Part shown: piece after piece, positions 1 to 57,631 of the stretch
How the letters are laid out: every line of letters begins with the position of its first letter
How positions within the stretch are numbered: position 1 is the first letter of the stretch
Assembly (NCBI GenBank): GCA_017886545.1
Contig: JAGHJS010000039.1
Span: forward strand, 1 to 57,631
DNA from: Clostridia bacterium
GTDB taxonomy: Bacteria; Bacillota; Clostridia; Christensenellales; Borkfalkiaceae
DNA: 57,631 nt
Reading direction: 5' to 3'
Program-made: the position numbers and the translations under genes
The notes under the pieces: generated by a model
Seen by the model: only the letters and a program-made list of their open reading frames with translations
Databases searched by the model: none
What the model was told of the DNA's origin: nothing

Positions 1-271
1 GAATGTCCAGCGTGCCGTTGAGAAAGCGCGAACCGGAGCACCCGCTGCCATACTTTTCGAGCGCGGCGATGCCCGCCGCCTTCACCTTGGGGTGGCTCGT
101 CAGCCCGAGGTAGTTGTTCGACCCGAGCATGATCGTGCGCCGCCCCTCCATGTCAACGACCGTGTCCTGCCCCGAACGCAGTTCGTGGAAATAGGGATAC
201 GCCCCCGCCGCTTTCGCCTCCTGCGACATGCGCCAGTTCGCGTTCTTTTCGATCTTGGCAAACAGATCCAT
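1..271 (-). CDS. Alpha-oxoamine synthase (Kbl/BioF-like), 5' part only
   Basis: The first 90 codons are visible and the gene runs off the left edge. The N-terminus resembles PLP-dependent 2-amino-3-ketobutyrate CoA ligase / 8-amino-7-oxononanoate synthase. A YPYF-HEL segment is followed by a 'GRRTIMLGSNNYLGL' block and 'KYGSGCSGSRFLNGT', both characteristic of this family, which condenses an amino acid with an acyl-CoA. The catalytic lysine lies outside the window, so Kbl, BioF and the 5-aminolevulinate synthase type cannot be told apart. The ATG is preceded by AGGAGGT at 286-292 with a slightly long spacing. A promoter sits at 447-475. It appears monocistronic at this end. Confidence 0.85.
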   Translation of the reverse strand, partial: MDLFAKIEKNANWRMSQEAKAAGAYPYFHELRSGQDTVVDMEGRRTIMLGSNNYLGLTSHPKVKAAGIAALEKYGSGCSGSRFLNGTLDI

Positions 272-285
272 ATGCAGTTTTTGAT

Positions 286-292
286 ACCTCCT
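286..292 (-). promoter_or_regulatory. Ribosome binding site of the oxoamine synthase
   Basis: AGGAGGT on the minus strand, about 14 nt before the ATG at 271. The spacing is long but it is the only good site, and it fixes the start. Confidence 0.6.
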
Positions 293-446
293 CTGTTTTC
301 TGTCAGAATGTGCGCCGCGCCTTGCCCGCGCGCCGCGCTGCGCCGCGGCGCGATGCCGCCCGCGGCAAAATATTCAGCCGGGCAGTTCGCACCTGCCCGC
401 CGCACGGAACGGAAACTCGCACAATTCCGCCGTGCTTTACGCTTAC

Positions 447-475
447 AGTATACCATATTTTCCGCCGCAGCACAA
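447..475 (-). promoter_or_regulatory. Sigma-A-type promoter for the oxoamine synthase
   Basis: Minus strand: TATACT (-10) at 447-452 and a weak TTGTGC (-35) at 470-475 with a 17-nt spacer, in an AT-rich patch between two GC-rich genes. The 272-679 gap holds only this promoter, the ribosome site and the terminator at 526-556; no other gene is seen there. Confidence 0.55.
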
Positions 476-525
476 GCATATGATGAAAAAATCTAATTTT
501 ATAATAAATATTCATATTTTTGCAT

Positions 526-556
526 AAAAAGCGGGGCAGGAGTTCTCTCCAGCCCC
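526..556 (-). terminator. Intrinsic terminator after the ZIP transporter
   Basis: A GGGGC-T-GGAG stem with one T-T mismatch closes on a 4-nt loop (arms 533-542 and 547-556), followed on the minus strand by GC and five T residues. It lies about 120 nt past the ZIP stop codon. Confidence 0.7.
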
Positions 557-679
557 TGTGTTTTGCGCCTTTGCGCCGCCTTCTCCTTCCGCGGCAACCG
601 TTCGGGCGCCGCACGGAGCGCCCGCCCTGCGCAAGCCGCCAAAGCGCCCTGTGCTTTTATGCCCGCTCCCCGCCTGCGT

Positions 680-1549
680 TCACACAAACAGGATGACCAC
701 GCCGACGAGCACCCCCGCCAGCATGGCGAACGCGGGCGCCTTCGAGCGCCACATCAGAATGGATTCGGGCAACAGTTCGCCGAACACGACATAGAGCATC
801 GCGCCGCTCGCAAAACTGAGCGACAGCGCGAGCATGACGGGGCTGAGTGTGCCGAGGAAGTACCCCAGCATCGCGCCGAGGATCGTCGGCGCGCCGGTGA
901 GCGCCGTGAGAACGGTCGCTTTTACCTTTCCCATGCCGCCCGCGGCAAGCGGGACCGAAACCGCCATGCCCTCGGGGATATTGTGCAGCCCGATGACGAT
1001 CGCCGTGGCAAGCCCGCCGACGCCGCCCGTTGTTTCGTCGCTTGCATAAGATGCGCCGATGACCATACCCTCGGGAAAGTTATGGAGGGCGATCGCGAAC
1101 GCCATCACGAGCCCCGCCATAAAGAGCTGACGGCGCGACTTCTGCTCCTTCGTCTGCGCATATTCCTTTTTATGCTCTTCGTAATGGTCGCTGTGGATGA
1201 GTTCCGAAAGCTGGTCCGCCGTTTTCGGATGTTGTTTATCGATGTGCTTGACCTGCGGGTTCGTCTTTTTGTCGACGAGCAGGTTCAGAAGATAGATGAG
1301 CCCGAAGCCGACAGCGGTCATCCCGACGACAAGGAATACATGCCCCACCGAACCGGGCGCCTGCCCGATCGCGTCCGCAAGCAGATCGAGGCACACGATG
1401 CTCACCATGACGCCGCCCGCAAAACTTAAAAGCAGGCTGACGATCTTTTCGGAATTGCGTGTGAATAAGACTCCTAACAGCCCGCCAAGGCCCGTCCCGA
1501 CGACTCCCGCGATCGCCGTTATCATGACAACAAAACCAAAAGTACTCAT
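680..1549 (-). CDS. ZIP-family divalent metal transporter
   Basis: 289 aa integral membrane protein of the ZIP (ZupT/gufA-like) family, which imports zinc and other divalent cations. The two signature metal-binding helices are present: HNFPEG near residue 157 and HNIPEG near residue 186. A hydrophilic loop rich in His, Lys and Asp (around residues 96-140) separates the first three membrane segments from the rest, as is usual in ZIPs. About eight hydrophobic segments are visible and the length fits the family. The start is ATG with no strong Shine-Dalgarno. It is a single gene with its own promoter (TATAAT at 1614) and terminator. Substrate specificity cannot be read from sequence. Confidence 0.9.
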   Translation of the reverse strand: MSTFGFVVMITAIAGVVGTGLGGLLGVLFTRNSEKIVSLLLSFAGGVMVSIVCLDLLADAIGQAPGSVGHVFLVVGMTAVGFGLIYLLNLLVDKKTNPQVKHIDKQHPKTADQLSELIHSDHYEEHKKEYAQTKEQKSRRQLFMAGLVMAFAIALHNFPEGMVIGASYASDETTGGVGGLATAIVIGLHNIPEGMAVSVPLAAGGMGKVKATVLTALTGAPTILGAMLGYFLGTLSPVMLALSLSFASGAMLYVVFGELLPESILMWRSKAPAFAMLAGVLVGVVILFV

Positions 1550-1613
1550 ACCGTTACAGATCTTCGTTTGTATTTATCGAACAGAACCATTCTTCCGACA
1601 GACTTACTTTTTT

Positions 1614-1619
1614 ATTATA
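1614..1619 (-). promoter_or_regulatory. -10 element upstream of the ZIP gene
   Basis: Perfect TATAAT on the minus strand about 65 nt before the start. No convincing -35 at 17 nt (the best candidate is GTACAA), so it may depend on an activator. Confidence 0.45.
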
Positions 1620-1726
1620 ACACGGCAGCGCCTTGCTTGTACCGTTTTTTTGCCCAATATCTTCCCGCGCGGAAATGTTATGTTAAAAATGTTCCAAACG
1701 ATCAGTCTGCCGCACGGCGGCCTTCC

Positions 1727-1755
1727 AAAAAAAGGCGCCCCCCTGCGGAGCGCCT
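1727..1755 (-). terminator. Terminator after the zinc-ribbon membrane protein
   Basis: AGGCGC/GCGCCT stem (1733-1738 and 1750-1755) followed on the minus strand by a run of seven T residues, 14 nt past the stop codon of the 1770-3383 gene. Confidence 0.8.
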
Positions 1756-1769
1756 CATGCCGGATACGG

Positions 1770-3383
1770 TCATCTTTTTCCTTTGGTACCGAGCCCGCCC
1801 CTTCTTTTCAGCAGGCGCAGTTCCTTTGCCTCGTCGGGGGAAAGGCGCGCGCCCGCCAATCCGCTGAGCCAGCTCCCCGCCAGCACAACGACGATCCAAA
1901 GCAGCAGGAGTTCAAACAGCGCCGCAGACGTCCCCCCGTCCAGGTCCAACTCCCGCGGCAGGAATATGGCAAGGATATATATTGCCGCGAACAGTACAAC
2001 CACGGCGATCATCATCGCCGCGACGATCCCCTTTTGCTTCCCCGTCGTATACCCGAGGCGAATCGTCGCGTCCGGATCCCTGATCGTCGCCCCGAGCGCG
2101 TTCACCAGGATCCAGAGCGCCGCAAACACGGCGAACAGCACGAATACCACGATGCACAGCGTGCGGGCCGTTGCCATGGCGTCCGTTCCGCTTAACAGGC
2201 GCAGCACGTCGTATACCTGCGGCAGCGTATAGGTGAGCAGCCCGTCCGAATACAGCGGATAGCACAGAAAGAGCACCAGCGACGCCGCCGCAACAAGGAT
2301 GCCGCTGCCCGTGACGACCGCCGCCCTGTGCCGTCTGCAAAAATCGGCAAGCCCGCTCGTGTCCCACACCGTAAGATACGCCAGCGCGTCCGTATTTTTT
2401 GCGCGGAACAGCGCCAGCGCGCAGAAAAACAGCACCGCGTTCACCCCGAAACACACATAGGGCAGCACGCTCAGGCTGCCGACCGCACTGCCCATGTCCG
2501 TGAAAAAGGCGTTCGAAAATACGATATACAGCACCATTGCGATCAGCGAACAGACCGCCTGCGCGCTTGCGTTGAACAGAATGTTCTTGCGCATGCTGCG
2601 GTGATAATTGCCGGGAGACTGCCAACAGACGAACAGATACAACACCCCGATAAAGGCGGCGATGCTGTACAGCATTGTAATAAGTACAATATACACGTTG
2701 TAATCGTAGAAGATCGACGCCTCCGTGATGCCCGCATCCTGCCCGCCGAACAGCCCCGTGATGCCGAAGACGGAATGCGACTCCGCAACAACGCCTGCAA
2801 TAGAATATTCGAACACGTTCAGGAAAAAGAACGCCATGGCGCTTGCCGCCAGAAGCAAAAAGAGCAGGAAGCAGCCCCATTGCAGCCCGAGGGCGTTCGC
2901 CGATTTTGCGCGCGGCTGCCCGTACGTCCACCGCGGCGCAGCCTGCCACAGCGCCTGTCCCTCCGCCGCCTGCGCGGGCTGTCCGTACGGCGGCACTGCA
3001 CCGTTCTGCCCCGCGTACGGCGGAACATATGTCTGCGCAGGCTGCTCCCCATACTGCGGCTGTGCGGGCGGCTGACCCACATACTGCGGCTGTCCGTACG
3101 CCGCAGGTGACTGCTCATACGGCTGCCCCACGGACGGCTGTGCGGGCGGCTGTGCGGGCGGCTGTCCGTACGGCGACACTGCACCGTTCTGCCCTGCGTA
3201 CGGCGGAACATATGTCTGCGCAGGCTGCTGCCCATACTGCGGCTGCGCGGGCGGCTGACCCACATACCGCGGCTGCGCGGGCGCACCCGCCGCGGCGTCT
3301 CCGCCCGGCGCCGTTCCTGCGGGTTCTCCGCACCACGGACAGAAATTCCCTTCAAATTCACCGCCGCACTTTGTACACTTCAT
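1770..3383 (-). CDS. Zinc-ribbon, Pro/Gln-rich-repeat, multi-pass membrane protein
   Basis: 537 aa, function unknown. The start chosen is the ATG at 3383, preceded by GGAGGGG; the reading frame stays open further upstream but that part looks non-coding. An N-terminal zinc ribbon (CTKC ... CPWC, residues 3-19) is followed by about 120 residues of degenerate Pro/Gln/Tyr-rich repeats in which an AQPQYG...PPYAGQNGAV unit occurs twice. After that come about eight hydrophobic segments to the C-terminus. This order resembles Firmicutes proteins with a cytosolic zinc ribbon and a DUF4064/DUF805-like membrane part, but I do not recognise the family. It is monocistronic, with a promoter near 3568-3597 and its own terminator. 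Confidence 0.75.
   Translation of the reverse strand: MKCTKCGGEFEGNFCPWCGEPAGTAPGGDAAAGAPAQPRYVGQPPAQPQYGQQPAQTYVPPYAGQNGAVSPYGQPPAQPPAQPSVGQPYEQSPAAYGQPQYVGQPPAQPQYGEQPAQTYVPPYAGQNGAVPPYGQPAQAAEGQALWQAAPRWTYGQPRAKSANALGLQWGCFLLFLLLAASAMAFFFLNVFEYSIAGVVAESHSVFGITGLFGGQDAGITEASIFYDYNVYIVLITMLYSIAAFIGVLYLFVCWQSPGNYHRSMRKNILFNASAQAVCSLIAMVLYIVFSNAFFTDMGSAVGSLSVLPYVCFGVNAVLFFCALALFRAKNTDALAYLTVWDTSGLADFCRRHRAAVVTGSGILVAAASLVLFLCYPLYSDGLLTYTLPQVYDVLRLLSGTDAMATARTLCIVVFVLFAVFAALWILVNALGATIRDPDATIRLGYTTGKQKGIVAAMMIAVVVLFAAIYILAIFLPRELDLDGGTSAALFELLLLWIVVVLAGSWLSGLAGARLSPDEAKELRLLKRRGGLGTKGKR
2975..3275 (-). repeat. Internal repeat tract encoding Pro/Gln/Tyr-rich units
   Basis: Two near-identical blocks of about 70-80 bp (around 2990-3075 and 3170-3255), plus shorter copies, encode the repeated AQPQYG...YVPPYAGQNGAV peptide in the zinc-ribbon membrane protein. 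The tract is in frame and probably varies in copy number. Confidence 0.75.
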
Positions 3384-3567
3384 TCGTATCCCCTCCAAAA
3401 TTTTTTCACAGGACGCAAAAAGCGTATCCCCGACCGAAGGCGCGCCCTGCACGATGCCCCCGCCCGTTTTTTCCGCGAAACGCAAGGGCTTTTTAAGCCC
3501 TGTCTGCGCTTCGGAAAACGACGTTATCCCCTTTTTTAATTTCTTATCCTTGTTTATCGGAACATGT

Positions 3568-3597
3568 AGTATGATAAGTGTAACACATTTATTACAA
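3568..3597 (-). promoter_or_regulatory. Promoter for the zinc-ribbon membrane protein
   Basis: TTGTAA (-35, 3592-3597), 18-nt spacer, CATACT (-10, 3568-3573) on the minus strand, in an AT-rich patch. The rest of the 3384-3832 gap holds a bidirectional terminator (3716-3745) and a duplicated copy of the cadA 3' end (3759-3823). Confidence 0.45.
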
Positions 3598-3715
3598 AAA
3601 AGCAAGTCCATCGCAAAAATTGCCCCGTCACTGCACCATGCTGCCGCGCCCTGCCGTCGCTTGCTTCCCGATATGCAGATACAGTTGCTCCTCCGCACGG
3701 CACAAGCGCCGCACC

Positions 3716-3745
3716 AAAAAAGGACGGCGACCGCCGTCCTTTTTT
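3716..3745 (-). terminator. Bidirectional terminator downstream of cadA
   Basis: GGACGGC/GCCGTCC stem (3722-3728 and 3733-3739) with GACC loop, flanked by six A on one side and six T on the other. It ends the arsR-cadA transcript. Confidence 0.85.
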
Positions 3746-3758
3746 GATTTTTCTGTGT

Positions 3759-3892
3759 TCCTTTTACTCCCCGTCCGCGCTCTTTTGCGCGGCAGGCTCC
3801 CGCTTTGCAAAGGGGAGGCGGGTTTGCTCCTTTTACTCCCCGTCCGCACTTTTTCGCGCGGCAGGCTCCCGCTTTGCAAAGGGAAGGCGGGT
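3759..3892. repeat. 69-bp-period tandem duplication of the cadA 3' end
   Basis: Copies 3759-3823 and 3828-3892 share about 65 bp with few differences. The right copy is the true end of the P-type ATPase (peptide ending REPAARKSADGE plus TAA). The left copy repeats the same codons and stop beyond the gene, with one Arg to Gln change. Confidence 0.85.
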
Positions 3893-5992
3893 GCGGAAGG
3901 AGTTTAAAACGGCGAGCATCATCACGCCCACGTCCGCAAAGACGGCGACGCCGAGCGGGATGAGATCGAGCACCCCCAGCGCCATGACCGCGACTTTGAT
4001 GAGAATGGAAAAGACGATGTTCTGCAGCACGACGCCGCGCGTGCGCTTTGCGATGCGCCTGCCCAGCGGCAGCAAAGAGAGATCGTCGCGCATGAGCACG
4101 ACCTCGGACGCCTCGATCGCCGCGTCGCTGCCCACGCCGCCCATCGATACGCCCGCATCCGCTTCGACGAGCACGGGCGCGTCGTTGATGCCGTCGCCCG
4201 CGTACAGAAGGCTGCCCTGCGCTTTGAGCGCCTGCGCGACTTCGAGCTTCTGATCGGGCAAAAGCCCCGCGTACACGCCGTCCAGCCCCACCTCTTCGGC
4301 GACAGCTTCGGCGCGCTCCTTATTGTCGCCCGTCAGCATATAGCAGGCGCGTATGCCCTGTCCGCGCAGGGCGCTTATCGCTTCGCGCGCGTTCTCCTTG
4401 ACCTTGTCTTCGATGACGGCGCAGCCGAGGTATTCCCCGCCCAGCGCGACGTACACGAGCGTGCCGCCGCCGAGCTCGGGCGCGGAAACGCCGTACTCTT
4501 CCAGCAGTTTTTTGTTGCCCGCGAGCGCCGTCTTGCCCTCTATTTCGCACACCACGCCCCTGCCCGCAAGCTCCTTCGCGTTTTCGCCGACGTACGGGGT
4601 GGAAATGTGCGCGAACGCCGCCGCTACGGGGTGCGACGAATTTTTTTCCGCCGCCGCGGCAACTTTAAGCGCGCGCTCCTTATCCCCGTACACCTGCCCG
4701 ACGGTGAAGTTGCCGTAGGTGAGGGTGCCCGTCTTGTCGAAGGCAGCGATCTGCGCTTTGACGAGCGCGTCCAGCCCCGTCGAACCCTTGACGAGGATGC
4801 CGAACTTCGCCGCGAAGCCGATGCCGCTGAAATAGGAAAGCGGCACCGAGATGACCAGCGCGCAGGGGCAGGAGATGACGAGGAAGGTCAGCGCCCTGTA
4901 TACCCAGCCGCCGAGGTTCGCCGCGTAGTCGCCCGTAAAGGCGGGCGCAAGGAAGGCAACCAACAGCGCCGCGCACACCACGACGGGGGTGTAAATTTTC
5001 GCGAACTTCGTAATAAACTTTTCGGTCTTTGCCTTTTTGGCGGCGGAATTTTCCACGAGGTCTAAAATTTTGGCGACGGTGCTTTCGGAATAGTCCTTTT
5101 CGGCGCGCACTTCGATGACGCCGCCCGCGTTGATGCTGCCGCCGAGCACGATGTCGCCGACGGAGACGGGGCGCAGCATCGCCTCGCCGCTCAAAGACTT
5201 GGTGTCCAGCTCCGTTTCGCCCCTGACGACGACGCCGTCCGCGGCGACCTTTTCGCCCGCGCGGACGAGCAGGATATCGCCCTTTCGGATCGCTTCGGGC
5301 GGAACGGTCTTTTGTTCGCCGCCCGTAAGCACCGTCGCCGTTTCGCTCTTCAGGTCCATGAGCGAGGCGATGGAACGGCGGGACGAGCCGACCGCGACGC
5401 CCTGCAGCAGTTCGCCGAGGCAGTACAGCACCATGACCTCCGCCGCCTCCGCGTATTGCCCTAAGACGATCGCGCCGATCGAGGCGAGGGTCATTAAAAA
5501 GTTTTCGTCAAAGATCCTGCCGTGGGCGATGTTTTTGCAGGTCTCCCACAGAATTTTCCACCCGACGGTGAAGTACGCGCCCGCAAAGAGCGCATACGCC
5601 GCGATGAGCGCGGGCGTGAGCGTGTACGTTTCGCCGAACAGCGTATAGACGGCGAGCACGCCGCCTGCCTGCCCGAACGCCTCCTGCAATACGATGCCTG
5701 CGATGAGCAGCACCGCCGAAAGGATGACGGAGAGGATCTCCCCCCTGTGCTCCTGCCACACGCCCTTTGCCTTGCTCCCCTCCTCCGCGACGCGCACGTC
5801 CTCAAAGGAGTTCGCCTTGCCGATCGCGGCGGCGAGCGCCGCCTCGTTCTCGTATTCGAGGGTCAGGCTCTGCCGCATGAAGTCGACGGAGGCATACGTC
5901 ACGCCGTCCAGCGCGGCGACCTCCTCTTCCAGAGCGCGCGCGCAGTTGGCGCAGTCTAAATTTTTCAGCTGCAATTTCTTTTTCATGGTCAT
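3833..5992 (-). CDS. cadA: Zn/Cd/Pb-type P1B ATPase (CadA/ZntA-like)
   Basis: 719 aa heavy-metal exporting ATPase of the plasma membrane. An N-terminal HMA domain carries DCANCA (Cys14, Cys17). The CPC motif lies in a membrane helix (SCPCALV, near residue 374), the phosphorylation motif DKTGTLT near residue 418, the HP locus (SSHPVA) further on, and the hinge GDGINDAP near the end. The last membrane segments contain a Lys (LIKVAV) and an Asp (FADVG) in the positions used by ZntA/CadA, which favours Zn, Cd or Pb over Cu. The start ATG at 5992 overlaps the arsR stop (ATGA) and is 5 nt from GGAG; an ATG two codons later is possible. It forms an operon with arsR. Confidence 0.92.
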   Translation of the reverse strand: MTMKKKLQLKNLDCANCARALEEEVAALDGVTYASVDFMRQSLTLEYENEAALAAAIGKANSFEDVRVAEEGSKAKGVWQEHRGEILSVILSAVLLIAGIVLQEAFGQAGGVLAVYTLFGETYTLTPALIAAYALFAGAYFTVGWKILWETCKNIAHGRIFDENFLMTLASIGAIVLGQYAEAAEVMVLYCLGELLQGVAVGSSRRSIASLMDLKSETATVLTGGEQKTVPPEAIRKGDILLVRAGEKVAADGVVVRGETELDTKSLSGEAMLRPVSVGDIVLGGSINAGGVIEVRAEKDYSESTVAKILDLVENSAAKKAKTEKFITKFAKIYTPVVVCAALLVAFLAPAFTGDYAANLGGWVYRALTFLVISCPCALVISVPLSYFSGIGFAAKFGILVKGSTGLDALVKAQIAAFDKTGTLTYGNFTVGQVYGDKERALKVAAAAEKNSSHPVAAAFAHISTPYVGENAKELAGRGVVCEIEGKTALAGNKKLLEEYGVSAPELGGGTLVYVALGGEYLGCAVIEDKVKENAREAISALRGQGIRACYMLTGDNKERAEAVAEEVGLDGVYAGLLPDQKLEVAQALKAQGSLLYAGDGINDAPVLVEADAGVSMGGVGSDAAIEASEVVLMRDDLSLLPLGRRIAKRTRGVVLQNIVFSILIKVAVMALGVLDLIPLGVAVFADVGVMMLAVLNSFRTRLPFAKREPAARKSADGE

Positions 5993-6399
5993 CGGCACTC
6001 CGCATGCGCGCGGCTCATGAGCACGATCGCGGTGACGTGCTCGTCCGCAACCGAATAGAGGATATTTTTCCCCGCCCGCCGCGAACGGACGATGCGCGCG
6101 TCCTTTAAAATGCGCAGCTGGTGCGACACATTGCTCTGGTTGCCGCCCACCGCCTCGGCGATGTGATACACGCACAGCTCGCCGCCCATCAGCGCGAGCA
6201 GGATCTTCATGCGCGACGGCTCGCCCAACACTTTGAACGCCGCGCACATGCATTCGATCTGCTCTTCGGACGGCATGCTCTTTCTGGCACGCCCCGCCAG
6301 CAGTTCGTGCTCGCACGCCTCTTCCACGCTGTCCGCCCCCTCCGCGCCGTTTTCTTCGGCGAACGGGATATTTGTTTCGGTCTTTTCTTCTTCGGGCAT
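5989..6399 (-). CDS. ArsR/SmtB-family metal sensor (CadC/CzrA-like)
   Basis: 136 aa winged-helix repressor. The start at 6399 is chosen because AGGAGAGG lies 6 nt upstream. The helix-turn-helix is in the middle (VGGNQSNVSHQLRILKDA), followed by the beta wing (RRAGKNILYSV). Two candidate metal sites are visible. One is a Cys pair (ECMC) ahead of the core. The other is a C-terminal alpha5 site DEH-x10-H-x2-C, like the D-x-H-x10-H-x2-E/H zinc site of SmtB/CzrA but with Cys last. An acidic N-terminal tail precedes the core. It overlaps cadA by 4 nt and so probably represses arsR-cadA until Zn, Cd or Pb binds. Confidence 0.9.
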   Translation of the reverse strand: MPEEEKTETNIPFAEENGAEGADSVEEACEHELLAGRARKSMPSEEQIECMCAAFKVLGEPSRMKILLALMGGELCVYHIAEAVGGNQSNVSHQLRILKDARIVRSRRAGKNILYSVADEHVTAIVLMSRAHAECR

Positions 6400-6459
6400 A
6401 TGCCTCTCCTTTTCCGTGGCGCGCGGGCGCGGCGCACTCCGACGCCAACCACGGTTTAC

Positions 6460-6479
6460 ATATGAATTACTATTCATAT
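6460..6479. promoter_or_regulatory. ArsR/SmtB-type operator
   Basis: Perfect 8-4-8 inverted repeat ATATGAAT-N4-ATTCATAT. Its core TGAATAGTAATTCA differs from the SmtB-type site TGAACAGTTATTCA at two positions. It overlaps and extends downstream of the arsR-cadA -10 box. A further palindrome TTCATATGAA lies in the spacer (6489-6498). Confidence 0.85.
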
Positions 6480-6506
6480 AATAATCCGTTCATATGAAAA
6501 AGTCAA
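6478..6506 (-). promoter_or_regulatory. arsR-cadA promoter
   Basis: TTGACT (-35, 6501-6506), 17-nt spacer, TATTAT (-10, 6478-6483) on the minus strand. The ArsR operator covers the -10 region, which predicts direct repression. Confidence 0.85.
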
Positions 6507-6518
6507 CCCTCTGCAACG

Positions 6519-6545
6519 AAAAAAACCGACACAGCTTTGTGTCGG
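6519..6545 (-). terminator. Terminator of the feoB-rluA transcript
   Basis: CCGACACA/TGTGTCGG stem (6526-6533 and 6538-6545) with seven T following on the minus strand; four T also follow on the plus strand. It insulates the arsR promoter from rluA. Confidence 0.85.
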
Positions 6546-6673
6546 TTTTATGCCGCGCCTCGCTTTCGGCGCGGCGGTGCAGACAAATCGATTTTTTCAG
6601 GGAAGCCTCCGCGCCGAACGGCGCCGCCCCTGCTCTACAAAAAAGCCCCGCCCCTTCTGCGCGGCGGGAATGG

Positions 6674-6747
6674 TCTTACCCCTTCGGCGCGGAAAAAATG
6701 CTCCCCCCCTCGGCGCGAGGGGGGATGCTCTTACCCCTTCGGCGCGG
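6674..6747. repeat. 19-bp direct repeat including the rluA stop codon
   Basis: Identical 19-bp blocks TCTTACCCCTTCGGCGCGG at 6674-6692 and 6729-6747. The right one contains the rluA stop codon and last codons. A CCCCCTC/GAGGGGG hairpin lies between them (about 6703-6724). Confidence 0.8.
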
Positions 6748-7564
6748 GGAATTCCGCCGAAAAGGCGGAAACAAATTCCCTGCCGCCGAGGGACGCGAGC
6801 GCGCCTTCGCAGGCGAAGGAGAGCCGTTTGGCGACGAGGAGCTGCCGCTTTACGCCGTAGCGCCTGTTGGCGGCTTCGTCGCCGTATTTTTCGTCGCCGA
6901 GCACGGGGTGCCCGATGAACGCCATATGCGCGCGGATTTGGTGCGTTCTGCCGCTGTGCAGCACGATCTGCACCCGCGCAAGCCCGCCGCGCTCTTCCAG
7001 AACCTCGTATTCGGTGGCGATGGGCAGCGCGCCCGCGCGCGGCTGCGAAAATACGCGCACTTCCGCCTTTTTTGCGTCCTTTGTAAGGTAGGCGTGCAGG
7101 CTCGCCCGCTTTTGCGCGAACGGGTGCAGGCACACCGCCTCGTACACCTTGCGCACGGTGCGCCCGCGGAAGGCGGCAAGCAGCGCGCGCTCCGCCTCTC
7201 CGTTCAGCGCGAACGCCAGCAGCCCGCAGGTGTTGCGGTCCAGCCGATGCACCGCCCGCGCGCCGCAGGTGCGCGCAAGGTGCGCCGCAAGCGCCTCGGT
7301 GTTCACGCCCGCAAATTTATCGGCGATCAGGACATTTTCGTCGCGGTATACTTCGGTATAGAAGGGGCGCGCCTCTTCGGCGGGGGTGGTGTAGTAGGCG
7401 ACTTCGTCGCCCGCGGAGAGCGGCACGTTTTCGCCGACCTTTGCGCCGTTTACGCGCACCTCGCGTTCGCGCAGGAGGCGCGGCAGGGCGAACGACCCCT
7501 GCGGGTAGGTGCTGTCTGTGAAGTCGCGCAAGACGGTCGCCTGCGGCACGATGAATTTTTGCAT
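6731..7564 (-). CDS. RluA-family pseudouridine synthase
   Basis: 277 aa RNA pseudouridine synthase. It has a short S4-like N-terminus (LPRLLREREVRVNGAKV) and then the catalytic core with HRLDRNTCGLL, whose Asp is the family nucleophile, and the HSGRTHQIRAHM motif. Length fits the RluA/RluC/RluD group; the target uridine cannot be predicted. The ATG at 7564 has AAGGAGATC just upstream. The reading frame of the preceding feoB gene runs 248 nt into this gene (see finding). It is probably cotranscribed with feoB. A second, shorter RluA relative lies at 12681-13373. Confidence 0.9.
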   Translation of the reverse strand: MQKFIVPQATVLRDFTDSTYPQGSFALPRLLREREVRVNGAKVGENVPLSAGDEVAYYTTPAEEARPFYTEVYRDENVLIADKFAGVNTEALAAHLARTCGARAVHRLDRNTCGLLAFALNGEAERALLAAFRGRTVRKVYEAVCLHPFAQKRASLHAYLTKDAKKAEVRVFSQPRAGALPIATEYEVLEERGGLARVQIVLHSGRTHQIRAHMAFIGHPVLGDEKYGDEAANRRYGVKRQLLVAKRLSFACEGALASLGGREFVSAFSAEFPAPKG

Positions 7565-9905
7565 GAAAGATCTCCTTTGCTAGCAGCGCCACGGCGGCGG
7601 CCGCAAACGCGGCGGCGACTGTGAACGCGGGGAACGCCAGCAATGCGTAGGCGGCGTAGCCGAGCAGCAGCGCGGCAGCCGTCTGTAGGGCTGCGAACAG
7701 CACGGCGCGGCGCGCGCCCTCCTCCCGCGCGGCGGCGGCGATCGCCGAAACGCAGGGCGAACAGCAGAGCAAAAACACTGCAAACGCCGCGGCGGAGGGC
7801 AGGCTCATGGCGGCGGAAAGGGCATCGCCGTAAAAGAGGGCGAACATGCCCGCCACGTTCTCCTTGGCGATCAGCCCCGAGAGCGCCGCGAGCGCGACCC
7901 GCCAGTCGGTGATGCCCATGGGATAGAACAGATACCGCAGCCCGCGGCAGAGCACGGCGAGCATGCCCTGCCCGCTCGCCGCGCCGACGTACACGAAGGA
8001 AAAGGAGAAGGACAGGAGCGCCCATACCGCGACGAAAAAGCCCGCCACGACGGTTACCACCTTTATTATAAACTGTAAAAGCGAAAAGCGCAACGATCTG
8101 CACGCAAGCCGCAGCGAAGGAAATTGCAAAGGCGCAAGTTCGAGGACGAAGGTCTCCTCCCCCTTCACCAGCCGCTTTAAAAGCAGCGCCGCCGCAAAGG
8201 CGAGCGCCACCCCGAACGCGTACATTGCAAGTACGAACAGGACGGAGCCGCCGAAAAAGCTGCCCGCGAGCGCGAGCCAGACGGGCAGTTTTGCCGAACA
8301 GGAGATGAAGGGCAGGATGAGGATGACCCGCCGCTGCACCTGCTTGCTTTCCAGCCCGCGCGTGGTGAGGATCGCCGCTGCCGTGCAGCCGAAGCCCAAT
8401 AAAAGCGAAAAGACCGCCCTGCCCGTCAGCCCGACGCGGCGGAACACGCCGTCCGTCATGAACGCGAGCGCGGACAAAAAGCCGCTCTCCTCCAACAAAA
8501 AGAGCGCGAAATACAGGATGGCGAGCTGCGGCAGGAAGGAAAGGAGCATGCCGAGGCAGCCGGACAATGCCTGCAAAAAGTCTGCCGCCGCCGCGGCTCC
8601 GCCCGCCGCGGCGAGCCGCGCGAGCGCGCCGCCCAGCTGTTCCGCGACGGCGGTTTCGATGAGCGACTTCAGCATCACGCCCGGCATGTGCGCCCCGAAC
8701 GCGAGCCAGAACACCGCCGCCAGCACGAGAAAGAAAAAGGGCAGCGCAAAGCGGCGGCTGTATACAAGCCGCGCAAACCGCCCCTCCTGCCGCGCGCCCG
8801 CCTCGTAAATGCCCGCAAGCAGCGCTTCCGCAGGCTGTACGGAGGGCCGTGCCGTCTCTGACGGCGGTTTATCCTCCGCCGAAGGGGCGGATGCGAGCTG
8901 TTCCGCTAAAAAAGCGCGCAGGCGGGCAAGGTCGCGGCGGCGGTGCGCGGAGAGCGCTAAAACAGGCACGCCCAGCCGCGCGGAGAGCGCGGGCACGTTC
9001 AGCCGCCCGCCCCGCTTTTGCAGAAGGTCCGCCATGGTGACGACGAGCACCGCCCGCCTGCCGAGCACGAGCGCCTCGCTTACGAGCGACAGCGCGCGGG
9101 GCAGCGTGAGCGCCTCCGCCACGCACACCGTGAGGTCGTACCCGCCCGAAAGGATCTCGCGGCGGGCGATCTTCTCCTCTAAACTGTACGGCTCCAGCGA
9201 ATAGATGCCGGGCAGGTCGTACACCTCCGCGCGCACGCCGCACAGCTGTGCCGCGCGCCCCTGCACGCCGACCGTGACGCCGTGCCAGTTGCCCGTTTTC
9301 GCGTGCCCGCCCGTGAGGGCGTTGAACAGCGTAGACTTGCCGCAGTTGGGGTTGCCGACGAGCAGCAGCCGCGGCACACCCTGCTGTATACCGCTCCGTT
9401 TTCCCGCCCCGCGCCGCCCCGAGCCGCCCGCCTTCTTTTTTCCGCGGCGGGGGCGCCGACCGCGCCGACTGCCGTATTCTGCGCCCGTATCCGCCCGCAT
9501 GCCCTGCTTCGCATATGCGTCCGCATGCAGACGGGGCGTTTTTGCGCCCGACGCATGCACGGAGGCGGCGACATGCGCCTGCGCACATATGCGGGAAGAG
9601 GCAGACGGGGCGGTTTTGCCCGCAACGCGCACCGTTTGCACCCCTTGCGGAGCGCCGTATCCCGCGGCCGTCTCCGCGCAGGGGCATTCCGCCGCCTCGA
9701 TCGTCTGCGCGAGCGTGGGGCGTACGGCGAGGCGCACCCCCTCCGCGTCCAGCATCAGCCCGCCGCCAAAGGGAGCGCGGCGCAAAAGGCGCACCCGCCG
9801 CCCCGCCGCAATGTTGAGCATGCGCAGCCGCTCCGCAAGGGCGGGCGGCGCGTTCACCGATAAAATGCGGTACGTTTTTCCGCATTCTGCCTTGTCCAGC
9901 TTCAT
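7317..9905 (-). CDS. feoB: FeoA-FeoB fusion, ferrous iron transporter with run-on C-terminus
   Basis: Ferrous iron uptake GTPase-permease in the cytoplasmic membrane. Residues 1-73 form a FeoA (SH3-like) domain. About 100 low-complexity residues rich in Arg, Gly and Ala follow. The FeoB G domain has GNPNCGKS near 184 and DLPGIYSL for G3; the G4 motif reads TMAD instead of the usual NMxD. The permease part contains the FeoB hallmarks SCSAKLP and KENVAGMF. FeoB homology ends near residue 775-780, where the rluA ribosome site begins, but no stop follows in frame. The last ~80 residues are an Arg-rich readthrough of rluA in another frame and are probably not native. A TAG at 7580-7582 in a neighbouring frame may be the original stop. 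Confidence 0.88.
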   Translation of the reverse strand: MKLDKAECGKTYRILSVNAPPALAERLRMLNIAAGRRVRLLRRAPFGGGLMLDAEGVRLAVRPTLAQTIEAAECPCAETAAGYGAPQGVQTVRVAGKTAPSASSRICAQAHVAASVHASGAKTPRLHADAYAKQGMRADTGAEYGSRRGRRPRRGKKKAGGSGRRGAGKRSGIQQGVPRLLLVGNPNCGKSTLFNALTGGHAKTGNWHGVTVGVQGRAAQLCGVRAEVYDLPGIYSLEPYSLEEKIARREILSGGYDLTVCVAEALTLPRALSLVSEALVLGRRAVLVVTMADLLQKRGGRLNVPALSARLGVPVLALSAHRRRDLARLRAFLAEQLASAPSAEDKPPSETARPSVQPAEALLAGIYEAGARQEGRFARLVYSRRFALPFFFLVLAAVFWLAFGAHMPGVMLKSLIETAVAEQLGGALARLAAAGGAAAAADFLQALSGCLGMLLSFLPQLAILYFALFLLEESGFLSALAFMTDGVFRRVGLTGRAVFSLLLGFGCTAAAILTTRGLESKQVQRRVILILPFISCSAKLPVWLALAGSFFGGSVLFVLAMYAFGVALAFAAALLLKRLVKGEETFVLELAPLQFPSLRLACRSLRFSLLQFIIKVVTVVAGFFVAVWALLSFSFSFVYVGAASGQGMLAVLCRGLRYLFYPMGITDWRVALAALSGLIAKENVAGMFALFYGDALSAAMSLPSAAAFAVFLLCCSPCVSAIAAAAREEGARRAVLFAALQTAAALLLGYAAYALLAFPAFTVAAAFAAAAVALLAKEIFHAKIHRAAGDRLARLHRQHLPAGVVRPAAPPARTRGARKRRKGRRKRAALRGRRSRLLHHPRRRGAPLLYRSIPRRKCPDRR

Positions 9906-10199
9906 ACCCCTATCCTATGCGCGCATGCGCCGCCGATATGCCCCCCGCCGCTTTGCCGCGTACCCCTCCTGCCCCACAAAAAAGCGCGCCCGCCGCCGTG
10001 CGGGGCGCGCTCCGCGGCACAAAAAAAGCGCGCCGCCCGTACTTTACACAAAAACGCACACGCCCGCACAAAAGAACCGCTCGCCCGCCTGCCACGCAGC
10101 GCAGAAAAACGCGCCCGCGGCTATGCCCGCGCGCCCTATGCGACATAAAAAAGTGCGCCGCGGAAATTCCGCGGCGCACTGCTTCAACGCGAGTGCGTT
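9906..10199. other. Non-coding gap with repeated GC hairpins
   Basis: No gene seen. Besides the terminator at 10147-10179, a second terminator-like hairpin (AGCGCGCCC ... GGGGCGCGCT, about 9977-10012, followed on the minus strand by T6) and a further GCGCGC-T7 block precede feoB. No clear sigma-A promoter or Fur box was found. The feoB ATG at 9905 is preceded by AGGGG. Confidence 0.5.
10147..10179 (-). terminator. Terminator after the surface protein gene
   Basis: 13-bp perfect arms, GTGCGCCGCGGAA and TTCCGCGGCGCAC (10153-10179), followed on the minus strand by six T; 20 nt past the stop codon. Confidence 0.85.
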
Positions 10200-12560
10200 T
10201 TACTTTTTGTTTTTGCGCTCTTTGCGCCTGTCTTTCAGGCTCTGCACATCTTTCTTTTCGGTCGGCTCAGCGTCTGCCGCTGCGTCGTTCCCGTCTGCCT
10301 TGACCTTCTTTTTCGGGCGGACGAGCACCAACACGATGATCGCAATCAGGCACGCCGCGCCGACGGCGAGGAATACGACGGAGAGGATGTTGTTCTGCAG
10401 CCAGTACGTTTCACCGGGGACCGTATCCGATTCCGCGCTGACGTAGATGCTCTTCTGCGCGGTGACGGTGCCGTTTGCGTTGCTCCACGGATACGACGCC
10501 ACTTCTACGGTGAGGGTGTAATACCCGATCTCCTGCGGCACGAACGAGAGCGAACTGCCGGGGTTCCACTCGTATGCGTTGTCCCCTTCGTCTGCTTCCA
10601 GCGTGTCGTCATATTCGGCGACCGTAACAAAGTAGCCGAGGTACGTGCCGTCTGCAGCGCTGTCGGCCTCCTCCTGCGATGCGGCGATCTTCCTTTCCGC
10701 GATCGCCTGCTCCAGCGCGGCGACGGAGGTGATGCCGCTGTCGTCGAACAGGACCACGCGGTTGAGCGTGTACTTCGTCTGATACCCGCTCAGTGCGATG
10801 ATGTCAAAATCGTCAAAGGTGAACGTCACGTCGACATAGCCGCTGTCATCGCTGTCGGAGGGTTCGACGGACGGCCCGTTGTAGACGACCGTAAAGTCAA
10901 AGGTCGCGAGGTTGAGCGCATCCCATACGTTATCGCTCGTGATCTCGGCGTATTTGTACGAAACGGGGCTGCTCCCCTCCACTTCGAACACGCCGTACGC
11001 CGCCCTGCCCGCCGCGTTCGTGGGAACGACGCGGAAACGGTATGTGCCCTCTTCCGTCAGTTCGAGGGAAAGTTCATCGTACGAAAGCCCGCTGTTCGAG
11101 CTTGTAGAGCCGTTGTTCACCGTATAATAGATGGTGAACTCCATATCCGTATAGCCGCAGGTCGTATCGCTGATGTATGCTTTGAGCGAAGGCAGGTAGA
11201 AGTACGCGCCCGTGCCGACCTGGATCTGGTTGCCGTCGGCGTCCTTCGTGGCGGCGTTAACGGCGTCCTGATAGGTGCTCGCCGTCCCGTCCGCAACGGG
11301 TTCTTCCGGCGTGCCGGGGGTCGTTTCATTCACAGTGTAGAACCCTGCGTCGGGGCGCGCCTCGGTGTCGCTCTCCGGCGTGACGACGGGGATGCCGTAC
11401 GTATTGCCCGTGTTCCCCGCATAGTCGCCGTACCACTCCACGAGGTACCAGCCCGTGTTGTCGCTGTCATCCGTCAGCGACACGCCGATGCTGATCGCGC
11501 GCGGATCCCCTTCGAAGTCCCCTTCAAAGAAGTAACGGTCGCTCTCCCATTCGGTGTAGATGTCCGTGGTGACCGCCTCGTCGCCATCGCCCTCCGTTTC
11601 GCTGACTTTCAGCGCGCCGTCCTCGAACACGACGTCGCCCTCTGCGGGGTTGGTCTTATAATAGCTCGTCCTGTCGCTGGAAGAGATGGACGAATCGCAC
11701 ACGTCCAGCGCGGTCATCTCGAAATCGAACTGCGAACCGAGCACGAACTGCTTGATCTCGCTGTCGATGACGAGCACGGGGGCCGCATTGTCGGTAACGC
11801 GGTTTTCGTCATCGAGTTCAAAGCTCTGCTCATTGAGGGAGCGGACGGTCAGCAGCACTTCCGCGCCGTCCTCCGTCTCCGCGCCGTAGGTGAGCGGCGT
11901 GATGGGCGTATCGCTCGATGCGGAGGCGTAGTCCGCAAAGTTTTTGCCGATGTTGGTGAAAGTGCCCTCAACGCTGCCCGTCTGCGTGGCGTTGGAAACG
12001 CTTACGGTGAAGTTCCCATTGGTATCGTCATCCGTAAAGGCGACGAGGATCGCGTCCCCCGCCGTATAGGTGAGACTCTGTTCCGTTCCGCCGTTGACGG
12101 AAACGTTCAGCGCGCCCGTGCCGTTTGGCGTAAAGACGATGGTGTTGACCGCCTTGCCCTCCTTGCTCTGGCTCATTTCGGTGGTCTCCATCGTGAGCGT
12201 AAAGGAGGTGAAATTCAGCTCCGCAAAGGAAAACTCGGTGCTGAACCGATGCACTTCGCCCTTGTTGCTGTTCTCCGCAGAAGAAAGCGCAAACCACTTG
12301 AGCGCCATATCCCTGCGGAAGGCGACCGTGCCGCCGTCCGACACCGAATAGGTGAGGTGGGTATAATTGCCTTCGTTCTGGCTGTCCGATTCAAGGGTCG
12401 CGCCGCTGGTATCGAAGATGCCCGAAGCGGACACCACGTCCGCCGCATATGCGGCGGGGGCTGCGAACAGCCCTGCAAAGAGCAGGCTGCACGCGAGCAG
12501 TACGCCGAGCAGGACGGCCGCGATTTTTTTGGGTGTATTAAAAGACGTTGTCTTTGTCAT
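10200..12560 (-). CDS. Large secreted, membrane-anchored surface protein of unknown function
   Basis: 786 aa. The N-terminus is a signal peptide with a basic start (MTKTTSFNTPKK), a long hydrophobic stretch and likely cleavage after AYA near residue 39. A very acidic, Ser/Thr-rich extracellular part of about 690 residues follows, with beta-rich stretches that look like immunoglobulin-type or lectin-type domains. One transmembrane helix (about 725-748) and a short Lys/Arg-rich cytosolic tail end the protein. No catalytic motif is recognised and there is no LPXTG. A strong own promoter (TTGACA-17-TAAAAT) and terminator make it a single well-expressed gene. CGGAG precedes the ATG. Confidence 0.8.
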   Translation of the reverse strand: MTKTTSFNTPKKIAAVLLGVLLACSLLFAGLFAAPAAYAADVVSASGIFDTSGATLESDSQNEGNYTHLTYSVSDGGTVAFRRDMALKWFALSSAENSNKGEVHRFSTEFSFAELNFTSFTLTMETTEMSQSKEGKAVNTIVFTPNGTGALNVSVNGGTEQSLTYTAGDAILVAFTDDDTNGNFTVSVSNATQTGSVEGTFTNIGKNFADYASASSDTPITPLTYGAETEDGAEVLLTVRSLNEQSFELDDENRVTDNAAPVLVIDSEIKQFVLGSQFDFEMTALDVCDSSISSSDRTSYYKTNPAEGDVVFEDGALKVSETEGDGDEAVTTDIYTEWESDRYFFEGDFEGDPRAISIGVSLTDDSDNTGWYLVEWYGDYAGNTGNTYGIPVVTPESDTEARPDAGFYTVNETTPGTPEEPVADGTASTYQDAVNAATKDADGNQIQVGTGAYFYLPSLKAYISDTTCGYTDMEFTIYYTVNNGSTSSNSGLSYDELSLELTEEGTYRFRVVPTNAAGRAAYGVFEVEGSSPVSYKYAEITSDNVWDALNLATFDFTVVYNGPSVEPSDSDDSGYVDVTFTFDDFDIIALSGYQTKYTLNRVVLFDDSGITSVAALEQAIAERKIAASQEEADSAADGTYLGYFVTVAEYDDTLEADEGDNAYEWNPGSSLSFVPQEIGYYTLTVEVASYPWSNANGTVTAQKSIYVSAESDTVPGETYWLQNNILSVVFLAVGAACLIAIIVLVLVRPKKKVKADGNDAAADAEPTEKKDVQSLKDRRKERKNKK

Positions 12561-12593
12561 GCGAAATACTCCGGAAAAGACTTGTACCGTATC

Positions 12594-12622
12594 ATTTTAA
12601 AGGATTGCACCGCGTTTGTCAA
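12594..12622 (-). promoter_or_regulatory. Strong promoter of the surface protein gene
   Basis: TTGACA (12617-12622), 17-nt spacer, TAAAAT (12594-12599) on the minus strand, about 34 nt before the ATG. Confidence 0.85.
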
Positions 12623-12680
12623 TCGCTTTTTCGGTATTACGGTAATTTTCAGCGAATTCTACGCCCTTTTAACCTTTTGT

Positions 12681-13373
12681 TCACAAAGTGAAGAGGGGCG
12701 CGAGCGCAAAATGCTTCCAGGGCGTTTCCTCGGGCGGTTCCGCCATGAAGCGCAGCCGCTCCTTGGTGACGGGGTGCGTGAAGGTGAGCGAATACGCCCA
12801 CAGCGCCAGATTCCCCTTTTTTGCCCGCTCGCCGCCGTAACGCATGTCGCCGAAGACGGGGCAGCCGATGCCCGCCATCTGCACGCGGATCTGGTGCGAG
12901 CGGCCCGTGTGCAGCTTGATCTCCGCAAGCGCGCAGCCGCCCTTCTCCTCCGCGACCCTGTATTCGAGGGACGCCATCTTCGCCCCCTCCGTGGTGGGCG
13001 GGCAGAGGTAGACCATGTTGTTCACGGCGTTCTTTTTGAGGTAATTGACGAGCTTTCCCTGCGGCTCCTTCGGCACGGCGGAGAGCACGGCGAGGTACTT
13101 TTTTTCAAAGTCGCCGCTGCGCATCTGTTCCGAAAGGCGCGCCGCCGCCTTGCTCGTTTTGGCGAACACCATCACCCCGCCCGTGGGGCGGTCGAGGCGG
13201 TGCACCAGCCCGACGTACACGTTGCCGGGCTTCCCGTATGCCGTGCGGATGTACTCTTTCACCGCGTCGAGCATGTTCCCATCGCCGCTCTCGTCCCCGC
13301 AGGAGGGCACCCCCTGCGGCTTTAATACGACGATGATGTGGTTGTCCTCGTGCAGGATCTTCAGTTCGTCCAT
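12681..13373 (-). CDS. RluA/RluD-type pseudouridine synthase (short form)
   Basis: 230 aa, without an S4 domain. Core motifs are VGLVHRLDRPTGGVMVF (catalytic Asp) and HTGRSHQIRVQM. The ATG at 13373 is preferred because GGGAGG lies 9 nt upstream; a GTG two codons earlier is possible. It overlaps the end of the methyltransferase gene by 13 nt. This makes it the last gene of an ileS-methyltransferase-rluA operon, so translation and RNA modification genes are grouped. The target base is not predictable. Confidence 0.9.
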   Translation of the reverse strand: MDELKILHEDNHIIVVLKPQGVPSCGDESGDGNMLDAVKEYIRTAYGKPGNVYVGLVHRLDRPTGGVMVFAKTSKAAARLSEQMRSGDFEKKYLAVLSAVPKEPQGKLVNYLKKNAVNNMVYLCPPTTEGAKMASLEYRVAEEKGGCALAEIKLHTGRSHQIRVQMAGIGCPVFGDMRYGGERAKKGNLALWAYSLTFTHPVTKERLRFMAEPPEETPWKHFALAPLFTL

Positions 13374-14218
13374 GTACACATTCCTCCCGCGCCGCAGGGA
13401 AGGGGGATCCCCTCCTCCGTCGGCAGCCCGACTTCATAGGCGTCGACGCTGCCGCCCGCAGGCATGCACAGCGTCAGGATATTGGCGAGCACCCCGGGCT
13501 GCAGCCCCGTGGTGTAGCTGTTGATAAGGAAAAACAGCGGCTTGTCCGAAAGCACTTCGGCGCACAGTTTTACGAAGGGGAACAGGCTCTCCTCGATCTT
13601 CCACAGTTCGCCGCCCGGCCCGCGCCCGTAGGAGGGCGGGTCCATGATGACCGCGTCGTAGCGGTTGCCGCGCCTGATCTCGCGCTGTACGAACTTTTTG
13701 CAGTCGTCCACGATGTAGCGGATGCCGCCCGCAAGCCCCGAAAGCCGCGCGTTTTCGCCCGCGCGCTCGACCATGCCCTTTGCCGCGTCGACGTGCGTGA
13801 CCTGCGCCCCCGCTTTGGCGCAGGCGACGCTCGCCCCGCCCGTGTAGGCGAACAGGTTCAGCACTTTGATCGGGCGCCCCGCCCCTTCGATGAGCGCGCG
13901 CATGCGCTCCCAGTTGACCGCCTGTTCGGGGAACAGCCCCGTGTGCTTGAAGCCCATCGGCTTGACTTTGAAACGAAGGTCCTTATACCCGATCTCCCAC
14001 TCGGCGGGCATCTTTTTGCGGTACTCCCACGCGCCGCCGCCCTTTTCGCTGCGGTGGTACACCGCGTGGACCGAAGGGTCTGCAAAGAGATCGCGTCTGC
14101 CCTCCCAGATGACCTGCGGGTCGGGGCGGAGCAGCACGATCCCGCCCCAGCGCTCGAGCTTGTAGCCGCCGCCCGTGGCGAGGATGGTATAGTCCTTCCA
14201 GTCTGTTGCAAGTTTCAT
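13361..14218 (-). CDS. Class I SAM-dependent methyltransferase (RlmI/RlmL-like)
   Basis: 285 aa. The Rossmann core starts at VLNLFAYTGGASVACAKAGA (SAM-binding loop), is followed by HVDAAKGMVERA, and has the catalytic-type motif MDPPSYGRG. This is the PF10672 pattern seen in 23S rRNA (cytosine-5 or guanine-N2) methyltransferases. Unlike RlmI it has no N-terminal PUA domain of normal size, only about 110 residues with beta-rich character. It starts 6 nt after the ileS stop and overlaps the next rluA, so it is in the ileS operon. Substrate is inferred only from family and neighbours. Confidence 0.82.
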   Translation of the reverse strand: MKLATDWKDYTILATGGGYKLERWGGIVLLRPDPQVIWEGRRDLFADPSVHAVYHRSEKGGGAWEYRKKMPAEWEIGYKDLRFKVKPMGFKHTGLFPEQAVNWERMRALIEGAGRPIKVLNLFAYTGGASVACAKAGAQVTHVDAAKGMVERAGENARLSGLAGGIRYIVDDCKKFVQREIRRGNRYDAVIMDPPSYGRGPGGELWKIEESLFPFVKLCAEVLSDKPLFFLINSYTTGLQPGVLANILTLCMPAGGSVDAYEVGLPTEEGIPLPCGAGGMCTWTN

Positions 14219-14224
14219 TCCGCG

Positions 14225-17371
<3,147 letters not shown>

Positions 17372-17660
17372 ATCGAAACTCTCCATAAAGCCGAAAACGC
17401 GCCCTTCCGTTTACGGAAAAACGAAAGAACGCTTTTTTTACCACCAAAACGTACAGCCATACGCCCCCTTTGGTAACGCGGGGGAAAAGACCGCGCGCAA
17501 AACTACTGTTCCCCTGCGGGGGGGGGGGGGAAGTTCGCCCTGCGGGCTGGGAGGGGATACCGACGCATCGCCCGAACGCCGCCTTTCACCTTGCGCGGCT
17601 CTCTTTCGGAACGGGGCATATGCGCGGCGCGTCCTCCGTCGGCGCCGTATCATACTGCCC
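17372..17660 (-). ncRNA. T-box riboswitch-like leader of ileS
   Basis: About 290-nt leader between a strong promoter and ileS. On the minus strand the stem I signature AGAGAG (17599-17604), an intervening stem and GGTGAAA (17584-17590) is present. An ATC codon (Ile specifier, 17556-17558) follows in a GGTATCCCC context. GGTGGTA (17439-17445) resembles the conserved T-box sequence but lacks the usual ACCGCG tail, so the antiterminator is degenerate or unusual. A run of 13 C residues in the RNA (17518-17530) separates the two halves. Confidence 0.6.
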
Positions 17661-17662
17661 CT

Positions 17663-17691
17663 ATTTTACCAAGTGCGGCGGCATTTGTAAA
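17663..17691 (-). promoter_or_regulatory. ileS promoter
   Basis: TTTACA (17686-17691), 17-nt spacer, TAAAAT (17663-17668) on the minus strand, directly upstream of the T-box-like leader. Confidence 0.8.
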
Positions 17692-17719
17692 GTATTTTTA
17701 AAGCCGCGGGGCAAAAAGG

Positions 17720-17745
17720 TTCACGCGTTTCGCGCACAAGGGTGT
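17720..17745 (+). other. Possible stub of a further structured-RNA copy
   Basis: TTCACGC followed by a CGCGCA-AG stretch resembles the 5' end of unit B at 18109 but breaks off after about 22 nt, immediately before unit A. Confidence 0.35.
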
Positions 17746-17969
17746 TCACGAAAAAAGTTTTGAAAGAGACAAAACTTTTTTCCGTGATTGGAGAGACAAC
17801 CGAATGTTCGCCGCGGCAAAGCGCGGCTCTGCATTTGGTTTTCTCTTTTTGCGCGATCTTTAAGGGCTTCCCCTATTAAAAAATCGCGCAAATTCACTCT
17901 TTCCGAATTGAGCCGCAGGTATGCGGCAAATTGGGGGCGCTTTTCCAAAGGCGTGGCTTTGGAACGCGC
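17746..17969 (+). ncRNA. Structured RNA element, unit A (HEARO/omega-RNA-like)
   Basis: Five hairpins in order: H1 arms 17751-17762/17770-17781 closed by CACG/CGTG; H2 99-106/132-139 (of 17700) with inner GCCGCG/CGCGGC and a TCTG bulge; H3 17851-17857/17883-17889; H4 17906-17916/17923-17932; H5 17943-17950/17957-17964 with loop GCGTGG. Linkers CCGTGATT, GAGACA, AAATTCAC and GGGG recur in unit B although the stems differ. The plus strand is drawn; its transcription is not proven. It covers a 95-codon minus-strand reading frame that I regard as spurious. Confidence 0.65.
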
Positions 17970-17988
17970 GATTTGATTATCAAAAAGA

Positions 17989-18010
17989 TTCACACAAATC
18001 TCGCGCAAAC
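17989..18010 (+). other. Truncated 5' end of a third structured-RNA copy
   Basis: TTCACAC followed by AAATCTCGCGCAAAC matches the first ~22 nt of unit B (18109) with a few changes; the rest of the element is missing and the MATE 3' fragment follows. Confidence 0.4.
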
Positions 18011-18012
18011 AA

Positions 18013-18105
18013 TCATGCGCCCTCCTCCGCCGTTTTTTTGCCGCCGCGCCTCTTCCCCTTATAAAATTTCAGGCACAGCGCGCCGCAGACGGCGGTAAGG
18101 GCTTC
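18013..18105 (-). pseudogene. Remnant 3' end of a MATE transporter gene
   Basis: Thirty codons ending in TGA at 18013 read EALTAVCGALCLKFYKGKR and a short Lys/Glu tail. The first 15 or so residues match the C-terminus of the intact MATE gene (EALTAVCGALCLRFYKK) with one change. The match breaks at 18105-18108, exactly where the structured RNA unit B begins. It is either a leftover of a second MATE gene or a copy of the 3' end carried with the element. Confidence 0.7.
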
Positions 18106-18108
18106 GCG

Positions 18109-18323
18109 TTCACGCATTCCTCGCGCAAAGGCGCTGCGGAATGCCGTGATTTTGAGGGAGACACCATTGTCCGCGGCTTTTTGCCGCTCTGCAATGGTTT
18201 CTCCGCTCTTTCCGCCCTCTTTTAGGGCTACGTATTATAGAACGGGCGGAAATTCACCCTCTTCCGTCACGCTTTTTATAAAGCGTAAGGGGCAAAAGGC
18301 AAAAGCGTGGTTTTGCCTTTTGC
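18109..18323 (+). ncRNA. Structured RNA element, unit B (HEARO/omega-RNA-like)
   Basis: Same architecture as unit A with different paired bases. H1 is CACGCATTCC against GGAATGC-C-GTG. H2 is GGAGA-CA-CCATTG against CAATGG-TT-TCTCC with inner GCGGC/GCCGC and TCTG. H3 is TCCGCCC/GGGCGGA (18211-18217, 18244-18250). H4 is ACGCTTT/AAAGCGT (18269-18275, 18280-18286). H5 is a 13-bp stem 18292-18304/18311-18323 with loop GCGTGG. It sits between the MATE gene stop and a duplicated MATE 3' end. There is no open reading frame for a nuclease or transposase nearby. Confidence 0.65.
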
Positions 18324-18326
18324 TAT

Positions 18327-19631
18327 TTATTTTTTATAAAACCTTAAACACAGCGCGCCGCAGACGGCGGTGAGGGCTTCGGCGGCGGGGAAGGCGAGCC
18401 ACAGCCCGATCGCGCCCCACAGCGCCGCGAAGCCGAAGGCGAGCGGGATGACGGCGACCAGCCCGCGCAGAAGAGACAGCCCCTGCGAAGGCAGCGCGCG
18501 GTCCGTAGAGGCGAAGCACGCGCATACCGCCATGTTGAACCCCGCAAAGGGCATGCCGATAAAGTACAGCCGCAGCCCCTCCGCGGCGGTGGAAAGCAGC
18601 GCGGGATCGTTTTCGCTGTTGAAGACCTGTGCGAGCGGCTCCGCAAAGAAAAAGACGGCGGCATAGACCGCGACGGCAATGAGCACGGCGGCGGAAGCCG
18701 CGTACAGCAGCAGGCGCCGCACGTCCGCACGCCTGTCCTCGCCCTGCGCGCGGCTCATCAGCGGCTGCGTGCCCTGCGAAACGCCCGTAAAGACGGAGAT
18801 GACGACCAGCGCGACGTTCGCGACCACGCCGTACGCCGCCACGCCCGTGTTGCCCGCGATGCCGTAGACGATCGCGTTGAACGCGAGCATGACCGCCGCG
18901 TTGGAGAGCTGTTCGACGAAGGAGGAGAACCCGAGCGAGAAACAGCCCTTTGCATACTCCGCGCGGAAGGGCGCCTTTACGGCGCGGAACCTGCACTTGC
19001 CGCCGATGAAATGCAGGCAGGACACGCCGATGCCGATGACGGGCGCGAGGCAGGTGGCGAACACTGCGCCGAACATGCCCATCGCGCAGGGGAAGATGAA
19101 CACCCAGTCTAAAAGGATATTCGACAGGCTGCCGCTGACGGTGGAGAACATCGCCAGCTGCGGACGGCCGTCGTTGCGGACGAACGCCGCGAGCACGTTG
19201 TTCAGCAAAAAGGCGGGCGAGAACAGCAAGAGCGTCTGCAGATAGGTGCGCGTCATCCCGTATGTGTCCGCGTCCGCGCCGAGAAGGGTCGCCAGCTGCC
19301 CCGGGAAGAGCGCGCCCAAAAGCACGAAGGGCACGCAGAAGACCGCCGTAAGATACAGCGTGTTGGTGAACGCCTCGTTCGCGCGGCGCTCCTCCCCGCC
19401 GCTGCGCAAAAGCGCGTACTTCGTGGCGCCGCCCACGCCGAGCATCAGCCCGATACCGTTGATGACGCTGTACACGGGCACGGCGAGGTTGAGCGCCGCC
19501 AGCCCGTTTTTGCCCAGCCCGAGGGAGACAAAAAAAGTATCCGCCAGAATGTAGCAGGACATGCCCACCATTCCCAAAACGCTCAGCGACGCATACCGCG
19601 CAAAGGTTCTGAAAAGCGCCGAGTTTTTCAT
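18327..19631 (-). CDS. MATE-family multidrug/organic cation antiporter
   Basis: 434 aa inner-membrane exporter with about twelve hydrophobic segments in two similar halves, as expected for MATE (DinF/NorM) proteins. The typical early motif GMVGMSCYILADTFFVSLGLG is split by this family's variable residues, and PLMSRAQGE appears in the second half. The ATG at 19631 is preceded by TTCCTCC (GGAGGA) at 6-7 nt. A strong promoter lies 130 nt upstream, and an intrinsic terminator sits between promoter and ribosome site, so attenuation is possible. The last 15 codons are duplicated beyond the adjacent structured RNA (18013-18105). Confidence 0.9.
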   Translation of the reverse strand: MKNSALFRTFARYASLSVLGMVGMSCYILADTFFVSLGLGKNGLAALNLAVPVYSVINGIGLMLGVGGATKYALLRSGGEERRANEAFTNTLYLTAVFCVPFVLLGALFPGQLATLLGADADTYGMTRTYLQTLLLFSPAFLLNNVLAAFVRNDGRPQLAMFSTVSGSLSNILLDWVFIFPCAMGMFGAVFATCLAPVIGIGVSCLHFIGGKCRFRAVKAPFRAEYAKGCFSLGFSSFVEQLSNAAVMLAFNAIVYGIAGNTGVAAYGVVANVALVVISVFTGVSQGTQPLMSRAQGEDRRADVRRLLLYAASAAVLIAVAVYAAVFFFAEPLAQVFNSENDPALLSTAAEGLRLYFIGMPFAGFNMAVCACFASTDRALPSQGLSLLRGLVAVIPLAFGFAALWGAIGLWLAFPAAEALTAVCGALCLRFYKK

Positions 19632-19652
19632 GGCAGTTCCTCCGAAAAAACA

Positions 19653-19680
19653 AAAGAAAAAGGCGCGGGGAAACGCGCCT
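19653..19680 (-). terminator. Terminator inside the MATE leader (possible attenuator)
   Basis: AGGCGCG/CGCGCCT stem (19661-19667, 19674-19680) followed on the minus strand by TTTTTCTTTTG. It lies between the MATE promoter and ribosome site. It could also simply end the ktrA-CBS transcript. Confidence 0.65.
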
Positions 19681-19761
19681 GTAAAAGCCTGCCGGCACGC
19701 TCCTTGCGCCCTGTCCCCCACCCGGCGGCGGGAGACCGCTCCGTTCAATTTTACGTTTGGT

Positions 19762-19790
19762 ATTATATCCGTTCCGCCGCCGTTTGTAAA
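19762..19790 (-). promoter_or_regulatory. MATE promoter
   Basis: TTTACA (19785-19790), 17-nt spacer, TATAAT (19762-19767) on the minus strand. Predicted start near 19755 gives a leader of about 120 nt containing a GTCTCCC/GGGGGAC stem and the terminator at 19653-19680. Confidence 0.85.
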
Positions 19791-19826
19791 GCGTTTTTAC
19801 GCCCCTGCGGCATGCCCGTTCCCCTT

Positions 19827-20564
19827 TCAGCGGAAATCTTCGAGCTTGCGGCTGATGTGCACAAGATCCGCGGGCGTTACGATGTTGCGGATGCGCTCGC
19901 CCATCTTCCCGCGTTCGCTTACGACCACGGCGATGAGCTTTTTGTTCGTTTCGAAGGCGGAAAGCACCTCTTCGAGGGTCGCGTTTTCGGAGAGGTATTT
20001 GTAGTAGACGAACATGTCGCTCTCGTCCAGGATATCGCCCACGGGCGTTTCGGACAGAAAGGCGTCCACGCTCTGCCCGCGCGAAAGCTGCGCGCCCACC
20101 TCGCGGATGATGCGGCGGTTGTTCACGATGCCGACCATGCGCCTGCCGTCGTAAACGGGGAGGTTGGAGTGCCCCGTCCGCGAAATGAGCAGCACCGCCT
20201 GCCGCAGCGAGATGCCCGCCTCGATGCTGACCACCTTTTTTTCGGGCAGCGCGTCCCTGATGCGCGGCGGTTCGGTCAGAAGGCTTGCGATGCGCTCCAT
20301 CTCCCGCGTCACTTCGTCGCAGGGAACGGCAACGACGCGCCCGTCCGTGCTCTGGTGCACGATCGCGTTGCGCAGGCGCGCATATTCGGCAAGCTCATCT
20401 TCATAGCGGCGCACGACGGCGTTTTTTTCGGCGCACCTGCGCACGATGTCGGTAAAAGACTGCCCGCTCCCGAAATTATACAGCGCGCGCAGCTGCGCGT
20501 CGATCTTGTTGTACGCGCTTAAAAACGCCGCCGCGTTCGCCTTGTTCACAAACTCTTCCGCCAT
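19827..20564 (-). CDS. CBS-domain protein
   Basis: 245 aa, soluble. An N-terminal helical region of about 100 residues (with a Glu/Arg-rich stretch ending HQSTDGRVVAVP) is followed by two CBS motifs, RQAVLLISRTGHSNLPVYDGRRMVGIV split around residue 125-150 and a second around 190-240 ending TPADLVHISRKL. CBS pairs bind adenosine nucleotides. It lies 16 nt downstream of the KtrA/TrkA-like gene, so it may be a nucleotide-sensing partner of potassium transport, though no Trk/Ktr channel gene is in the window. Confidence 0.8.
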   Translation of the reverse strand: MAEEFVNKANAAAFLSAYNKIDAQLRALYNFGSGQSFTDIVRRCAEKNAVVRRYEDELAEYARLRNAIVHQSTDGRVVAVPCDEVTREMERIASLLTEPPRIRDALPEKKVVSIEAGISLRQAVLLISRTGHSNLPVYDGRRMVGIVNNRRIIREVGAQLSRGQSVDAFLSETPVGDILDESDMFVYYKYLSENATLEEVLSAFETNKKLIAVVVSERGKMGERIRNIVTPADLVHISRKLEDFR

Positions 20565-20580
20565 CGTTCCCCCTCCGCGT

Positions 20581-21225
20581 TCAGCGCAAGACCCGTTCGA
20601 TGTCCGCCTTGCGGCACATCACGATCAGCCGCGCTTTGGGGTCGAACACATAGTCCGCCGCGGGCAGCGGGTCGATCTTGTCGCCGTGCTTGACGGCGAG
20701 GATGTTCAGGTTGTATTTGACGCGGATATTTTTTTCGCGGATGGTCTTGCCCTCCCACCCGCGCGGGGTCGGGATCTCGTAGATCGCGTATTCGGGCGTG
20801 AGCTGGATGTAGTCGAAAATGTTGTCCGCACTGTACCGCACGGCGAGCTTTTCCGCCATCTGCTTTTCGGCGAACACCACCTCGTCCGCGCCGTTGCGCA
20901 GGAGGAATTTCGCCTGGATCTCGGTGGACGCGCGGGAGAGCACCCATTTCGCGCCCGCCTCTTTCAGAAGGGAGGTCGCCTCCAGCGAAGACTGGAAATT
21001 TTCGCCGACGGATACGACGCACAGGTCGTAACTCTCCACGTCCAGTGCTTCGAGCACGGAAGGCTTGGTCGCGTCGCCGATCTGCGCGCTGGTCACATAG
21101 GGCAGAAGCTCGTTCACGCGCTCCTCGTCCGTATCCATGACCATAACGTCGTTGCCCAGTTCCGCAAACTTTTTCGCCATGTACGAGCCGAACCTGCCCA
21201 GCCCGATGATAAGAATGGATTTCAT
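20581..21225 (-). CDS. KtrA/TrkA-type potassium uptake regulatory subunit (RCK)
   Basis: 214 aa cytosolic gating subunit. It has an N-terminal Rossmann TrkA-N domain with GLGRFGSYMAKKF (NAD/ATP loop) and MDTDEERV, and a C-terminal TrkA-C domain of about 75 residues (PRGWEGKTIREKN ... DPLPAADYVF). Length matches KtrA of Bacillus. It normally pairs with the membrane subunit KtrB/TrkH, which is not in the window. It is followed by a CBS-domain gene 16 nt downstream, probably in one transcript. Confidence 0.92.
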   Translation of the reverse strand: MKSILIIGLGRFGSYMAKKFAELGNDVMVMDTDEERVNELLPYVTSAQIGDATKPSVLEALDVESYDLCVVSVGENFQSSLEATSLLKEAGAKWVLSRASTEIQAKFLLRNGADEVVFAEKQMAEKLAVRYSADNIFDYIQLTPEYAIYEIPTPRGWEGKTIREKNIRVKYNLNILAVKHGDKIDPLPAADYVFDPKARLIVMCRKADIERVLR

Positions 21226-21246
21226 ACTGCTCTCTCCGTTGTCTGT

Positions 21247-22860
21247 TTATTTTTCCGCACCGCCGGGAACGGCGGCGCATTCTTTTTCCAAAACGAGGCG
21301 GTCGATCTTCCCGATGAGGTTGACGGGCAGCTGCGCGCGGAACACGATCTCGCGCGGCACGGCGTAAGGCAGCAGCTGCCTGCGGCAGTTTGCAAGGATC
21401 TCCCCGCGCAGCGCTTCGCCGCGCCCTTCGTCGCATTCGACGTACAGGCGCACGACCTGCCCTTTGATCGCGTCTCCGACCCCGACGGCGCACGCTTTGC
21501 GCACCCCCGGCACGGCGAGCGCCGCCGCCTCCACTTCGGAGGGGTATACGGGCACGCCGCTCACCTTTATCATATTTTTGATACGCTGTTTGAAGTACAG
21601 GAACCCGTCTTCGTCCACATACCCGTAGTCGCCCGTGGCGAGCCAGCGCCGCCCGTCCGCTTCGACGATGGGCGAGCGCTCTTCGTTCAGGTATCCGAGC
21701 ATGAGCTGTTCGGTAGCGAGGTAAATTTCGCCGATCTCCCCTGCGGGCAGCGGTTTGCCGTCCTTATAGATGCCGATGACGGTGCCGGGGAGCGGAAGCC
21801 CGACCGAGCCGTCGCGGTGTTTTTTGCGCGTGTTCACCACGCACACGCCCGCCGTTTCGGTCAGCCCGTAGCCCGTCTGGATGCGCCCGCTCGCGCCCTG
21901 CCGCTTCAGAACGGCGTTGAACTCGTCGAGCAGACTCTGCGGCACGCTGTCGCCGCCCACCCAGATGTCCTTTAAATGCGAAAGATCGCCGCGGGTGAAC
22001 GCCTTTTCGCCGAGCAGCCGCAGAAACATCGTCGGCACGCCCGTAAGGATGTTCGCGCGGCTCCTGATGATCGCCTTCGCGCTCGCTTTCGCCTGAAAGC
22101 GGATGCACATGACGTTGGTTTTGTGCATGAGCATGCACATATGCATGTTGATACACAGCCCGTAGCCGTGAAAAATGGGCAGCACGTTGTACAGCGCCGT
22201 ATAGTTTTCGATGGGTTCGCCGATAAACACCTGCGCCTTGGCGCACAGGTTGTTGCACACGTTGTTGCAGTGCGCGATGGTCTTCGGCTCGCCCGTCGTG
22301 CCGCCACTGGCAAGGTACACCGCCGGCTCGTCCGCGGCGAACGCCGCTTCGGGCACGCGCGGGCTGCCGCGGTCTTTTAAAAGAGGCTCGAACGCCCGCC
22401 CTTCGGCGGTGCGGCGGTTGGTCAGGCGGTAATAGGCGCGCGCCGCCGCGCCCATATAGCTGCCGCTGTTGCTCACGAGCGTCGGAACGCCGAAATCGAA
22501 GCTGCCGCAGCGGTACAGATCGTATACGACGAGCAGTTTGCTCTTCGTTTCCGCCACGCTCTCCTTCAGCTTTTCGGGCGGGAGGAAGGGGTGCACGAGA
22601 TTGACCGCCGCGCCCAGCCTGTTCGCCGCGTAAAACGCAAAGACCGCCGCGGGCGAATTGGGCAGGCAGAGCGTGACCGCGTCCCCCTTCCCCAGCGAAA
22701 ATTCCGCGGCGAGGTTGTCGGCAAGGGTATCGATCAGAGAGAACACCCTGCCGAACGAATACTTTTTTCCGTAAAACGAGATCGCCGTCTGAATGGGCGA
22801 ATCGGAAATGTTCAGTTTTGCGGCATGATACATGGAACAGTTTTCAGGCAGTTTCCGCAT
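21247..22860 (-). CDS. AMP-dependent acyl-CoA synthetase/ligase
   Basis: 537 aa adenylate-forming enzyme. The phosphate loop YLASGGTTGEPKT (about residue 190), the ATP motif YGLTETAGV, and GDYGYVDEDGFLYF with the hinge KNMIKVSGVPVYPSEVE are all present; the catalytic C-terminal Lys region ends ...LPVNLIGKIDRL. It should activate a carboxylic acid, probably a fatty acid, to acyl-AMP and acyl-CoA. The start is uncertain: ATG at 22860 with a weak GGAAGG 14 nt upstream is used. It lies 29 nt downstream of a membrane acyltransferase-like gene, suggesting the two act in one acyl-transfer or lipid step. Confidence 0.85.
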   Translation of the reverse strand: MRKLPENCSMYHAAKLNISDSPIQTAISFYGKKYSFGRVFSLIDTLADNLAAEFSLGKGDAVTLCLPNSPAAVFAFYAANRLGAAVNLVHPFLPPEKLKESVAETKSKLLVVYDLYRCGSFDFGVPTLVSNSGSYMGAAARAYYRLTNRRTAEGRAFEPLLKDRGSPRVPEAAFAADEPAVYLASGGTTGEPKTIAHCNNVCNNLCAKAQVFIGEPIENYTALYNVLPIFHGYGLCINMHMCMLMHKTNVMCIRFQAKASAKAIIRSRANILTGVPTMFLRLLGEKAFTRGDLSHLKDIWVGGDSVPQSLLDEFNAVLKRQGASGRIQTGYGLTETAGVCVVNTRKKHRDGSVGLPLPGTVIGIYKDGKPLPAGEIGEIYLATEQLMLGYLNEERSPIVEADGRRWLATGDYGYVDEDGFLYFKQRIKNMIKVSGVPVYPSEVEAAALAVPGVRKACAVGVGDAIKGQVVRLYVECDEGRGEALRGEILANCRRQLLPYAVPREIVFRAQLPVNLIGKIDRLVLEKECAAVPGGAEK

Positions 22861-22889
22861 GCGACCGAGGTACCTTCCGTTGGTAAAAA

Positions 22890-23882
22890 TCAAAAGAGGG
22901 AAGTAAACAGCGCAAAGAGCGCCAGAAGACAGGGAATGGCGATCATGTGCGTGACATAGATGAACGCCGCGTGCCGCCCCAGAAAACAAAGCGGTTTGTT
23001 CCACGCGCCGTCGAAGCGGGTGAACGCGTGCTTTGCGTCCGTATGATAGATGAGCCGCCCGACGATGCCGCCCAGCAGGATGAACGCGATGTACGGCAGC
23101 ATGGGGAAATAGTCGGACGAGCGGTAATTGAACCCCTTCAGGTCGAGAAAGATCGACAAAAAGTTCCCCTGCTCCTGCGTCGCGCCCGCGCCGAGGATGT
23201 CCTGCAGGGTCACGTCCGTCGTGAACCGCCAGAACCCGCCCGTCGTGCTGAAATGCCCGAAGCAGGTCAGGTACACGATCAGAAGCGCCGCGCCGAACAG
23301 CCCGGGGAGAAAGCGGACGAGCTTTTTCGCCCGCTGCGCGCGGCGGCTTTTCCCCAAGGAATCGGCGATCGCCGCGGCGGCGTTATCGAGCATCGCGTAG
23401 AAAAAGATGCCCGCCGCGATCATATGGATGACGCCGTATTGGATGAGGCTGTAAAAATTCGAACCCGCGAACAGCGTATCGTCCAGAATGGACGTGACCG
23501 CGGTGATGCCGACCGCCACGAGCGCGAGCGGCACGAAGCGGCGGAAATTTCCGCGCGTGAGCGTGCAGCTGACCCCGCACAGCAGGAAAAAACAGCTCGT
23601 TGTGAGCAGCCACACCTGCTGCCGCAGGTTCCAGCTGTAACAATACCAGCGCGCAGCCTGATACCAGTCCTCGAACAAGTGCGTGCCGAGCATGCCGTTT
23701 ATGGTGGGCATGACGTTGATGATGCAGTGCATGAAATGATCGAAGATCATCAGGAACACGCACAGCCCGCGCAGGAAGTCGATCTCCCAGAACCGCTCCC
23801 GCGCCCTGCCCGCAAAGCGGCGCGTCATCTTTATGTACCCGTCGCGCCCGGGATTGTCAATGTTGATCCCTTCTACCCACAT
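22890..23882 (-). CDS. DUF1624/HGSNAT-type membrane acyltransferase
   Basis: 330 aa (312 if the ATG at 23828 is used). The family-defining N-terminus RFWEIDFLRGLCVFLMIFDHF, here split by the first membrane helix, and about seven to eight further helices place it in the heparan-alpha-glucosaminide N-acetyltransferase (PF07786) group. Members transfer acetyl groups across the membrane. A promoter TTGACA-17-TAAACT lies so close that the transcript would begin at about the ATG at 23882, giving a leaderless message; the second ATG has no ribosome site either. It is followed by the acyl-CoA ligase. Confidence 0.8.
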   Translation of the reverse strand: MWVEGINIDNPGRDGYIKMTRRFAGRARERFWEIDFLRGLCVFLMIFDHFMHCIINVMPTINGMLGTHLFEDWYQAARWYCYSWNLRQQVWLLTTSCFFLLCGVSCTLTRGNFRRFVPLALVAVGITAVTSILDDTLFAGSNFYSLIQYGVIHMIAAGIFFYAMLDNAAAAIADSLGKSRRAQRAKKLVRFLPGLFGAALLIVYLTCFGHFSTTGGFWRFTTDVTLQDILGAGATQEQGNFLSIFLDLKGFNYRSSDYFPMLPYIAFILLGGIVGRLIYHTDAKHAFTRFDGAWNKPLCFLGRHAAFIYVTHMIAIPCLLALFALFTSLF

Positions 23883-23888
23883 CCCGTT

Positions 23889-23917
23889 CAGTTTAGCACT
23901 TTCGCGCGCCCTTGTCA
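23889..23917 (-). promoter_or_regulatory. Promoter of the acyltransferase-ligase operon
   Basis: Minus strand TTGACA, 17-nt spacer, TAAACT, ending about 7 nt before the ATG at 23882. The -35 overlaps the 3' end of the dus gene. Confidence 0.75.
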
Positions 23918-24973
23918 ATCGTCGGACGCGCCTTCGCCGTTTTCGCCCGCATCGCCGCCCTGCCCGTCCGCGCCGAAAATGCGGGCGAGCCGCGCGTTCA
24001 GCTGCGCGAGCGTATCGCAGGCGAACAGCTCCCGCCGCGCCGCCGCGGCGCCCCTGCGCCCGTGCAGGTAGAACGCCGCCATCTTCCGCATGTGCACCAC
24101 GGTGCGCTTTTCGCCGAAGGCGGGCAGCATGTCCGCCGTCTGCCGTGCGATCGCCGCGGGGATATCCCATCCGTGCCCTTCGCCGTGAAACTCGGCGAAC
24201 AAGTGCGGGCAGTACAGCGCCGCCCGCGCGAGCATCACGCCGTCCGCGCCCGTCTTTTGCAGCATCGCCGCCGCGTCCGCGACCGAAAAAATGCCGCCGT
24301 TCGCGATGACGGGGATACGCACGGCGTTCTTTGCCGCCGCGATCTGCGCGTAGTCCGGCTCGCCCGCGTAGTACGCCTCGCGCACCCTGCCGTGCACGGC
24401 GATCGCCTGCGCGCCCGCGCCCTCGCACATCCTTGCGAACTCTTCGGCGACGTATTTTCCGCGCTCCAGCCCGATGCGGAATTTGACGGTGACGATCTTC
24501 CCGCTCTTCGCGCAGGCGGAAATGATGCGTTCGGCGCGGGGCAGATCGCCCAAAAGGGCGCTCCCCTCGCCGTTTTTATACACCTTCGGCACGGGGCAGC
24601 CCATGTTGATGTCCACGATCGGGAAGGGCGCGAGCGCCTCGTTCCCGCAGGCGGCGCGCAGGATGTCCGCGTCGCCGCCGAACAGCTGCACCGCCGTCTG
24701 CGGCGGCTCCCCTTCGCCGCGCAGCAAAAGCTCCTTCGTGCCCTCGCCGTTGTACAAAAGCCCCTTCGCGCTGACCATCTCGGTATAACAAAGCCCCGCG
24801 CCGAACGAATAGCACAGCTTGCGGAAGGCGAAGTCGGTGTACCCCGCCAGCGGCGCACAGAACACGTTCGACGGAAGCACGACCCCGCCGATCGCAAGCG
24901 GGCGCAGCGGGAACGCCTCCCCGCCCGCGGCGCGGCGCACCGTTTGCAGCCCCTCCTCCATGTTGACGGACAT
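23915..24973 (-). CDS. dus: tRNA-dihydrouridine synthase
   Basis: 352 aa FMN enzyme reducing uridine in tRNA D-loops. Motifs: APLAGYTDFAFRKL at the N-terminus, VQLFGGDADIL, DINMGCPVPKVYKNGEGSALL (split here; the active Cys is in GCP), VKFRIGLERG, AVHGRVREAYYAG, and IPVIANGGIFS. The start ATG overlaps the mazG stop (TAATG) and has AAAGG upstream; the frame stays open further upstream but inside mazG. It is the last gene of the spoVT-yabM-yabN-dus group. The acidic C-terminal tail (DGQGGDAGENGEGASDD) is not typical of the family. Confidence 0.93.
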   Translation of the reverse strand: MSVNMEEGLQTVRRAAGGEAFPLRPLAIGGVVLPSNVFCAPLAGYTDFAFRKLCYSFGAGLCYTEMVSAKGLLYNGEGTKELLLRGEGEPPQTAVQLFGGDADILRAACGNEALAPFPIVDINMGCPVPKVYKNGEGSALLGDLPRAERIISACAKSGKIVTVKFRIGLERGKYVAEEFARMCEGAGAQAIAVHGRVREAYYAGEPDYAQIAAAKNAVRIPVIANGGIFSVADAAAMLQKTGADGVMLARAALYCPHLFAEFHGEGHGWDIPAAIARQTADMLPAFGEKRTVVHMRKMAAFYLHGRRGAAAARRELFACDTLAQLNARLARIFGADGQGGDAGENGEGASDD

Positions 24974-26400
24974 TACGCCTTTCCCTCCGCGCGGAGGCTT
25001 TCCTTCGCCCGCCTGTAATACGCCCACAGCTCCGCCTTGGGCAGCGCTTCCATCGCCTTGCCGTCCGCGCGGACGAGCTCTGCCGTGGCGCGGAACCGTT
25101 CGATGAATTTGTTCGTGCTCTCGCGCAGCGCCTCCTCGCAGTCCGCGCCCGCGATGCGCCCCGCGCTGACCGCGGCGAGCAGCAGGTCGCCCGCCTCCTC
25201 CGCGACGTGCGCCTTATCCCCTTCGGCGGCGGCTTCGAGCAGCTCCGCAAGCTCCTCGCGCACGCTCTCCGCGACTTCCTCCATGTCCGCAAAGTCGTAC
25301 CCCGCCGTGGCGGCGCGCTTGCCGACTTTCTGCGCGCGCATGCACGCGGGCATGGCGGCGGGCACGGCAAAAACGCTGTCCTCCGCGCTCTTCTGCCCCT
25401 TTTCGGCGCGCTTGTTCTTCTCCCACACGGAGAGGGCGCCCACCTCGGTCTCCGCCCTGTCCTGCCCGAAGATGTGCGAATGGCGGAAGATGAGCTTCGC
25501 GCACACCTCGCTCGTCACGTCGTCGGGCGTGAACGCGCCGCGCTCCTCGCCCAGCACCGAATGGAAGGCGCCCTGCATGAGCACGTCGCCCGTCTCTTCA
25601 CAGATAGCACCGTCGTCCTCCTTGTCGATGGCGTCGACCAGCTCGTACGCCTCCTCGACCATGTTGGAGCGGATGCTCTCGTGCGTCTGCGCCCTGTCCC
25701 ACGGGCAGCCGCCCGGCGCGCGCAAAAGGCGCAGCACATGCACCAGGTCGTCGTAGTCGAAGCGCGTTTTGCGCAAAAACGGGATGGCGGGGACGACCAC
25801 CGCGCAGGTGTCGTCGTATGTACCCTGCCTGTCCGTTTCGTACAGCTTTATCTTTTTCGCCTGCCCGCCGCGCACGAAAAAGGCGTCCGCCTCGTCGCCG
25901 AACAGCGAACAGAGGAGGAGCTTCGCGTCCGAGGCGATCAGCTCTCCGTCCAGATCGTACACGGCGAGGGGGAGCGAGGGGCGCCCCTCCGCCAGCGAAT
26001 AAGCGGAGCGCACGCAGCGGTCGGGGGAGAGCTCCCCCGCCGCGGCAAAGGCGGCGTCTGCCTTGGAACAGCCCGCGAGCACCTTCGCCCCGCGCGCCTT
26101 CTGCGCGACCAGCCGCGCGGAACGGTCGTCGCACGCGCTCCCGTCCACGCAGTACACCACGTCGCCCTCCTTCGCCATGCGCAGCACGGCGGCGGCGAGC
26201 TTTTTGTTCAGCGTATCGAAATTGCGGCAGGACGCATAGAGCGCGTCCAGCGTTTCAAAGGGCACGCCCAGCGCGCGCACGCCTGCGGCGGGCGCGGTCT
26301 CGCCCGTGCGCAGCACGACGCGCGCGCCCGAACGGAGCGCGGAGACGGCGTCTGCCGACAGATCGCCCCCCTTTGTACCCAATCCTACGATGGTGACCAT
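24973..26400 (-). CDS. YabN-type fusion: tetrapyrrole methylase domain plus MazG
   Basis: 475 aa. Residues 1-215 form a tetrapyrrole (precorrin/corrin-like) methylase fold (VTIVGLGTKGGDLS at the start). Residues 220-475 form tandem MazG nucleotide pyrophosphohydrolase domains with LLRAPGGCPWDRAQTHESIR, VEEAYELVDAI and later VREELAELLEA, EEAGDLLLA, containing the EExxE and ExxD metal ligands. Exactly this fusion is found in Bacillus YabN. MazG hydrolyses non-canonical NTPs; the methylase role is unknown. The ATG has AGGAGAAAAGGAT upstream. It follows yabM in the same order as in Bacillus. Confidence 0.92.
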   Translation of the reverse strand: MVTIVGLGTKGGDLSADAVSALRSGARVVLRTGETAPAAGVRALGVPFETLDALYASCRNFDTLNKKLAAAVLRMAKEGDVVYCVDGSACDDRSARLVAQKARGAKVLAGCSKADAAFAAAGELSPDRCVRSAYSLAEGRPSLPLAVYDLDGELIASDAKLLLCSLFGDEADAFFVRGGQAKKIKLYETDRQGTYDDTCAVVVPAIPFLRKTRFDYDDLVHVLRLLRAPGGCPWDRAQTHESIRSNMVEEAYELVDAIDKEDDGAICEETGDVLMQGAFHSVLGEERGAFTPDDVTSEVCAKLIFRHSHIFGQDRAETEVGALSVWEKNKRAEKGQKSAEDSVFAVPAAMPACMRAQKVGKRAATAGYDFADMEEVAESVREELAELLEAAAEGDKAHVAEEAGDLLLAAVSAGRIAGADCEEALRESTNKFIERFRATAELVRADGKAMEALPKAELWAYYRRAKESLRAEGKA

Positions 26401-27910
26401 ATCCTTTTCTCCTCAGCAGCGGGATCTCTTCCGCGGAAAAAGCGCGGAAGGCGAACGCAGCCAGCAGGTACGCCGCCCCGCCGGCGGCGAGGCAGGCGAG
26501 CACATGCACGCCGCGAAGGGGCAGCGCCGCCGCGGCGGCGATCGCCGCCATGGCGGCAAACTTGCCCGCATGCCCCAAAAGGCGCAGGCGGTTGCCGCGT
26601 TCCTTAATACTATACACCAAATTGAGAAAAAGCGCAATAAAATACGAGGCGCCCGCCGCATACGCCGCGCCGAAAACGGAGAGCTGCGGCAGCTGCAAAA
26701 GCCCCGCTTCGAGCAGCAGCTTCGCCCCCGCCGCCACGGTGAACGCGAGCGCGGCGACGCGCGGCCTGCCCAGCCCCGTCAGGCAGGCGGAGAGGGTCTG
26801 CGCGCCCGCAAGCAGCGCGCCCCCGACGGCGCTCACGCGCAGAAGCCCGACGAGCGTCTCCCGCTCCGCGCCCGCCACCGCGGGATACAGGAGGGCGCAG
26901 ACCCCGCGCGGGAAGGCGAGGAAGAACGCCGCCGCGGGCAGGGCGATGAAGAGCGTGCATTTGAGGGCGAACAGCACCTTGCGCTCCGCCTCATGCGCCT
27001 TTCCCGCCGCGCGCAGCGCGGCGACCGCGGGCACGCTCGCCGCCGCGAGCCCGTAACAGACGGAGGCGGGCAGCCCCGCCAATGCCTGCGCGCCGCCCGC
27101 GTACAGCCCGTACAGCGCCGTCGCGTTCTCCGCATACCCGCCGACGATGCGCACGATGAGCACGCTGTCGAGCATGTTGGAGAGGGGCAGCACGCCCGCC
27201 GCGACCGCGACGGGCAGCGTGACGCGCAGAAGGTACGCCGCCTTTGGCGGAGCGGGGCGGAACAGCGGCGCGCGCACCTGCCGTTCCCCCGCCGCCAGCG
27301 CAAACAGCAGGAGCGCGGCTGCCGCCTCGCTGACGGTCACCGCCAGCAGCGAAAAGGCGACCGCCTGCGGCATGTCGCCGCGGAACAGGTGCGAAAAGTA
27401 CAGCCCCGGCGCGATCTTCACGAGCTGTTCGGCGACCTCGGAGAGCGCCGTGGGGAAGAACCTGCCCCGCCCCTGGAACCAGCCGCGGAAACAGGCGATG
27501 ACGGACACGAACAGGACGCTCGGCGCGAGCGCGCGGTACGCCCACACCGCCGCGGGCGCGCCCTGGAGCGCGCTCATCGGGCGGGCGGCGAAGAACATCG
27601 CCGCGCTGCCGAGCAGCCCGAGCAGGGAAAAGAGCGCGAGCGCGCGGCGCAACAGCAGCCGCGAGCGCAGCGCATCCCCCGCCGCCTCCGCCTGCGCGAC
27701 CAACCGCGAGAGCGCCGCGGGAACGCCCGCCGAGGAAAAGGTCAGTAGCAGGCAGTACAGCGGGTACACCATCTGGTACACCCCCGCGCCCTCGCCGCCC
27801 AGCGCGTTCATCAGCGGCACGCGGTAGAATGCGCCGAGTACCTTTGCGAGCAGCCCGCCGACGGAAACGACCGCCGCGCCCCATAAAAAACTTCCCTTCG
27901 CCCTTTCCAT
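26255..27910 (-). CDS. YabM/SpoVB/MurJ-like polysaccharide flippase, run-on C-terminus
   Basis: 551 aa as read. MOP-superfamily membrane protein with about fourteen helices; the N-terminus FLWGAAVVSVGGLLAKVLGAF split by the first loop and RVPLMNALGGEGAGVYQMVYPLY are typical of stage V sporulation protein B relatives, which move lipid-linked precursors. Position between spoVT and mazG matches Bacillus yabM. The ATG at 27910 has only a weak ribosome site; one eight codons earlier is possible. Homology ends around EEIPLLRRKGYG, next to the mazG ribosome site, but the frame continues for 146 nt inside mazG, giving about 48 extra, Arg-rich, probably non-native residues. Confidence 0.88.
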   Translation of the reverse strand: MERAKGSFLWGAAVVSVGGLLAKVLGAFYRVPLMNALGGEGAGVYQMVYPLYCLLLTFSSAGVPAALSRLVAQAEAAGDALRSRLLLRRALALFSLLGLLGSAAMFFAARPMSALQGAPAAVWAYRALAPSVLFVSVIACFRGWFQGRGRFFPTALSEVAEQLVKIAPGLYFSHLFRGDMPQAVAFSLLAVTVSEAAAALLLFALAAGERQVRAPLFRPAPPKAAYLLRVTLPVAVAAGVLPLSNMLDSVLIVRIVGGYAENATALYGLYAGGAQALAGLPASVCYGLAAASVPAVAALRAAGKAHEAERKVLFALKCTLFIALPAAAFFLAFPRGVCALLYPAVAGAERETLVGLLRVSAVGGALLAGAQTLSACLTGLGRPRVAALAFTVAAGAKLLLEAGLLQLPQLSVFGAAYAAGASYFIALFLNLVYSIKERGNRLRLLGHAGKFAAMAAIAAAAALPLRGVHVLACLAAGGAAYLLAAFAFRAFSAEEIPLLRRKGYGHHRRIGYKGGRSVGRRRLRAPFGRARRAAHGRDRARRRRARAGRAL

Positions 27911-28002
27911 ATGTAGCGGACCGCCCGCGCGCATACGTTCCCGCGTTTTGCGCACACGCCCCGTATTTTCGCAGAACACGTTGACGCTTTTCGACACACG
28001 CT

Positions 28003-28085
28003 CCGCATCTTTGCACACGCTGCCGCGTTCCCGCACATGCTGCCGCTTTCCCCGCACGTTCCCGCATCTTTGCACACGCTGCCGC
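28003..28085. repeat. 24-bp direct repeats between yabM and spoVT
   Basis: CCGCATCTTTGCACACGCTGCCGC (split: CCGCATCTTTGC + ACACGCTGCCGC) occurs at 28003-28026 and 28062-28085; shorter related blocks (CGCACATGCTGCCGC, CGCACGTTCCCGC) lie between. No gene is seen in 27935-28095. Confidence 0.75.
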
Positions 28086-28095
28086 AAACGAGGCG

Positions 28096-28119
28096 GGGCG
28101 GCGGGAACTCCCGCCGCCC
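28096..28119 (-). terminator. Hairpin after spoVT
   Basis: 11-bp perfect stem GGGCGGCGGGA/TCCCGCCGCCC with a 2-nt centre, 33 nt past the spoVT stop. It lacks a T run, so it may be an RNA stabiliser or a weak terminator. Confidence 0.5.
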
Positions 28120-28151
28120 GTACAACCAAGCCGCCCTCGCAGGGGCGCGCC

Positions 28152-28697
28152 CTATTCGAACTGGCTCGCCAGGATCTCGGCGGTGAGGCGGCATAAGTTG
28201 ACCGCGCCGCTCTCCATGCGCGCGCCCTCCCCGAACGCGAGCAGCGAGACCGCGCCGAGGCAGTCGCCGCCGCAGACGACGGGCACGATGACCTGCGCCG
28301 TGGCGTTCGCCCCGCCCTCCTCGGTCAGCGGCACGATGTCGCCGCCCTCCGCAAGGTTGGCGACGTAGCTGCGCCGCTCCTGCATGATGCGCTCGAGCGC
28401 CGCCGAAATATGCCGCTTGTTCAGCTCCCTGCGCCCCTCGCCCGCGGCGCAGAGCACCTCGTCGGTATCGCAGATGACGGCAAGGTGCCCGCTCAGGTCG
28501 CTGAGCGAGCGCGCCGTGCCCTCCGAAAATTTTTCGAGCGTGGCGATGGGCGAATATTTTTTGAGCATCAGCTCGTCCCGCTCGGTAAAAATTTCGAGCG
28601 GATCGCCGTCTTTCAGACGCAAAGTCCTGCGGATCTCCTTGGGGATGACCACCCTGCCGAGCTCGTCGATCCTCCGTACGATTCCCGTTGCTTTCAT
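28152..28697 (-). CDS. spoVT: Stage V sporulation transcription factor SpoVT
   Basis: 181 aa. The N-terminal AbrB-type swapped-hairpin DNA-binding domain (ATGIVRRIDELGRVVIPKE, then IRRTLRLKDGDPLEIF) is followed by a GAF-like C-terminal domain, the exact SpoVT layout and length. SpoVT modulates forespore sigma-G genes in endospore formers. GAAGGAGAGAG precedes the ATG. Its presence with yabM-yabN argues for a spore-forming ancestor. A promoter resembling the sigma-G type lies about 50 nt upstream. Confidence 0.95.
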   Translation of the reverse strand: MKATGIVRRIDELGRVVIPKEIRRTLRLKDGDPLEIFTERDELMLKKYSPIATLEKFSEGTARSLSDLSGHLAVICDTDEVLCAAGEGRRELNKRHISAALERIMQERRSYVANLAEGGDIVPLTEEGGANATAQVIVPVVCGGDCLGAVSLLAFGEGARMESGAVNLCRLTAEILASQFE

Positions 28698-28746
28698 ACT
28701 CTCTCCTTCTTCCCGCGGGCAGTGCCGCCCGCGCGCTTCCGCAAGG

Positions 28747-28775
28747 CAGTATGCGCAGCTTTTCCCCGCTTATGC
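28747..28775 (-). promoter_or_regulatory. Candidate sigma-G-type promoter of spoVT
   Basis: Minus strand GCATA (28771-28775), 17 nt, CATACTG (28747-28753), compared with the sigma-G pattern GNATR ... CATNNTA. One mismatch at the end of the -10. Confidence 0.45.
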
Positions 28776-28865
28776 GGCGCCCCGCCGCGCCCGCCCTTTT
28801 CTCCGCGCGGACGCCGCCCGTTTTTTTTGCAGGAACGCGCCCTCTCTTTTTTGCGGGCATGCAAA

Positions 28866-28889
28866 AGCGCCGCCGCAAAAGCGGCGGCG
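28866..28889 (-). terminator. Terminator after the UvrA-like gene
   Basis: 10-bp stem GCGCCGCCGC/GCGGCGGCGC with a 4-nt loop, followed on the minus strand by TTTTGC; about 40 nt past the stop. Confidence 0.65.
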
Positions 28890-28930
28890 CCGTGGCGCTT
28901 CGCGCATCTCCCCTTTTTCGCGGCGCGCCC

Positions 28931-31405
28931 TTACAGGAACGCGCCCGTCCTGCTTTCGGGGCTTTGTTTTATTTCGTCGGGCGTGCCCGCCGCGACGATC
29001 CTGCCGCCCTCCTCGCCGCCGCCGGGTCCCATGTCGATGACGTAGTCCGCACAGCGGATGACGTCGAGGTCGTGCTCGATGACGACGACCGTTGCGCCGT
29101 GCGCGATGAGCGACCGGAACACGCCGACGAGCGTCTTTACGTCCAGCGGGTGCAGTCCGATGGTCGGCTCGTCGAACACGAACACGGAATCCTGCTGCGC
29201 CCTGCCCATCTCGCTCGCGAGTTTGAGCCGCTGCGCTTCGCCGCCCGAAAGGCTCGGCGTCGCCTCGCCGAGGGTGAGGTACCCCAGCCCCAGCTCGTCC
29301 AGCACCTGCAGCCGCTGGCAGACGAGCTGCATGTCACGGCAGGCGGAAAGCGCGGTGTGCACGCTCATCGCCATCACCTCGGGCAGGGAATACGTTTGCC
29401 CGCTCTTCGCCCTATAGCGCACCGCCTGCGCTTCCTTTGCGTAGCGCGTGCCGCGGCATTCGGGGCAGGGAATGTCTACGTCGGGCAAAAACTGCACATC
29501 CAGGCTGATCGTGCCCGTGCCGTCGCAGACGGGGCAGCGGAGCTTGCCCGTGTTGTACGAAAAATCGCCCGCCTTGTACCCGTGCGCCTTTGCGCCCGCC
29601 GTGCGCGCAAAAATTTTGCGCAGCTCGTCGTGCACGTTCGCGTACGTCGCGACGGTCGAACGCACGTTGATGCCGATGGGCGTCGCGTCGATGAGTTTGA
29701 CCTGCCCGATCCCCGCCGCTTCGACGAATCGGACGTGTTCGGGCAGCTTTGCGCCCTGTATGGCGGCTTCGAGCGCGGGGACGAGGCTTTCGAGGACGAG
29801 CGTCGTCTTGCCCGACCCCGAAACGCCCGTAACGACGGTGAGCCTGCCCTTCGGAATGCGCACGTCGAGCGGCTTCACGGTATGGATCGCGCCCGTCGAA
29901 AGGCGGATCGCGCCCTGTGCGAACAACTCCGCCGCGGGCACCTGCGGGCGCATTTTTTCATGCGTCCCGCTGAGATAGGGGCCGATCTTGGAAGCGGGGT
30001 TTGCCGCAAGCTCGGCTGCCGTGCCCTGCGCGATCACGGTGCCGCCCTCCGCGCCCGCGCCGGGGCCCATTTCGATGAGGTAGTCGGATACGCCCAGCAC
30101 CTGCGTATCGTGGTCGACCAGCACGACGGAATTGCCGTCGGCGACGAGGTCGCGCATCACGCCGACCAGCCCCACGATGTTCGATGGATGCAGCCCGATG
30201 GACGGCTCGTCCAATACATACAGCACGCCCGTCGTGCGGTTGCGCACGGCGCGCGCCAGCTGCATGCGTTGCCGCTCGCCCGTGGAGAGGGTGGAGGCGG
30301 CGCGGTCGAGGGTGAGGTACCCCAGCCCCAAGTCCAGCAGCCGTTTTGCCGCCGCGGCAAAGGAGGCGCAGATGCTCTCCGCCATCGGGCGCATCGGTCC
30401 GGGCAGGCTCGCGGGCACGCCGCTCACCCATTTTACAAGGTCCGAAAGGGTCATGCGGCACGCCTCGTCGAGGGAGATGCCGCGCACGCGCGGCGCGCGC
30501 GCCGCTTCGCTCAGGCGCGTACCGCCGCAGGCGGGGCAGGGTCCCTGCTTCAAAAATTTTTCCACACGCTTCATGCCGCTCTCGTCCTTGACTTTGGAGA
30601 GCGCGTTCTCCACCGTGTACACGGCGTTGTAATAGGTGAAGTCCAGCTCGGTGGCGACGTCCGAATTTTTCGCGCGGTACAGAATGTGCTTTTTTTCGGC
30701 GGGGCCGTTGAACACGATGTCCTTTTCGCGCTCGGTCAGGTCGCGGAAAGGCACGTCCGTGCGCACGCCCATCGCGCGGCATACGTCCGTCATCAGCGAC
30801 CACATCAGCGAGTTCCACGGGGCGATTGCGCCTTCGTCGATGGTCAGGCTCTCGTCGGGCACCAGCGTGCTCCTGTCCACCGTGCGCACGATGCCCGTGC
30901 CGCCGCATTCCGGGCAGGCGCCGCGGCTGTTGAAGGCGAGCTCCTCTGCGGAGGGCGCGTAAAATTCCGCGCCGCACGCGGGGCAGACGAGCGGCTTTTC
31001 CGCGGCGACGGCGAGCGTGGGCGGGAGGTAGTGCCCGTTGGGGCAGCGGTGGCTCGCCAGCCGCGAAAACAGAAGGCGCAGGCTGTTTAAAAGCTCTGTG
31101 CCCGTGCCGAAGGTGCTGCGGATGCCGGGCACGGCGGGGCGCTGGTGCAGCGCGAGCGCGGCGGGAACGTACAAAAGCTCGTCCACCTGCGCCTTTGCCG
31201 CCTGCGTCATGCGCCGCCGCGTGTACGTTGAAAGCGCTTCCAGGTAGCGGCGCGAACCCTCCGCGTACAGCACGCCCAGCGCGAGCGAAGATTTGCCCGA
31301 ACCCGATACGCCCGCGATGCCGACGATCTTGTTCAGCGGCACGTCTGCGTCGATGTTTTTTAAATTGTGTACCCGCGCGCCGCGGATCTCGATATGGTCT
31401 GCCAT
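28931..31405 (-). CDS. UvrA paralogue (UvrA2-like ABC ATPase)
   Basis: 824 aa, shorter than housekeeping UvrA (about 940). Two ATPase modules are present: Walker A GVSGSGKSSLA near residue 35 and GVSGSGKTTLV near 530, signatures LSTGERQR and LSGGEAQR, Walker B VLDEPSIGLH and VFDEPTIGLH. Zinc-finger pairs CPACG-CPECGG, CPACGGTRL and CPVCDGTG/CPECRGTR remain. The shortening in the first half is consistent with a reduced UvrB-binding/insertion region, as in class II UvrA proteins tied to drug or DNA-binding-antibiotic tolerance. GGGGA precedes the ATG. Own promoter and terminator. Confidence 0.85.
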   Translation of the reverse strand: MADHIEIRGARVHNLKNIDADVPLNKIVGIAGVSGSGKSSLALGVLYAEGSRRYLEALSTYTRRRMTQAAKAQVDELLYVPAALALHQRPAVPGIRSTFGTGTELLNSLRLLFSRLASHRCPNGHYLPPTLAVAAEKPLVCPACGAEFYAPSAEELAFNSRGACPECGGTGIVRTVDRSTLVPDESLTIDEGAIAPWNSLMWSLMTDVCRAMGVRTDVPFRDLTEREKDIVFNGPAEKKHILYRAKNSDVATELDFTYYNAVYTVENALSKVKDESGMKRVEKFLKQGPCPACGGTRLSEAARAPRVRGISLDEACRMTLSDLVKWVSGVPASLPGPMRPMAESICASFAAAAKRLLDLGLGYLTLDRAASTLSTGERQRMQLARAVRNRTTGVLYVLDEPSIGLHPSNIVGLVGVMRDLVADGNSVVLVDHDTQVLGVSDYLIEMGPGAGAEGGTVIAQGTAAELAANPASKIGPYLSGTHEKMRPQVPAAELFAQGAIRLSTGAIHTVKPLDVRIPKGRLTVVTGVSGSGKTTLVLESLVPALEAAIQGAKLPEHVRFVEAAGIGQVKLIDATPIGINVRSTVATYANVHDELRKIFARTAGAKAHGYKAGDFSYNTGKLRCPVCDGTGTISLDVQFLPDVDIPCPECRGTRYAKEAQAVRYRAKSGQTYSLPEVMAMSVHTALSACRDMQLVCQRLQVLDELGLGYLTLGEATPSLSGGEAQRLKLASEMGRAQQDSVFVFDEPTIGLHPLDVKTLVGVFRSLIAHGATVVVIEHDLDVIRCADYVIDMGPGGGEEGGRIVAAGTPDEIKQSPESRTGAFL

Positions 31406-31440
31406 TTCGCCGTTTCCCCGTTTTTTTCAATGTTTCGTTC

Positions 31441-31469
31441 AGTATACCACCCGCCCGCCGAAAATGCAA
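31441..31469 (-). promoter_or_regulatory. Promoter of the UvrA-like gene
   Basis: TTGCAT (31464-31469), 17-nt spacer, TATACT (31441-31446) on the minus strand. The 31406-31709 gap otherwise holds only the hairpin at 31591-31616. Confidence 0.8.
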
Positions 31470-31590
31470 CCGCTCCCGCGCCCATATCGCCCGAACGTTC
31501 GGGCAACCGAGCACACAGCCCGCCCGCGCGGCGTACGGGCGCTCCTTTGCCGCCCGCCTTGTTCACCCGCGCCTTTCCTGCCGAACGCAA

Positions 31591-31616
31591 AGGCGCCGCC
31601 GCTTCTGCGGCGGCGC
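31591..31616 (-). terminator. Hairpin/terminator after the GH29 gene
   Basis: GGCGCCGCCGC/GCGGCGGCGCC with a TTCT loop, nearly the same arms as the terminator at 28866; followed by only three T on the minus strand. Confidence 0.55.
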
Positions 31617-31709
31617 CCCGTACCCGCCCGAAGGCGGAAAGCCCGTTCCCCGTAATAAAAACGATACACGCCCGCGCAGAACGCGGCATGCCCCGCACAG
31701 AGCAGCCGC

Positions 31710-32909
31710 CTATGCGCCCTTTTCCACTTTCGCGACGCGAACCGCATAGCTCGTGCCGTAGTCGTACGGCTGCACGGCGAGCTCGCCGCCCTGCAGCTGC
31801 GCCTTTTCGCCGCTGTCCAGCCAGTACGCCTTCCCCGCGATACGCGCGTCCACGCGCACCTGCTGTTCCGCCAGCCGCCGCTGCACGTTCGGGTCCGCCG
31901 CCATCACCACGTCTTTCACGACGATGTACCACGCCTTTTCGTCCTCGAGCACAAAGCCGCCCTCGCACGCGCAGTCCGACCCGCGCACGCCGTAAATGAA
32001 ATTTTTGTTCGCGCGGATCCACTTCCCCACTTCGCCCAGAAGGCACTTGTCCGTGGGGTTGACGCTCCCGTCGCCGCGCAACCCCGTGTTCAGCAGGTAG
32101 TTGCAGTTATACCTGCGGCAGTCCACGAGGTCGCTGAGGAAGGTGCTGACGGGTTTGTAATTCACGTCGTTTTTCGCATAGCCCCAGTGGTCGTTCAGCA
32201 CCTGGCACATCTCACCCGCGATGGGCTTGTCTTTGATCCTGACCGCCGCGGGCCTTCCGCGCTCGAAGGTGACGCTGTCGATCTCATGGTGCCCCGTTTC
32301 GCCCAGGGCGTTCAGCCCCGTGTTGTTCACGATCATCGCCTCGGGCTGGTACTTGCGGATGAGCGCGTACAGGCGGCTCTCCTGCCAGTCCGCGCCAGGC
32401 TTGTCCCACATGCCATCGAACCAGAACCCGCCGATCTTGCCGTAGCGCGTGCACAAGATCTCGAGGCTCGCCGCGAGATAGTCGATGTACGCTTTGAAGT
32501 CCGTCTTATAGCTTTGCTCGTGCCAGTCCAGAAGGGTATGGTAGAAGAAGGGCACCAGCCCCTCCTCCCTGCACGCCGCAACGAACTCGGCGATAAGGTC
32601 GCGCCCCGCCGCCGAATGGGGCGCGTCGAAGGTGTTCAGCCCGCAGGTATCGTACAGCGAAAAGCCGTCGTGGTGGCGCGTGGTGAGCGTGATGTACTTT
32701 GCGCCCGCGCGCTTCGCGACGCGCGCAAGCGCCTGCGCCCAGCCCTTGCGCACCTTGAATTTTTCGGGCAGGCGCGCGTACGCTTCCGCGTCCGCATGCG
32801 GGTTGGAGGTGAGGTACCACTCCCCTTTTCCCAGTACGCTGTACAGCCCGAAATGCACGAACAGCCCCATTCCGAGCCCCTCGAACCGCCTGATGTATTC
32901 GTATGCCAT
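31710..32909 (-). CDS. Alpha-L-fucosidase-like glycosidase (GH29)
   Basis: 399 aa, no signal peptide, so probably cytosolic. GH29 landmarks: FVHFGLYSVLGKGEWY near the start, TTRHHDGFSLYDT, WHEQSYKTDFKAYIDYL and GFWFDGMWDKPG, where the Asp is the expected nucleophile. Family members release L-fucose from glycans. The ATG at 32909 is chosen because GGGAGGA is 8 nt upstream. Two copies of the promoter lie upstream in a 140-bp tandem duplication. There is no transporter next to it. Confidence 0.88.
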   Translation of the reverse strand: MAYEYIRRFEGLGMGLFVHFGLYSVLGKGEWYLTSNPHADAEAYARLPEKFKVRKGWAQALARVAKRAGAKYITLTTRHHDGFSLYDTCGLNTFDAPHSAAGRDLIAEFVAACREEGLVPFFYHTLLDWHEQSYKTDFKAYIDYLAASLEILCTRYGKIGGFWFDGMWDKPGADWQESRLYALIRKYQPEAMIVNNTGLNALGETGHHEIDSVTFERGRPAAVRIKDKPIAGEMCQVLNDHWGYAKNDVNYKPVSTFLSDLVDCRRYNCNYLLNTGLRGDGSVNPTDKCLLGEVGKWIRANKNFIYGVRGSDCACEGGFVLEDEKAWYIVVKDVVMAADPNVQRRLAEQQVRVDARIAGKAYWLDSGEKAQLQGGELAVQPYDYGTSYAVRVAKVEKGA

Positions 32910-32975
32910 CTTTTTCCTCCCGTAAATGCCGTGTTTCCCGCGCGGACGGACGCCGCCGCTTCGGGGAACGTTCCC

Positions 32976-33004
32976 ATTATACAGCCTTTCCTTCCGTTTT
33001 GCAA
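32976..33004 (-). promoter_or_regulatory. Proximal promoter of the GH29 gene
   Basis: TTGCAA (32999-33004), 17-nt spacer, TATAAT (32976-32981) on the minus strand, in duplication copy 1. Confidence 0.85.
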
Positions 33005-33115
33005 GATTTTTGCCCGCTTTGCACCTTCGTTTTTTCAACGGGCGCGGGGACGCCGACCGCAGGGGCGCATGCGGCTTACGGGCGCGGGGACGCCGCCGCT
33101 TCGGGGAACGTTCCC

Positions 33116-33144
33116 ATTATACAGCCTTTCCTTCCGTTTTGCAA
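33116..33144 (-). promoter_or_regulatory. Distal, duplicated promoter of the GH29 gene
   Basis: Same TTGCAA-17-TATAAT promoter 140 bp further upstream in duplication copy 2 (-35 33139-33144, -10 33116-33121). Confidence 0.8.
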
Positions 33145-33215
33145 GATTTTTGCCCGCTTTGCACCTTCGTTTTTTCAACGGGCGCGGGGATGCCGACCGC
33201 AGGGGCGCATGCGGC

Positions 33216-33244
33216 TTGACGATGCCCTTCCCTTGTGCTATAAT
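33216..33244 (+). promoter_or_regulatory. Promoter of yhaO-yhaN
   Basis: TTGACG (33216-33221), 17-nt spacer, TATAAT (33239-33244), 36 nt before the ATG. The -35 box starts on the last two bases of the 140-bp duplication. Confidence 0.85.
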
Positions 33245-33279
33245 AAACCGCAATAAAAGCACCGCAAGGGAGTGAGCTC

Positions 33280-34344
33280 ATGAAACTGATCCATGCCGCG
33301 GACATCCACCTCGGCTCGAAAATGGATTCGCGGTTCCCCGCAGAGATCGCCGCAAAGCGGAAAGAGGAACTGCGGAACACCTTTCTCCGCATGGCGGACT
33401 ACGCCGCCGCGAACGGCGTTGCCGCCGTACTGCTCGCGGGGGACGTGTTCGACTCCGACATGCCCTTCAAAAAGGACAAGGACTTTTTTTACAGCGTGGT
33501 GAAGAACCACCCCGCCGTGGACTTTTTGTACCTGCGCGGCAACCACGACTGCGGCGGCGGGTACGAGGGCGAGCCGCTGCCAAACCTGAAAACGTTCGCA
33601 AATACCTGGACGTTTTACACCTACGGGAAAGTCGTGATCGGCGGCATCGAAACGGACGGCGAAAACGCCTCCTCGCTGTATTCCACCCTCGCCTTAGACA
33701 AGGACGCCTGCAACATCGTGCTGCTGCACGGGCAGATCGCCGACAATACGGGCAAAGACAAGGTCTGCCTGAAAAAGCTGCGCGGCAGGAACATCGACTA
33801 CCTCGCCTTAGGGCATGTGCACAAGCCGCAGGCGGGCAGGCTGGACGAGCGGGGCGAATACGCCTACTGCGGCTGCTTAGAGGGGCGCGGCTTCGACGAG
33901 CCGGGGCCGCACGGGTTCATGCTGCTCGAGATCGGCGATACGCTCACCCGCACTTTCGTGCCCTTTGCCGAGCGCGAGATCGTGGAGACGGACGCGGACA
34001 TCACGGGCAAGGCGGACGCCTACGCCGCGGGCGTCGCCGTGCGGCGGGAAGTCGCCTTCGACAGGCGCAACCTGTACCGCGTAAACCTCGTCGGCGAAGT
34101 CGCGTTCGACACCGAATCGATGGCGGCGGACGTGCAGAAATACCTTTCGAACGAATGCTTTTACATAAGCGTCAAGGACCGTACGCGCAGGGCGCTGGAC
34201 ATCGCGGCGTATGAAAAGGACGTTTCGCTCAAAGGCGAGTTCGTGCGCGCGGTGTACGCCGCCGGGGACTGCACGGAGGAGGAAAAACAGCAGATCCTCC
34301 GCTGCGGGCTGCGCGCGCTGCGCGGGGAGGAATTCGACCTGTGA
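33280..34344 (+). CDS. YhaO/SbcD-like metallophosphoesterase (DNA repair exonuclease subunit)
   Basis: 354 aa calcineurin-type nuclease. Metal-ligand motifs in order: ADIHLGS (residue 7), GDVFD (about 51), GNHD (about 87), LLHGQ (about 148) and GHVHKP (about 182). This is the SbcD/Mre11 fold, in the shorter form typical of YhaO. AAGGGAGTGAG precedes the ATG. It overlaps the next gene by 4 nt (GTGA), and the two should form an SbcCD-like complex processing DNA ends. Confidence 0.9.
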   Translation: MKLIHAADIHLGSKMDSRFPAEIAAKRKEELRNTFLRMADYAAANGVAAVLLAGDVFDSDMPFKKDKDFFYSVVKNHPAVDFLYLRGNHDCGGGYEGEPLPNLKTFANTWTFYTYGKVVIGGIETDGENASSLYSTLALDKDACNIVLLHGQIADNTGKDKVCLKKLRGRNIDYLALGHVHKPQAGRLDERGEYAYCGCLEGRGFDEPGPHGFMLLEIGDTLTRTFVPFAEREIVETDADITGKADAYAAGVAVRREVAFDRRNLYRVNLVGEVAFDTESMAADVQKYLSNECFYISVKDRTRRALDIAAYEKDVSLKGEFVRAVYAAGDCTEEEKQQILRCGLRALRGEEFDL

Positions 34345-36905
34345 AACTGCTCTCCTGTTACATTGAAAATTTCGGCAAGATCCGCGGCGAAAGCCTCACC
34401 TTCCGCGACGGGCTGACGAGCGTATGCGAAAAGAACGGCTACGGCAAGACCACCCTCGCCGCCTTTTTCAAGGCCATGTTCTACGGCATGGACTCCTCGT
34501 TCGCAAGGACAAAATTCAATGACCGCGCGCACTACTGCCCCTTCGGCGGCGGCGTGTTCGGCGGGAACGTCGTGTTCCTCTACCGCGGAAAGACGTACAA
34601 GATCGAACGCACCTTCGACAAGGCGAGCGAGACAAAAGACACGCTCACCGTGTACCGCGACGGCGTGCCCTGCACCGAGCTTGCCGACCCCGTCGGCGAA
34701 GCGATCTTCGGCATCGATAAAGCGTCCTTCGAGCGGACGGTGTTCATCACCGCAGGCGAGGTCGCCCTCTCCTCTACGGACAGTATCAACACGAAGCTGA
34801 ACAACTTCCTCGAAGGGAGCGACGACGACACCAACCTGCGCGCGGCGACCGAGCGGCTGGACAAGCAGATCAAAACGTACAAAAAACAGAAGCTCTCCGC
34901 AGGGCTGATCCAGGACGAAACGGCGCGCGGCAACGAACTGAAAGAGCGCATCGCCAACTGTACGGCGATACGGAACGGGCTGCCCGCCAAATACGAGCGG
35001 CTCCGCGCCTATGAGCGGGAGATCAAAGAGCGGACGGACGCCGTGACCGCCGCACAGAACGAAAACGTGGTGCGCGCGAACTGGGAGCACTACGACAAAC
35101 AGCGCGCCGAGATCGCGGAGAGCGAGCGGCGCATCGCGGCGATACAGGCCGCCTACCCGTTCGGCATCCCGCCCGAAGAGGAGACGGAGCAGGCGGCGGC
35201 ATACGCCGCCGCGCTCGAACGGGAGCGCGCGCTCGCGCAGAAAAAGATCTTCACCGAAGAGGACGCGGCAAAATACGCCGCCCTGCGCGAAAAATTTTCG
35301 GCGGGCGTGCCCGCCGAAGAGGCGCTCACCGACGCGCAGGAAGCGATCGGACGGGTGCAGGCGCTCCGTGCGGAGGCCGCCGCCCTGCGCGCGCGGCAGG
35401 ACACGGAAAAGGACGCGGCGCTGCGGCACCGCTTTTCCGCACACGCGCCGACCGAACAGGACCGCGCAAAGCTGGAGGAGGCGTGCAGGCGGTATAAAAT
35501 AACGGACAGCGCGTACGAACAGGCGCCCGACTACCTTACCGCCGCCGCACCCGCGCCCGCGGCTCCGCCTAAAAAAGCGGCGCTCATCGCCGCCGTCATC
35601 GCCGCCGTGCTGCTCGTTGCGGGCGTCGCGCTGCTGTTCGTGCAGCTCATCGCGGGCATCGTGCTTCTGGCGCTCGGCGCGGTCGGGCTGCTGGCGGACG
35701 GGTTCCTCTACCTGAACAAAAAATCGGGCAGCCGCGCGCAGGCGGGCGCAATGCAGACGGAGAACCCCGAAAAGGCAGCCATCCGCGCCGAGCGGGAGCG
35801 CATCGCCTCGGAGATCGGCGCGCAGGTCATGCCGTACGGCTATTCGCTGCAAAACGGCGCGCTCTATGCCGCCGCGGCGTTCCTCGAAGACTGCAAAGAG
35901 TACGCCGGACTGCAAAAAAAGGACGAAGAACGCGCCGCCACACTGGCGCAGAAAGAGGAACGCGCCGCCGCGATGCAAAAAAAACTGGACGCCTTTTTCG
36001 GCGGGTACGGCGCGTACGCCGACAACGATATCCGCCGCCTGATGCAGCTGCGGACGGACATCTCCGACTTCCGCGCCCTGCAAAAGCGCAGGGAGGATTC
36101 GGACGCCGCGGAGCGCTCGAACCGCGACGCCATGGAACGGGCGCGCGGCGCGCTCCTCGCCTACTGCCGCACCTACCATATCGCGGAGGAGGGCATCGCG
36201 CAGCGACTCAAAACCGTCCTTGCGGACGGGCGGGCGCTGGCGGACGAAACGAAGGCTCTGCAAAAAAAGAAGGTGGACGCCGCCACCTTCCGCGAGAGTA
36301 AGCACCTGACCGACCGCCCCGCGGGCGAGGCGGCGGACCTTGCCGAGATGAACGGGATGCTGAACCGTTTGCAGGATGAAAAGAACAGGCTTTCGCAGCA
36401 GATCGCCGAGGACGAGCGCGACGCGGAACGGGGCGACGCCCTGCAAAACGAGCTGGCGGAGAGCGAAGAGCGGCTGGCGGAGTATAAGCGCCGCTATTCC
36501 GTGCTCGTAAAGACGAAGGAATTTTTGGAACTTGCGGACTTCCGCCTGAAAGAGAAATACGTCCGCCCCATCCGCGAGTCCTTCCTCTCCTATTCCGCGC
36601 TCCTCGAGCGGGCGCTGGGCGAAACGATCGTGATAGACGCAAACTTCAACGTGCGTTTCGAGCACGGCGGCATCGAACGCAGCGAAGAGCACCTGAGCGC
36701 GGGGCAGCGGAGCATCTGCGCGCTGTGCTTCCGCCTCGCCCTCATCGACAACATGTACGCGGAGGAAAAACCCTTCCTCATCCTCGACGACCCCTTTGTG
36801 AACCTCGACGGCGAGCATCTGCAAAAGGTGAAGGCGCTGCTTGCGGAACTTGCAAAAAATATGCAGATCGTGTACTTTTCCTGCCACGAAAGCCGCATGA
36901 TGTGA
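34341..36905 (+). CDS. YhaN-like SMC/Rad50-type ATPase with central membrane hairpin
   Basis: 854 aa, GTG start. The N-terminal half has a P-loop read as EKNGYGKTT near residue 33; the C-terminal half has the ABC signature LSAGQRS (about 784) and Walker B FLILDDPFVNLD (about 813). Long coiled coils join them. Where Rad50 carries its zinc hook, this protein has two hydrophobic helices (about residues 410-460) preceded by AAPAPAAPPKK. Bacillus YhaN has the same feature. It is the partner of YhaO and would tether the nuclease complex to the membrane. A bidirectional terminator follows at 36998-37033. Confidence 0.88.
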   Translation: MKLLSCYIENFGKIRGESLTFRDGLTSVCEKNGYGKTTLAAFFKAMFYGMDSSFARTKFNDRAHYCPFGGGVFGGNVVFLYRGKTYKIERTFDKASETKDTLTVYRDGVPCTELADPVGEAIFGIDKASFERTVFITAGEVALSSTDSINTKLNNFLEGSDDDTNLRAATERLDKQIKTYKKQKLSAGLIQDETARGNELKERIANCTAIRNGLPAKYERLRAYEREIKERTDAVTAAQNENVVRANWEHYDKQRAEIAESERRIAAIQAAYPFGIPPEEETEQAAAYAAALERERALAQKKIFTEEDAAKYAALREKFSAGVPAEEALTDAQEAIGRVQALRAEAAALRARQDTEKDAALRHRFSAHAPTEQDRAKLEEACRRYKITDSAYEQAPDYLTAAAPAPAAPPKKAALIAAVIAAVLLVAGVALLFVQLIAGIVLLALGAVGLLADGFLYLNKKSGSRAQAGAMQTENPEKAAIRAERERIASEIGAQVMPYGYSLQNGALYAAAAFLEDCKEYAGLQKKDEERAATLAQKEERAAAMQKKLDAFFGGYGAYADNDIRRLMQLRTDISDFRALQKRREDSDAAERSNRDAMERARGALLAYCRTYHIAEEGIAQRLKTVLADGRALADETKALQKKKVDAATFRESKHLTDRPAGEAADLAEMNGMLNRLQDEKNRLSQQIAEDERDAERGDALQNELAESEERLAEYKRRYSVLVKTKEFLELADFRLKEKYVRPIRESFLSYSALLERALGETIVIDANFNVRFEHGGIERSEEHLSAGQRSICALCFRLALIDNMYAEEKPFLILDDPFVNLDGEHLQKVKALLAELAKNMQIVYFSCHESRMM

Positions 36906-36997
36906 CCGCCAGACGGGCAGAACGCGGCAGAAGGCAGAACACGCAAACGGCACGCCGCGGCAGCAGGCAATGCCCGCGCCGCCGTAAAACAGACAAT

Positions 36998-37033
36998 AAA
37001 AAAAGCGGCAGAGCAAGCTCTGCCGCTTTTTTT
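36998..37033 (+). terminator. Bidirectional terminator between yhaN and GH106
   Basis: 10-bp perfect stem GCGGCAGAGC/GCTCTGCCGC (37005-37014, 37017-37026) flanked by seven A and seven T; serves both convergent genes. Confidence 0.92.
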
Positions 37034-37043
37034 ATGCCGCCGC

Positions 37044-39854
37044 TCAGGTGCGGAGCAGGATCTTTTCCGCGCCGAAAGGAACGGAGTGGTATTCCGCCGT
37101 GTAGTCGGCGGGGTCGCCCCCGTCCCAAAGCCCGCGGAACTCGAAGTTGTACGGGCTGACGGACATCGGCTCGGGGATCGCAAAATGGTGCGGGCCGAAC
37201 AGGTTGCGCAGGCTCGAACGCAGCACGATCTTCACGGCGTTCTTCCCCTTGCGCAGAATGGGCGCGATGTCCTTTTTCGTATCCAGCACGAGCGCCGCGT
37301 GCCCGCCGTCCGTGTACACGTCCGCCGTCATGAACCTGCCGCAGATCTCCAGCACGGCAGGGCCGCTCCCGCCGTAGGAAAGCTCCCCTTCCAGCGTGAG
37401 TTCGCCTTTAAAGAAGGGGTACCCGCACGCGTACAGCCGCTCCGTTACGGGCGGCAGCGCGCGCCGCTTTGCGAGCGCGAAGCCCTCCCCGACGGTAAAA
37501 TCGCCCTTCAGATAGGCGGATTCGATCGACGTATCGTAATACAGGCAGTTGCGCAGGCTCTCCGTGGCGAGCGGGTCGAAGAGCGCGAAATGCACCCCCT
37601 CGTGCTGGCGGAACGCGAACGAATACTCGAACACGTTCTCCCCTTTCTGCACGAGCGCGCCGACGGGCGCCTCGGCAAAGTTCACGTCGAACGCGCTCTG
37701 CGCAAAGGAGACGGGCGCGCCGTTCACCGCCGCGGCAGAGAGCGCCGCCTTTTCCATGACGAGGGTGAGCGGCATCGGCTCGGCGAGGGTAAAGGTCTGC
37801 CGCACCCGCACCGTGCCCTTGTAGTCCTCGCGCAGCAGCTCTTCGAACAGCGCCGTGATCGGGCGGCGCGCGCCGAACGCCCCGCCCTCCCGCGCGATCT
37901 GCGCGTAGTCCAGCACGAGGAAATTTTCGGTCATGCCCGCCACGCGGAACGCGGCGGTCACGTCGGCAGCGCTCTCCCGCACGGGTACGGGGCTGCTTTC
38001 CGCGCGCAGCAGGATCGCGCTCTCCGCCCCGCCGAGCACGATCCCGTCCCCCGCGAGCGGGCGCTCCTCCAACGTTTCAAGGTCGAGCGCGACGTACTTC
38101 TCCCCCGCGCCTTCGATGCGGACGCGGCTCTTTTCCGTGCGAGAAAGGTTTTTGACGAACAGGAATTCGCCGCCCTTCCCGTGCCGCGCCGTGAGCACGC
38201 TGTTCCCGTCCTCACACGAAAAGCCGTACCGCGCGGAGGCGCAGATCTCTTCGAGCGTCGTGTTCGCGGGCAGGGAAACGTCCTGCTTTTTCCCGTCGAT
38301 GTAACCGATCTTCCCGAGCACGCACAGCCTGCCGCCGAACGTTTGCAGCAGCGCACAGGTGTTCGCCGTCAGCGTGCGCATGGGCGGCACGATGACGGTA
38401 TCGTAGCGGCAGCCGCCCAGCCGCAGGCAGCCCCCTTCCGCGCCGCCGCGGCGCGCAAGCAGCCGTTCGTCGAGGAAATGATAGGTGACTCCGTGACGGC
38501 GCAGCGTGCAAAGCAGGTCGCCGAACGCGTCCTCCGCCTCTTTCACGCTCTCGTAATCTTTCTCGCGCAGGTAATCCAGCCAGATGCCGCGGATGGGGTG
38601 GATGATGCCGACCTCGTACTCGTCCTGCGTTTCCGCCACGATGCACCCGAGCCGCGCGAAATAGTCGTTGAAGGCGCGGAACCCTTCGAACCAGTTCCCC
38701 TGCGGCGAAAAGACGGGCGGATGGTCGGTCTTTCCCCGCCCCGCGAGCGAATACGGGTACAGGTGCTGGCACATCTTGTTCACGCCGTTGAAGTACTGGT
38801 ACTCCGCGATGCTCTTCAGTTCCTTGGGCGTCACGTCGTACCCCGCGCAGCCGAACGTTTCGGTCAGCACGAACTTTTTGCCGAGCTGCGCCGCCGCGCT
38901 GCCCACCTGCCGCGGCGAAAGCTCGGTGCCGCAGTCCCGCCCCAGCCAGTCGATGCCGGGGATATGTTCGAACTCGTACGACGGCATGACCGCCGCGCCG
39001 CCCCACATCTGCCCGAACAGCAGGCTCTCCTCCACGGAATGCCCCGTCAGTTTGCAGCCGTGCGCTTCGCACCAGTCGTACAGTTTTTTATAGAAGTTCT
39101 CCGTATACAGCCTGTTGAGCGTATCGAAGTACTTTTCGCGGAAGGCATAGCCGCCCTCGCCCTGCACGAACAGCCAGATGAGCCCGTCGCGGATGTCCTC
39201 GCCGTCCTTGGCGAATTCCGCCTCCGCCACGGGCGTGTAGGGCGTGCCCCAGCGGTAATACTGCGGCTCGTCCGTGAAAAAGCCCGCAAGCTCCTTCCCG
39301 AACCGATCTTTGAACCGCGCATAATATTTTTCGTGCGTTTCGGCGATGAACGCGTCCACCACGGCGGGATCGAGGATATCGGTGTTCGCGGGGCTGACGC
39401 GCAGGTAAACGTTGTGATACTCCGTCTCGCCCGCCTGTTCCCCTTCGACGCGGACGAATCCCCCGCCGCGGCGCACGAACACGGCGAACGCCGCAGGATC
39501 GAACGCGCCTTCCGCGTATTCGAGGTAGCGCGCGCGGAACGCCTCGTTTTCCAGAAGTTTTCCGCCCACGAACCCGCTCGGCCAGCCGTTTTCGTCGTAC
39601 ACCCACGCCTCCATGCCGAGCGCCTTCGCCTTGTCGAGGCAGGCCTCGATGCACGAGAACCACTTTTCGCCGAGGTATTCCTCCTTCAGCCCCGTCCGCG
39701 CGTGCATGATGAACCCGCCGATGCCCGCCGCTTTCATGTCGTCGATCTGGCGGCACAGCTCCGCCTCGTCCAGGCTGTTGTTCCACGACCAGAACGGGAT
39801 GCTCCTGTACGCCTCTAAATCGCCCAAAAGGGCTTGTTTCCATTCTCTGTTCAT
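37044..39854 (-). CDS. GH106-like alpha-L-rhamnosidase family glycosidase
   Basis: 936 aa, no signal peptide. The N-terminus PFWSWNNSLDEAELCRQID (split from the following MKAAGIGGFIMHART) and VYDENGWPSGFVGG are typical of GH106-type (beta/alpha)8 enzymes, as are FFTDEPQYY and LTETFGCAGYDVTP, which hold likely catalytic Glu/Asp residues. The C-terminal 350 residues are beta-sandwich-like. Related enzymes remove L-rhamnose from plant pectin; the specificity here is not proven. AGGGGAAAG precedes the ATG. It is transcribed alone from TTGCCT-17-TACAGT. Confidence 0.82.
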   Translation of the reverse strand: MNREWKQALLGDLEAYRSIPFWSWNNSLDEAELCRQIDDMKAAGIGGFIMHARTGLKEEYLGEKWFSCIEACLDKAKALGMEAWVYDENGWPSGFVGGKLLENEAFRARYLEYAEGAFDPAAFAVFVRRGGGFVRVEGEQAGETEYHNVYLRVSPANTDILDPAVVDAFIAETHEKYYARFKDRFGKELAGFFTDEPQYYRWGTPYTPVAEAEFAKDGEDIRDGLIWLFVQGEGGYAFREKYFDTLNRLYTENFYKKLYDWCEAHGCKLTGHSVEESLLFGQMWGGAAVMPSYEFEHIPGIDWLGRDCGTELSPRQVGSAAAQLGKKFVLTETFGCAGYDVTPKELKSIAEYQYFNGVNKMCQHLYPYSLAGRGKTDHPPVFSPQGNWFEGFRAFNDYFARLGCIVAETQDEYEVGIIHPIRGIWLDYLREKDYESVKEAEDAFGDLLCTLRRHGVTYHFLDERLLARRGGAEGGCLRLGGCRYDTVIVPPMRTLTANTCALLQTFGGRLCVLGKIGYIDGKKQDVSLPANTTLEEICASARYGFSCEDGNSVLTARHGKGGEFLFVKNLSRTEKSRVRIEGAGEKYVALDLETLEERPLAGDGIVLGGAESAILLRAESSPVPVRESAADVTAAFRVAGMTENFLVLDYAQIAREGGAFGARRPITALFEELLREDYKGTVRVRQTFTLAEPMPLTLVMEKAALSAAAVNGAPVSFAQSAFDVNFAEAPVGALVQKGENVFEYSFAFRQHEGVHFALFDPLATESLRNCLYYDTSIESAYLKGDFTVGEGFALAKRRALPPVTERLYACGYPFFKGELTLEGELSYGGSGPAVLEICGRFMTADVYTDGGHAALVLDTKKDIAPILRKGKNAVKIVLRSSLRNLFGPHHFAIPEPMSVSPYNFEFRGLWDGGDPADYTAEYHSVPFGAEKILLRT

Positions 39855-39907
39855 TTGTCTTTCCCCTGTAAGCCTTTCCGCCCCGTTCCGCAGAACGGTG
39901 CGCCTCT

Positions 39908-39936
39908 ACTGTACCATTTTCCGCCCCGAAAGGCAA
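39908..39936 (-). promoter_or_regulatory. Promoter of the GH106 gene
   Basis: TTGCCT (39931-39936), 17-nt spacer, TACAGT (39908-39913) on the minus strand. Confidence 0.7.
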
Positions 39937-39987
39937 GCGTTCGGGGGATAAAAAACACCGCTGTGTTTCCGTTTTCTCAAACAAAAA

Positions 39988-40008
39988 ACGGCGCCGCCGC
40001 GGCGCCGT
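39988..40008 (-). terminator. GC hairpin after sir2
   Basis: CGGCGCCGC/GCGGCGCCG palindrome followed on the minus strand by TTTTTTG; likely the sir2 terminator, beyond the 22-bp repeats. Confidence 0.6.
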
Positions 40009-40012
40009 CTGC

Positions 40013-40100
40013 GGGCAGCCCCGCGCGAACACGCAGTCAGACCTGCGCGAATATCCGGTCCGATCTGTACGAACACACGGTCAGACCTGCGCGAACACTT
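40013..40100. repeat. Four tandem 22-bp repeats overlapping the sir2 3' end
   Basis: Units 40013-40034, 40035-40056, 40057-40078 and 40079-40100. The last one holds the final sir2 codons (VFAQV and TGA); unit 2 is the closest match to it and also contains the TGA. Confidence 0.8.
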
Positions 40101-40800
40101 CGCCGATCTTTCCGTCGATAAAGAACACGCCGCGCATGTCCTTGGCGGGCGCGCCCTTATTGATGACGACGAGGTTGTCGCCGCGGAAAAAATCGATCAG
40201 CCCCGCCGCGGGGTATACGTTCAGCGACGTGCCGCCGATGATGAGCGTATCCGCCGCGCGGATCGCCTCCACCGCGCCGCTGAGAACGCGCTCGTCCAGC
40301 GGCTCTTCGTACAGCACCACGTCCGGTTTGATGACGCCGCCGCAGGGGCAGTGCGGCACGCCGCTCCCCTTTGCGATGCGCTGCACGGGGTATGCCATGC
40401 CGCACTTCGTGCAGAAGTTGCGCCAGATGCTGCCGTGCAGTTCGTACACGACGCGGCTGCCCGCCTTCTGGTGCAGCCCGTCGATGTTCTGCGTGACGAC
40501 GGCGGCGAGCCTGCCCTCGCGCTCCCACTGCGCGAGTTTTTTGTGCGCCGCGTTGGGCTGCGCGTCCAGGCACAGCATTTTATCGCGGTAGAACGCGTAA
40601 AACTCTTCGGTGTGCCCTTCAAAAAAACTGTGCGAAAGGATGCGCTCGGGCGGGTACTTGTACTTCTGGCGGTACAGCCCGTCCTCCGAGCGGAAATCGG
40701 GGATGCCGCTCTCCGTGCTCACGCCCGCGCCGCCGAAAAACACCCCGCGCCGTGTGTGCTGCAAGATCTTCCGCAGATTGACGATCGCCTCGTTCTCCAT
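40081..40800 (-). CDS. Sir2-family NAD-dependent protein deacylase
   Basis: 239 aa, soluble. The NAD fold begins FFGGAGVSTESGIPDFRS; TQNIDGLHQKAG and the catalytic His in ELHGSIW follow. A zinc site is formed by CTKC and CPCGG with a shortened second pair (C-x-C). GGTSLNVYPA completes the NAD pocket. Length matches CobB/SrtN-type enzymes that remove acetyl or acyl groups from lysines. The ATG lies just downstream of GGAGGAATACA. The last five codons are part of a 22-bp tandem repeat. Confidence 0.93.
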   Translation of the reverse strand: MENEAIVNLRKILQHTRRGVFFGGAGVSTESGIPDFRSEDGLYRQKYKYPPERILSHSFFEGHTEEFYAFYRDKMLCLDAQPNAAHKKLAQWEREGRLAAVVTQNIDGLHQKAGSRVVYELHGSIWRNFCTKCGMAYPVQRIAKGSGVPHCPCGGVIKPDVVLYEEPLDERVLSGAVEAIRAADTLIIGGTSLNVYPAAGLIDFFRGDNLVVINKGAPAKDMRGVFFIDGKIGEVFAQV

Positions 40801-40835
40801 TGTATTCCTCCCCGCGCAAAGCGCCGAAAAAGGCC

Positions 40836-40864
40836 GCGGGCGGCGGAAAACTTCCGCCGCCCGC
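40836..40864 (-). terminator. Hairpin after the DUF1858 gene
   Basis: 13-bp stem GCGGGCGGCGGAA/TTCCGCCGCCCGC with a 3-nt loop, 9 nt past the stop; no T run, so termination is uncertain and readthrough into sir2 is possible. Confidence 0.55.
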
Positions 40865-40872
40865 AGAACAAA

Positions 40873-41073
40873 TTACTCCTGCACGCCTTCGTTCAGCTTT
40901 TCGAGCAGTTCGTCCAGGTCCTTGCCGTGCGCGTTGACCGCTTCCGCGATCGTCTCGCCGTGCGCCAGCGCACAGCCGAGGCAGTGCATCCCATAGGACA
41001 TCAGCACAGACGCCGCGTCGGGGTTGTACTTCAGGCAATCGGCAATGAGCGTATCCGCCGTGATCTTAGCCAT
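40873..41073 (-). CDS. DUF1858 small protein
   Basis: 66 aa. It matches the DUF1858 pattern: a short helical domain with DTLIADCLKYNPDAASVLMSYGMHCLGCALAHGET in pieces, where the paired cysteines in MHCLGCA are the conserved feature. Such domains occur alone or next to hybrid-cluster and other redox proteins and may bind a metal or redox ligand; function is unknown. AGAGGTG lies upstream of the ATG. It is the first gene left of the candidate origin and may be cotranscribed with sir2. Confidence 0.88.
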   Translation of the reverse strand: MAKITADTLIADCLKYNPDAASVLMSYGMHCLGCALAHGETIAEAVNAHGKDLDELLEKLNEGVQE

Positions 41074-41318
41074 AACTTTACACCTCTTCTCCGTATTTTA
41101 TACGGGCAGACCCTGCGGCGCGCCGAAACGCACTGCCGCCGCCCGCTCCGTATTCAGTATTATACCATCCGCACGGGAAAAATACAACCGCTTTGTGCCT
41201 TGCCCGCAAGAAAAAATACCTCCGAACAAGGCGCAATTTACGATCTGCCGCCCGCCGGCATCGCCGCCGCCTGCGCTGCAAAGCCACCCCTCCCCCCTTC
41301 CCCCCGTTGCTCACAGAG

Positions 41319-41500
41319 TGTGCATAACTCGTGTGCACAACCGCCGCTTTGTGGGGAAAACGCATTTTCTGCAAAAACATCGGAAAAGTTATCCACAATT
41401 TATGCACACTCATCCACAAAACCCCTTTATTTCGAAAAAAACCGCTCTTTTTTTATCGATACAGAAAAGAAGTTAAGAAAATTTATCAACAAAAATACAA
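41319..41500. other. oriC: Candidate chromosomal replication origin (DnaA-box cluster)
   Basis: Plus-strand DnaA boxes: TTATCCACA (41389-41397, perfect), TTATGCACA (41400-41408), TCATCCACA (41410-41418) and TTATCAACA (41483-41491). Minus-strand boxes: TTATGCACA (41319-41327), TTGTGCACA (41332-41340) and TTCCCCACA (41350-41358). Three plus boxes are spaced 10-11 bp, in helical phase. An AT-rich tract (41425-41520) follows that could unwind. The 41074-41717 gap has no gene. dnaA is not in the window. Confidence 0.65.
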
Positions 41501-41658
41501 ACATCTGTTCTTAACGGAAGCAGGCGCAGCGCGTTTCCCCGCCCGCAAGCGACGAACGGAGGCGGCGTATTTGCCGCCCGACGCTTTTGCCTGCCGAGCG
41601 GTGCACGGGGCCGGGAAGCGGCGGCATGAAAAAAATATACGCACACGGCGAAAATCCA

Positions 41659-41686
41659 TTGACAAATTTTAAAAATCTGCTATACT
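41659..41686 (+). promoter_or_regulatory. Promoter of tRNA-Arg(ACG)
   Basis: TTGACA (41659-41664), 16-nt AT-rich spacer, TATACT (41681-41686), about 31 nt before the tRNA. Confidence 0.88.
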
Positions 41687-41717
41687 ATTGGGGTATGCGG
41701 CAAAACCGACCGCAAAT

Positions 41718-41794
41718 GCGCCCTTAGCTCAATTGGATAGAGCGTTGGTCTACGGAACCAAAGGTTAGGGATTCGAGCTCCTTAGGGCGCGCCA
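41718..41794 (+). tRNA. tRNA-Arg (anticodon ACG), CCA encoded
   Basis: Complete cloverleaf: acceptor GCGCCCT/AGGGCGC, D stem GCTC/GAGC, anticodon stem TTGGT/ACCAA with loop CTACGGA (ACG at 41752-41754), T stem AGGGA/TCCTT with loop TTCGAGC, discriminator G and CCA. The ACG anticodon is normally edited to inosine by TadA and reads CGN Arg codons. Confidence 0.97.
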
Positions 41795-41834
41795 CAACCC
41801 CCGCAAAGGCATATATGCCTTTGCGGGGGTTGTT
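41794..41834 (+). terminator. Terminator of tRNA-Arg(ACG)
   Basis: A perfect palindrome of more than 30 bp, arms AACCCCCGCAAAGGCA and its complement, directly after the CCA; followed by TTGTTA, a weak T run. Confidence 0.8.
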
Positions 41835-41844
41835 ACATGTATTA

Positions 41845-41972
41845 AGGCGCGAGAATCACGCCCGCACGAACAGCCTGCACTGACAGTATGCCTGTTTCGG
41901 GCGTCAATTCGTGCTCGGAGCGCAGCGGAGAGCTTTGCTCCCGCAGGGTGCAAGCCTCCTTAGGGCGCGCCA
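41845..41972 (+). ncRNA. tRNA-Arg 3'-end module 1
   Basis: Degenerate unit ending in CTCCTTAGGGCGCGCCA (41956-41972), identical to the tRNA 3' end. A T-loop-like AATTCGTGC lies before it, followed by a GCTTTGC ... GCAAGC hairpin. It has its own terminator at 41974-42007. It cannot form a full cloverleaf. Confidence 0.5.
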
Positions 41973-41973
41973 C

Positions 41974-42007
41974 AAAAACAGCACAGACATTCGTCTGTGC
42001 TGTTTTT
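41974..42007 (+). terminator. Terminator of module 1
   Basis: AAAAACAGCACAGAC/GTCTGTGCTGTTTTT, 15-bp arms with ATTC loop; bidirectional type. Confidence 0.85.
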
Positions 42008-42021
42008 GTTGTGTGTCGTCA

Positions 42022-42128
42022 AGCAGCTCGAATTGGTCGCCGCGCAGCGGCGGGCTATTCGTGCACGCAGTGCTTTGCGGCGCTGCCGCAAGCCTCCTTA
42101 GGGCGCGCCGTCGTCTGTGCTGTTTTTG
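42022..42128 (+). ncRNA. tRNA-Arg 3'-end module 2, half terminator
   Basis: AGCAGCTCGAATTGG (D-arm-like) at the start, GCCGC/GCGGC and GCTTTGCGGC/GCCGCAAGC hairpins, then CTCCTTAGGGCGCGCC (42094-42109). Only the right arm of the module 1 terminator (TCTGTGCTGTTTTT) follows, so its terminator is broken. Confidence 0.5.
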
Positions 42129-42140
42129 TTATGCACCCAT

Positions 42141-42229
42141 AGCAGCTCGAATTGGTCGCCGCGCAGCGGCGGGCTATTCGTGCACGCAGTGCTTTGCGGC
42201 ACAGCCGCAAGCCTCCTTAGGGCGCGCCA
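42141..42229 (+). ncRNA. tRNA-Arg 3'-end module 3
   Basis: About 95% identical to module 2 at a 119-bp period; ends in CTCCTTAGGGCGCGCCA (42213-42229) and is followed by its own perfect terminator. Confidence 0.5.
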
Positions 42230-42230
42230 C

Positions 42231-42265
42231 AAAACCCGCAGATGGAAATTCCATCTGCGGGTTTT
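42231..42265 (+). terminator. Terminator of module 3
   Basis: 17-bp arms beginning AAAACCCGCAGATGG, closing on one base, then GTTTTGTT. Confidence 0.85.
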
Positions 42266-42276
42266 GTTATGCGCTT

Positions 42277-42369
42277 ATAAGGCGCCCGAACCGATTGCCC
42301 CGCTGGGCGCAAGCTATTCGCGCTCTCAAAATTTTGCCCCGCGACAGCAGGGAAAACCTCCTTAGGGCG
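42277..42369 (+). ncRNA. tRNA-Arg 3'-end module 4 (most diverged)
   Basis: Keeps CTATTCGCGCTC and ends in CTCCTTAGGGCG (42358-42369) without the CGCCA; body otherwise diverged. Followed by the terminator at 42371-42411. Confidence 0.4.
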
Positions 42370-42370
42370 A

Positions 42371-42411
42371 ACGAAAAGGCTGCGGACGATATTCTTCCGC
42401 AGCCTTTTCGT
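42371..42411 (-). terminator. Terminator between module 4 and the lipoprotein gene
   Basis: 16-bp arms ACGAAAAGGCTGCGGA and its complement with a 9-nt loop. It can end the minus-strand lipoprotein transcript, whose stop is 62 nt away. Confidence 0.7.
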
Positions 42412-42472
42412 GTAAAAACCGATCGTTTGCCTTCTGCCGAAAAATACCGCCCCGTCAAAACCTCTCGCTCTT

Positions 42473-44116
42473 TCAGGAAATGGCTGCCTGCATGTCATAC
42501 ACAGGCGCGAAGCGGAACACGACTGTAAATTCGTATGTTACGTCGTATTTTTCGCCATACTCGTCTTCCATATAACTGCTCCGATAAATGGAGTATTCGA
42601 TACGGATCGCCGCATCAGCGGCTGTCGCTATTGTATACTGCCCCATATATGCCTCATCCGATCCGCTGCCGACCGAAACGGCGGTAACGCCCGCCTTGCC
42701 TGGCAAAAGGTCCGCCAGAACAAACGATTCCGTTTGTTCGCCGAGGCCGGGAACGTTCGCCGTAAGCGACGCGGTAAAGTCGATCCGATCCTGATATGCC
42801 GCAGTCTGCGTAAAATCAACAATTTCATCGGGGTTGGTCATGCTATACCGCACCTCGATCCACGCTTCGTTTGCCTGCGCCTCATCGGCAGGATAATAGA
42901 CGGCGTTTTCGTCCTGATAATAGAGGTAATAGTCCCTTGCTTCCCATTTCGCGTCCTCATTGGTGTTTGCAACTGAAATTTTATTGAGAGCATCGCCGTT
43001 GTTCTCGTCCAGCCCTTCAAGCGTGAGAACATACGTTTCGCTGTCGTCATACCCTGTATACTCGCAAGGCGCTTTGGTTATGGTATAAACGCCGTCCTCC
43101 ACCGTCAGCTCTTCCTCAAACAGATACACTTTTACGTTGTTGAAATCGATCGTACCGCTTCTGTTATCAAGGGTAAAGGAAGCGTTTGCAATGGTACCGC
43201 CTGCCCCCACAAGCTGCGGTTTGATATATTTTTCCCCGTCAAAGCTCCACACGCTGCCGTTGGCGTTGACCGACCAGCCCCAAATTTGAAGCATGCTCGG
43301 GTCAAACGTGACGCTGATCTGCTTGGCATACGCACCTGCGTCAAACCCCACGGGAAGCAGGTATTCGTGCAGGCCGCTCCCGTATTCTTCCAGATTCGGC
43401 GTGTCGCTCCCGACGGTGGCAAATCCCGTGCCGCCGAAAAATGCGCTGTGCGGATATTTTTCGGAACGAAGCAGAAGCCCGCCATACATCCCGCCGTTTG
43501 CAAGCGGCTCCTGCAAGGCGGAAAAGGTCGTCCAGGCGCCCGTTTGCCCGCCCGCCGTCAGATCCGCAAGGCGCCGCCAGCTTTCGCCCGCCCAGACTTC
43601 AAAATCGGCGTAAATGCCGTTTTGCAACGCTTCGTCCTCCGAATGAGGATTTTGCGGCGTATCCGTTGTTGCAAATTGCAGTTCGATCTTATGCTCGTCG
43701 CAGCTGAGCGCAAGCGTCTGATCCGCGGTGACGCTGCCGAGCGCGATCTCGCCGACTTTCTGAAAATTCCAACCGATGCTTTCCACATCGTACCCTTCCG
43801 CAAGCGTGAACACGACGCCCGATGACTTTTCCGCCCCCGCAGACACCTCTAACGTGGCAGCATTCAAATAATCGGCAAGGTACACTTCCACCGTAACCGT
43901 TTTGCCTTCCTGCGCCTGTACTTCGGTATTGTACGAAGCGTTGCTGCCCGCATAGTTGAAATATACGGGCGATGCCGCAGTGACTTCCTCCCCGTTGAGC
44001 GTAAACGATACCGTGTGCGTCACCGCCGACGAAGGTTCGCTGCTACATGCCGCCGCAACGCAAAGGCATGCCGTACACAGCGCCGCCAATACCCCAACCA
44101 AAAAAATTTTTTTCAT
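42473..44116 (-). CDS. Secreted lipoprotein of unknown function
   Basis: 547 aa. A lipoprotein signal peptide (MKKIFLVGVLAALCTACLC split, then VAAACSS) gives a likely lipidated Cys near residue 24. The mature part is acidic, rich in Tyr, Thr and Ala, and beta-like throughout, with no catalytic motif I recognise. A concanavalin-like or sugar-binding role is possible (segments such as GAWTTFSAL and NVKVYLFEE resemble jelly-roll domains), but this is a guess. AAGGGGAGAG precedes the ATG. AT content is higher than in neighbours. No clear promoter was identified. Confidence 0.8.
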   Translation of the reverse strand: MKKIFLVGVLAALCTACLCVAAACSSEPSSAVTHTVSFTLNGEEVTAASPVYFNYAGSNASYNTEVQAQEGKTVTVEVYLADYLNAATLEVSAGAEKSSGVVFTLAEGYDVESIGWNFQKVGEIALGSVTADQTLALSCDEHKIELQFATTDTPQNPHSEDEALQNGIYADFEVWAGESWRRLADLTAGGQTGAWTTFSALQEPLANGGMYGGLLLRSEKYPHSAFFGGTGFATVGSDTPNLEEYGSGLHEYLLPVGFDAGAYAKQISVTFDPSMLQIWGWSVNANGSVWSFDGEKYIKPQLVGAGGTIANASFTLDNRSGTIDFNNVKVYLFEEELTVEDGVYTITKAPCEYTGYDDSETYVLTLEGLDENNGDALNKISVANTNEDAKWEARDYYLYYQDENAVYYPADEAQANEAWIEVRYSMTNPDEIVDFTQTAAYQDRIDFTASLTANVPGLGEQTESFVLADLLPGKAGVTAVSVGSGSDEAYMGQYTIATAADAAIRIEYSIYRSSYMEDEYGEKYDVTYEFTVVFRFAPVYDMQAAIS

Positions 44117-44217
44117 AGCTCTCCCCTTATCCTGTTTTTTACTTGATCAAACGGCATAATTCTGCGGATCCGTTGCCGCTTGTTTCGATCCGTTTATGCG
44201 TCGCTTTGCGTTTGTGT

Positions 44218-44718
44218 TTAAAGGAGCAGCACCGCGACCGCCGCGACCCCGCCGATCAGCGCCAGAATAAACACGATCTGCAAAACGCCGTTCACAATGT
44301 CAAACGCCTTGTATTTTCCTTCATGCGCAGGATCCGCCTGCGCTTCGGGTTCTGTGTTTCCGCCTTTTTTGCGCGCCAGGATCTGCCTGCGTTTGGAGGC
44401 GGAAAGCGCCACGCCCCAAGCCGCCATGCGGAAGGCGGTAAAAGCATATACCGCGCAAAATTCCAGCGTTGCCACGGCGAAAGCGAAAAACAACAGCCCG
44501 ATAAAAAACATAACGACGATTTTGCCGACCCCGCCGCCGAACGCACCGCTGTCATGCAGAGAGGAAAACAGCCAATATTCCAGCCCAAGCGTGACCCCGA
44601 GGAACAACAGCGAAAGGATCGGCGTCAGAATACGGACGCCCGTTCCTCCTTTTTCATACCGCCTGATCCCGCCGTAATGCCGCCTTGAAGCGTCAAACAA
44701 CCATAACAAAAACCGCAT
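44218..44718 (-). CDS. Small multi-pass membrane protein, unknown
   Basis: 166 aa. The ATG at 44718 is chosen because AGGAGAG lies 6 nt upstream. Four hydrophobic segments are visible: two near residues 30-50 and 60-90, one overlapping, and one at the C-terminus (LQIVFILALIGGVAAVAVLLL minus its ends). A basic cytosolic loop (SKRRQILARKKGG) separates the halves. No family recognised. It is 101 nt downstream of nothing in its strand except its own promoter (TTGCAA-17-TATACT) and lies just before the lipoprotein gene, so cotranscription with it is possible. Confidence 0.7.
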   Translation of the reverse strand: MRFLLWLFDASRRHYGGIRRYEKGGTGVRILTPILSLLFLGVTLGLEYWLFSSLHDSGAFGGGVGKIVVMFFIGLLFFAFAVATLEFCAVYAFTAFRMAAWGVALSASKRRQILARKKGGNTEPEAQADPAHEGKYKAFDIVNGVLQIVFILALIGGVAAVAVLLL

Positions 44719-44796
44719 ACGCTCTCCTTTTTTTCCGTTTTCCCCCCGCGTTACAAACTTTTTTTCTGTATCACAATGCTTGCCGATCGTATGTAC

Positions 44797-44825
44797 AGTA
44801 TACCATACGCGCTCTATAATTGCAA
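44797..44825 (-). promoter_or_regulatory. Promoter of the small membrane protein
   Basis: TTGCAA (44820-44825), 17-nt spacer, TATACT (44797-44802) on the minus strand. Confidence 0.82.
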
Positions 44826-44893
44826 TACGTTTTCTAAAAATACCGCCTGCGGCGCTCCAAAAATATCCGTGTAACGCCGCCGCGCACAAAAAA

Positions 44894-45874
44894 TCAGTCT
44901 GCCTGCTTGCCGCCGTGCTCCTTTTTCCAGCGCTTGATCTCGGCAAGGCGCGCCTTGTACTTCGCCTCCAGCCCCTCCTCGGTCGGGGCGTAGTACTCCC
45001 GCCCCGACAGGGAATCGGGCAGGCACTGCATCGCCGTCAGCTTGTCCGCCGTATCGTGCGCGTATTCGTACCCCTTGCCGTAGTCGAGCTCCTTCATCAG
45101 CTTCGTGGGCGCGTTGCGGATGACGAGCGGCACGGGCTCGGCGAGCTGTTCGAGCGCGTCTTTGCGCGCCCGCCCGTACGCGACGTACAGCGCGTTCGAC
45201 TTGGGCGCCATCGCCATGTACACGACCGCCTGCGTCAGGTGCACGGTGCATTCGGGCATGCCGATGAAGTGGCACGCCTGGTACGCCGCGACGGCGATCT
45301 CCAGCGCGCGCGGGTCGGCGAGCCCCACATCCTCCGAGGCGAAACGGGTCACGCGGCGGGCGATGTACAGCGGGTCCTCGCCCGCTTCGAGCATGCGCGC
45401 CAGCCAGTACACGGCGGCGTCGGGGTCGGAGTTGCGCATGGACTTGTGCAGCGCGGAGATGAGGTTGTAATGCTCTTCGCCCGTCTTGTCGTACAAGAGC
45501 GATTTTTTAGAGGTGATGCCCTCGATGGTCTCGCGGGTGACGGTGGTAATGGTTTTTTCGCCGAATCGGCGGTTCTTTTCCGCCTGCTCCATGACCTGCT
45601 TGATCTCCTTGATGCCGCTGGTCACGGCGGAAAAATCGATGAATTTCGCGCGCGTGCGGTTTGCGATGATGCGCGCGAGCGTCGTTTTGCCCACGCCCGG
45701 CGGGCCCCAGAAGATCATGGAGCCGACTTTGTCGCTCTCGATGATGCGGCGCAGCACCTTGCCCTCGCCCAGAAGGTGCTTTTGCCCGACGAACTCGTCC
45801 AGCGTGCGCGGGCGCAGCCTTGCCGCCAGGGGCAGGCTCGCCTCGTCCTCGAACATGGTCATCTGTTCCGCCAT
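44894..45874 (-). CDS. rarA: RarA/MgsA recombination factor with internal deletion
   Basis: 326 aa; family members are about 430-450. The N-terminus (PLAARLRPRTLDEFVGQ) and Walker A (WGPPGVGKTTLA, near residue 53) are normal, as is the C-terminal tetramerisation part (YDKTGEEHYNLISALHKS split, DPDAAVYWLARML). Between them, RRFGEKT (about residue 105) joins directly to ITTVTRETI, skipping about 110 residues that hold Walker B (DEIHRFN), sensor 1, the arginine finger and the lid. The frame is intact. The product could still oligomerise but not hydrolyse ATP normally. GGGAGGAGAAG precedes the ATG. The frame extends upstream without a start of its own. Confidence 0.88.
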   Translation of the reverse strand: MAEQMTMFEDEASLPLAARLRPRTLDEFVGQKHLLGEGKVLRRIIESDKVGSMIFWGPPGVGKTTLARIIANRTRAKFIDFSAVTSGIKEIKQVMEQAEKNRRFGEKTITTVTRETIEGITSKKSLLYDKTGEEHYNLISALHKSMRNSDPDAAVYWLARMLEAGEDPLYIARRVTRFASEDVGLADPRALEIAVAAYQACHFIGMPECTVHLTQAVVYMAMAPKSNALYVAYGRARKDALEQLAEPVPLVIRNAPTKLMKELDYGKGYEYAHDTADKLTAMQCLPDSLSGREYYAPTEEGLEAKYKARLAEIKRWKKEHGGKQAD

Positions 45875-45983
45875 ACTTCTCCTCCCGTGCCGCAGCGAAC
45901 GGCACGAACAAGCCGCCGGCACATTCGTCAGCGCGAACCGCCGGCCGCCCCGCACCCTGCGCCGCTCCGCCGCCTCCCCACAG

Positions 45984-46030
45984 GGCGGGCGCCGCGGCGG
46001 GCAAAGCCGCGCCGCGGCGCCCGCCTTTTT
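45984..46030 (+). terminator. Very stable hairpin in the rarA leader (plus-strand terminator form)
   Basis: 16-bp arms GGCGGGCGCCGCGGCG and its complement with an inner GGC-AAA-GCC, then TTTTT on the plus strand. In the rarA message it forms a 5' leader hairpin instead. Confidence 0.65.
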
Positions 46031-46037
46031 CACCGCA

Positions 46038-46066
46038 ATCATAGCAGATACGCCGCAAAAAGTCAA
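46038..46066 (-). promoter_or_regulatory. rarA promoter
   Basis: TTGACT (46061-46066), 17-nt spacer, TATGAT (46038-46043) on the minus strand; leader of about 155 nt. Confidence 0.85.
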
Positions 46067-46132
46067 CTTTCGCGAAAAATTTGTTCTTTTGCCGTCGACC
46101 GAAATACACTGAACCACCCAAAATACAATAAG

Positions 46133-46168
46133 CCGCCCCGAAGCAGCAGCTTCGGGGCAGCTCTTTTT
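46133..46168 (-). terminator. Terminator of tRNA-Arg(CCG)
   Basis: GCCGCCCCGAAGC/GCTTCGGGGCAGC stem with a 4-nt loop. T6 follows on the plus strand and a weaker TTATTGTATTTT on the minus strand. Confidence 0.65.
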
Positions 46169-46244
46169 TGGTGCGCCTGCCGAGATTCGAACTCGGAACG
46201 TAGCCGTCGGAGGGCTATGTTTTATCCAATTAGACTACAAGCGC
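46169..46244 (-). tRNA. tRNA-Arg (anticodon CCG), CCA encoded
   Basis: Minus-strand cloverleaf: acceptor GCGCTTG/CAGGCGC, anticodon stem TAGCC/GGCTA with loop CTCCGAC (CCG at 46208-46210), T stem CCGAG/CTCGG with loop TTCGAAT, discriminator A, CCA. The D stem (GTCT/AAAC) has one mismatch. It reads CGG codons, frequent in this GC-rich genome. Confidence 0.93.
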
Positions 46245-46293
46245 AGTTCGGTCCTGCCGCACGCGGCGCCCGTTTGCGCCTGCATGCTCCCCT

Positions 46294-46321
46294 ATTATAG
46301 CAAATCGCGCGCGAAAAGCAA
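46294..46321 (-). promoter_or_regulatory. Promoter of tRNA-Arg(CCG)
   Basis: TTGCTT (46316-46321), 16-nt spacer, TATAAT (46294-46299) on the minus strand. Confidence 0.78.
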
Positions 46322-46414
46322 AGAAGTTTCGCCGCACATTCCCGAAAATTTTTGCATAAATTGTTAGTAGCGGGCAACGCCCCGCCCCGAAGAAACACAA
46401 AAGAGGCCGTACCA

Positions 46415-47497
46415 ATGACGCTTGCGCTTTGCATGATCGTAAAGAATGAAGAGGCAGTGCTCGCGCGCTGCCTTCAAAGCGTGCACGGCGTTTTTGACGA
46501 GATCGTCATCGCCGACACGGGTTCGACGGACGCGACAAAACAGGTCGCCGCCCGTTTTACGCAAAACGTATACGATTTTCCGTGGCAGGACGACTTTGCC
46601 GCGGCGCGCAATTTTTCCTTTTCGAAGGCGCATGCGGACTATATCATGTGGCTGGACGCAGACGACGTTTTAAAAGAGCGCGACCGCGCCGCCCTTTTGC
46701 GGCTGAAAGAGAGCTTTGACGGCACCGTCGACGCCTACCGCCTGCGCTACGACGCGGGCGAGGACGAACACGGCAACGTGACGCTTTGGTTCATCCGCGA
46801 GCGCATCGTGCGGCGGGCGTGCGGCTTTTTTTGGCAGGGCGCCGTGCACGAAACGCTGTGCATCGGCGGCAACGTGCAGGATGTTGCCGTTGCCGTGACG
46901 CACAGGCGCGGCGAACACAAGGAGCGGGGGCGGAACCTGCGCATCTATCTGCGCATGCTGCTCGCGGGCAAAACGCCCCGCGGGCGGGAGGCGTTCTACT
47001 TTGCGCGCGAACTTGCCGATAACGGGCTGGATTCCGCCGCGGCGGACGCATACAGCTACTTTTTGCGCGGCGAGGGCTGGGCGGAGGATAAGATCGGCGC
47101 CTGCCTCGGGCTCGCGCAGATCCGCCGCAGGCAGGGCGACCGAGATGGCAGGCGCGCGGCGCTTTTGCAGAGCTTTTGCTACGGAGAGCCGCGCCCCGCC
47201 GTCTGCTGCGAACTCGGGCAGCTCTTTTTGGAGCAGAACGAGCCGCAGCAGGCTGTTTTTTGGTTCAAACTCGCGTACAACGAGGGAATGCACGGACAGG
47301 GCGACGGGTTCGTCTGCCCCGACTGCGGCGACTACCTCCCCTGTATCTGGCTGTGCGTGTGCTACGACAGGCTGGGGGATACGGAGCGCGCCGCCCTGTG
47401 GAACGAGCGCGCGGGCAGCTATAAGCCGCAGGATGCAAGTTACCTTCACAACAAACGCTATTTTGAAACTTTGAAGAACAAGGGGAAAACGACATGA
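46415..47497 (+). CDS. Family 2 glycosyltransferase with TPR-like C-terminus
   Basis: 360 aa, soluble. The GT2 (GT-A) domain begins [18 protein letters not shown], with [10 protein letters not shown] and the metal-binding DxD-type MWLDADDVL near residue 92. The second half (residues 190-345) is helical with TPR-like repeats and a Cys-rich patch [16 protein letters not shown]. This layout resembles SunS-like and other protein glycosyltransferases. AGAGG lies 8 nt before the ATG at 46415. It overlaps the collagen-like gene by 4 nt (ATGA), which suggests it glycosylates that protein. Confidence 0.88.
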
Positions 47498-48483
47498 ACG
47501 ATCATATCAGATTTACCTGCCACGGCGAATGCGGCTGCTCCTGCGAGCCCTGCTGCTGCGGCAGCACCGATACGCAGGTGACCGTCCTGCGCGGCTCGAT
47601 GGGTCCCGCAGGTCCCACCGGTGCCCAAGGTCCCGCCGGCCAGCGCGGCCCGACGGGTCCGACGGGTGCGACAGGTCCACAGGGTGCCACAGGTCCGCAG
47701 GGTCCCACGGGTCCCACGGGTGCGACAGGCGCGGACGGGAACACAGGCGCGACGGGCAATGCAGCAACGGTAGCGGCAGGTACGGTCACGACGGGCGAAC
47801 CCGAAACAGAAGCCGCCGTTACAAATTCCGGCTCGGAAAACGCAGCCGTGTTCGACTTTGTGATCCCGCGCGGTGCGACAGGTGCGACGGGCGCAACGGG
47901 TACGCAGGGTCCGACGGGCGTAACCGGTGCCACGGGCGCAACGGGTCCGCAGGGTCCCATAGGTCCGACGGGTGCCACAGGTCCGCAGGGTCCGACAGGC
48001 GCGACGGGCGCAACGGGTCCGCAGGGTCCGACGGGTCCGACGGGTGCCACAGGCGCGACGGGCAGCGTGCCTGTGGAAGCGCTCTCTGCCTATTCGATCC
48101 CGACGCAGACGGTCACGGATAACGCGGCGGTCATCTTTGACCGCACGGCGGCGCAGCAGGGTACGGCGATCACGCACGCGGATAACTCCGCGGACATCAC
48201 CATCGGCGAAGAAGGCACCTACTTCGTCTCCTTCAACGGGACGGCGGCGCCGCAAAACGCCGCTTCCCTGCCCGAGACCAACCTCGTGCAGTTCACGCTG
48301 AACGGCACCGCGCAGAACGGCGCGTCCACGCAGCACATCTTCACGACGGCGGACGAAACGTCGGCGCAGTCGGCTTCGCTCGTGTTCAATGTGACGAGCG
48401 TGCCCGCAACGCTGCAAGTTGTATCGAGCGGCGGCAGCTTCCTGTATTCGGGCACGACGCTGAACATCTTTAAGATCGGGTGA
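47494..48483 (+). CDS. Collagen-like, BclA-type surface/exosporium protein
   Basis: 329 aa. Order: Cys-rich N-terminus ([15 protein letters not shown]), a first Gly-X-Y tract (about residues 34-90, many GPTGATGPQ triplets), a conserved non-collagen insert of about 36 residues ending VFDFVIPR, a second Gly-X-Y tract (127-190), and a globular C-terminal domain of about 135 residues resembling the TNF-like trimerisation head of BclA. In spore formers such proteins form exosporium hairs and carry sugars on the Thr-rich triplets. It has no signal peptide, which fits assembly from the mother cell. The GT2 gene overlaps by 4 nt; a strong terminator follows. Confidence 0.9.
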
Positions 48484-48517
48484 CCGCACAGACGATCGCC
48501 TTACAAAAACGACACGA

Positions 48518-48547
48518 CGGGCGGGGAATATCCCCGCCCGCTTTTTT
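48518..48547 (+). terminator. Terminator of the GT2-collagen operon
   Basis: 10-bp stem CGGGCGGGGA/TCCCCGCCCG, ATA loop, then CTTTTTT; 35 nt past the stop. Confidence 0.9.
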
Positions 48548-48567
48548 CTGCATAAAACGTACTATTT

Positions 48568-48921
48568 TTACTCCTTACTGACCCCTTGTTCGCCCGTTTT
48601 CTGCGCGGCGAGCAACTCTTCATACAGTTTTTCCGTTGCATTCGGCTTGTTCTTATCTATACGGTCGTACGCTATATTGAACAACATATTATCGATATAA
48701 ATATTGTAAGCGCCTTCCGCCAACCCGTTATACTTTTTTATAACATTCTGCGCGAGCACGGCTTCCTCGTCGTATTGTACGACCGACGCCTTTACGCCCT
48801 TTCTTTGCAGTTTTTCGCATATTTTACGGCAGGCGGACGCGCCGAAATCGTTCATGACCAGCGCCGAGCCGAATTTTTTCAGTTGTTTGGAAAGTTCTTT
48901 CAAACACTTTTTTCGCGCCAA
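48568..48921 (-). CDS. Small basic protein of unknown function
   Basis: 117 aa from a TTG start at 48921; an ATG at residue 23 is the alternative, and no strong ribosome site favours either. The protein is mainly helical and Lys-rich (KELSKQLKKFGSAL, YNGLAEGAYNIYIDNML), without membrane segments or known motifs. Codon use is clearly less GC-rich than in neighbouring genes, which could mean recent transfer. It is convergent with the collagen-like gene. Confidence 0.6.
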   Translation of the reverse strand: MARKKCLKELSKQLKKFGSALVMNDFGASACRKICEKLQRKGVKASVVQYDEEAVLAQNVIKKYNGLAEGAYNIYIDNMLFNIAYDRIDKNKPNATEKLYEELLAAQKTGEQGVSKE

Positions 48922-48973
48922 TAAATAGTAATGCCTTGCGCAGACTCACCGATCCCGCCGCGCCCTCGCGCGC

Positions 48974-49002
48974 TTGACGAACGGCAAAAAAAGTTCTACA
49001 AT
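48974..49002 (+). promoter_or_regulatory. Promoter of the PHP phosphatase
   Basis: TTGACG (48974-48979), 17-nt spacer, TACAAT (48997-49002), 25 nt before the ATG. Confidence 0.85.
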
Positions 49003-49026
49003 ATATCCGCACAACGGAGGAATGCC

Positions 49027-49848
49027 ATGCTTTTGACGGACGTACACAACCACACATCTTTTTCGCCGGACGGGCGCAACAGCATGGAAGACATGCTCGC
49101 AACCGCGTACAAAAAGGGGCTTGCCTGGTACGGCATCGCGGACCACTTCAATTACGACTACGACCGCATGCACCTGACCGAGGACGGCAAACCCGTTCCG
49201 CCCATCGACGCCGCCGCCTACTTCAAACGCGGGCGGGAGATGCAGAAGGAATACGAGGGGCGCATGCATGTGCTCATCGGCGCGGAGTTCGGCTACGACC
49301 ACCCCACGCGCGTACAGCAGCGCTACATCGAAACGGAGCAGCGCTACAAGCCCGATTTTGTGGTGAACAGCGTACATACCTGCCTGGGAGGCGATTGCTT
49401 TTTCCCCCACTACTGCAACGGAAAGACGCGCGCCTACGCCTACAACGTATACCTGTACCGCGTTCTGGAGAGCCTTGACGCGTCCTATCCCTACGACATC
49501 GTGGCGCACATCGGCTACTGTGCGCGCAACGCGACGTACGACGACTTTGTGCTGCGCTACGAGGACTTTGCGGACGTTCTGGACGAAATTTTAAAACGCA
49601 TCATCGCAAAGGGGAAGATCCTGGAAGTGAATTCGAGCGCGAAAAAACTGGGCGACTACCTGCCGGGCAAAGACATCCTCACCCGCTATTATGAACTCGG
49701 CGGCAGGGAAGTTTCCTTCGCGTCCGACGCGCACTTTGCCGAGCGCGTCGCCGACCGCAGGGCGATCGTCGTGCAGATGCTCAGAGAAGTCGGTTTTTCC
49801 TATATCACCGTGCCCTTCCGCGGGCAGCGCATCCGCGTGGACATCTGA
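49027..49848 (+). CDS. PHP-domain phosphatase (HisJ-like histidinol phosphatase)
   Basis: 273 aa. PHP motifs: DVHNHTSFSPDG at the start (metal His pair), GIADHFNYD, GAEFGYDH, NSVHT, DIVAHIGY and a final SDAH, all metal ligands of the family. HisJ-type members dephosphorylate histidinol phosphate; no other his genes are nearby, so another small phosphate ester is equally possible. The ATG at 49027 lies 6 nt after ACGGAGG. Own promoter and a strong bidirectional terminator. Confidence 0.85.
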   Translation: MLLTDVHNHTSFSPDGRNSMEDMLATAYKKGLAWYGIADHFNYDYDRMHLTEDGKPVPPIDAAAYFKRGREMQKEYEGRMHVLIGAEFGYDHPTRVQQRYIETEQRYKPDFVVNSVHTCLGGDCFFPHYCNGKTRAYAYNVYLYRVLESLDASYPYDIVAHIGYCARNATYDDFVLRYEDFADVLDEILKRIIAKGKILEVNSSAKKLGDYLPGKDILTRYYELGGREVSFASDAHFAERVADRRAIVVQMLREVGFSYITVPFRGQRIRVDI

Positions 49849-49872
49849 GCGCCCTTCGACCCCGCAAGGCAC

Positions 49873-49914
49873 AAAAAGGGGCGCGCCCGAATGCTTTCGG
49901 GCGCGCCCCTTTTT
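49873..49914 (+). terminator. Bidirectional terminator between PHP and nitroreductase genes
   Basis: 14-bp stem GGGGCGCGCCCGAA/TTCGGGCGCGCCCC (49878-49891, 49896-49909) flanked by A5 and T5. Confidence 0.92.
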
Positions 49915-49921
49915 GTCTGTC

Positions 49922-50419
49922 TTATAAAAATGTTACGCGGGAAGGGTCATAAAACCCCTTCTGCGCGGGTGCCTCGTCGGGCACGCCCACGGCGATGAGC
50001 GCGACGGGCACGGAGGTCACGCCCAGCACTTTCTGCACTTCGCTCGTGCGCGGTTCGGCGGGGTAACAGCCGCACCAGCACGTCCCCAGCCCCATATCCG
50101 CGGCGGCGAGCAGGATGTTTTCGGCCGCGGCGGCGCAGTCCTGCTGCCAGAAGTTGTGCTTCGGCTGCAGATCGGGCCTGCCGCACACGGCGATCGCCCA
50201 CGAAGCCGTAAGCAGCATTCTGCTGGCGGGGTGCGCCTCAGTCAGCCGCTGCAAAATTTCGCGCTTGTCGGTGACGACGAACTCCCACGGGCGGCTGTTC
50301 ACCGCGCTGGGCGCGAGCATCGCCGCCTCCAACAGGCGTTCGATCTGTTCGCGCGGGACGGCTTCGGCTTTGTATTTGCGCACGTTGCGGCGGGCGCGGA
50401 TGGCTTCCATGGTCTGCAT
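49922..50419 (-). CDS. Nitroreductase-family FMN oxidoreductase
   Basis: 165 aa. The N-terminal RARRNVRKYKAEAVPREQ motif binds FMN; APSAVNSRPWEFVV and the C-terminal GLGTCWCG segment are typical of the nitroreductase fold. These proteins reduce nitro-compounds, quinones or flavins with NAD(P)H. The ATG at 50419 is preferred (AAAGGA 7 nt upstream); the frame is open further upstream. It is divergent from trmN6 with -35 boxes nearly touching, so the two may share regulation. Confidence 0.9.
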   Translation of the reverse strand: MQTMEAIRARRNVRKYKAEAVPREQIERLLEAAMLAPSAVNSRPWEFVVTDKREILQRLTEAHPASRMLLTASWAIAVCGRPDLQPKHNFWQQDCAAAAENILLAAADMGLGTCWCGCYPAEPRTSEVQKVLGVTSVPVALIAVGVPDEAPAQKGFYDPSRVTFL

Positions 50420-50444
50420 ACGGGTCCTTTCTCCTTTTTTCTCT

Positions 50445-50473
50445 ATTGTACCGCGGCGGCGCGGCTTTGTCAA
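50445..50473 (-). promoter_or_regulatory. Promoter of the nitroreductase gene
   Basis: TTGACA (50468-50473), 17-nt spacer, TACAAT (50445-50450) on the minus strand; its -35 is one base from the divergent trmN6 -35. Confidence 0.88.
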
Positions 50474-50474
50474 G

Positions 50475-50503
50475 TTGAAATTTCCGCGCGGGTGTGGTAT
50501 GAT
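50475..50503 (+). promoter_or_regulatory. Promoter of trmN6 (predicted leaderless)
   Basis: TTGAAA (50475-50480), 17-nt spacer, TATGAT (50498-50503). Transcription should begin at about 50510, the A of the start codon. Confidence 0.82.
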
Positions 50504-50509
50504 AGGAGC

Positions 50510-51202
50510 ATGGAATTACGGGACGGCGAAGTGGCGGAAGAGCTGCTGCTCGGGAAACTGAAGATCATCCAGAATACGCGGCTGTACCGCTTTACGAGCG
50601 ATTCGGTGCTGTTGTCGCGCTTCGCCACGGCGAAAGCGCGCGACGATGTTGCGGACTTTTGCGCGGGCAGCGGCATCGTGGGGCTGCACTTTTACGCGCT
50701 GCACCCGCAGGTGCGCCGCGTCACCCTGTTTGAAATGCAGCCCGAGCTCTCCGAAATGAGCGCGCGCACCGTCGCGCTGAACGGCCTTACGAACTTTACC
50801 GCCGTCTGCTGCCGCGTGCAGGACATCGGCAGAGAGTACAACGAGGCGTTTTCGCTCGTGTTGTGCAACCCGCCCTACGAGCGCGGCGGGTTCGGAAACG
50901 AAGAGTACAAAAAGGCGATCTGCCGCAAGGAGATCACCGTGACCCTCGCCGAAGCGGTCGCCGCCGCGGCGAAGTGCCTGAAATTCGGCGGCAGGCTGGC
51001 GCTGTGCAACCGCGCGGACAGGCTCGCCGAAGTGCTGTACACGATGAAGGGCGCGGGCATCGAGCCCAAGCGCGTGCAGTTTGTGCGCGGCACGGCGGGC
51101 GCAAAGCCCTACCTTTTGCTGTGCGAAGGGGTGAAGGGCGGAAAGCCCGGCACCGAACTTTTGGAGGACATCGTAAACACGAAGGCGGAGGGCGCGACAT
51201 AA
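50510..51202 (+). CDS. trmN6: tRNA1(Val) adenine-37 N6-methyltransferase-like protein
   Basis: 230 aa class I methyltransferase. SAM loop ADFCAGSGIVGLHFY (about residue 48), EMQPELSEM, and the base-flipping motif LCNPPYERGG of amino-methyltransferases are present; IIQNTRLYRFTSDSVLLSRF near the start is the family signature of TrmN6/YabB. It would modify A37 of tRNA-Val. The ATG is at 50510 with AGGAG only one base before it, too close to act, while the promoter predicts a transcript starting on the ATG. It is followed by rsmI, the usual Firmicutes order. Confidence 0.9.
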   Translation: MELRDGEVAEELLLGKLKIIQNTRLYRFTSDSVLLSRFATAKARDDVADFCAGSGIVGLHFYALHPQVRRVTLFEMQPELSEMSARTVALNGLTNFTAVCCRVQDIGREYNEAFSLVLCNPPYERGGFGNEEYKKAICRKEITVTLAEAVAAAAKCLKFGGRLALCNRADRLAEVLYTMKGAGIEPKRVQFVRGTAGAKPYLLLCEGVKGGKPGTELLEDIVNTKAEGAT

Positions 51203-51270
51203 AGCGCCCGCGTTCCCCGCGCAAAGCGCCGGGAACGCCTTCCGCCCGAAAAACCGAAGGGAGAAAGAAC

Positions 51271-52077
51271 ATGGTCACATTCGTAGCGACGCCGATCGGG
51301 AATTTGGGCGACATCACGCTGCGCGCCTTGGAAACGCTGCGCGGCGCGGACGTCGTCTTCTGCGAGGACACGCGGCACACGCTGAAACTTCTGAACCATT
51401 TTTCCATCAAAAAGCCGCTCGTCGCCTGCCATAAATTCAACGAGCGCGCCGCCGCCGAAAAGCTCCTTGCCCTTGCGCAGGATGGGAAGGAAGTCGCCGT
51501 CGTGACCGACGCGGGCACGCCCGTCATCTCCGACCCGGGCAACCTGCTCGTTTCCGCCCTGCGCGAGGCGGGCGTGCCCTACACTCTCGCGCCCGGCGCG
51601 TGCGCCTTCGTTTCGGCGCTGGTGCTCTCCGCATTTCCCGCGGACGTATGCGCGTTTTTGGGCTTTCTGCGCGGCAAAGCGAGCGAAAAGCGCGCCTTTT
51701 TGCGCAAGTACGCCGCCTTCGAAGGCACGCTCCTGTTCTATTCCGCCCCGCAGGACGTAGACGGAGACGTCGCCCTTTTATACGAAGCATTCGGCGACCG
51801 CGCTGCCTGCGCCGTGCGCGAGATCACCAAGCTGCACGAGGAAGTGCAGCCCTTCCGCCTTGCGGAAGGGCTTGCGGGCGAAAAGCGCGGGGAGTACGTT
51901 CTGGTCGTGGAGGGCGCAAAGAGGGCGGAAAACCCGCTCAACGCCCTGCCCGTGCCCGAACACATCGCGCACTATACGGCGCAGGGCATGAGCGAAAAGG
52001 ACGCGCTCAAAGCCGCCGCGCGCGACCGCGGCGTACCCAAGAACGAACTGTACAGATACACGATGAAGGACCGATGA
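51271..52077 (+). CDS. rsmI: 16S rRNA 2'-O-ribose C1402 methyltransferase RsmI
   Basis: 268 aa tetrapyrrole-methylase-fold enzyme. Signature stretches: FVATPIGNLGDITLRALETL (start), FCEDTRHTLKLLNHF, VVTDAGTPVISDPG and AFLGFLRGKASEKR. The length and C-terminal helical domain (MSEKDALKAAARDRGVPKNELY) match RsmI. AAGGGAGAAAG precedes the ATG. It lies 68 nt after trmN6 and overlaps the next gene by 4 nt. Confidence 0.96.
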   Translation: MVTFVATPIGNLGDITLRALETLRGADVVFCEDTRHTLKLLNHFSIKKPLVACHKFNERAAAEKLLALAQDGKEVAVVTDAGTPVISDPGNLLVSALREAGVPYTLAPGACAFVSALVLSAFPADVCAFLGFLRGKASEKRAFLRKYAAFEGTLLFYSAPQDVDGDVALLYEAFGDRAACAVREITKLHEEVQPFRLAEGLAGEKRGEYVLVVEGAKRAENPLNALPVPEHIAHYTAQGMSEKDALKAAARDRGVPKNELYRYTMKDR

Positions 52078-52607
52078 CCATGCCCGCCACCACGAACAGA
52101 CCCAATCTTATTTTTTTGAACGGCACGATGGGCGCGGGCAAGACGGCGACGGCGCGGGCGCTGCAGAAGCTGCTCCCCGCCTGCGCGCTGCTCGACGGCG
52201 ATAACGTATGGGATTTTACGCCCTTTTGCGTGAACGAGCGCACCAAAGAACTCGCCTTTGCGAACATTTCCGCCGTTTTGAACAACTACCTTGCCTGCGG
52301 GCTGTTTGAAAACATCGTGTTTTGCTGGGTCATGCAGCGAAGGGAGATCGCGGAAGAACTTTTGCGCCGCCTGCGCGGGGAATACGCATACCGCCCCTTT
52401 ACGCTGCGCGTTTCCGCATACGAACTGCGCGCGCGGCTGGAGCGCGACATTGCGGCGGGCAGGCGCGACGCGGGCGTGCTCGCCCGCGCGCTCGAACGGC
52501 TGCCGCTGTACGAACATTACCCCGCCGAGCCCGTCGGCACCGACGAAAAGACGCCCGAAGAGGTCGCCGCGGCGATCGCGCGGCGGCTGTACCCGCCCCT
52601 GCCGTAA
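52074..52607 (+). CDS. P-loop nucleotide/small-molecule kinase
   Basis: 177 aa. Walker A GTMGAGKTATAR near residue 16; LLDGDNVWDF follows as in adenylylsulfate/shikimate-like and AAA_33 kinases; a lid rich in Arg (RRLRGEYAYR, ARLERDIAAGRRD) is present. No family-specific substrate residues are recognised. It starts on an ATGA overlap with rsmI (an ATG two codons later is possible) and ends the trmN6-rsmI operon before a strong terminator. Confidence 0.8.
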   Translation: MTMPATTNRPNLIFLNGTMGAGKTATARALQKLLPACALLDGDNVWDFTPFCVNERTKELAFANISAVLNNYLACGLFENIVFCWVMQRREIAEELLRRLRGEYAYRPFTLRVSAYELRARLERDIAAGRRDAGVLARALERLPLYEHYPAEPVGTDEKTPEEVAAAIARRLYPPLP

Positions 52608-52646
52608 CGCATAAAGCATGCAAAGCGCACACATCCAAACAAGCAA

Positions 52647-52689
52647 AGCGCCCGCGCCGCCATGATATGGCGGCGCGGGCGCTGTTTTT
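52647..52689 (+). terminator. Terminator of trmN6-rsmI-kinase
   Basis: 17-bp perfect stem (52647-52663, 52667-52683; arms begin AGCGCCCGCGCC), then GTTTTT. Confidence 0.92.
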
Positions 52690-52725
52690 ACCTCGATCCG
52701 CCCGATTTGTCAACCCGAATCCCTG

Positions 52726-52765
52726 CAAAAACGAAGCCCGCCGCGCCCAAAAGGGCGCGGCGGGC
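52726..52765 (-). terminator. Terminator of the XRE membrane protein gene
   Basis: 13-bp stem GCCCGCCGCGCCC/GGGCGCGGCGGGC with AAAA loop, then TTCGTTTTTGC on the minus strand. Confidence 0.85.
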
Positions 52766-52780
52766 TTCGCATGTTTGCCG

Positions 52781-53554
52781 TCAGAGAAGGAGAAACACGG
52801 TCAAAAAGCCGAGCCAGCCGAAAAGGATCATATAGATTACTGTGGCGGCCAGCCCGATGATGGAGATGACGAGCGCGGCGACGGACACGCCGGGCGCGCT
52901 GCATTCGTACCGCCGCACCATGCCGCGAATGGAACAGCCGAGGGCGATCAGTGCGACAAACAGCCCCACCAGCCCCATCGTACAGCCGAACACCCATGTG
53001 AGGATGGACAGCACCAGCCCCGCAATGCCGAACCCGTTGACGGGTTTGGCGGGCTTGGGGAGCGGCTGCGCCTGCGCCGTCTGTGCCTCATACGCCTGCG
53101 CCTTTTGCATCATTTCGCGCGCGCTGCGCAGCTTTTTGCCGTAACAGGTGGTGCAGTAAAGCCCGGAGGAGAGGCGCTTTTCGTTCCCCTTATACACGGC
53201 GCAGCCGCATTGCGTGCAATACCCGATCAGCTTCGGTTCCGCCTGCGGTGCGGGCGCGGCCTGCGCCATGGCGGCGCTCGGTACAGGCGCCGCCGCAGGA
53301 ACATATGAAGCGCCCGCCCCTTCGGTGAAGGGCTTTTCCGCCGCGGGGACCGCTGCGGATTCGTCGCCGAATAAGTCGTCCATCTTTATTTTATAGATGA
53401 TGCACAGCCTGCGGAGCGTCTGCAGGTCGGGTTCCGCCTGATCGTTTTCCCATTTTGAAACAGCCTGCGCGCTCACGGCAAGCAGGTCGCCGAGCTGCTG
53501 CTGCGTAATGCCGAACTCCCTGCGGCAGACCGCAAGTTTTTTGCCCAACGTCAT
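52781..53554 (-). CDS. XRE-type regulator fused to zinc ribbon and membrane domain
   Basis: 257 aa. Residues 1-62 are a Cro/cI helix-turn-helix (ITQQQLGDLLAVSAQAVSKWE). An Ala/Pro-rich linker follows, then a zinc ribbon (YCTQCG ... YCTTCYGKK, about 112-138), and finally three to four hydrophobic segments like DUF4190 (GFGIAGLVLSILTWVFGC and VSVAALVISIIGLAATVIY split). Such chimeras are common in Clostridia and may couple a membrane signal to DNA binding. AAGGAGAGAAG precedes the ATG. The promoter has an extended -10 (TGCTATAAT). Confidence 0.88.
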   Translation of the reverse strand: MTLGKKLAVCRREFGITQQQLGDLLAVSAQAVSKWENDQAEPDLQTLRRLCIIYKIKMDDLFGDESAAVPAAEKPFTEGAGASYVPAAAPVPSAAMAQAAPAPQAEPKLIGYCTQCGCAVYKGNEKRLSSGLYCTTCYGKKLRSAREMMQKAQAYEAQTAQAQPLPKPAKPVNGFGIAGLVLSILTWVFGCTMGLVGLFVALIALGCSIRGMVRRYECSAPGVSVAALVISIIGLAATVIYMILFGWLGFLTVFLLL

Positions 53555-53596
53555 ACTTCTCTCCTTGCAATGGAATTTTTGTTCCGAAACAACTTC

Positions 53597-53605
53597 ATTA
53601 TAGCA
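53597..53605 (-). promoter_or_regulatory. Extended -10 promoter of the XRE gene
   Basis: TGC-TATAAT on the minus strand, 43 nt before the ATG; no clear -35. Confidence 0.6.
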
Positions 53606-53644
53606 TAGATATAGCGAAATTCCCCCGTTTTTTGCTAAAAGAAA

Positions 53645-53684
53645 GGTGGAATTTCTCTACTTTCCGTTGCGGTAAAATTCTACC
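53645..53684. promoter_or_regulatory. Possible XRE operator repeats
   Basis: GGTGGAATTTCTCTAC (53645-53660) and GGTAAAATTCTACC (53671-53684, inverted repeat GGTA-N6-TACC) share a GTAGAATTT core upstream of the XRE promoter. Confidence 0.35.
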
Positions 53685-53735
53685 TGCGGTTGCGGCGGGG
53701 CACAACCGTTCGTAGAATGCCCGCGCCGCGCGGCA

Positions 53736-53769
53736 AAAGGCGCTGCCCCTGCCTTAAAACCAGGGGCGC
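53736..53769 (-). terminator. Terminator of the Crp/Fnr gene
   Basis: GCGC-bulge-CCCCTG paired with CAGGGGCGC (53740-53751, 53761-53769), followed on the minus strand by TTTT. Confidence 0.6.
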
Positions 53770-53774
53770 TCCGC

Positions 53775-54404
53775 TCAAAGCAGGCGGAACGCGTTTTTGT
53801 GGTAGTCGAGCACGCCCGCCGCCTTCAGTTTTGCGAGTACGGCGGAGAGGGCGCTGCGGTCGCAGCCGAGGTAATCGGCAAGGCCTTGCCTGTCAAAGGG
53901 AACCGAAAAGGTCGCCTTGCCCGCGGCGCGCTGCGCCGAACGCAGGTAGGAGAGCACCTTTTGCGAAAGCGAACGGCGGGAAAGGTGCTCGATGCGCTCG
54001 GTCAGGAACATATTTTTGCGCGCGAAAGCGCGCAGCAGGTTCGCCGCTACCGCCCCGCCCTCCGCCGCGAGCAGCCGTTCGGGCGAAAACCAGGCGATGC
54101 GGCAGCGCTCCGCCGCCACGGCGCCCGCCGCCGCGGGCATCCCCGCAAAGGCGAACGCCTCCGCAAACGTTTCGCCCGCGCCGATGTTAGCGACGGTGAC
54201 GGGGTCGCCCCGCTCGTCCTCGCGCACAACGTACACGCTGCCCGCAAGCACCGCGCCGAACTTCGCGCACGCCTCGCCCGCGCGGAGCAGGTACTCCCCG
54301 CGCGAAAATTCCTCCTCGCAAAGCAGCGCCGCCTTTGCGCACGCGGCGGGGTCTTTTGCCCCGCAGAACAGGGCGAGCCGCTCGGGCGCGACAGACCGTT
54401 CCAT
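53775..54404 (-). CDS. Crp/Fnr-family transcription regulator
   Basis: 209 aa. The N-terminal cyclic-nucleotide-like beta-roll includes GEYLLRAGEACAKFGAVLAGS and GETFAEAFAF; the C-terminal winged helix has DRQGLADYLGCDRSALSAVL, split here as the recognition region. No Fnr-type iron-sulfur Cys cluster is seen at the N-terminus, although Cys residues occur at 22, 30 and 37. The ATG at 54404 has GGGAGAGGA upstream; the frame is open further. It is divergent from a ferredoxin-type gene, with an inverted repeat between them that fits activation of that gene. Confidence 0.9.
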   Translation of the reverse strand: MERSVAPERLALFCGAKDPAACAKAALLCEEEFSRGEYLLRAGEACAKFGAVLAGSVYVVREDERGDPVTVANIGAGETFAEAFAFAGMPAAAGAVAAERCRIAWFSPERLLAAEGGAVAANLLRAFARKNMFLTERIEHLSRRSLSQKVLSYLRSAQRAAGKATFSVPFDRQGLADYLGCDRSALSAVLAKLKAAGVLDYHKNAFRLL

Positions 54405-54422
54405 TCCTCTCCCTCCGTACTT

Positions 54423-54448
54423 TTGTTGCAACGACAACGGAATTGTCC
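54423..54448. promoter_or_regulatory. Crp/Fnr-type binding site(s)
   Basis: Inverted repeat TTGTTG-CAA-CGACAA (54423-54437, one mismatch) overlaps a second perfect one, GACAA-CGGAA-TTGTC (54433-54447). The first is centred at 54430, about 42 bp before the predicted start of the ferredoxin gene. Confidence 0.6.
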
Positions 54449-54460
54449 CCTTCAGTATAG

Positions 54461-54466
54461 TATACT
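54461..54466 (+). promoter_or_regulatory. -10 box of the ferredoxin-type gene
   Basis: TATACT with no good -35, as expected for an activator-dependent promoter. Confidence 0.6.
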
Positions 54467-54498
54467 ATGGGCGAAAACGCAAGCAAGGAGGCAATGCA

Positions 54499-55263
54499 AT
54501 GAAGAGAAAGATCATAAAGATCGACGAAGAAAAGTGCAGCGGCTGCGGCGCATGCGCGAGCGCCTGCCACGAGGGCGCGATCGGGATGGTGAACGGCAAG
54601 GCAAAACTTTTGCGCGAACATTTTTGCGACGGGCTGGGCGACTGCCTGCCCGCCTGCCCGACGGGCGCCATCACCTTTGAAGAGCGCGAAGCGCCCGCCT
54701 ACGACGAGGAGGCGGTGCGCGCGGAAAAGCTGAAAACCTTTGCCGCGGCAAGGGGCGCCTGCCCCTCGGGCGGCGCGCACCCCGCGGGCGGGCACGCACA
54801 CCCTGCGGGCGGCTGCCCGGGGAGCCGCATGGCGCAATTTGCGCGCGGCGCGCACGGGGCGGAACAGACGGGCGCTGCGAATACGGCGGCACAGCAGAGC
54901 GAGCTGACGCACTGGCCCGTACAGATCAAGCTCGTGCCCGTAAAGGCGCCCTTTTTCGACGGGGCGAAGCTGCTGATCGCGGCGGACTGCACGGCGTTTG
55001 CGTACGGCGCCTTCCACAGCCGCTTTTTAAAAAACCATGCGCTCGTGGTCGGCTGCCCCAAGCTGGACGGCGTAGACTATACCGAAAAGCTGGCGGCGAT
55101 CCTGCGCGAAAACGACATTCGGAGCATGACCGTGCTGCGCATGGAAGTGCCCTGCTGCGGCGGGTTGGAAAACGCGGCGAAAGCCGCGCTGCAACAGAGC
55201 GGCAAATTTATCCCCTGGCAGGTGCATACCGTAAGCATCGACGGGCGGCTGCTCGACGAATGA
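54499..55263 (+). CDS. Two-[4Fe-4S] ferredoxin-like protein
   Basis: 254 aa. Two iron-sulfur motifs lie in the first 60 residues: CSGCGACASAC and CDGLGDCLPAC, the second with a stretched CxxxxxC spacing. A Gly/His/Cys-rich linker (CPSGGAHPAGGHAHPAGG) follows, then a C-terminal domain of about 130 residues containing CPKLDGVDYTEKLA and PCCGG, seen in many clostridial '4Fe-4S binding' proteins beside Crp/Fnr regulators. It is probably part of an anaerobic electron-transfer or stress response. AAGGAGG lies 7 nt before the ATG. The divergent Crp/Fnr protein probably activates it. Confidence 0.85.
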   Translation: MKRKIIKIDEEKCSGCGACASACHEGAIGMVNGKAKLLREHFCDGLGDCLPACPTGAITFEEREAPAYDEEAVRAEKLKTFAAARGACPSGGAHPAGGHAHPAGGCPGSRMAQFARGAHGAEQTGAANTAAQQSELTHWPVQIKLVPVKAPFFDGAKLLIAADCTAFAYGAFHSRFLKNHALVVGCPKLDGVDYTEKLAAILRENDIRSMTVLRMEVPCCGGLENAAKAALQQSGKFIPWQVHTVSIDGRLLDE

Positions 55264-55360
55264 CCGCCTGCGCGGCAAGGCGCATGGCCCGGCGGGCACC
55301 CGCCCGCAAAGGACTGCGCGGCGGGCGCAAAGCCCGGCGGCGGAGCACACAAAATACAGC

Positions 55361-55397
55361 GGCGGGCGCGGAAATTTTTCCGCGCCCGCCTGTTTTT
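55361..55397 (+). terminator. Terminator of the ferredoxin-type gene
   Basis: 14-bp arms GGCGGGCGCGGAAA/TTTCCGCGCCCGCC, then TGTTTTT. Confidence 0.88.
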
Positions 55398-55399
55398 GC

Positions 55400-55428
55400 T
55401 TGCCTGCCCGCGCCGTGCGTGCTATCAT
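55400..55428 (+). promoter_or_regulatory. Promoter of ybaK
   Basis: TTGCCT (55400-55405), 17-nt spacer, TATCAT (55423-55428). Confidence 0.7.
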
Positions 55429-55455
55429 AGTTGCGGAAAAAACGGAGGCGGACGC

Positions 55456-55926
55456 ATGGAAGACAAGACCAACGTGATGCGCATGTTCGACAAACACAAA
55501 CTGCCCTACACAAGTTACAGCTACGAGCAGGACGAGAACACGACGGGCGAGGAGGTAGCCGCGCGGCTGGGGCTGGACCCCGCGTCCGTGTTCAAAACGC
55601 TCGTGACCGTCGGCGCGAGCCGTGAGCACTATGTGTTCGTCATCCCCGTGACGGGCGAGCTCGACCTCAAAAAGGCAGCGAAGGCGGTAGGCGAAAAGAG
55701 CATCCAGATGGTCAAATCGAAGGAGCTTTTGCCGCTGACGGGGTACATCCACGGCGGCTGTTCGCCCGTCGGCATGAAAAAGCTGTTCAAAACGACGATC
55801 GACCGAAGCGCCGAACGGTTTGCCGCGATCGCGTTCAGCGCGGGCAAGCGCGGGCGGCAGGTGCAGACTTCCCTGCAAAACCTTGCCGCACTCATCCCCT
55901 TTTCCCTCGCCGACCTGACCGTATGA
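55456..55926 (+). CDS. ybaK: Cys-tRNA(Pro)/Cys-tRNA(Cys) deacylase YbaK/EbsC
   Basis: 156 aa, the normal length. It hydrolyses mischarged Cys-tRNA(Pro) in trans. Family features: TTGEEVAARLGLDPASVFKTLV split by the second helix, VIPVTGELDLKKAAKAVG, and the substrate loop GYIHGGCSPVGMKK with the conserved Gly-rich turn. GGAGG is 8 nt before the ATG. It is a single gene with its own promoter and terminator. Confidence 0.95.
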   Translation: MEDKTNVMRMFDKHKLPYTSYSYEQDENTTGEEVAARLGLDPASVFKTLVTVGASREHYVFVIPVTGELDLKKAAKAVGEKSIQMVKSKELLPLTGYIHGGCSPVGMKKLFKTTIDRSAERFAAIAFSAGKRGRQVQTSLQNLAALIPFSLADLTV

Positions 55927-55956
55927 CCGAGCCACTGAAACGCTGAAAAACAAACG

Positions 55957-55998
55957 CCCCGCCGCGGGAGCAAGCTCCCGCGGCGGGGTTTCTTTTTT
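55957..55998 (+). terminator. Terminator of ybaK
   Basis: 15-bp stem CCCCGCCGCGGGAGC/GCTCCCGCGGCGGGG with AA loop, then TTTCTTTTTT. Confidence 0.92.
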
Positions 55999-56048
55999 GG
56001 TTTTTTTTCCTGCCCTTCCCGCGCCCTTGCGCCGCCGTTTGCCGCGCC

Positions 56049-56996
56049 TTACAGCACTTTGGAAAGGAAGTCTTTGAGCCGCTCGTTCTGCGGGTCGCCG
56101 AAGATCTGCTGCGGCGTGCCCTGCTCCTGTATCTTGCCGCCGTCCATGAAGAGGACGCGCGTCGCCACTTCGCGCGCAAAACCCATCTCGTGCGTGACGA
56201 TGACCATGGTCATGCCCTCGTCGGCAAGCTCTTTGATGAGTTCAAGCACTTCGCCGACCATTTCAGGGTCGAGCGCGGACGTCGGTTCGTCGAACAGCAT
56301 CACCTTCGGGTTCATTGCGAGCGCGCGCACGATGGCGATGCGCTGGCGCTGCCCGCCCGACAGGGTAGACGGGTACACGCTCGCCTTATCCGCAAGCCCG
56401 ATACGGGTGAGAAGGCGCATTGCGTTCTCTTTTGCCGCCTCCCTGATCTGTTTCGCGCTCGTCTGCACGGACAGGAGCGCCCGCTTTTTCGCCTTGCTGC
56501 GGAACAGGTTCGCGATCTTACGGAAAAAGTTTTTCGCCTTGGTCTTGTGCAGGTCGTGCAGCCCGATGTGCACGGGTGCGAGCGTGATGTTTTTGAGCAC
56601 GTTCATGTTGTTGAACAGGTTGAACTGCTGGAACACCATGCCCATGCGGCGGCGGTGCAGGTTGATGTCGACCTTTCGGTCTACGAGGTTCGCGCCCTCG
56701 AAGTAGACGGCGCCGCCCGTCGGGTCCTCCAACACGTTCAGGCAGCGCAAAAAGGTACTTTTGCCGCTGCCCGAAGGCCCGATGATGGCGACCTTTTCGC
56801 CCTGCTCGACCTTATCGGTGATATCGTCAAGCACGGTCAGCTCGCCGAACTTTTTGGTGAGGTGCTCCACCTCGATGAGGGCGACGTGCTCGCCGCGCGC
56901 GAGCCTTGCCGCAACGGAAGTATCCCACTCTTCGGCAGCATTGTTCTTTACCGCGGTCTCCTGCGCGGGGATCTGCGTTTTAACTTCTTCTTTCAC
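56049..56996 (-). CDS. Polar amino-acid ABC transporter ATP-binding protein (GlnQ-like)
   Basis: 315 aa. Walker [11 protein letters not shown]-loop [10 protein letters not shown], signature LSGGQRQR, Walker [13 protein letters not shown] and H-loop THEMG are all intact. Two additions distinguish it: an N-terminal extension of about 45 residues, and a Lys/Arg-rich insert of about 40 residues ([18 protein letters not shown] and onward) between the Q-loop and the signature. The GTG at 56996 is preferred, 10 nt after GGAGG; an upstream ATG at 57023 lies deeper inside the permease gene. It overlaps the permease by 17 nt. Confidence 0.92.
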
Positions 56997-57631
56997 TCTT
57001 ACGCAGCCTCCTTTCCACAGCACGGATGATCACGGTAAAGATGATGACGATGATAAGGTACACGAGCGCGAGCATCAGATAGGGGATGATATACTCGTAA
57101 TTCGCGCTTGCGATCGCCTGAAAGGCGCGCGTGAGATCGACCGTTGCGACATAGCCCGCAACGGACGTATCCTTTGTGAGCGCGATAAGCTCGTTGCCGA
57201 GCGTCGGGATAACGTTTTTGATCGCCTGCGGGAACACGACTTTGAGCATCGTGATGCTGAAGGAAAGCCCGAGCGTCCTGCCCGCTTCCAGCTGCCCCAC
57301 GTCCACCGACTGGATGCCGCCGCGCATGATCTCCGAAACATACGCGCCGCTGTTCAGCCCGAACACGATGACGGCTTCCAAAAGGCCGTCTATACGAACG
57401 GACGCAAAAATGATGTAATGGAAAATAAGCAGCTGCACGATGATAGGCGTACCGCGGAAGATCGTCGTGTATACGTCTCCGACTACGGAAAACACACGGA
57501 CGACCTTACTGCGCGTACCCGCCACATGCAATATAGCCACGAGCGTACCGATGACGATACCGATGGCAAGCCCCGCGATCGCGATGATCAGTGTGTTGCG
57601 TAAACCAAGCAGCACATTCTGATACCCGCCA
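56980..57631 (-). CDS. Polar amino-acid ABC transporter permease (HisM/GlnP-like), 5' end missing
   Basis: 217 residues are visible; the gene runs off the right edge. The first residues, [13 protein letters not shown], are the typical start of a HisM-type permease after its periplasmic or N-terminal part, so a solute-binding domain or gene probably precedes it. EAA-like loop: [22 protein letters not shown] with the conserved Gly. Five hydrophobic segments. It is the partner of the overlapping ATP-binding gene; together they import a polar amino acid. Confidence 0.92.

Follow-up and report, generated by a model that had tools for sequence, protein, structure and literature searches.

The spacer between ileS and a MATE transporter gene in the window (the whole 57,631-nucleotide stretch of DNA from a Clostridia bacterium that was analysed here) is occupied by two units, A and B, each made of five hairpins which follow in the same order and share almost no sequence in their stems. 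This raises the question of whether the units are structured RNAs or copies of a DNA that moves. The original prediction likened them to HEARO, the guide-scaffold RNA of IscB transposons, and read their covariation as selection on RNA structure; it also allowed for non-autonomous copies or an undescribed family, and non-autonomous copies are what the present analysis supports. We consider, with a probability of roughly 0.6, that A and B are copies of a small non-autonomous mobile DNA element which is probably mobilised by an activity supplied in trans. They apparently belong to a large and undescribed family of mobile repeats in uncultured Clostridia.

Units A and B in the window

The units, with the stems and linkers that had been quoted for them, are present in the sequence, the truncated heads reported at 17720 and 17989 are real, and there is indeed no nuclease gene between ileS and MATE (Table 1). 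Unit A has a predicted fold of -103.3 kcal/mol (z -8.7) and unit B one of -106.3 kcal/mol (z -9.9), which is far better than shuffled sequence, as 0 of 200 dinucleotide shuffles equalled either. The minus strand of unit B folds comparably (z -8.9), and the strand can therefore not be picked from folding. Unit B is flanked by two copies, 88% identical, of a 48-nt stretch from the 3' end of the MATE gene, and unit A adjoins what looks like the ileS promoter. Heads such as those at 17720 and 17989 may be remnants of an older P1 beside a newly placed one.

Table 1. Features of the ileS-MATE spacer and its borders (positions in the window)
Feature	Position	Strand	Basis or remark
ileS, end of start codon	17386	-	score above NCBIfam cut-off
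Truncated P1 head, 5' arm only	17720..17740	+	repeat family D2
Unit A (class A)	17745..17981	+	TTCAC start at 17745; sequence, fold, alignment; helix limits by eye
Unit A, P1	17745-17787	+	
Unit A, P2	about 17790-17847	+	
Unit A, P3	17848-17892	+	
Unit A, linker	17893-17904	+	TTCACTCTTTCC
Unit A, P4	about 17905-17933	+	
Unit A, P5	about 17937-17969	+	
Unit A, tail		+	GATTATC
Unit A, covariance-model match	17848-17981		
Truncated P1 head	17989..18009	+	joined directly to other DNA; repeat family D2
48-nt target duplication, left copy	18059..18106	.	MATE gene 3' end; repeat family D1
Unit B (class B)	18109..18333	+	TTCAC start at 18109; sequence, fold, alignment; helix limits by eye
Unit B, P1	18109-18149	+	
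Unit B, P2	about 18154-18208	+	
Unit B, P3	18209-18252	+	
Unit B, linker	18253-18265	+	TTCACCCTCTTCC
Unit B, P4	about 18266-18288	+	
Unit B, P5	about 18290-18324	+	
Unit B, tail		+	TATTTATTTT
Unit B, covariance-model match	18209-18334		
MATE gene, stop codon	18327-18329	-	within unit B tail; MatE above Pfam cut-off
48-nt target duplication, right copy	18334..18381	.	inside MATE reading frame; repeat family D1

The source genome bin (G000; 2.06 Mb, 91 contigs, 85% complete) contains another ileS start (L100, G000:C69:1-2000), the protein of which is 97% identical to that of the window and which has a different set of TTCAC heads ahead of unit A. This second copy represents either a strain mixture or a duplication.

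The ileS leader was considered as the source of A and B and rejected, as it is separate (approximately 17400-17700) and is conserved in those of the relatives examined whose spacer, over the stretch covered, contains neither unit. This leader (17400-17700, minus strand) looks T-box-like; Rfam gave no T-box match in the window or in the ileS loci of six relatives.

HEARO (RF02033), or another omega-RNA-like scaffold RNA of IscB transposons, had been proposed from a resemblance, and the likeness is one of multi-hairpin layout only. With the gathering threshold, neither this model nor any other of Rfam matched the window or 20 additional loci (13 of them selected because they contain elements), and relaxing the limit to E<=10 for 17380-18420 also gave no match. 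The IscB domain PF14239 scored above cut-off in one of 40 genomes of the genus (G020) and is missing from the source genome; it was found in 0 of 14 control genomes, so this profile has no positive control. The probability of a HEARO-like RNA is in our view negligible.

Size, distribution and anatomy of the family

Unit B used as a BLAST query gave 54 matches in the source genome, some of which are self-matches of hairpin arms on the opposite strand. A covariance model covering P3-linker-P4-P5, built from the 32 of 34 extractions that passed a stem filter, gave 85 matches there among the best 87 candidates scored. The search of related genomes that the original prediction had proposed found the family in 36 of the 40 genomes of the genus, the source included, with 0 to at least 87 matches in each (best 87 candidates scored); the four genomes with zero copies are G002, G005, G046 and G052. 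At the family level 20 of 101 genomes, from 4 of 18 genera, had covariance-model matches, and at the order level, under stricter filters and with the best 11 candidates per genome, 18 of 297 genomes did so, from 7 of 125 genera. Three genomes from other families (G210, G029 and G388, from f14, f6 and f16 respectively) carry multiple copies with, by eye, the same P2-P3-linker-P4-P5 layout; their linkers are of the type TTCACCC..TTTCC and the P5 tip is near AAAAGCGYGGTTTT, with stems that are unrelated.

A pattern scan of genome contigs returned 57 stretches, 54 of which come from MAGs of uncultured Clostridia or Firmicutes; the other three (Psychrobacter, Heimdallarchaeota and Oryzomonas) were taken as chance from their titles alone. 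Plasmids and phages gave no match to a 595-bp query from the window, and the sole pattern match among viral contigs (L217) was judged to be chance after its sequence was read. The literature searched, with the terms used, gave no prior description of a five-hairpin repeat family, which together with the lack of an Rfam match supports the earlier suggestion that the family is undescribed.

Units are approximately 215-240 bp long, and sequences and alignments place TTCACG at the left end and an AT-rich tail at the other. P1 has an unpaired C on its 3' side, the 3' strand of P2 is rich in pyrimidines, and P3 has a loop of ~22 nt that is kept within the genus and is followed by the unpaired linker, P4 and P5. 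These modules fall into discrete types and are exchanged, as is seen between species at shared gene edges where P4 is swapped and the remainder kept (L119/L122), or P1 (L011/L178) or P2 to P4 (L013/L194) is swapped. Partial copies that retain only the P5 end are common. Co-variation between P2 and the linker was also considered. In 77 of 212 units (against a shuffled mean of 56.9 and maximum of 67) the linker 5-mer recurs in the 3' strand of that unit's P2, and in 48 of 212 (shuffled mean 20.0, maximum 33) its complement recurs in the P2 5' region, although this may be the signal of only a few lineages.

Several variant arrangements were observed. One sub-family (L016, L123, L125, L129, L133) is longer by ~120-130 nt at the P2/P3 boundary, where it has additional hairpins, and L060 is a tandem array in which a 120-137 bp stretch plus the element recurs as near-identical copies. 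Elements of G051 (L275, L281, L282, L329) often adjoin another hairpin repeat, AAGCCTTCCCC..GGGGAAGG, sometimes on both sides. At L005 and L210, repeated fragments which by eye resemble the 3' end of a spore-protein gene are followed directly by TTCACG.

Dispersal and target duplications

The family is dispersed, and sites are occupied in one species and empty in another. The stretches examined of the ileS-MATE spacer in G009 and G051 contain neither A nor B, and those examined in the relatives L071 and L073 contain a single copy of the 48-nt MATE stretch and no element; the source genome has one whole extra unit compared with G042 at a site present in both. Near-identical copies are present on different contigs in G051 (L281/L283, 97.7%; L274/L279, 96.7%) and in G045 (L250/L252, 97.2%), and their identity begins at TTCACG and extends into the tail.

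Flanking direct repeats scoring at least 20 were found for 14 of 268 complete units, compared with 4 of 5328 shuffled flank pairs. Ten of the 14 were set aside (L060 twice, L121, L135, L153, L251, L281, L282, L304 and L329) because they involve tandem copies, element sequence or other repeats, and four are therefore counted as clean duplications of unique host DNA, 32-79 bp long. Besides the 48-nt duplication around unit B these are L287 in G054 (79/79 bp, over the start of era), L022 in G022 (62/62 bp, over the end of fusA) and L031 (32/32 bp). The era and fusA pieces owe their names to partial matches that score below the NCBIfam cut-offs for whole proteins, and the EF-G domains are above the Pfam cut-offs. 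The freshest-looking insertion, L022, has no close donor in its own 85%-complete genome, where the next best match is 86% over 65 nt. This, and the small number of clean duplications, speak against a mobile element.

Target duplication is a feature of the classical MITE that is also found here, the duplications in the four units being long and variable (79, 62, 48 and 32 bp). A classical MITE also has terminal inverted repeats shared with a resident insertion sequence. The ends of dispersed single units, TTCACG and the AT-rich tail, are by eye not inverted, which counts against a mobile element, but tail-to-tail pairs such as L024 do have P1 at both ends.

Placement at gene edges

The element is placed with a clear polarity. 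Its P1 end is at a gene edge for 172 of 222 cluster ends (126 at most 15 nt after a same-strand stop codon, and 46 at most 27 nt from where a divergent gene that has a ribosome-binding site begins) and its tail for 17 of 143, counted at the outer ends of element clusters with gene calls that are open-frame heuristics. With one element per left-flank cluster, for the 150 of 158 clusters that had enough flank, P1 was at a gene edge in 114 of 150, compared with 72 of 804 random positions in the same loci. Element-free spacers have a median of 112.5 nt after the stop, and uniform insertion would therefore place 8.5% within 15 nt of it. There is no single target gene, since the 92 upstream proteins form 71 clusters. 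Several copies in G210 begin, by eye, at or inside the stop codon that closes the upstream gene.

A position directly behind stop codons could mean a role in the mRNA, which speaks against a mobile element and for a functional structured RNA, such as a 3'-UTR or leader element, that is selected at the RNA level. The strong predicted folds of A and B, and a linker and P5 tip that are kept across families of the order, are consistent with such an RNA. It fits poorly with the copies found in antisense orientation shortly before start codons (33 of the 150 left flanks counted as independent), with a copy number that varies from 0 to at least 87 inside one genus, and with stems and whole modules that differ between species at the same site. 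The base pairs of the stems bear on the same alternative.

Covariation in the stems

P3 stems were retained with at least 7 of 10 Watson-Crick pairs, a filter which treats G.T and A.C alike and drops the stems below it uncounted. The 196 unique P3 stems contain 1839 Watson-Crick pairs, 14 G.T, 14 A.C and 93 others (46 at the last position), and the 149 P1 stems 1118 Watson-Crick pairs, 6 G.T, 9 A.C and 59 others (54 at one position). At nine P3 pairs in the alignment of 32 copies, 66 changed cells are both-sided versus 1 that is one-sided. The ileS leader of the same genus was used as an RNA control (24 of 31 loci kept, 7 being without anchors) and gave 839 Watson-Crick pairs, 51 G-U and 12 A-C, with a lean to G-U because RNAalifold, which accepts G-U, chose the helices. 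Distinct P3 and P1 stems together have 20 G.T to 22 A.C, against 51:12 in this control (Fisher p 0.0006). Six tRNAs, as a second RNA control, gave 7 G-U and 1 A-C, too few for use.

As G.T is not in excess of A.C in P1 and P3, the covariation of these stems points to DNA and not, as the original prediction had held, to selection on RNA structure. The matching changes look more like DNA-level copying than a working RNA, and we infer that the stems matter, or arise, as DNA. P5 has more G.T than A.C (123 versus 34; 49 versus 30 when distinct, by an automatic parse in which loop bases are possibly included), and this hairpin may therefore still have an RNA role. Selection on RNA is thus a weakened reading, kept alive by P5 and by the placement beside transcripts, and we regard it as decidedly unlikely.

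Template switching in DNA replication is a published route to such paired changes, in which one hairpin arm can be written from the other (PMC8794818). The process was described there for RNA genes and explains how both sides of a pair can change with no G-U step in between, so that the stem stays perfect (PMC8794818); here it is proposed to act on an interspersed repeat. A transposition intermediate in the form of a folded single DNA strand would affect the stems in the same way.

Template switching could also account for the family as a whole, by passive spread and mixing with no dedicated transposase: the nascent strand would switch to another copy where the two match briefly and then return, the hairpins acting as stall points. 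This agrees with the module swaps and nested heads at sites shared across species (L011/L178, L013/L194, L119/L122), with left joints of which some are at short A/G runs (in L011 an old head, TTCACGAAAAAAG, is followed by a new TTCACG), with P1 and P3 arms that are nearly all Watson-Crick, and with a source genome that has no Y1, RVT_1 or DDE_Tnp_1 match. On the other hand, the reproducible ends (TTCAC versus the AT-rich tail), the strong one-sided preference for gene edges and the at least 87 scored copies in one genome all suggest a specific activity, and we consider passive spread unlikely.

Search for a mobilising activity

Profiles for Y1, RVT_1, DDE_Tnp_1, TnpB and IscB were searched against the 40 genomes of the genus, which are incomplete MAGs. 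No mobiliser was found with these five profiles, which counts against a mobile element, and none of the five candidates is supported. Y1_Tnp (PF01797) is present in 23 of the 40. Among the 12 genomes with at least 42 copies, it had no match in seven (G000, G001, G009, G042, G048, G051 and G055) and was found in five (G008, G013, G016, G018 and, below cut-off, G012). All four copy-free genomes (G002, G005, G046 and G052) have it, and it is absent from G022 and G054, the hosts of two exact long duplications. RVT_1 (PF00078) was detected in 4 of 40 genomes and in 0 of the 12 with at least 42 copies, with one match in G054 (the 79-bp case) and none in G022 (the 62-bp case). The mobile-element reading is slightly weakened because five high-copy genomes have Y1 and G054 has RVT_1. 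An IS1634-type derivative is not supported either, since DDE_Tnp_1 (PF01609), the family of the IS1634 transposases, was found in 0 of 40 genomes and 9 of 14 control genomes were positive. A TnpB omega-RNA element is likewise not supported, as PF07282 was above cut-off in G010 only (1 of 40) and the source genome had two sub-threshold matches.

Y1 enzymes read DNA hairpins, and the unpaired base of P1 and the small hairpin loops resemble the hairpins that they read. Movement by a Y1 transposase, as for a REP/BIME-like element or one derived from IS200/IS605, would also agree with the occurrence of Y1_Tnp in 23 of 40 genomes, including the high-copy G013, G016, G018 and G008. It is hard to reconcile with the seven high-copy genomes (42 to at least 87 copies each) in which no Y1_Tnp was found, with the absence of Y1_Tnp from G022 and G054 and its presence in every copy-free genome, or with the long target duplications, which misfit such an enzyme. 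This alternative is largely refuted and scarcely credible.

In a retroposon, target-primed reverse transcription at a nick would copy an RNA whose 3' end is at P1, and would leave long variable duplications and heads truncated beyond P1. The one-sided target preference, the long variable duplications, isolated P1 heads such as those at 17720 and 17989, and the one RVT_1 match in G054 are consistent with this process. However, RVT_1 is confined to 4 of 40 genus genomes, with 0 of 12 high-copy genomes and not G022 among them (all incomplete), and partial copies reduced to the P5 end are likewise frequent, so that we think a retroposon very unlikely.

Comparison with known repeats

REP and BIME sequences are extragenic DNA palindromes near 3' ends and are associated with RAYT. 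The family described here likewise consists of extragenic DNA palindromes near 3' ends, but has five different hairpins, about 215 nt in total, and 7 of 12 high-copy genomes gave no Y1 match.

The pneumococcal BOX, RUP and SPRITE sequences are small interspersed repeats with many copies (PMC3049150). That study describes BOX as a composite of exchangeable modules that is predicted to fold when transcribed, and reports that, of 58 coding sequences overlapping BOX, 36 do so at the 3' end (PMC3049150). Exchangeable modules at many intergenic sites are also found in our family, a likeness of architecture. Our family differs in its five hairpins, whose stems are exchanged, in a linker and a P5 tip that are kept across the order, in the polarity of P1 toward gene edges, and in long target duplications. 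The best-supported placement is closest in kind to BOX-like repeats, with a different anatomy, insertion mark and target.

Long, variable-length duplications are shared with IS1549/IS1634, which generate direct repeats of 8-514 bp on insertion (PMC2266710), and for which no mechanistic model had been proposed at that date. Those elements carry a transposase and terminal inverted repeats, whereas here there is no gene and DDE_Tnp_1 was found in 0 of 40 genomes.

Proposed mechanism and implications

We propose that the non-autonomous mobile element, in the order P1, P2, P3, unpaired linker (TTCACCCTCTTCC in unit B), P4, P5 and AT-rich tail, inserts so that its P1 end comes to lie just outside a gene, either behind a stop codon or, where a divergent gene follows, shortly before its ribosome-binding site. 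Some insertions duplicate a long segment of host DNA of variable length (32-79 bp where the duplicated sequence is unique). The element may pass through a folded single strand that is recognised by some enzyme, or template switching may rewrite each arm again and again with the other as its template. An activity supplied in trans probably moves the element. Its link to gene edges might reflect nicks at the boundaries of transcription or translation, for example at the edges of R-loops, which is speculation.

We put forward more tentatively, with the odds leaning against it, the broader reading that this is an order-wide type of mobile DNA without known relatives, which has five hairpins, can fold as a single strand, is inserted by one defined end where translated DNA begins or ends, makes long variable duplications, needs no Y1, RT, TnpB, IscB or DDE_Tnp_1, and keeps its stems perfect because each arm can be copied from its partner.

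The family provides an example of textbook covariation, of the kind commonly read as proof that an RNA is functional, which for most stems seems to be derived from DNA, and the count of G.T against A.C is a simple test that others can use. If insertion at gene edges, with long duplications and no known transposase, is true, it would also point to an undescribed route of insertion in a large order of uncultured Clostridia.
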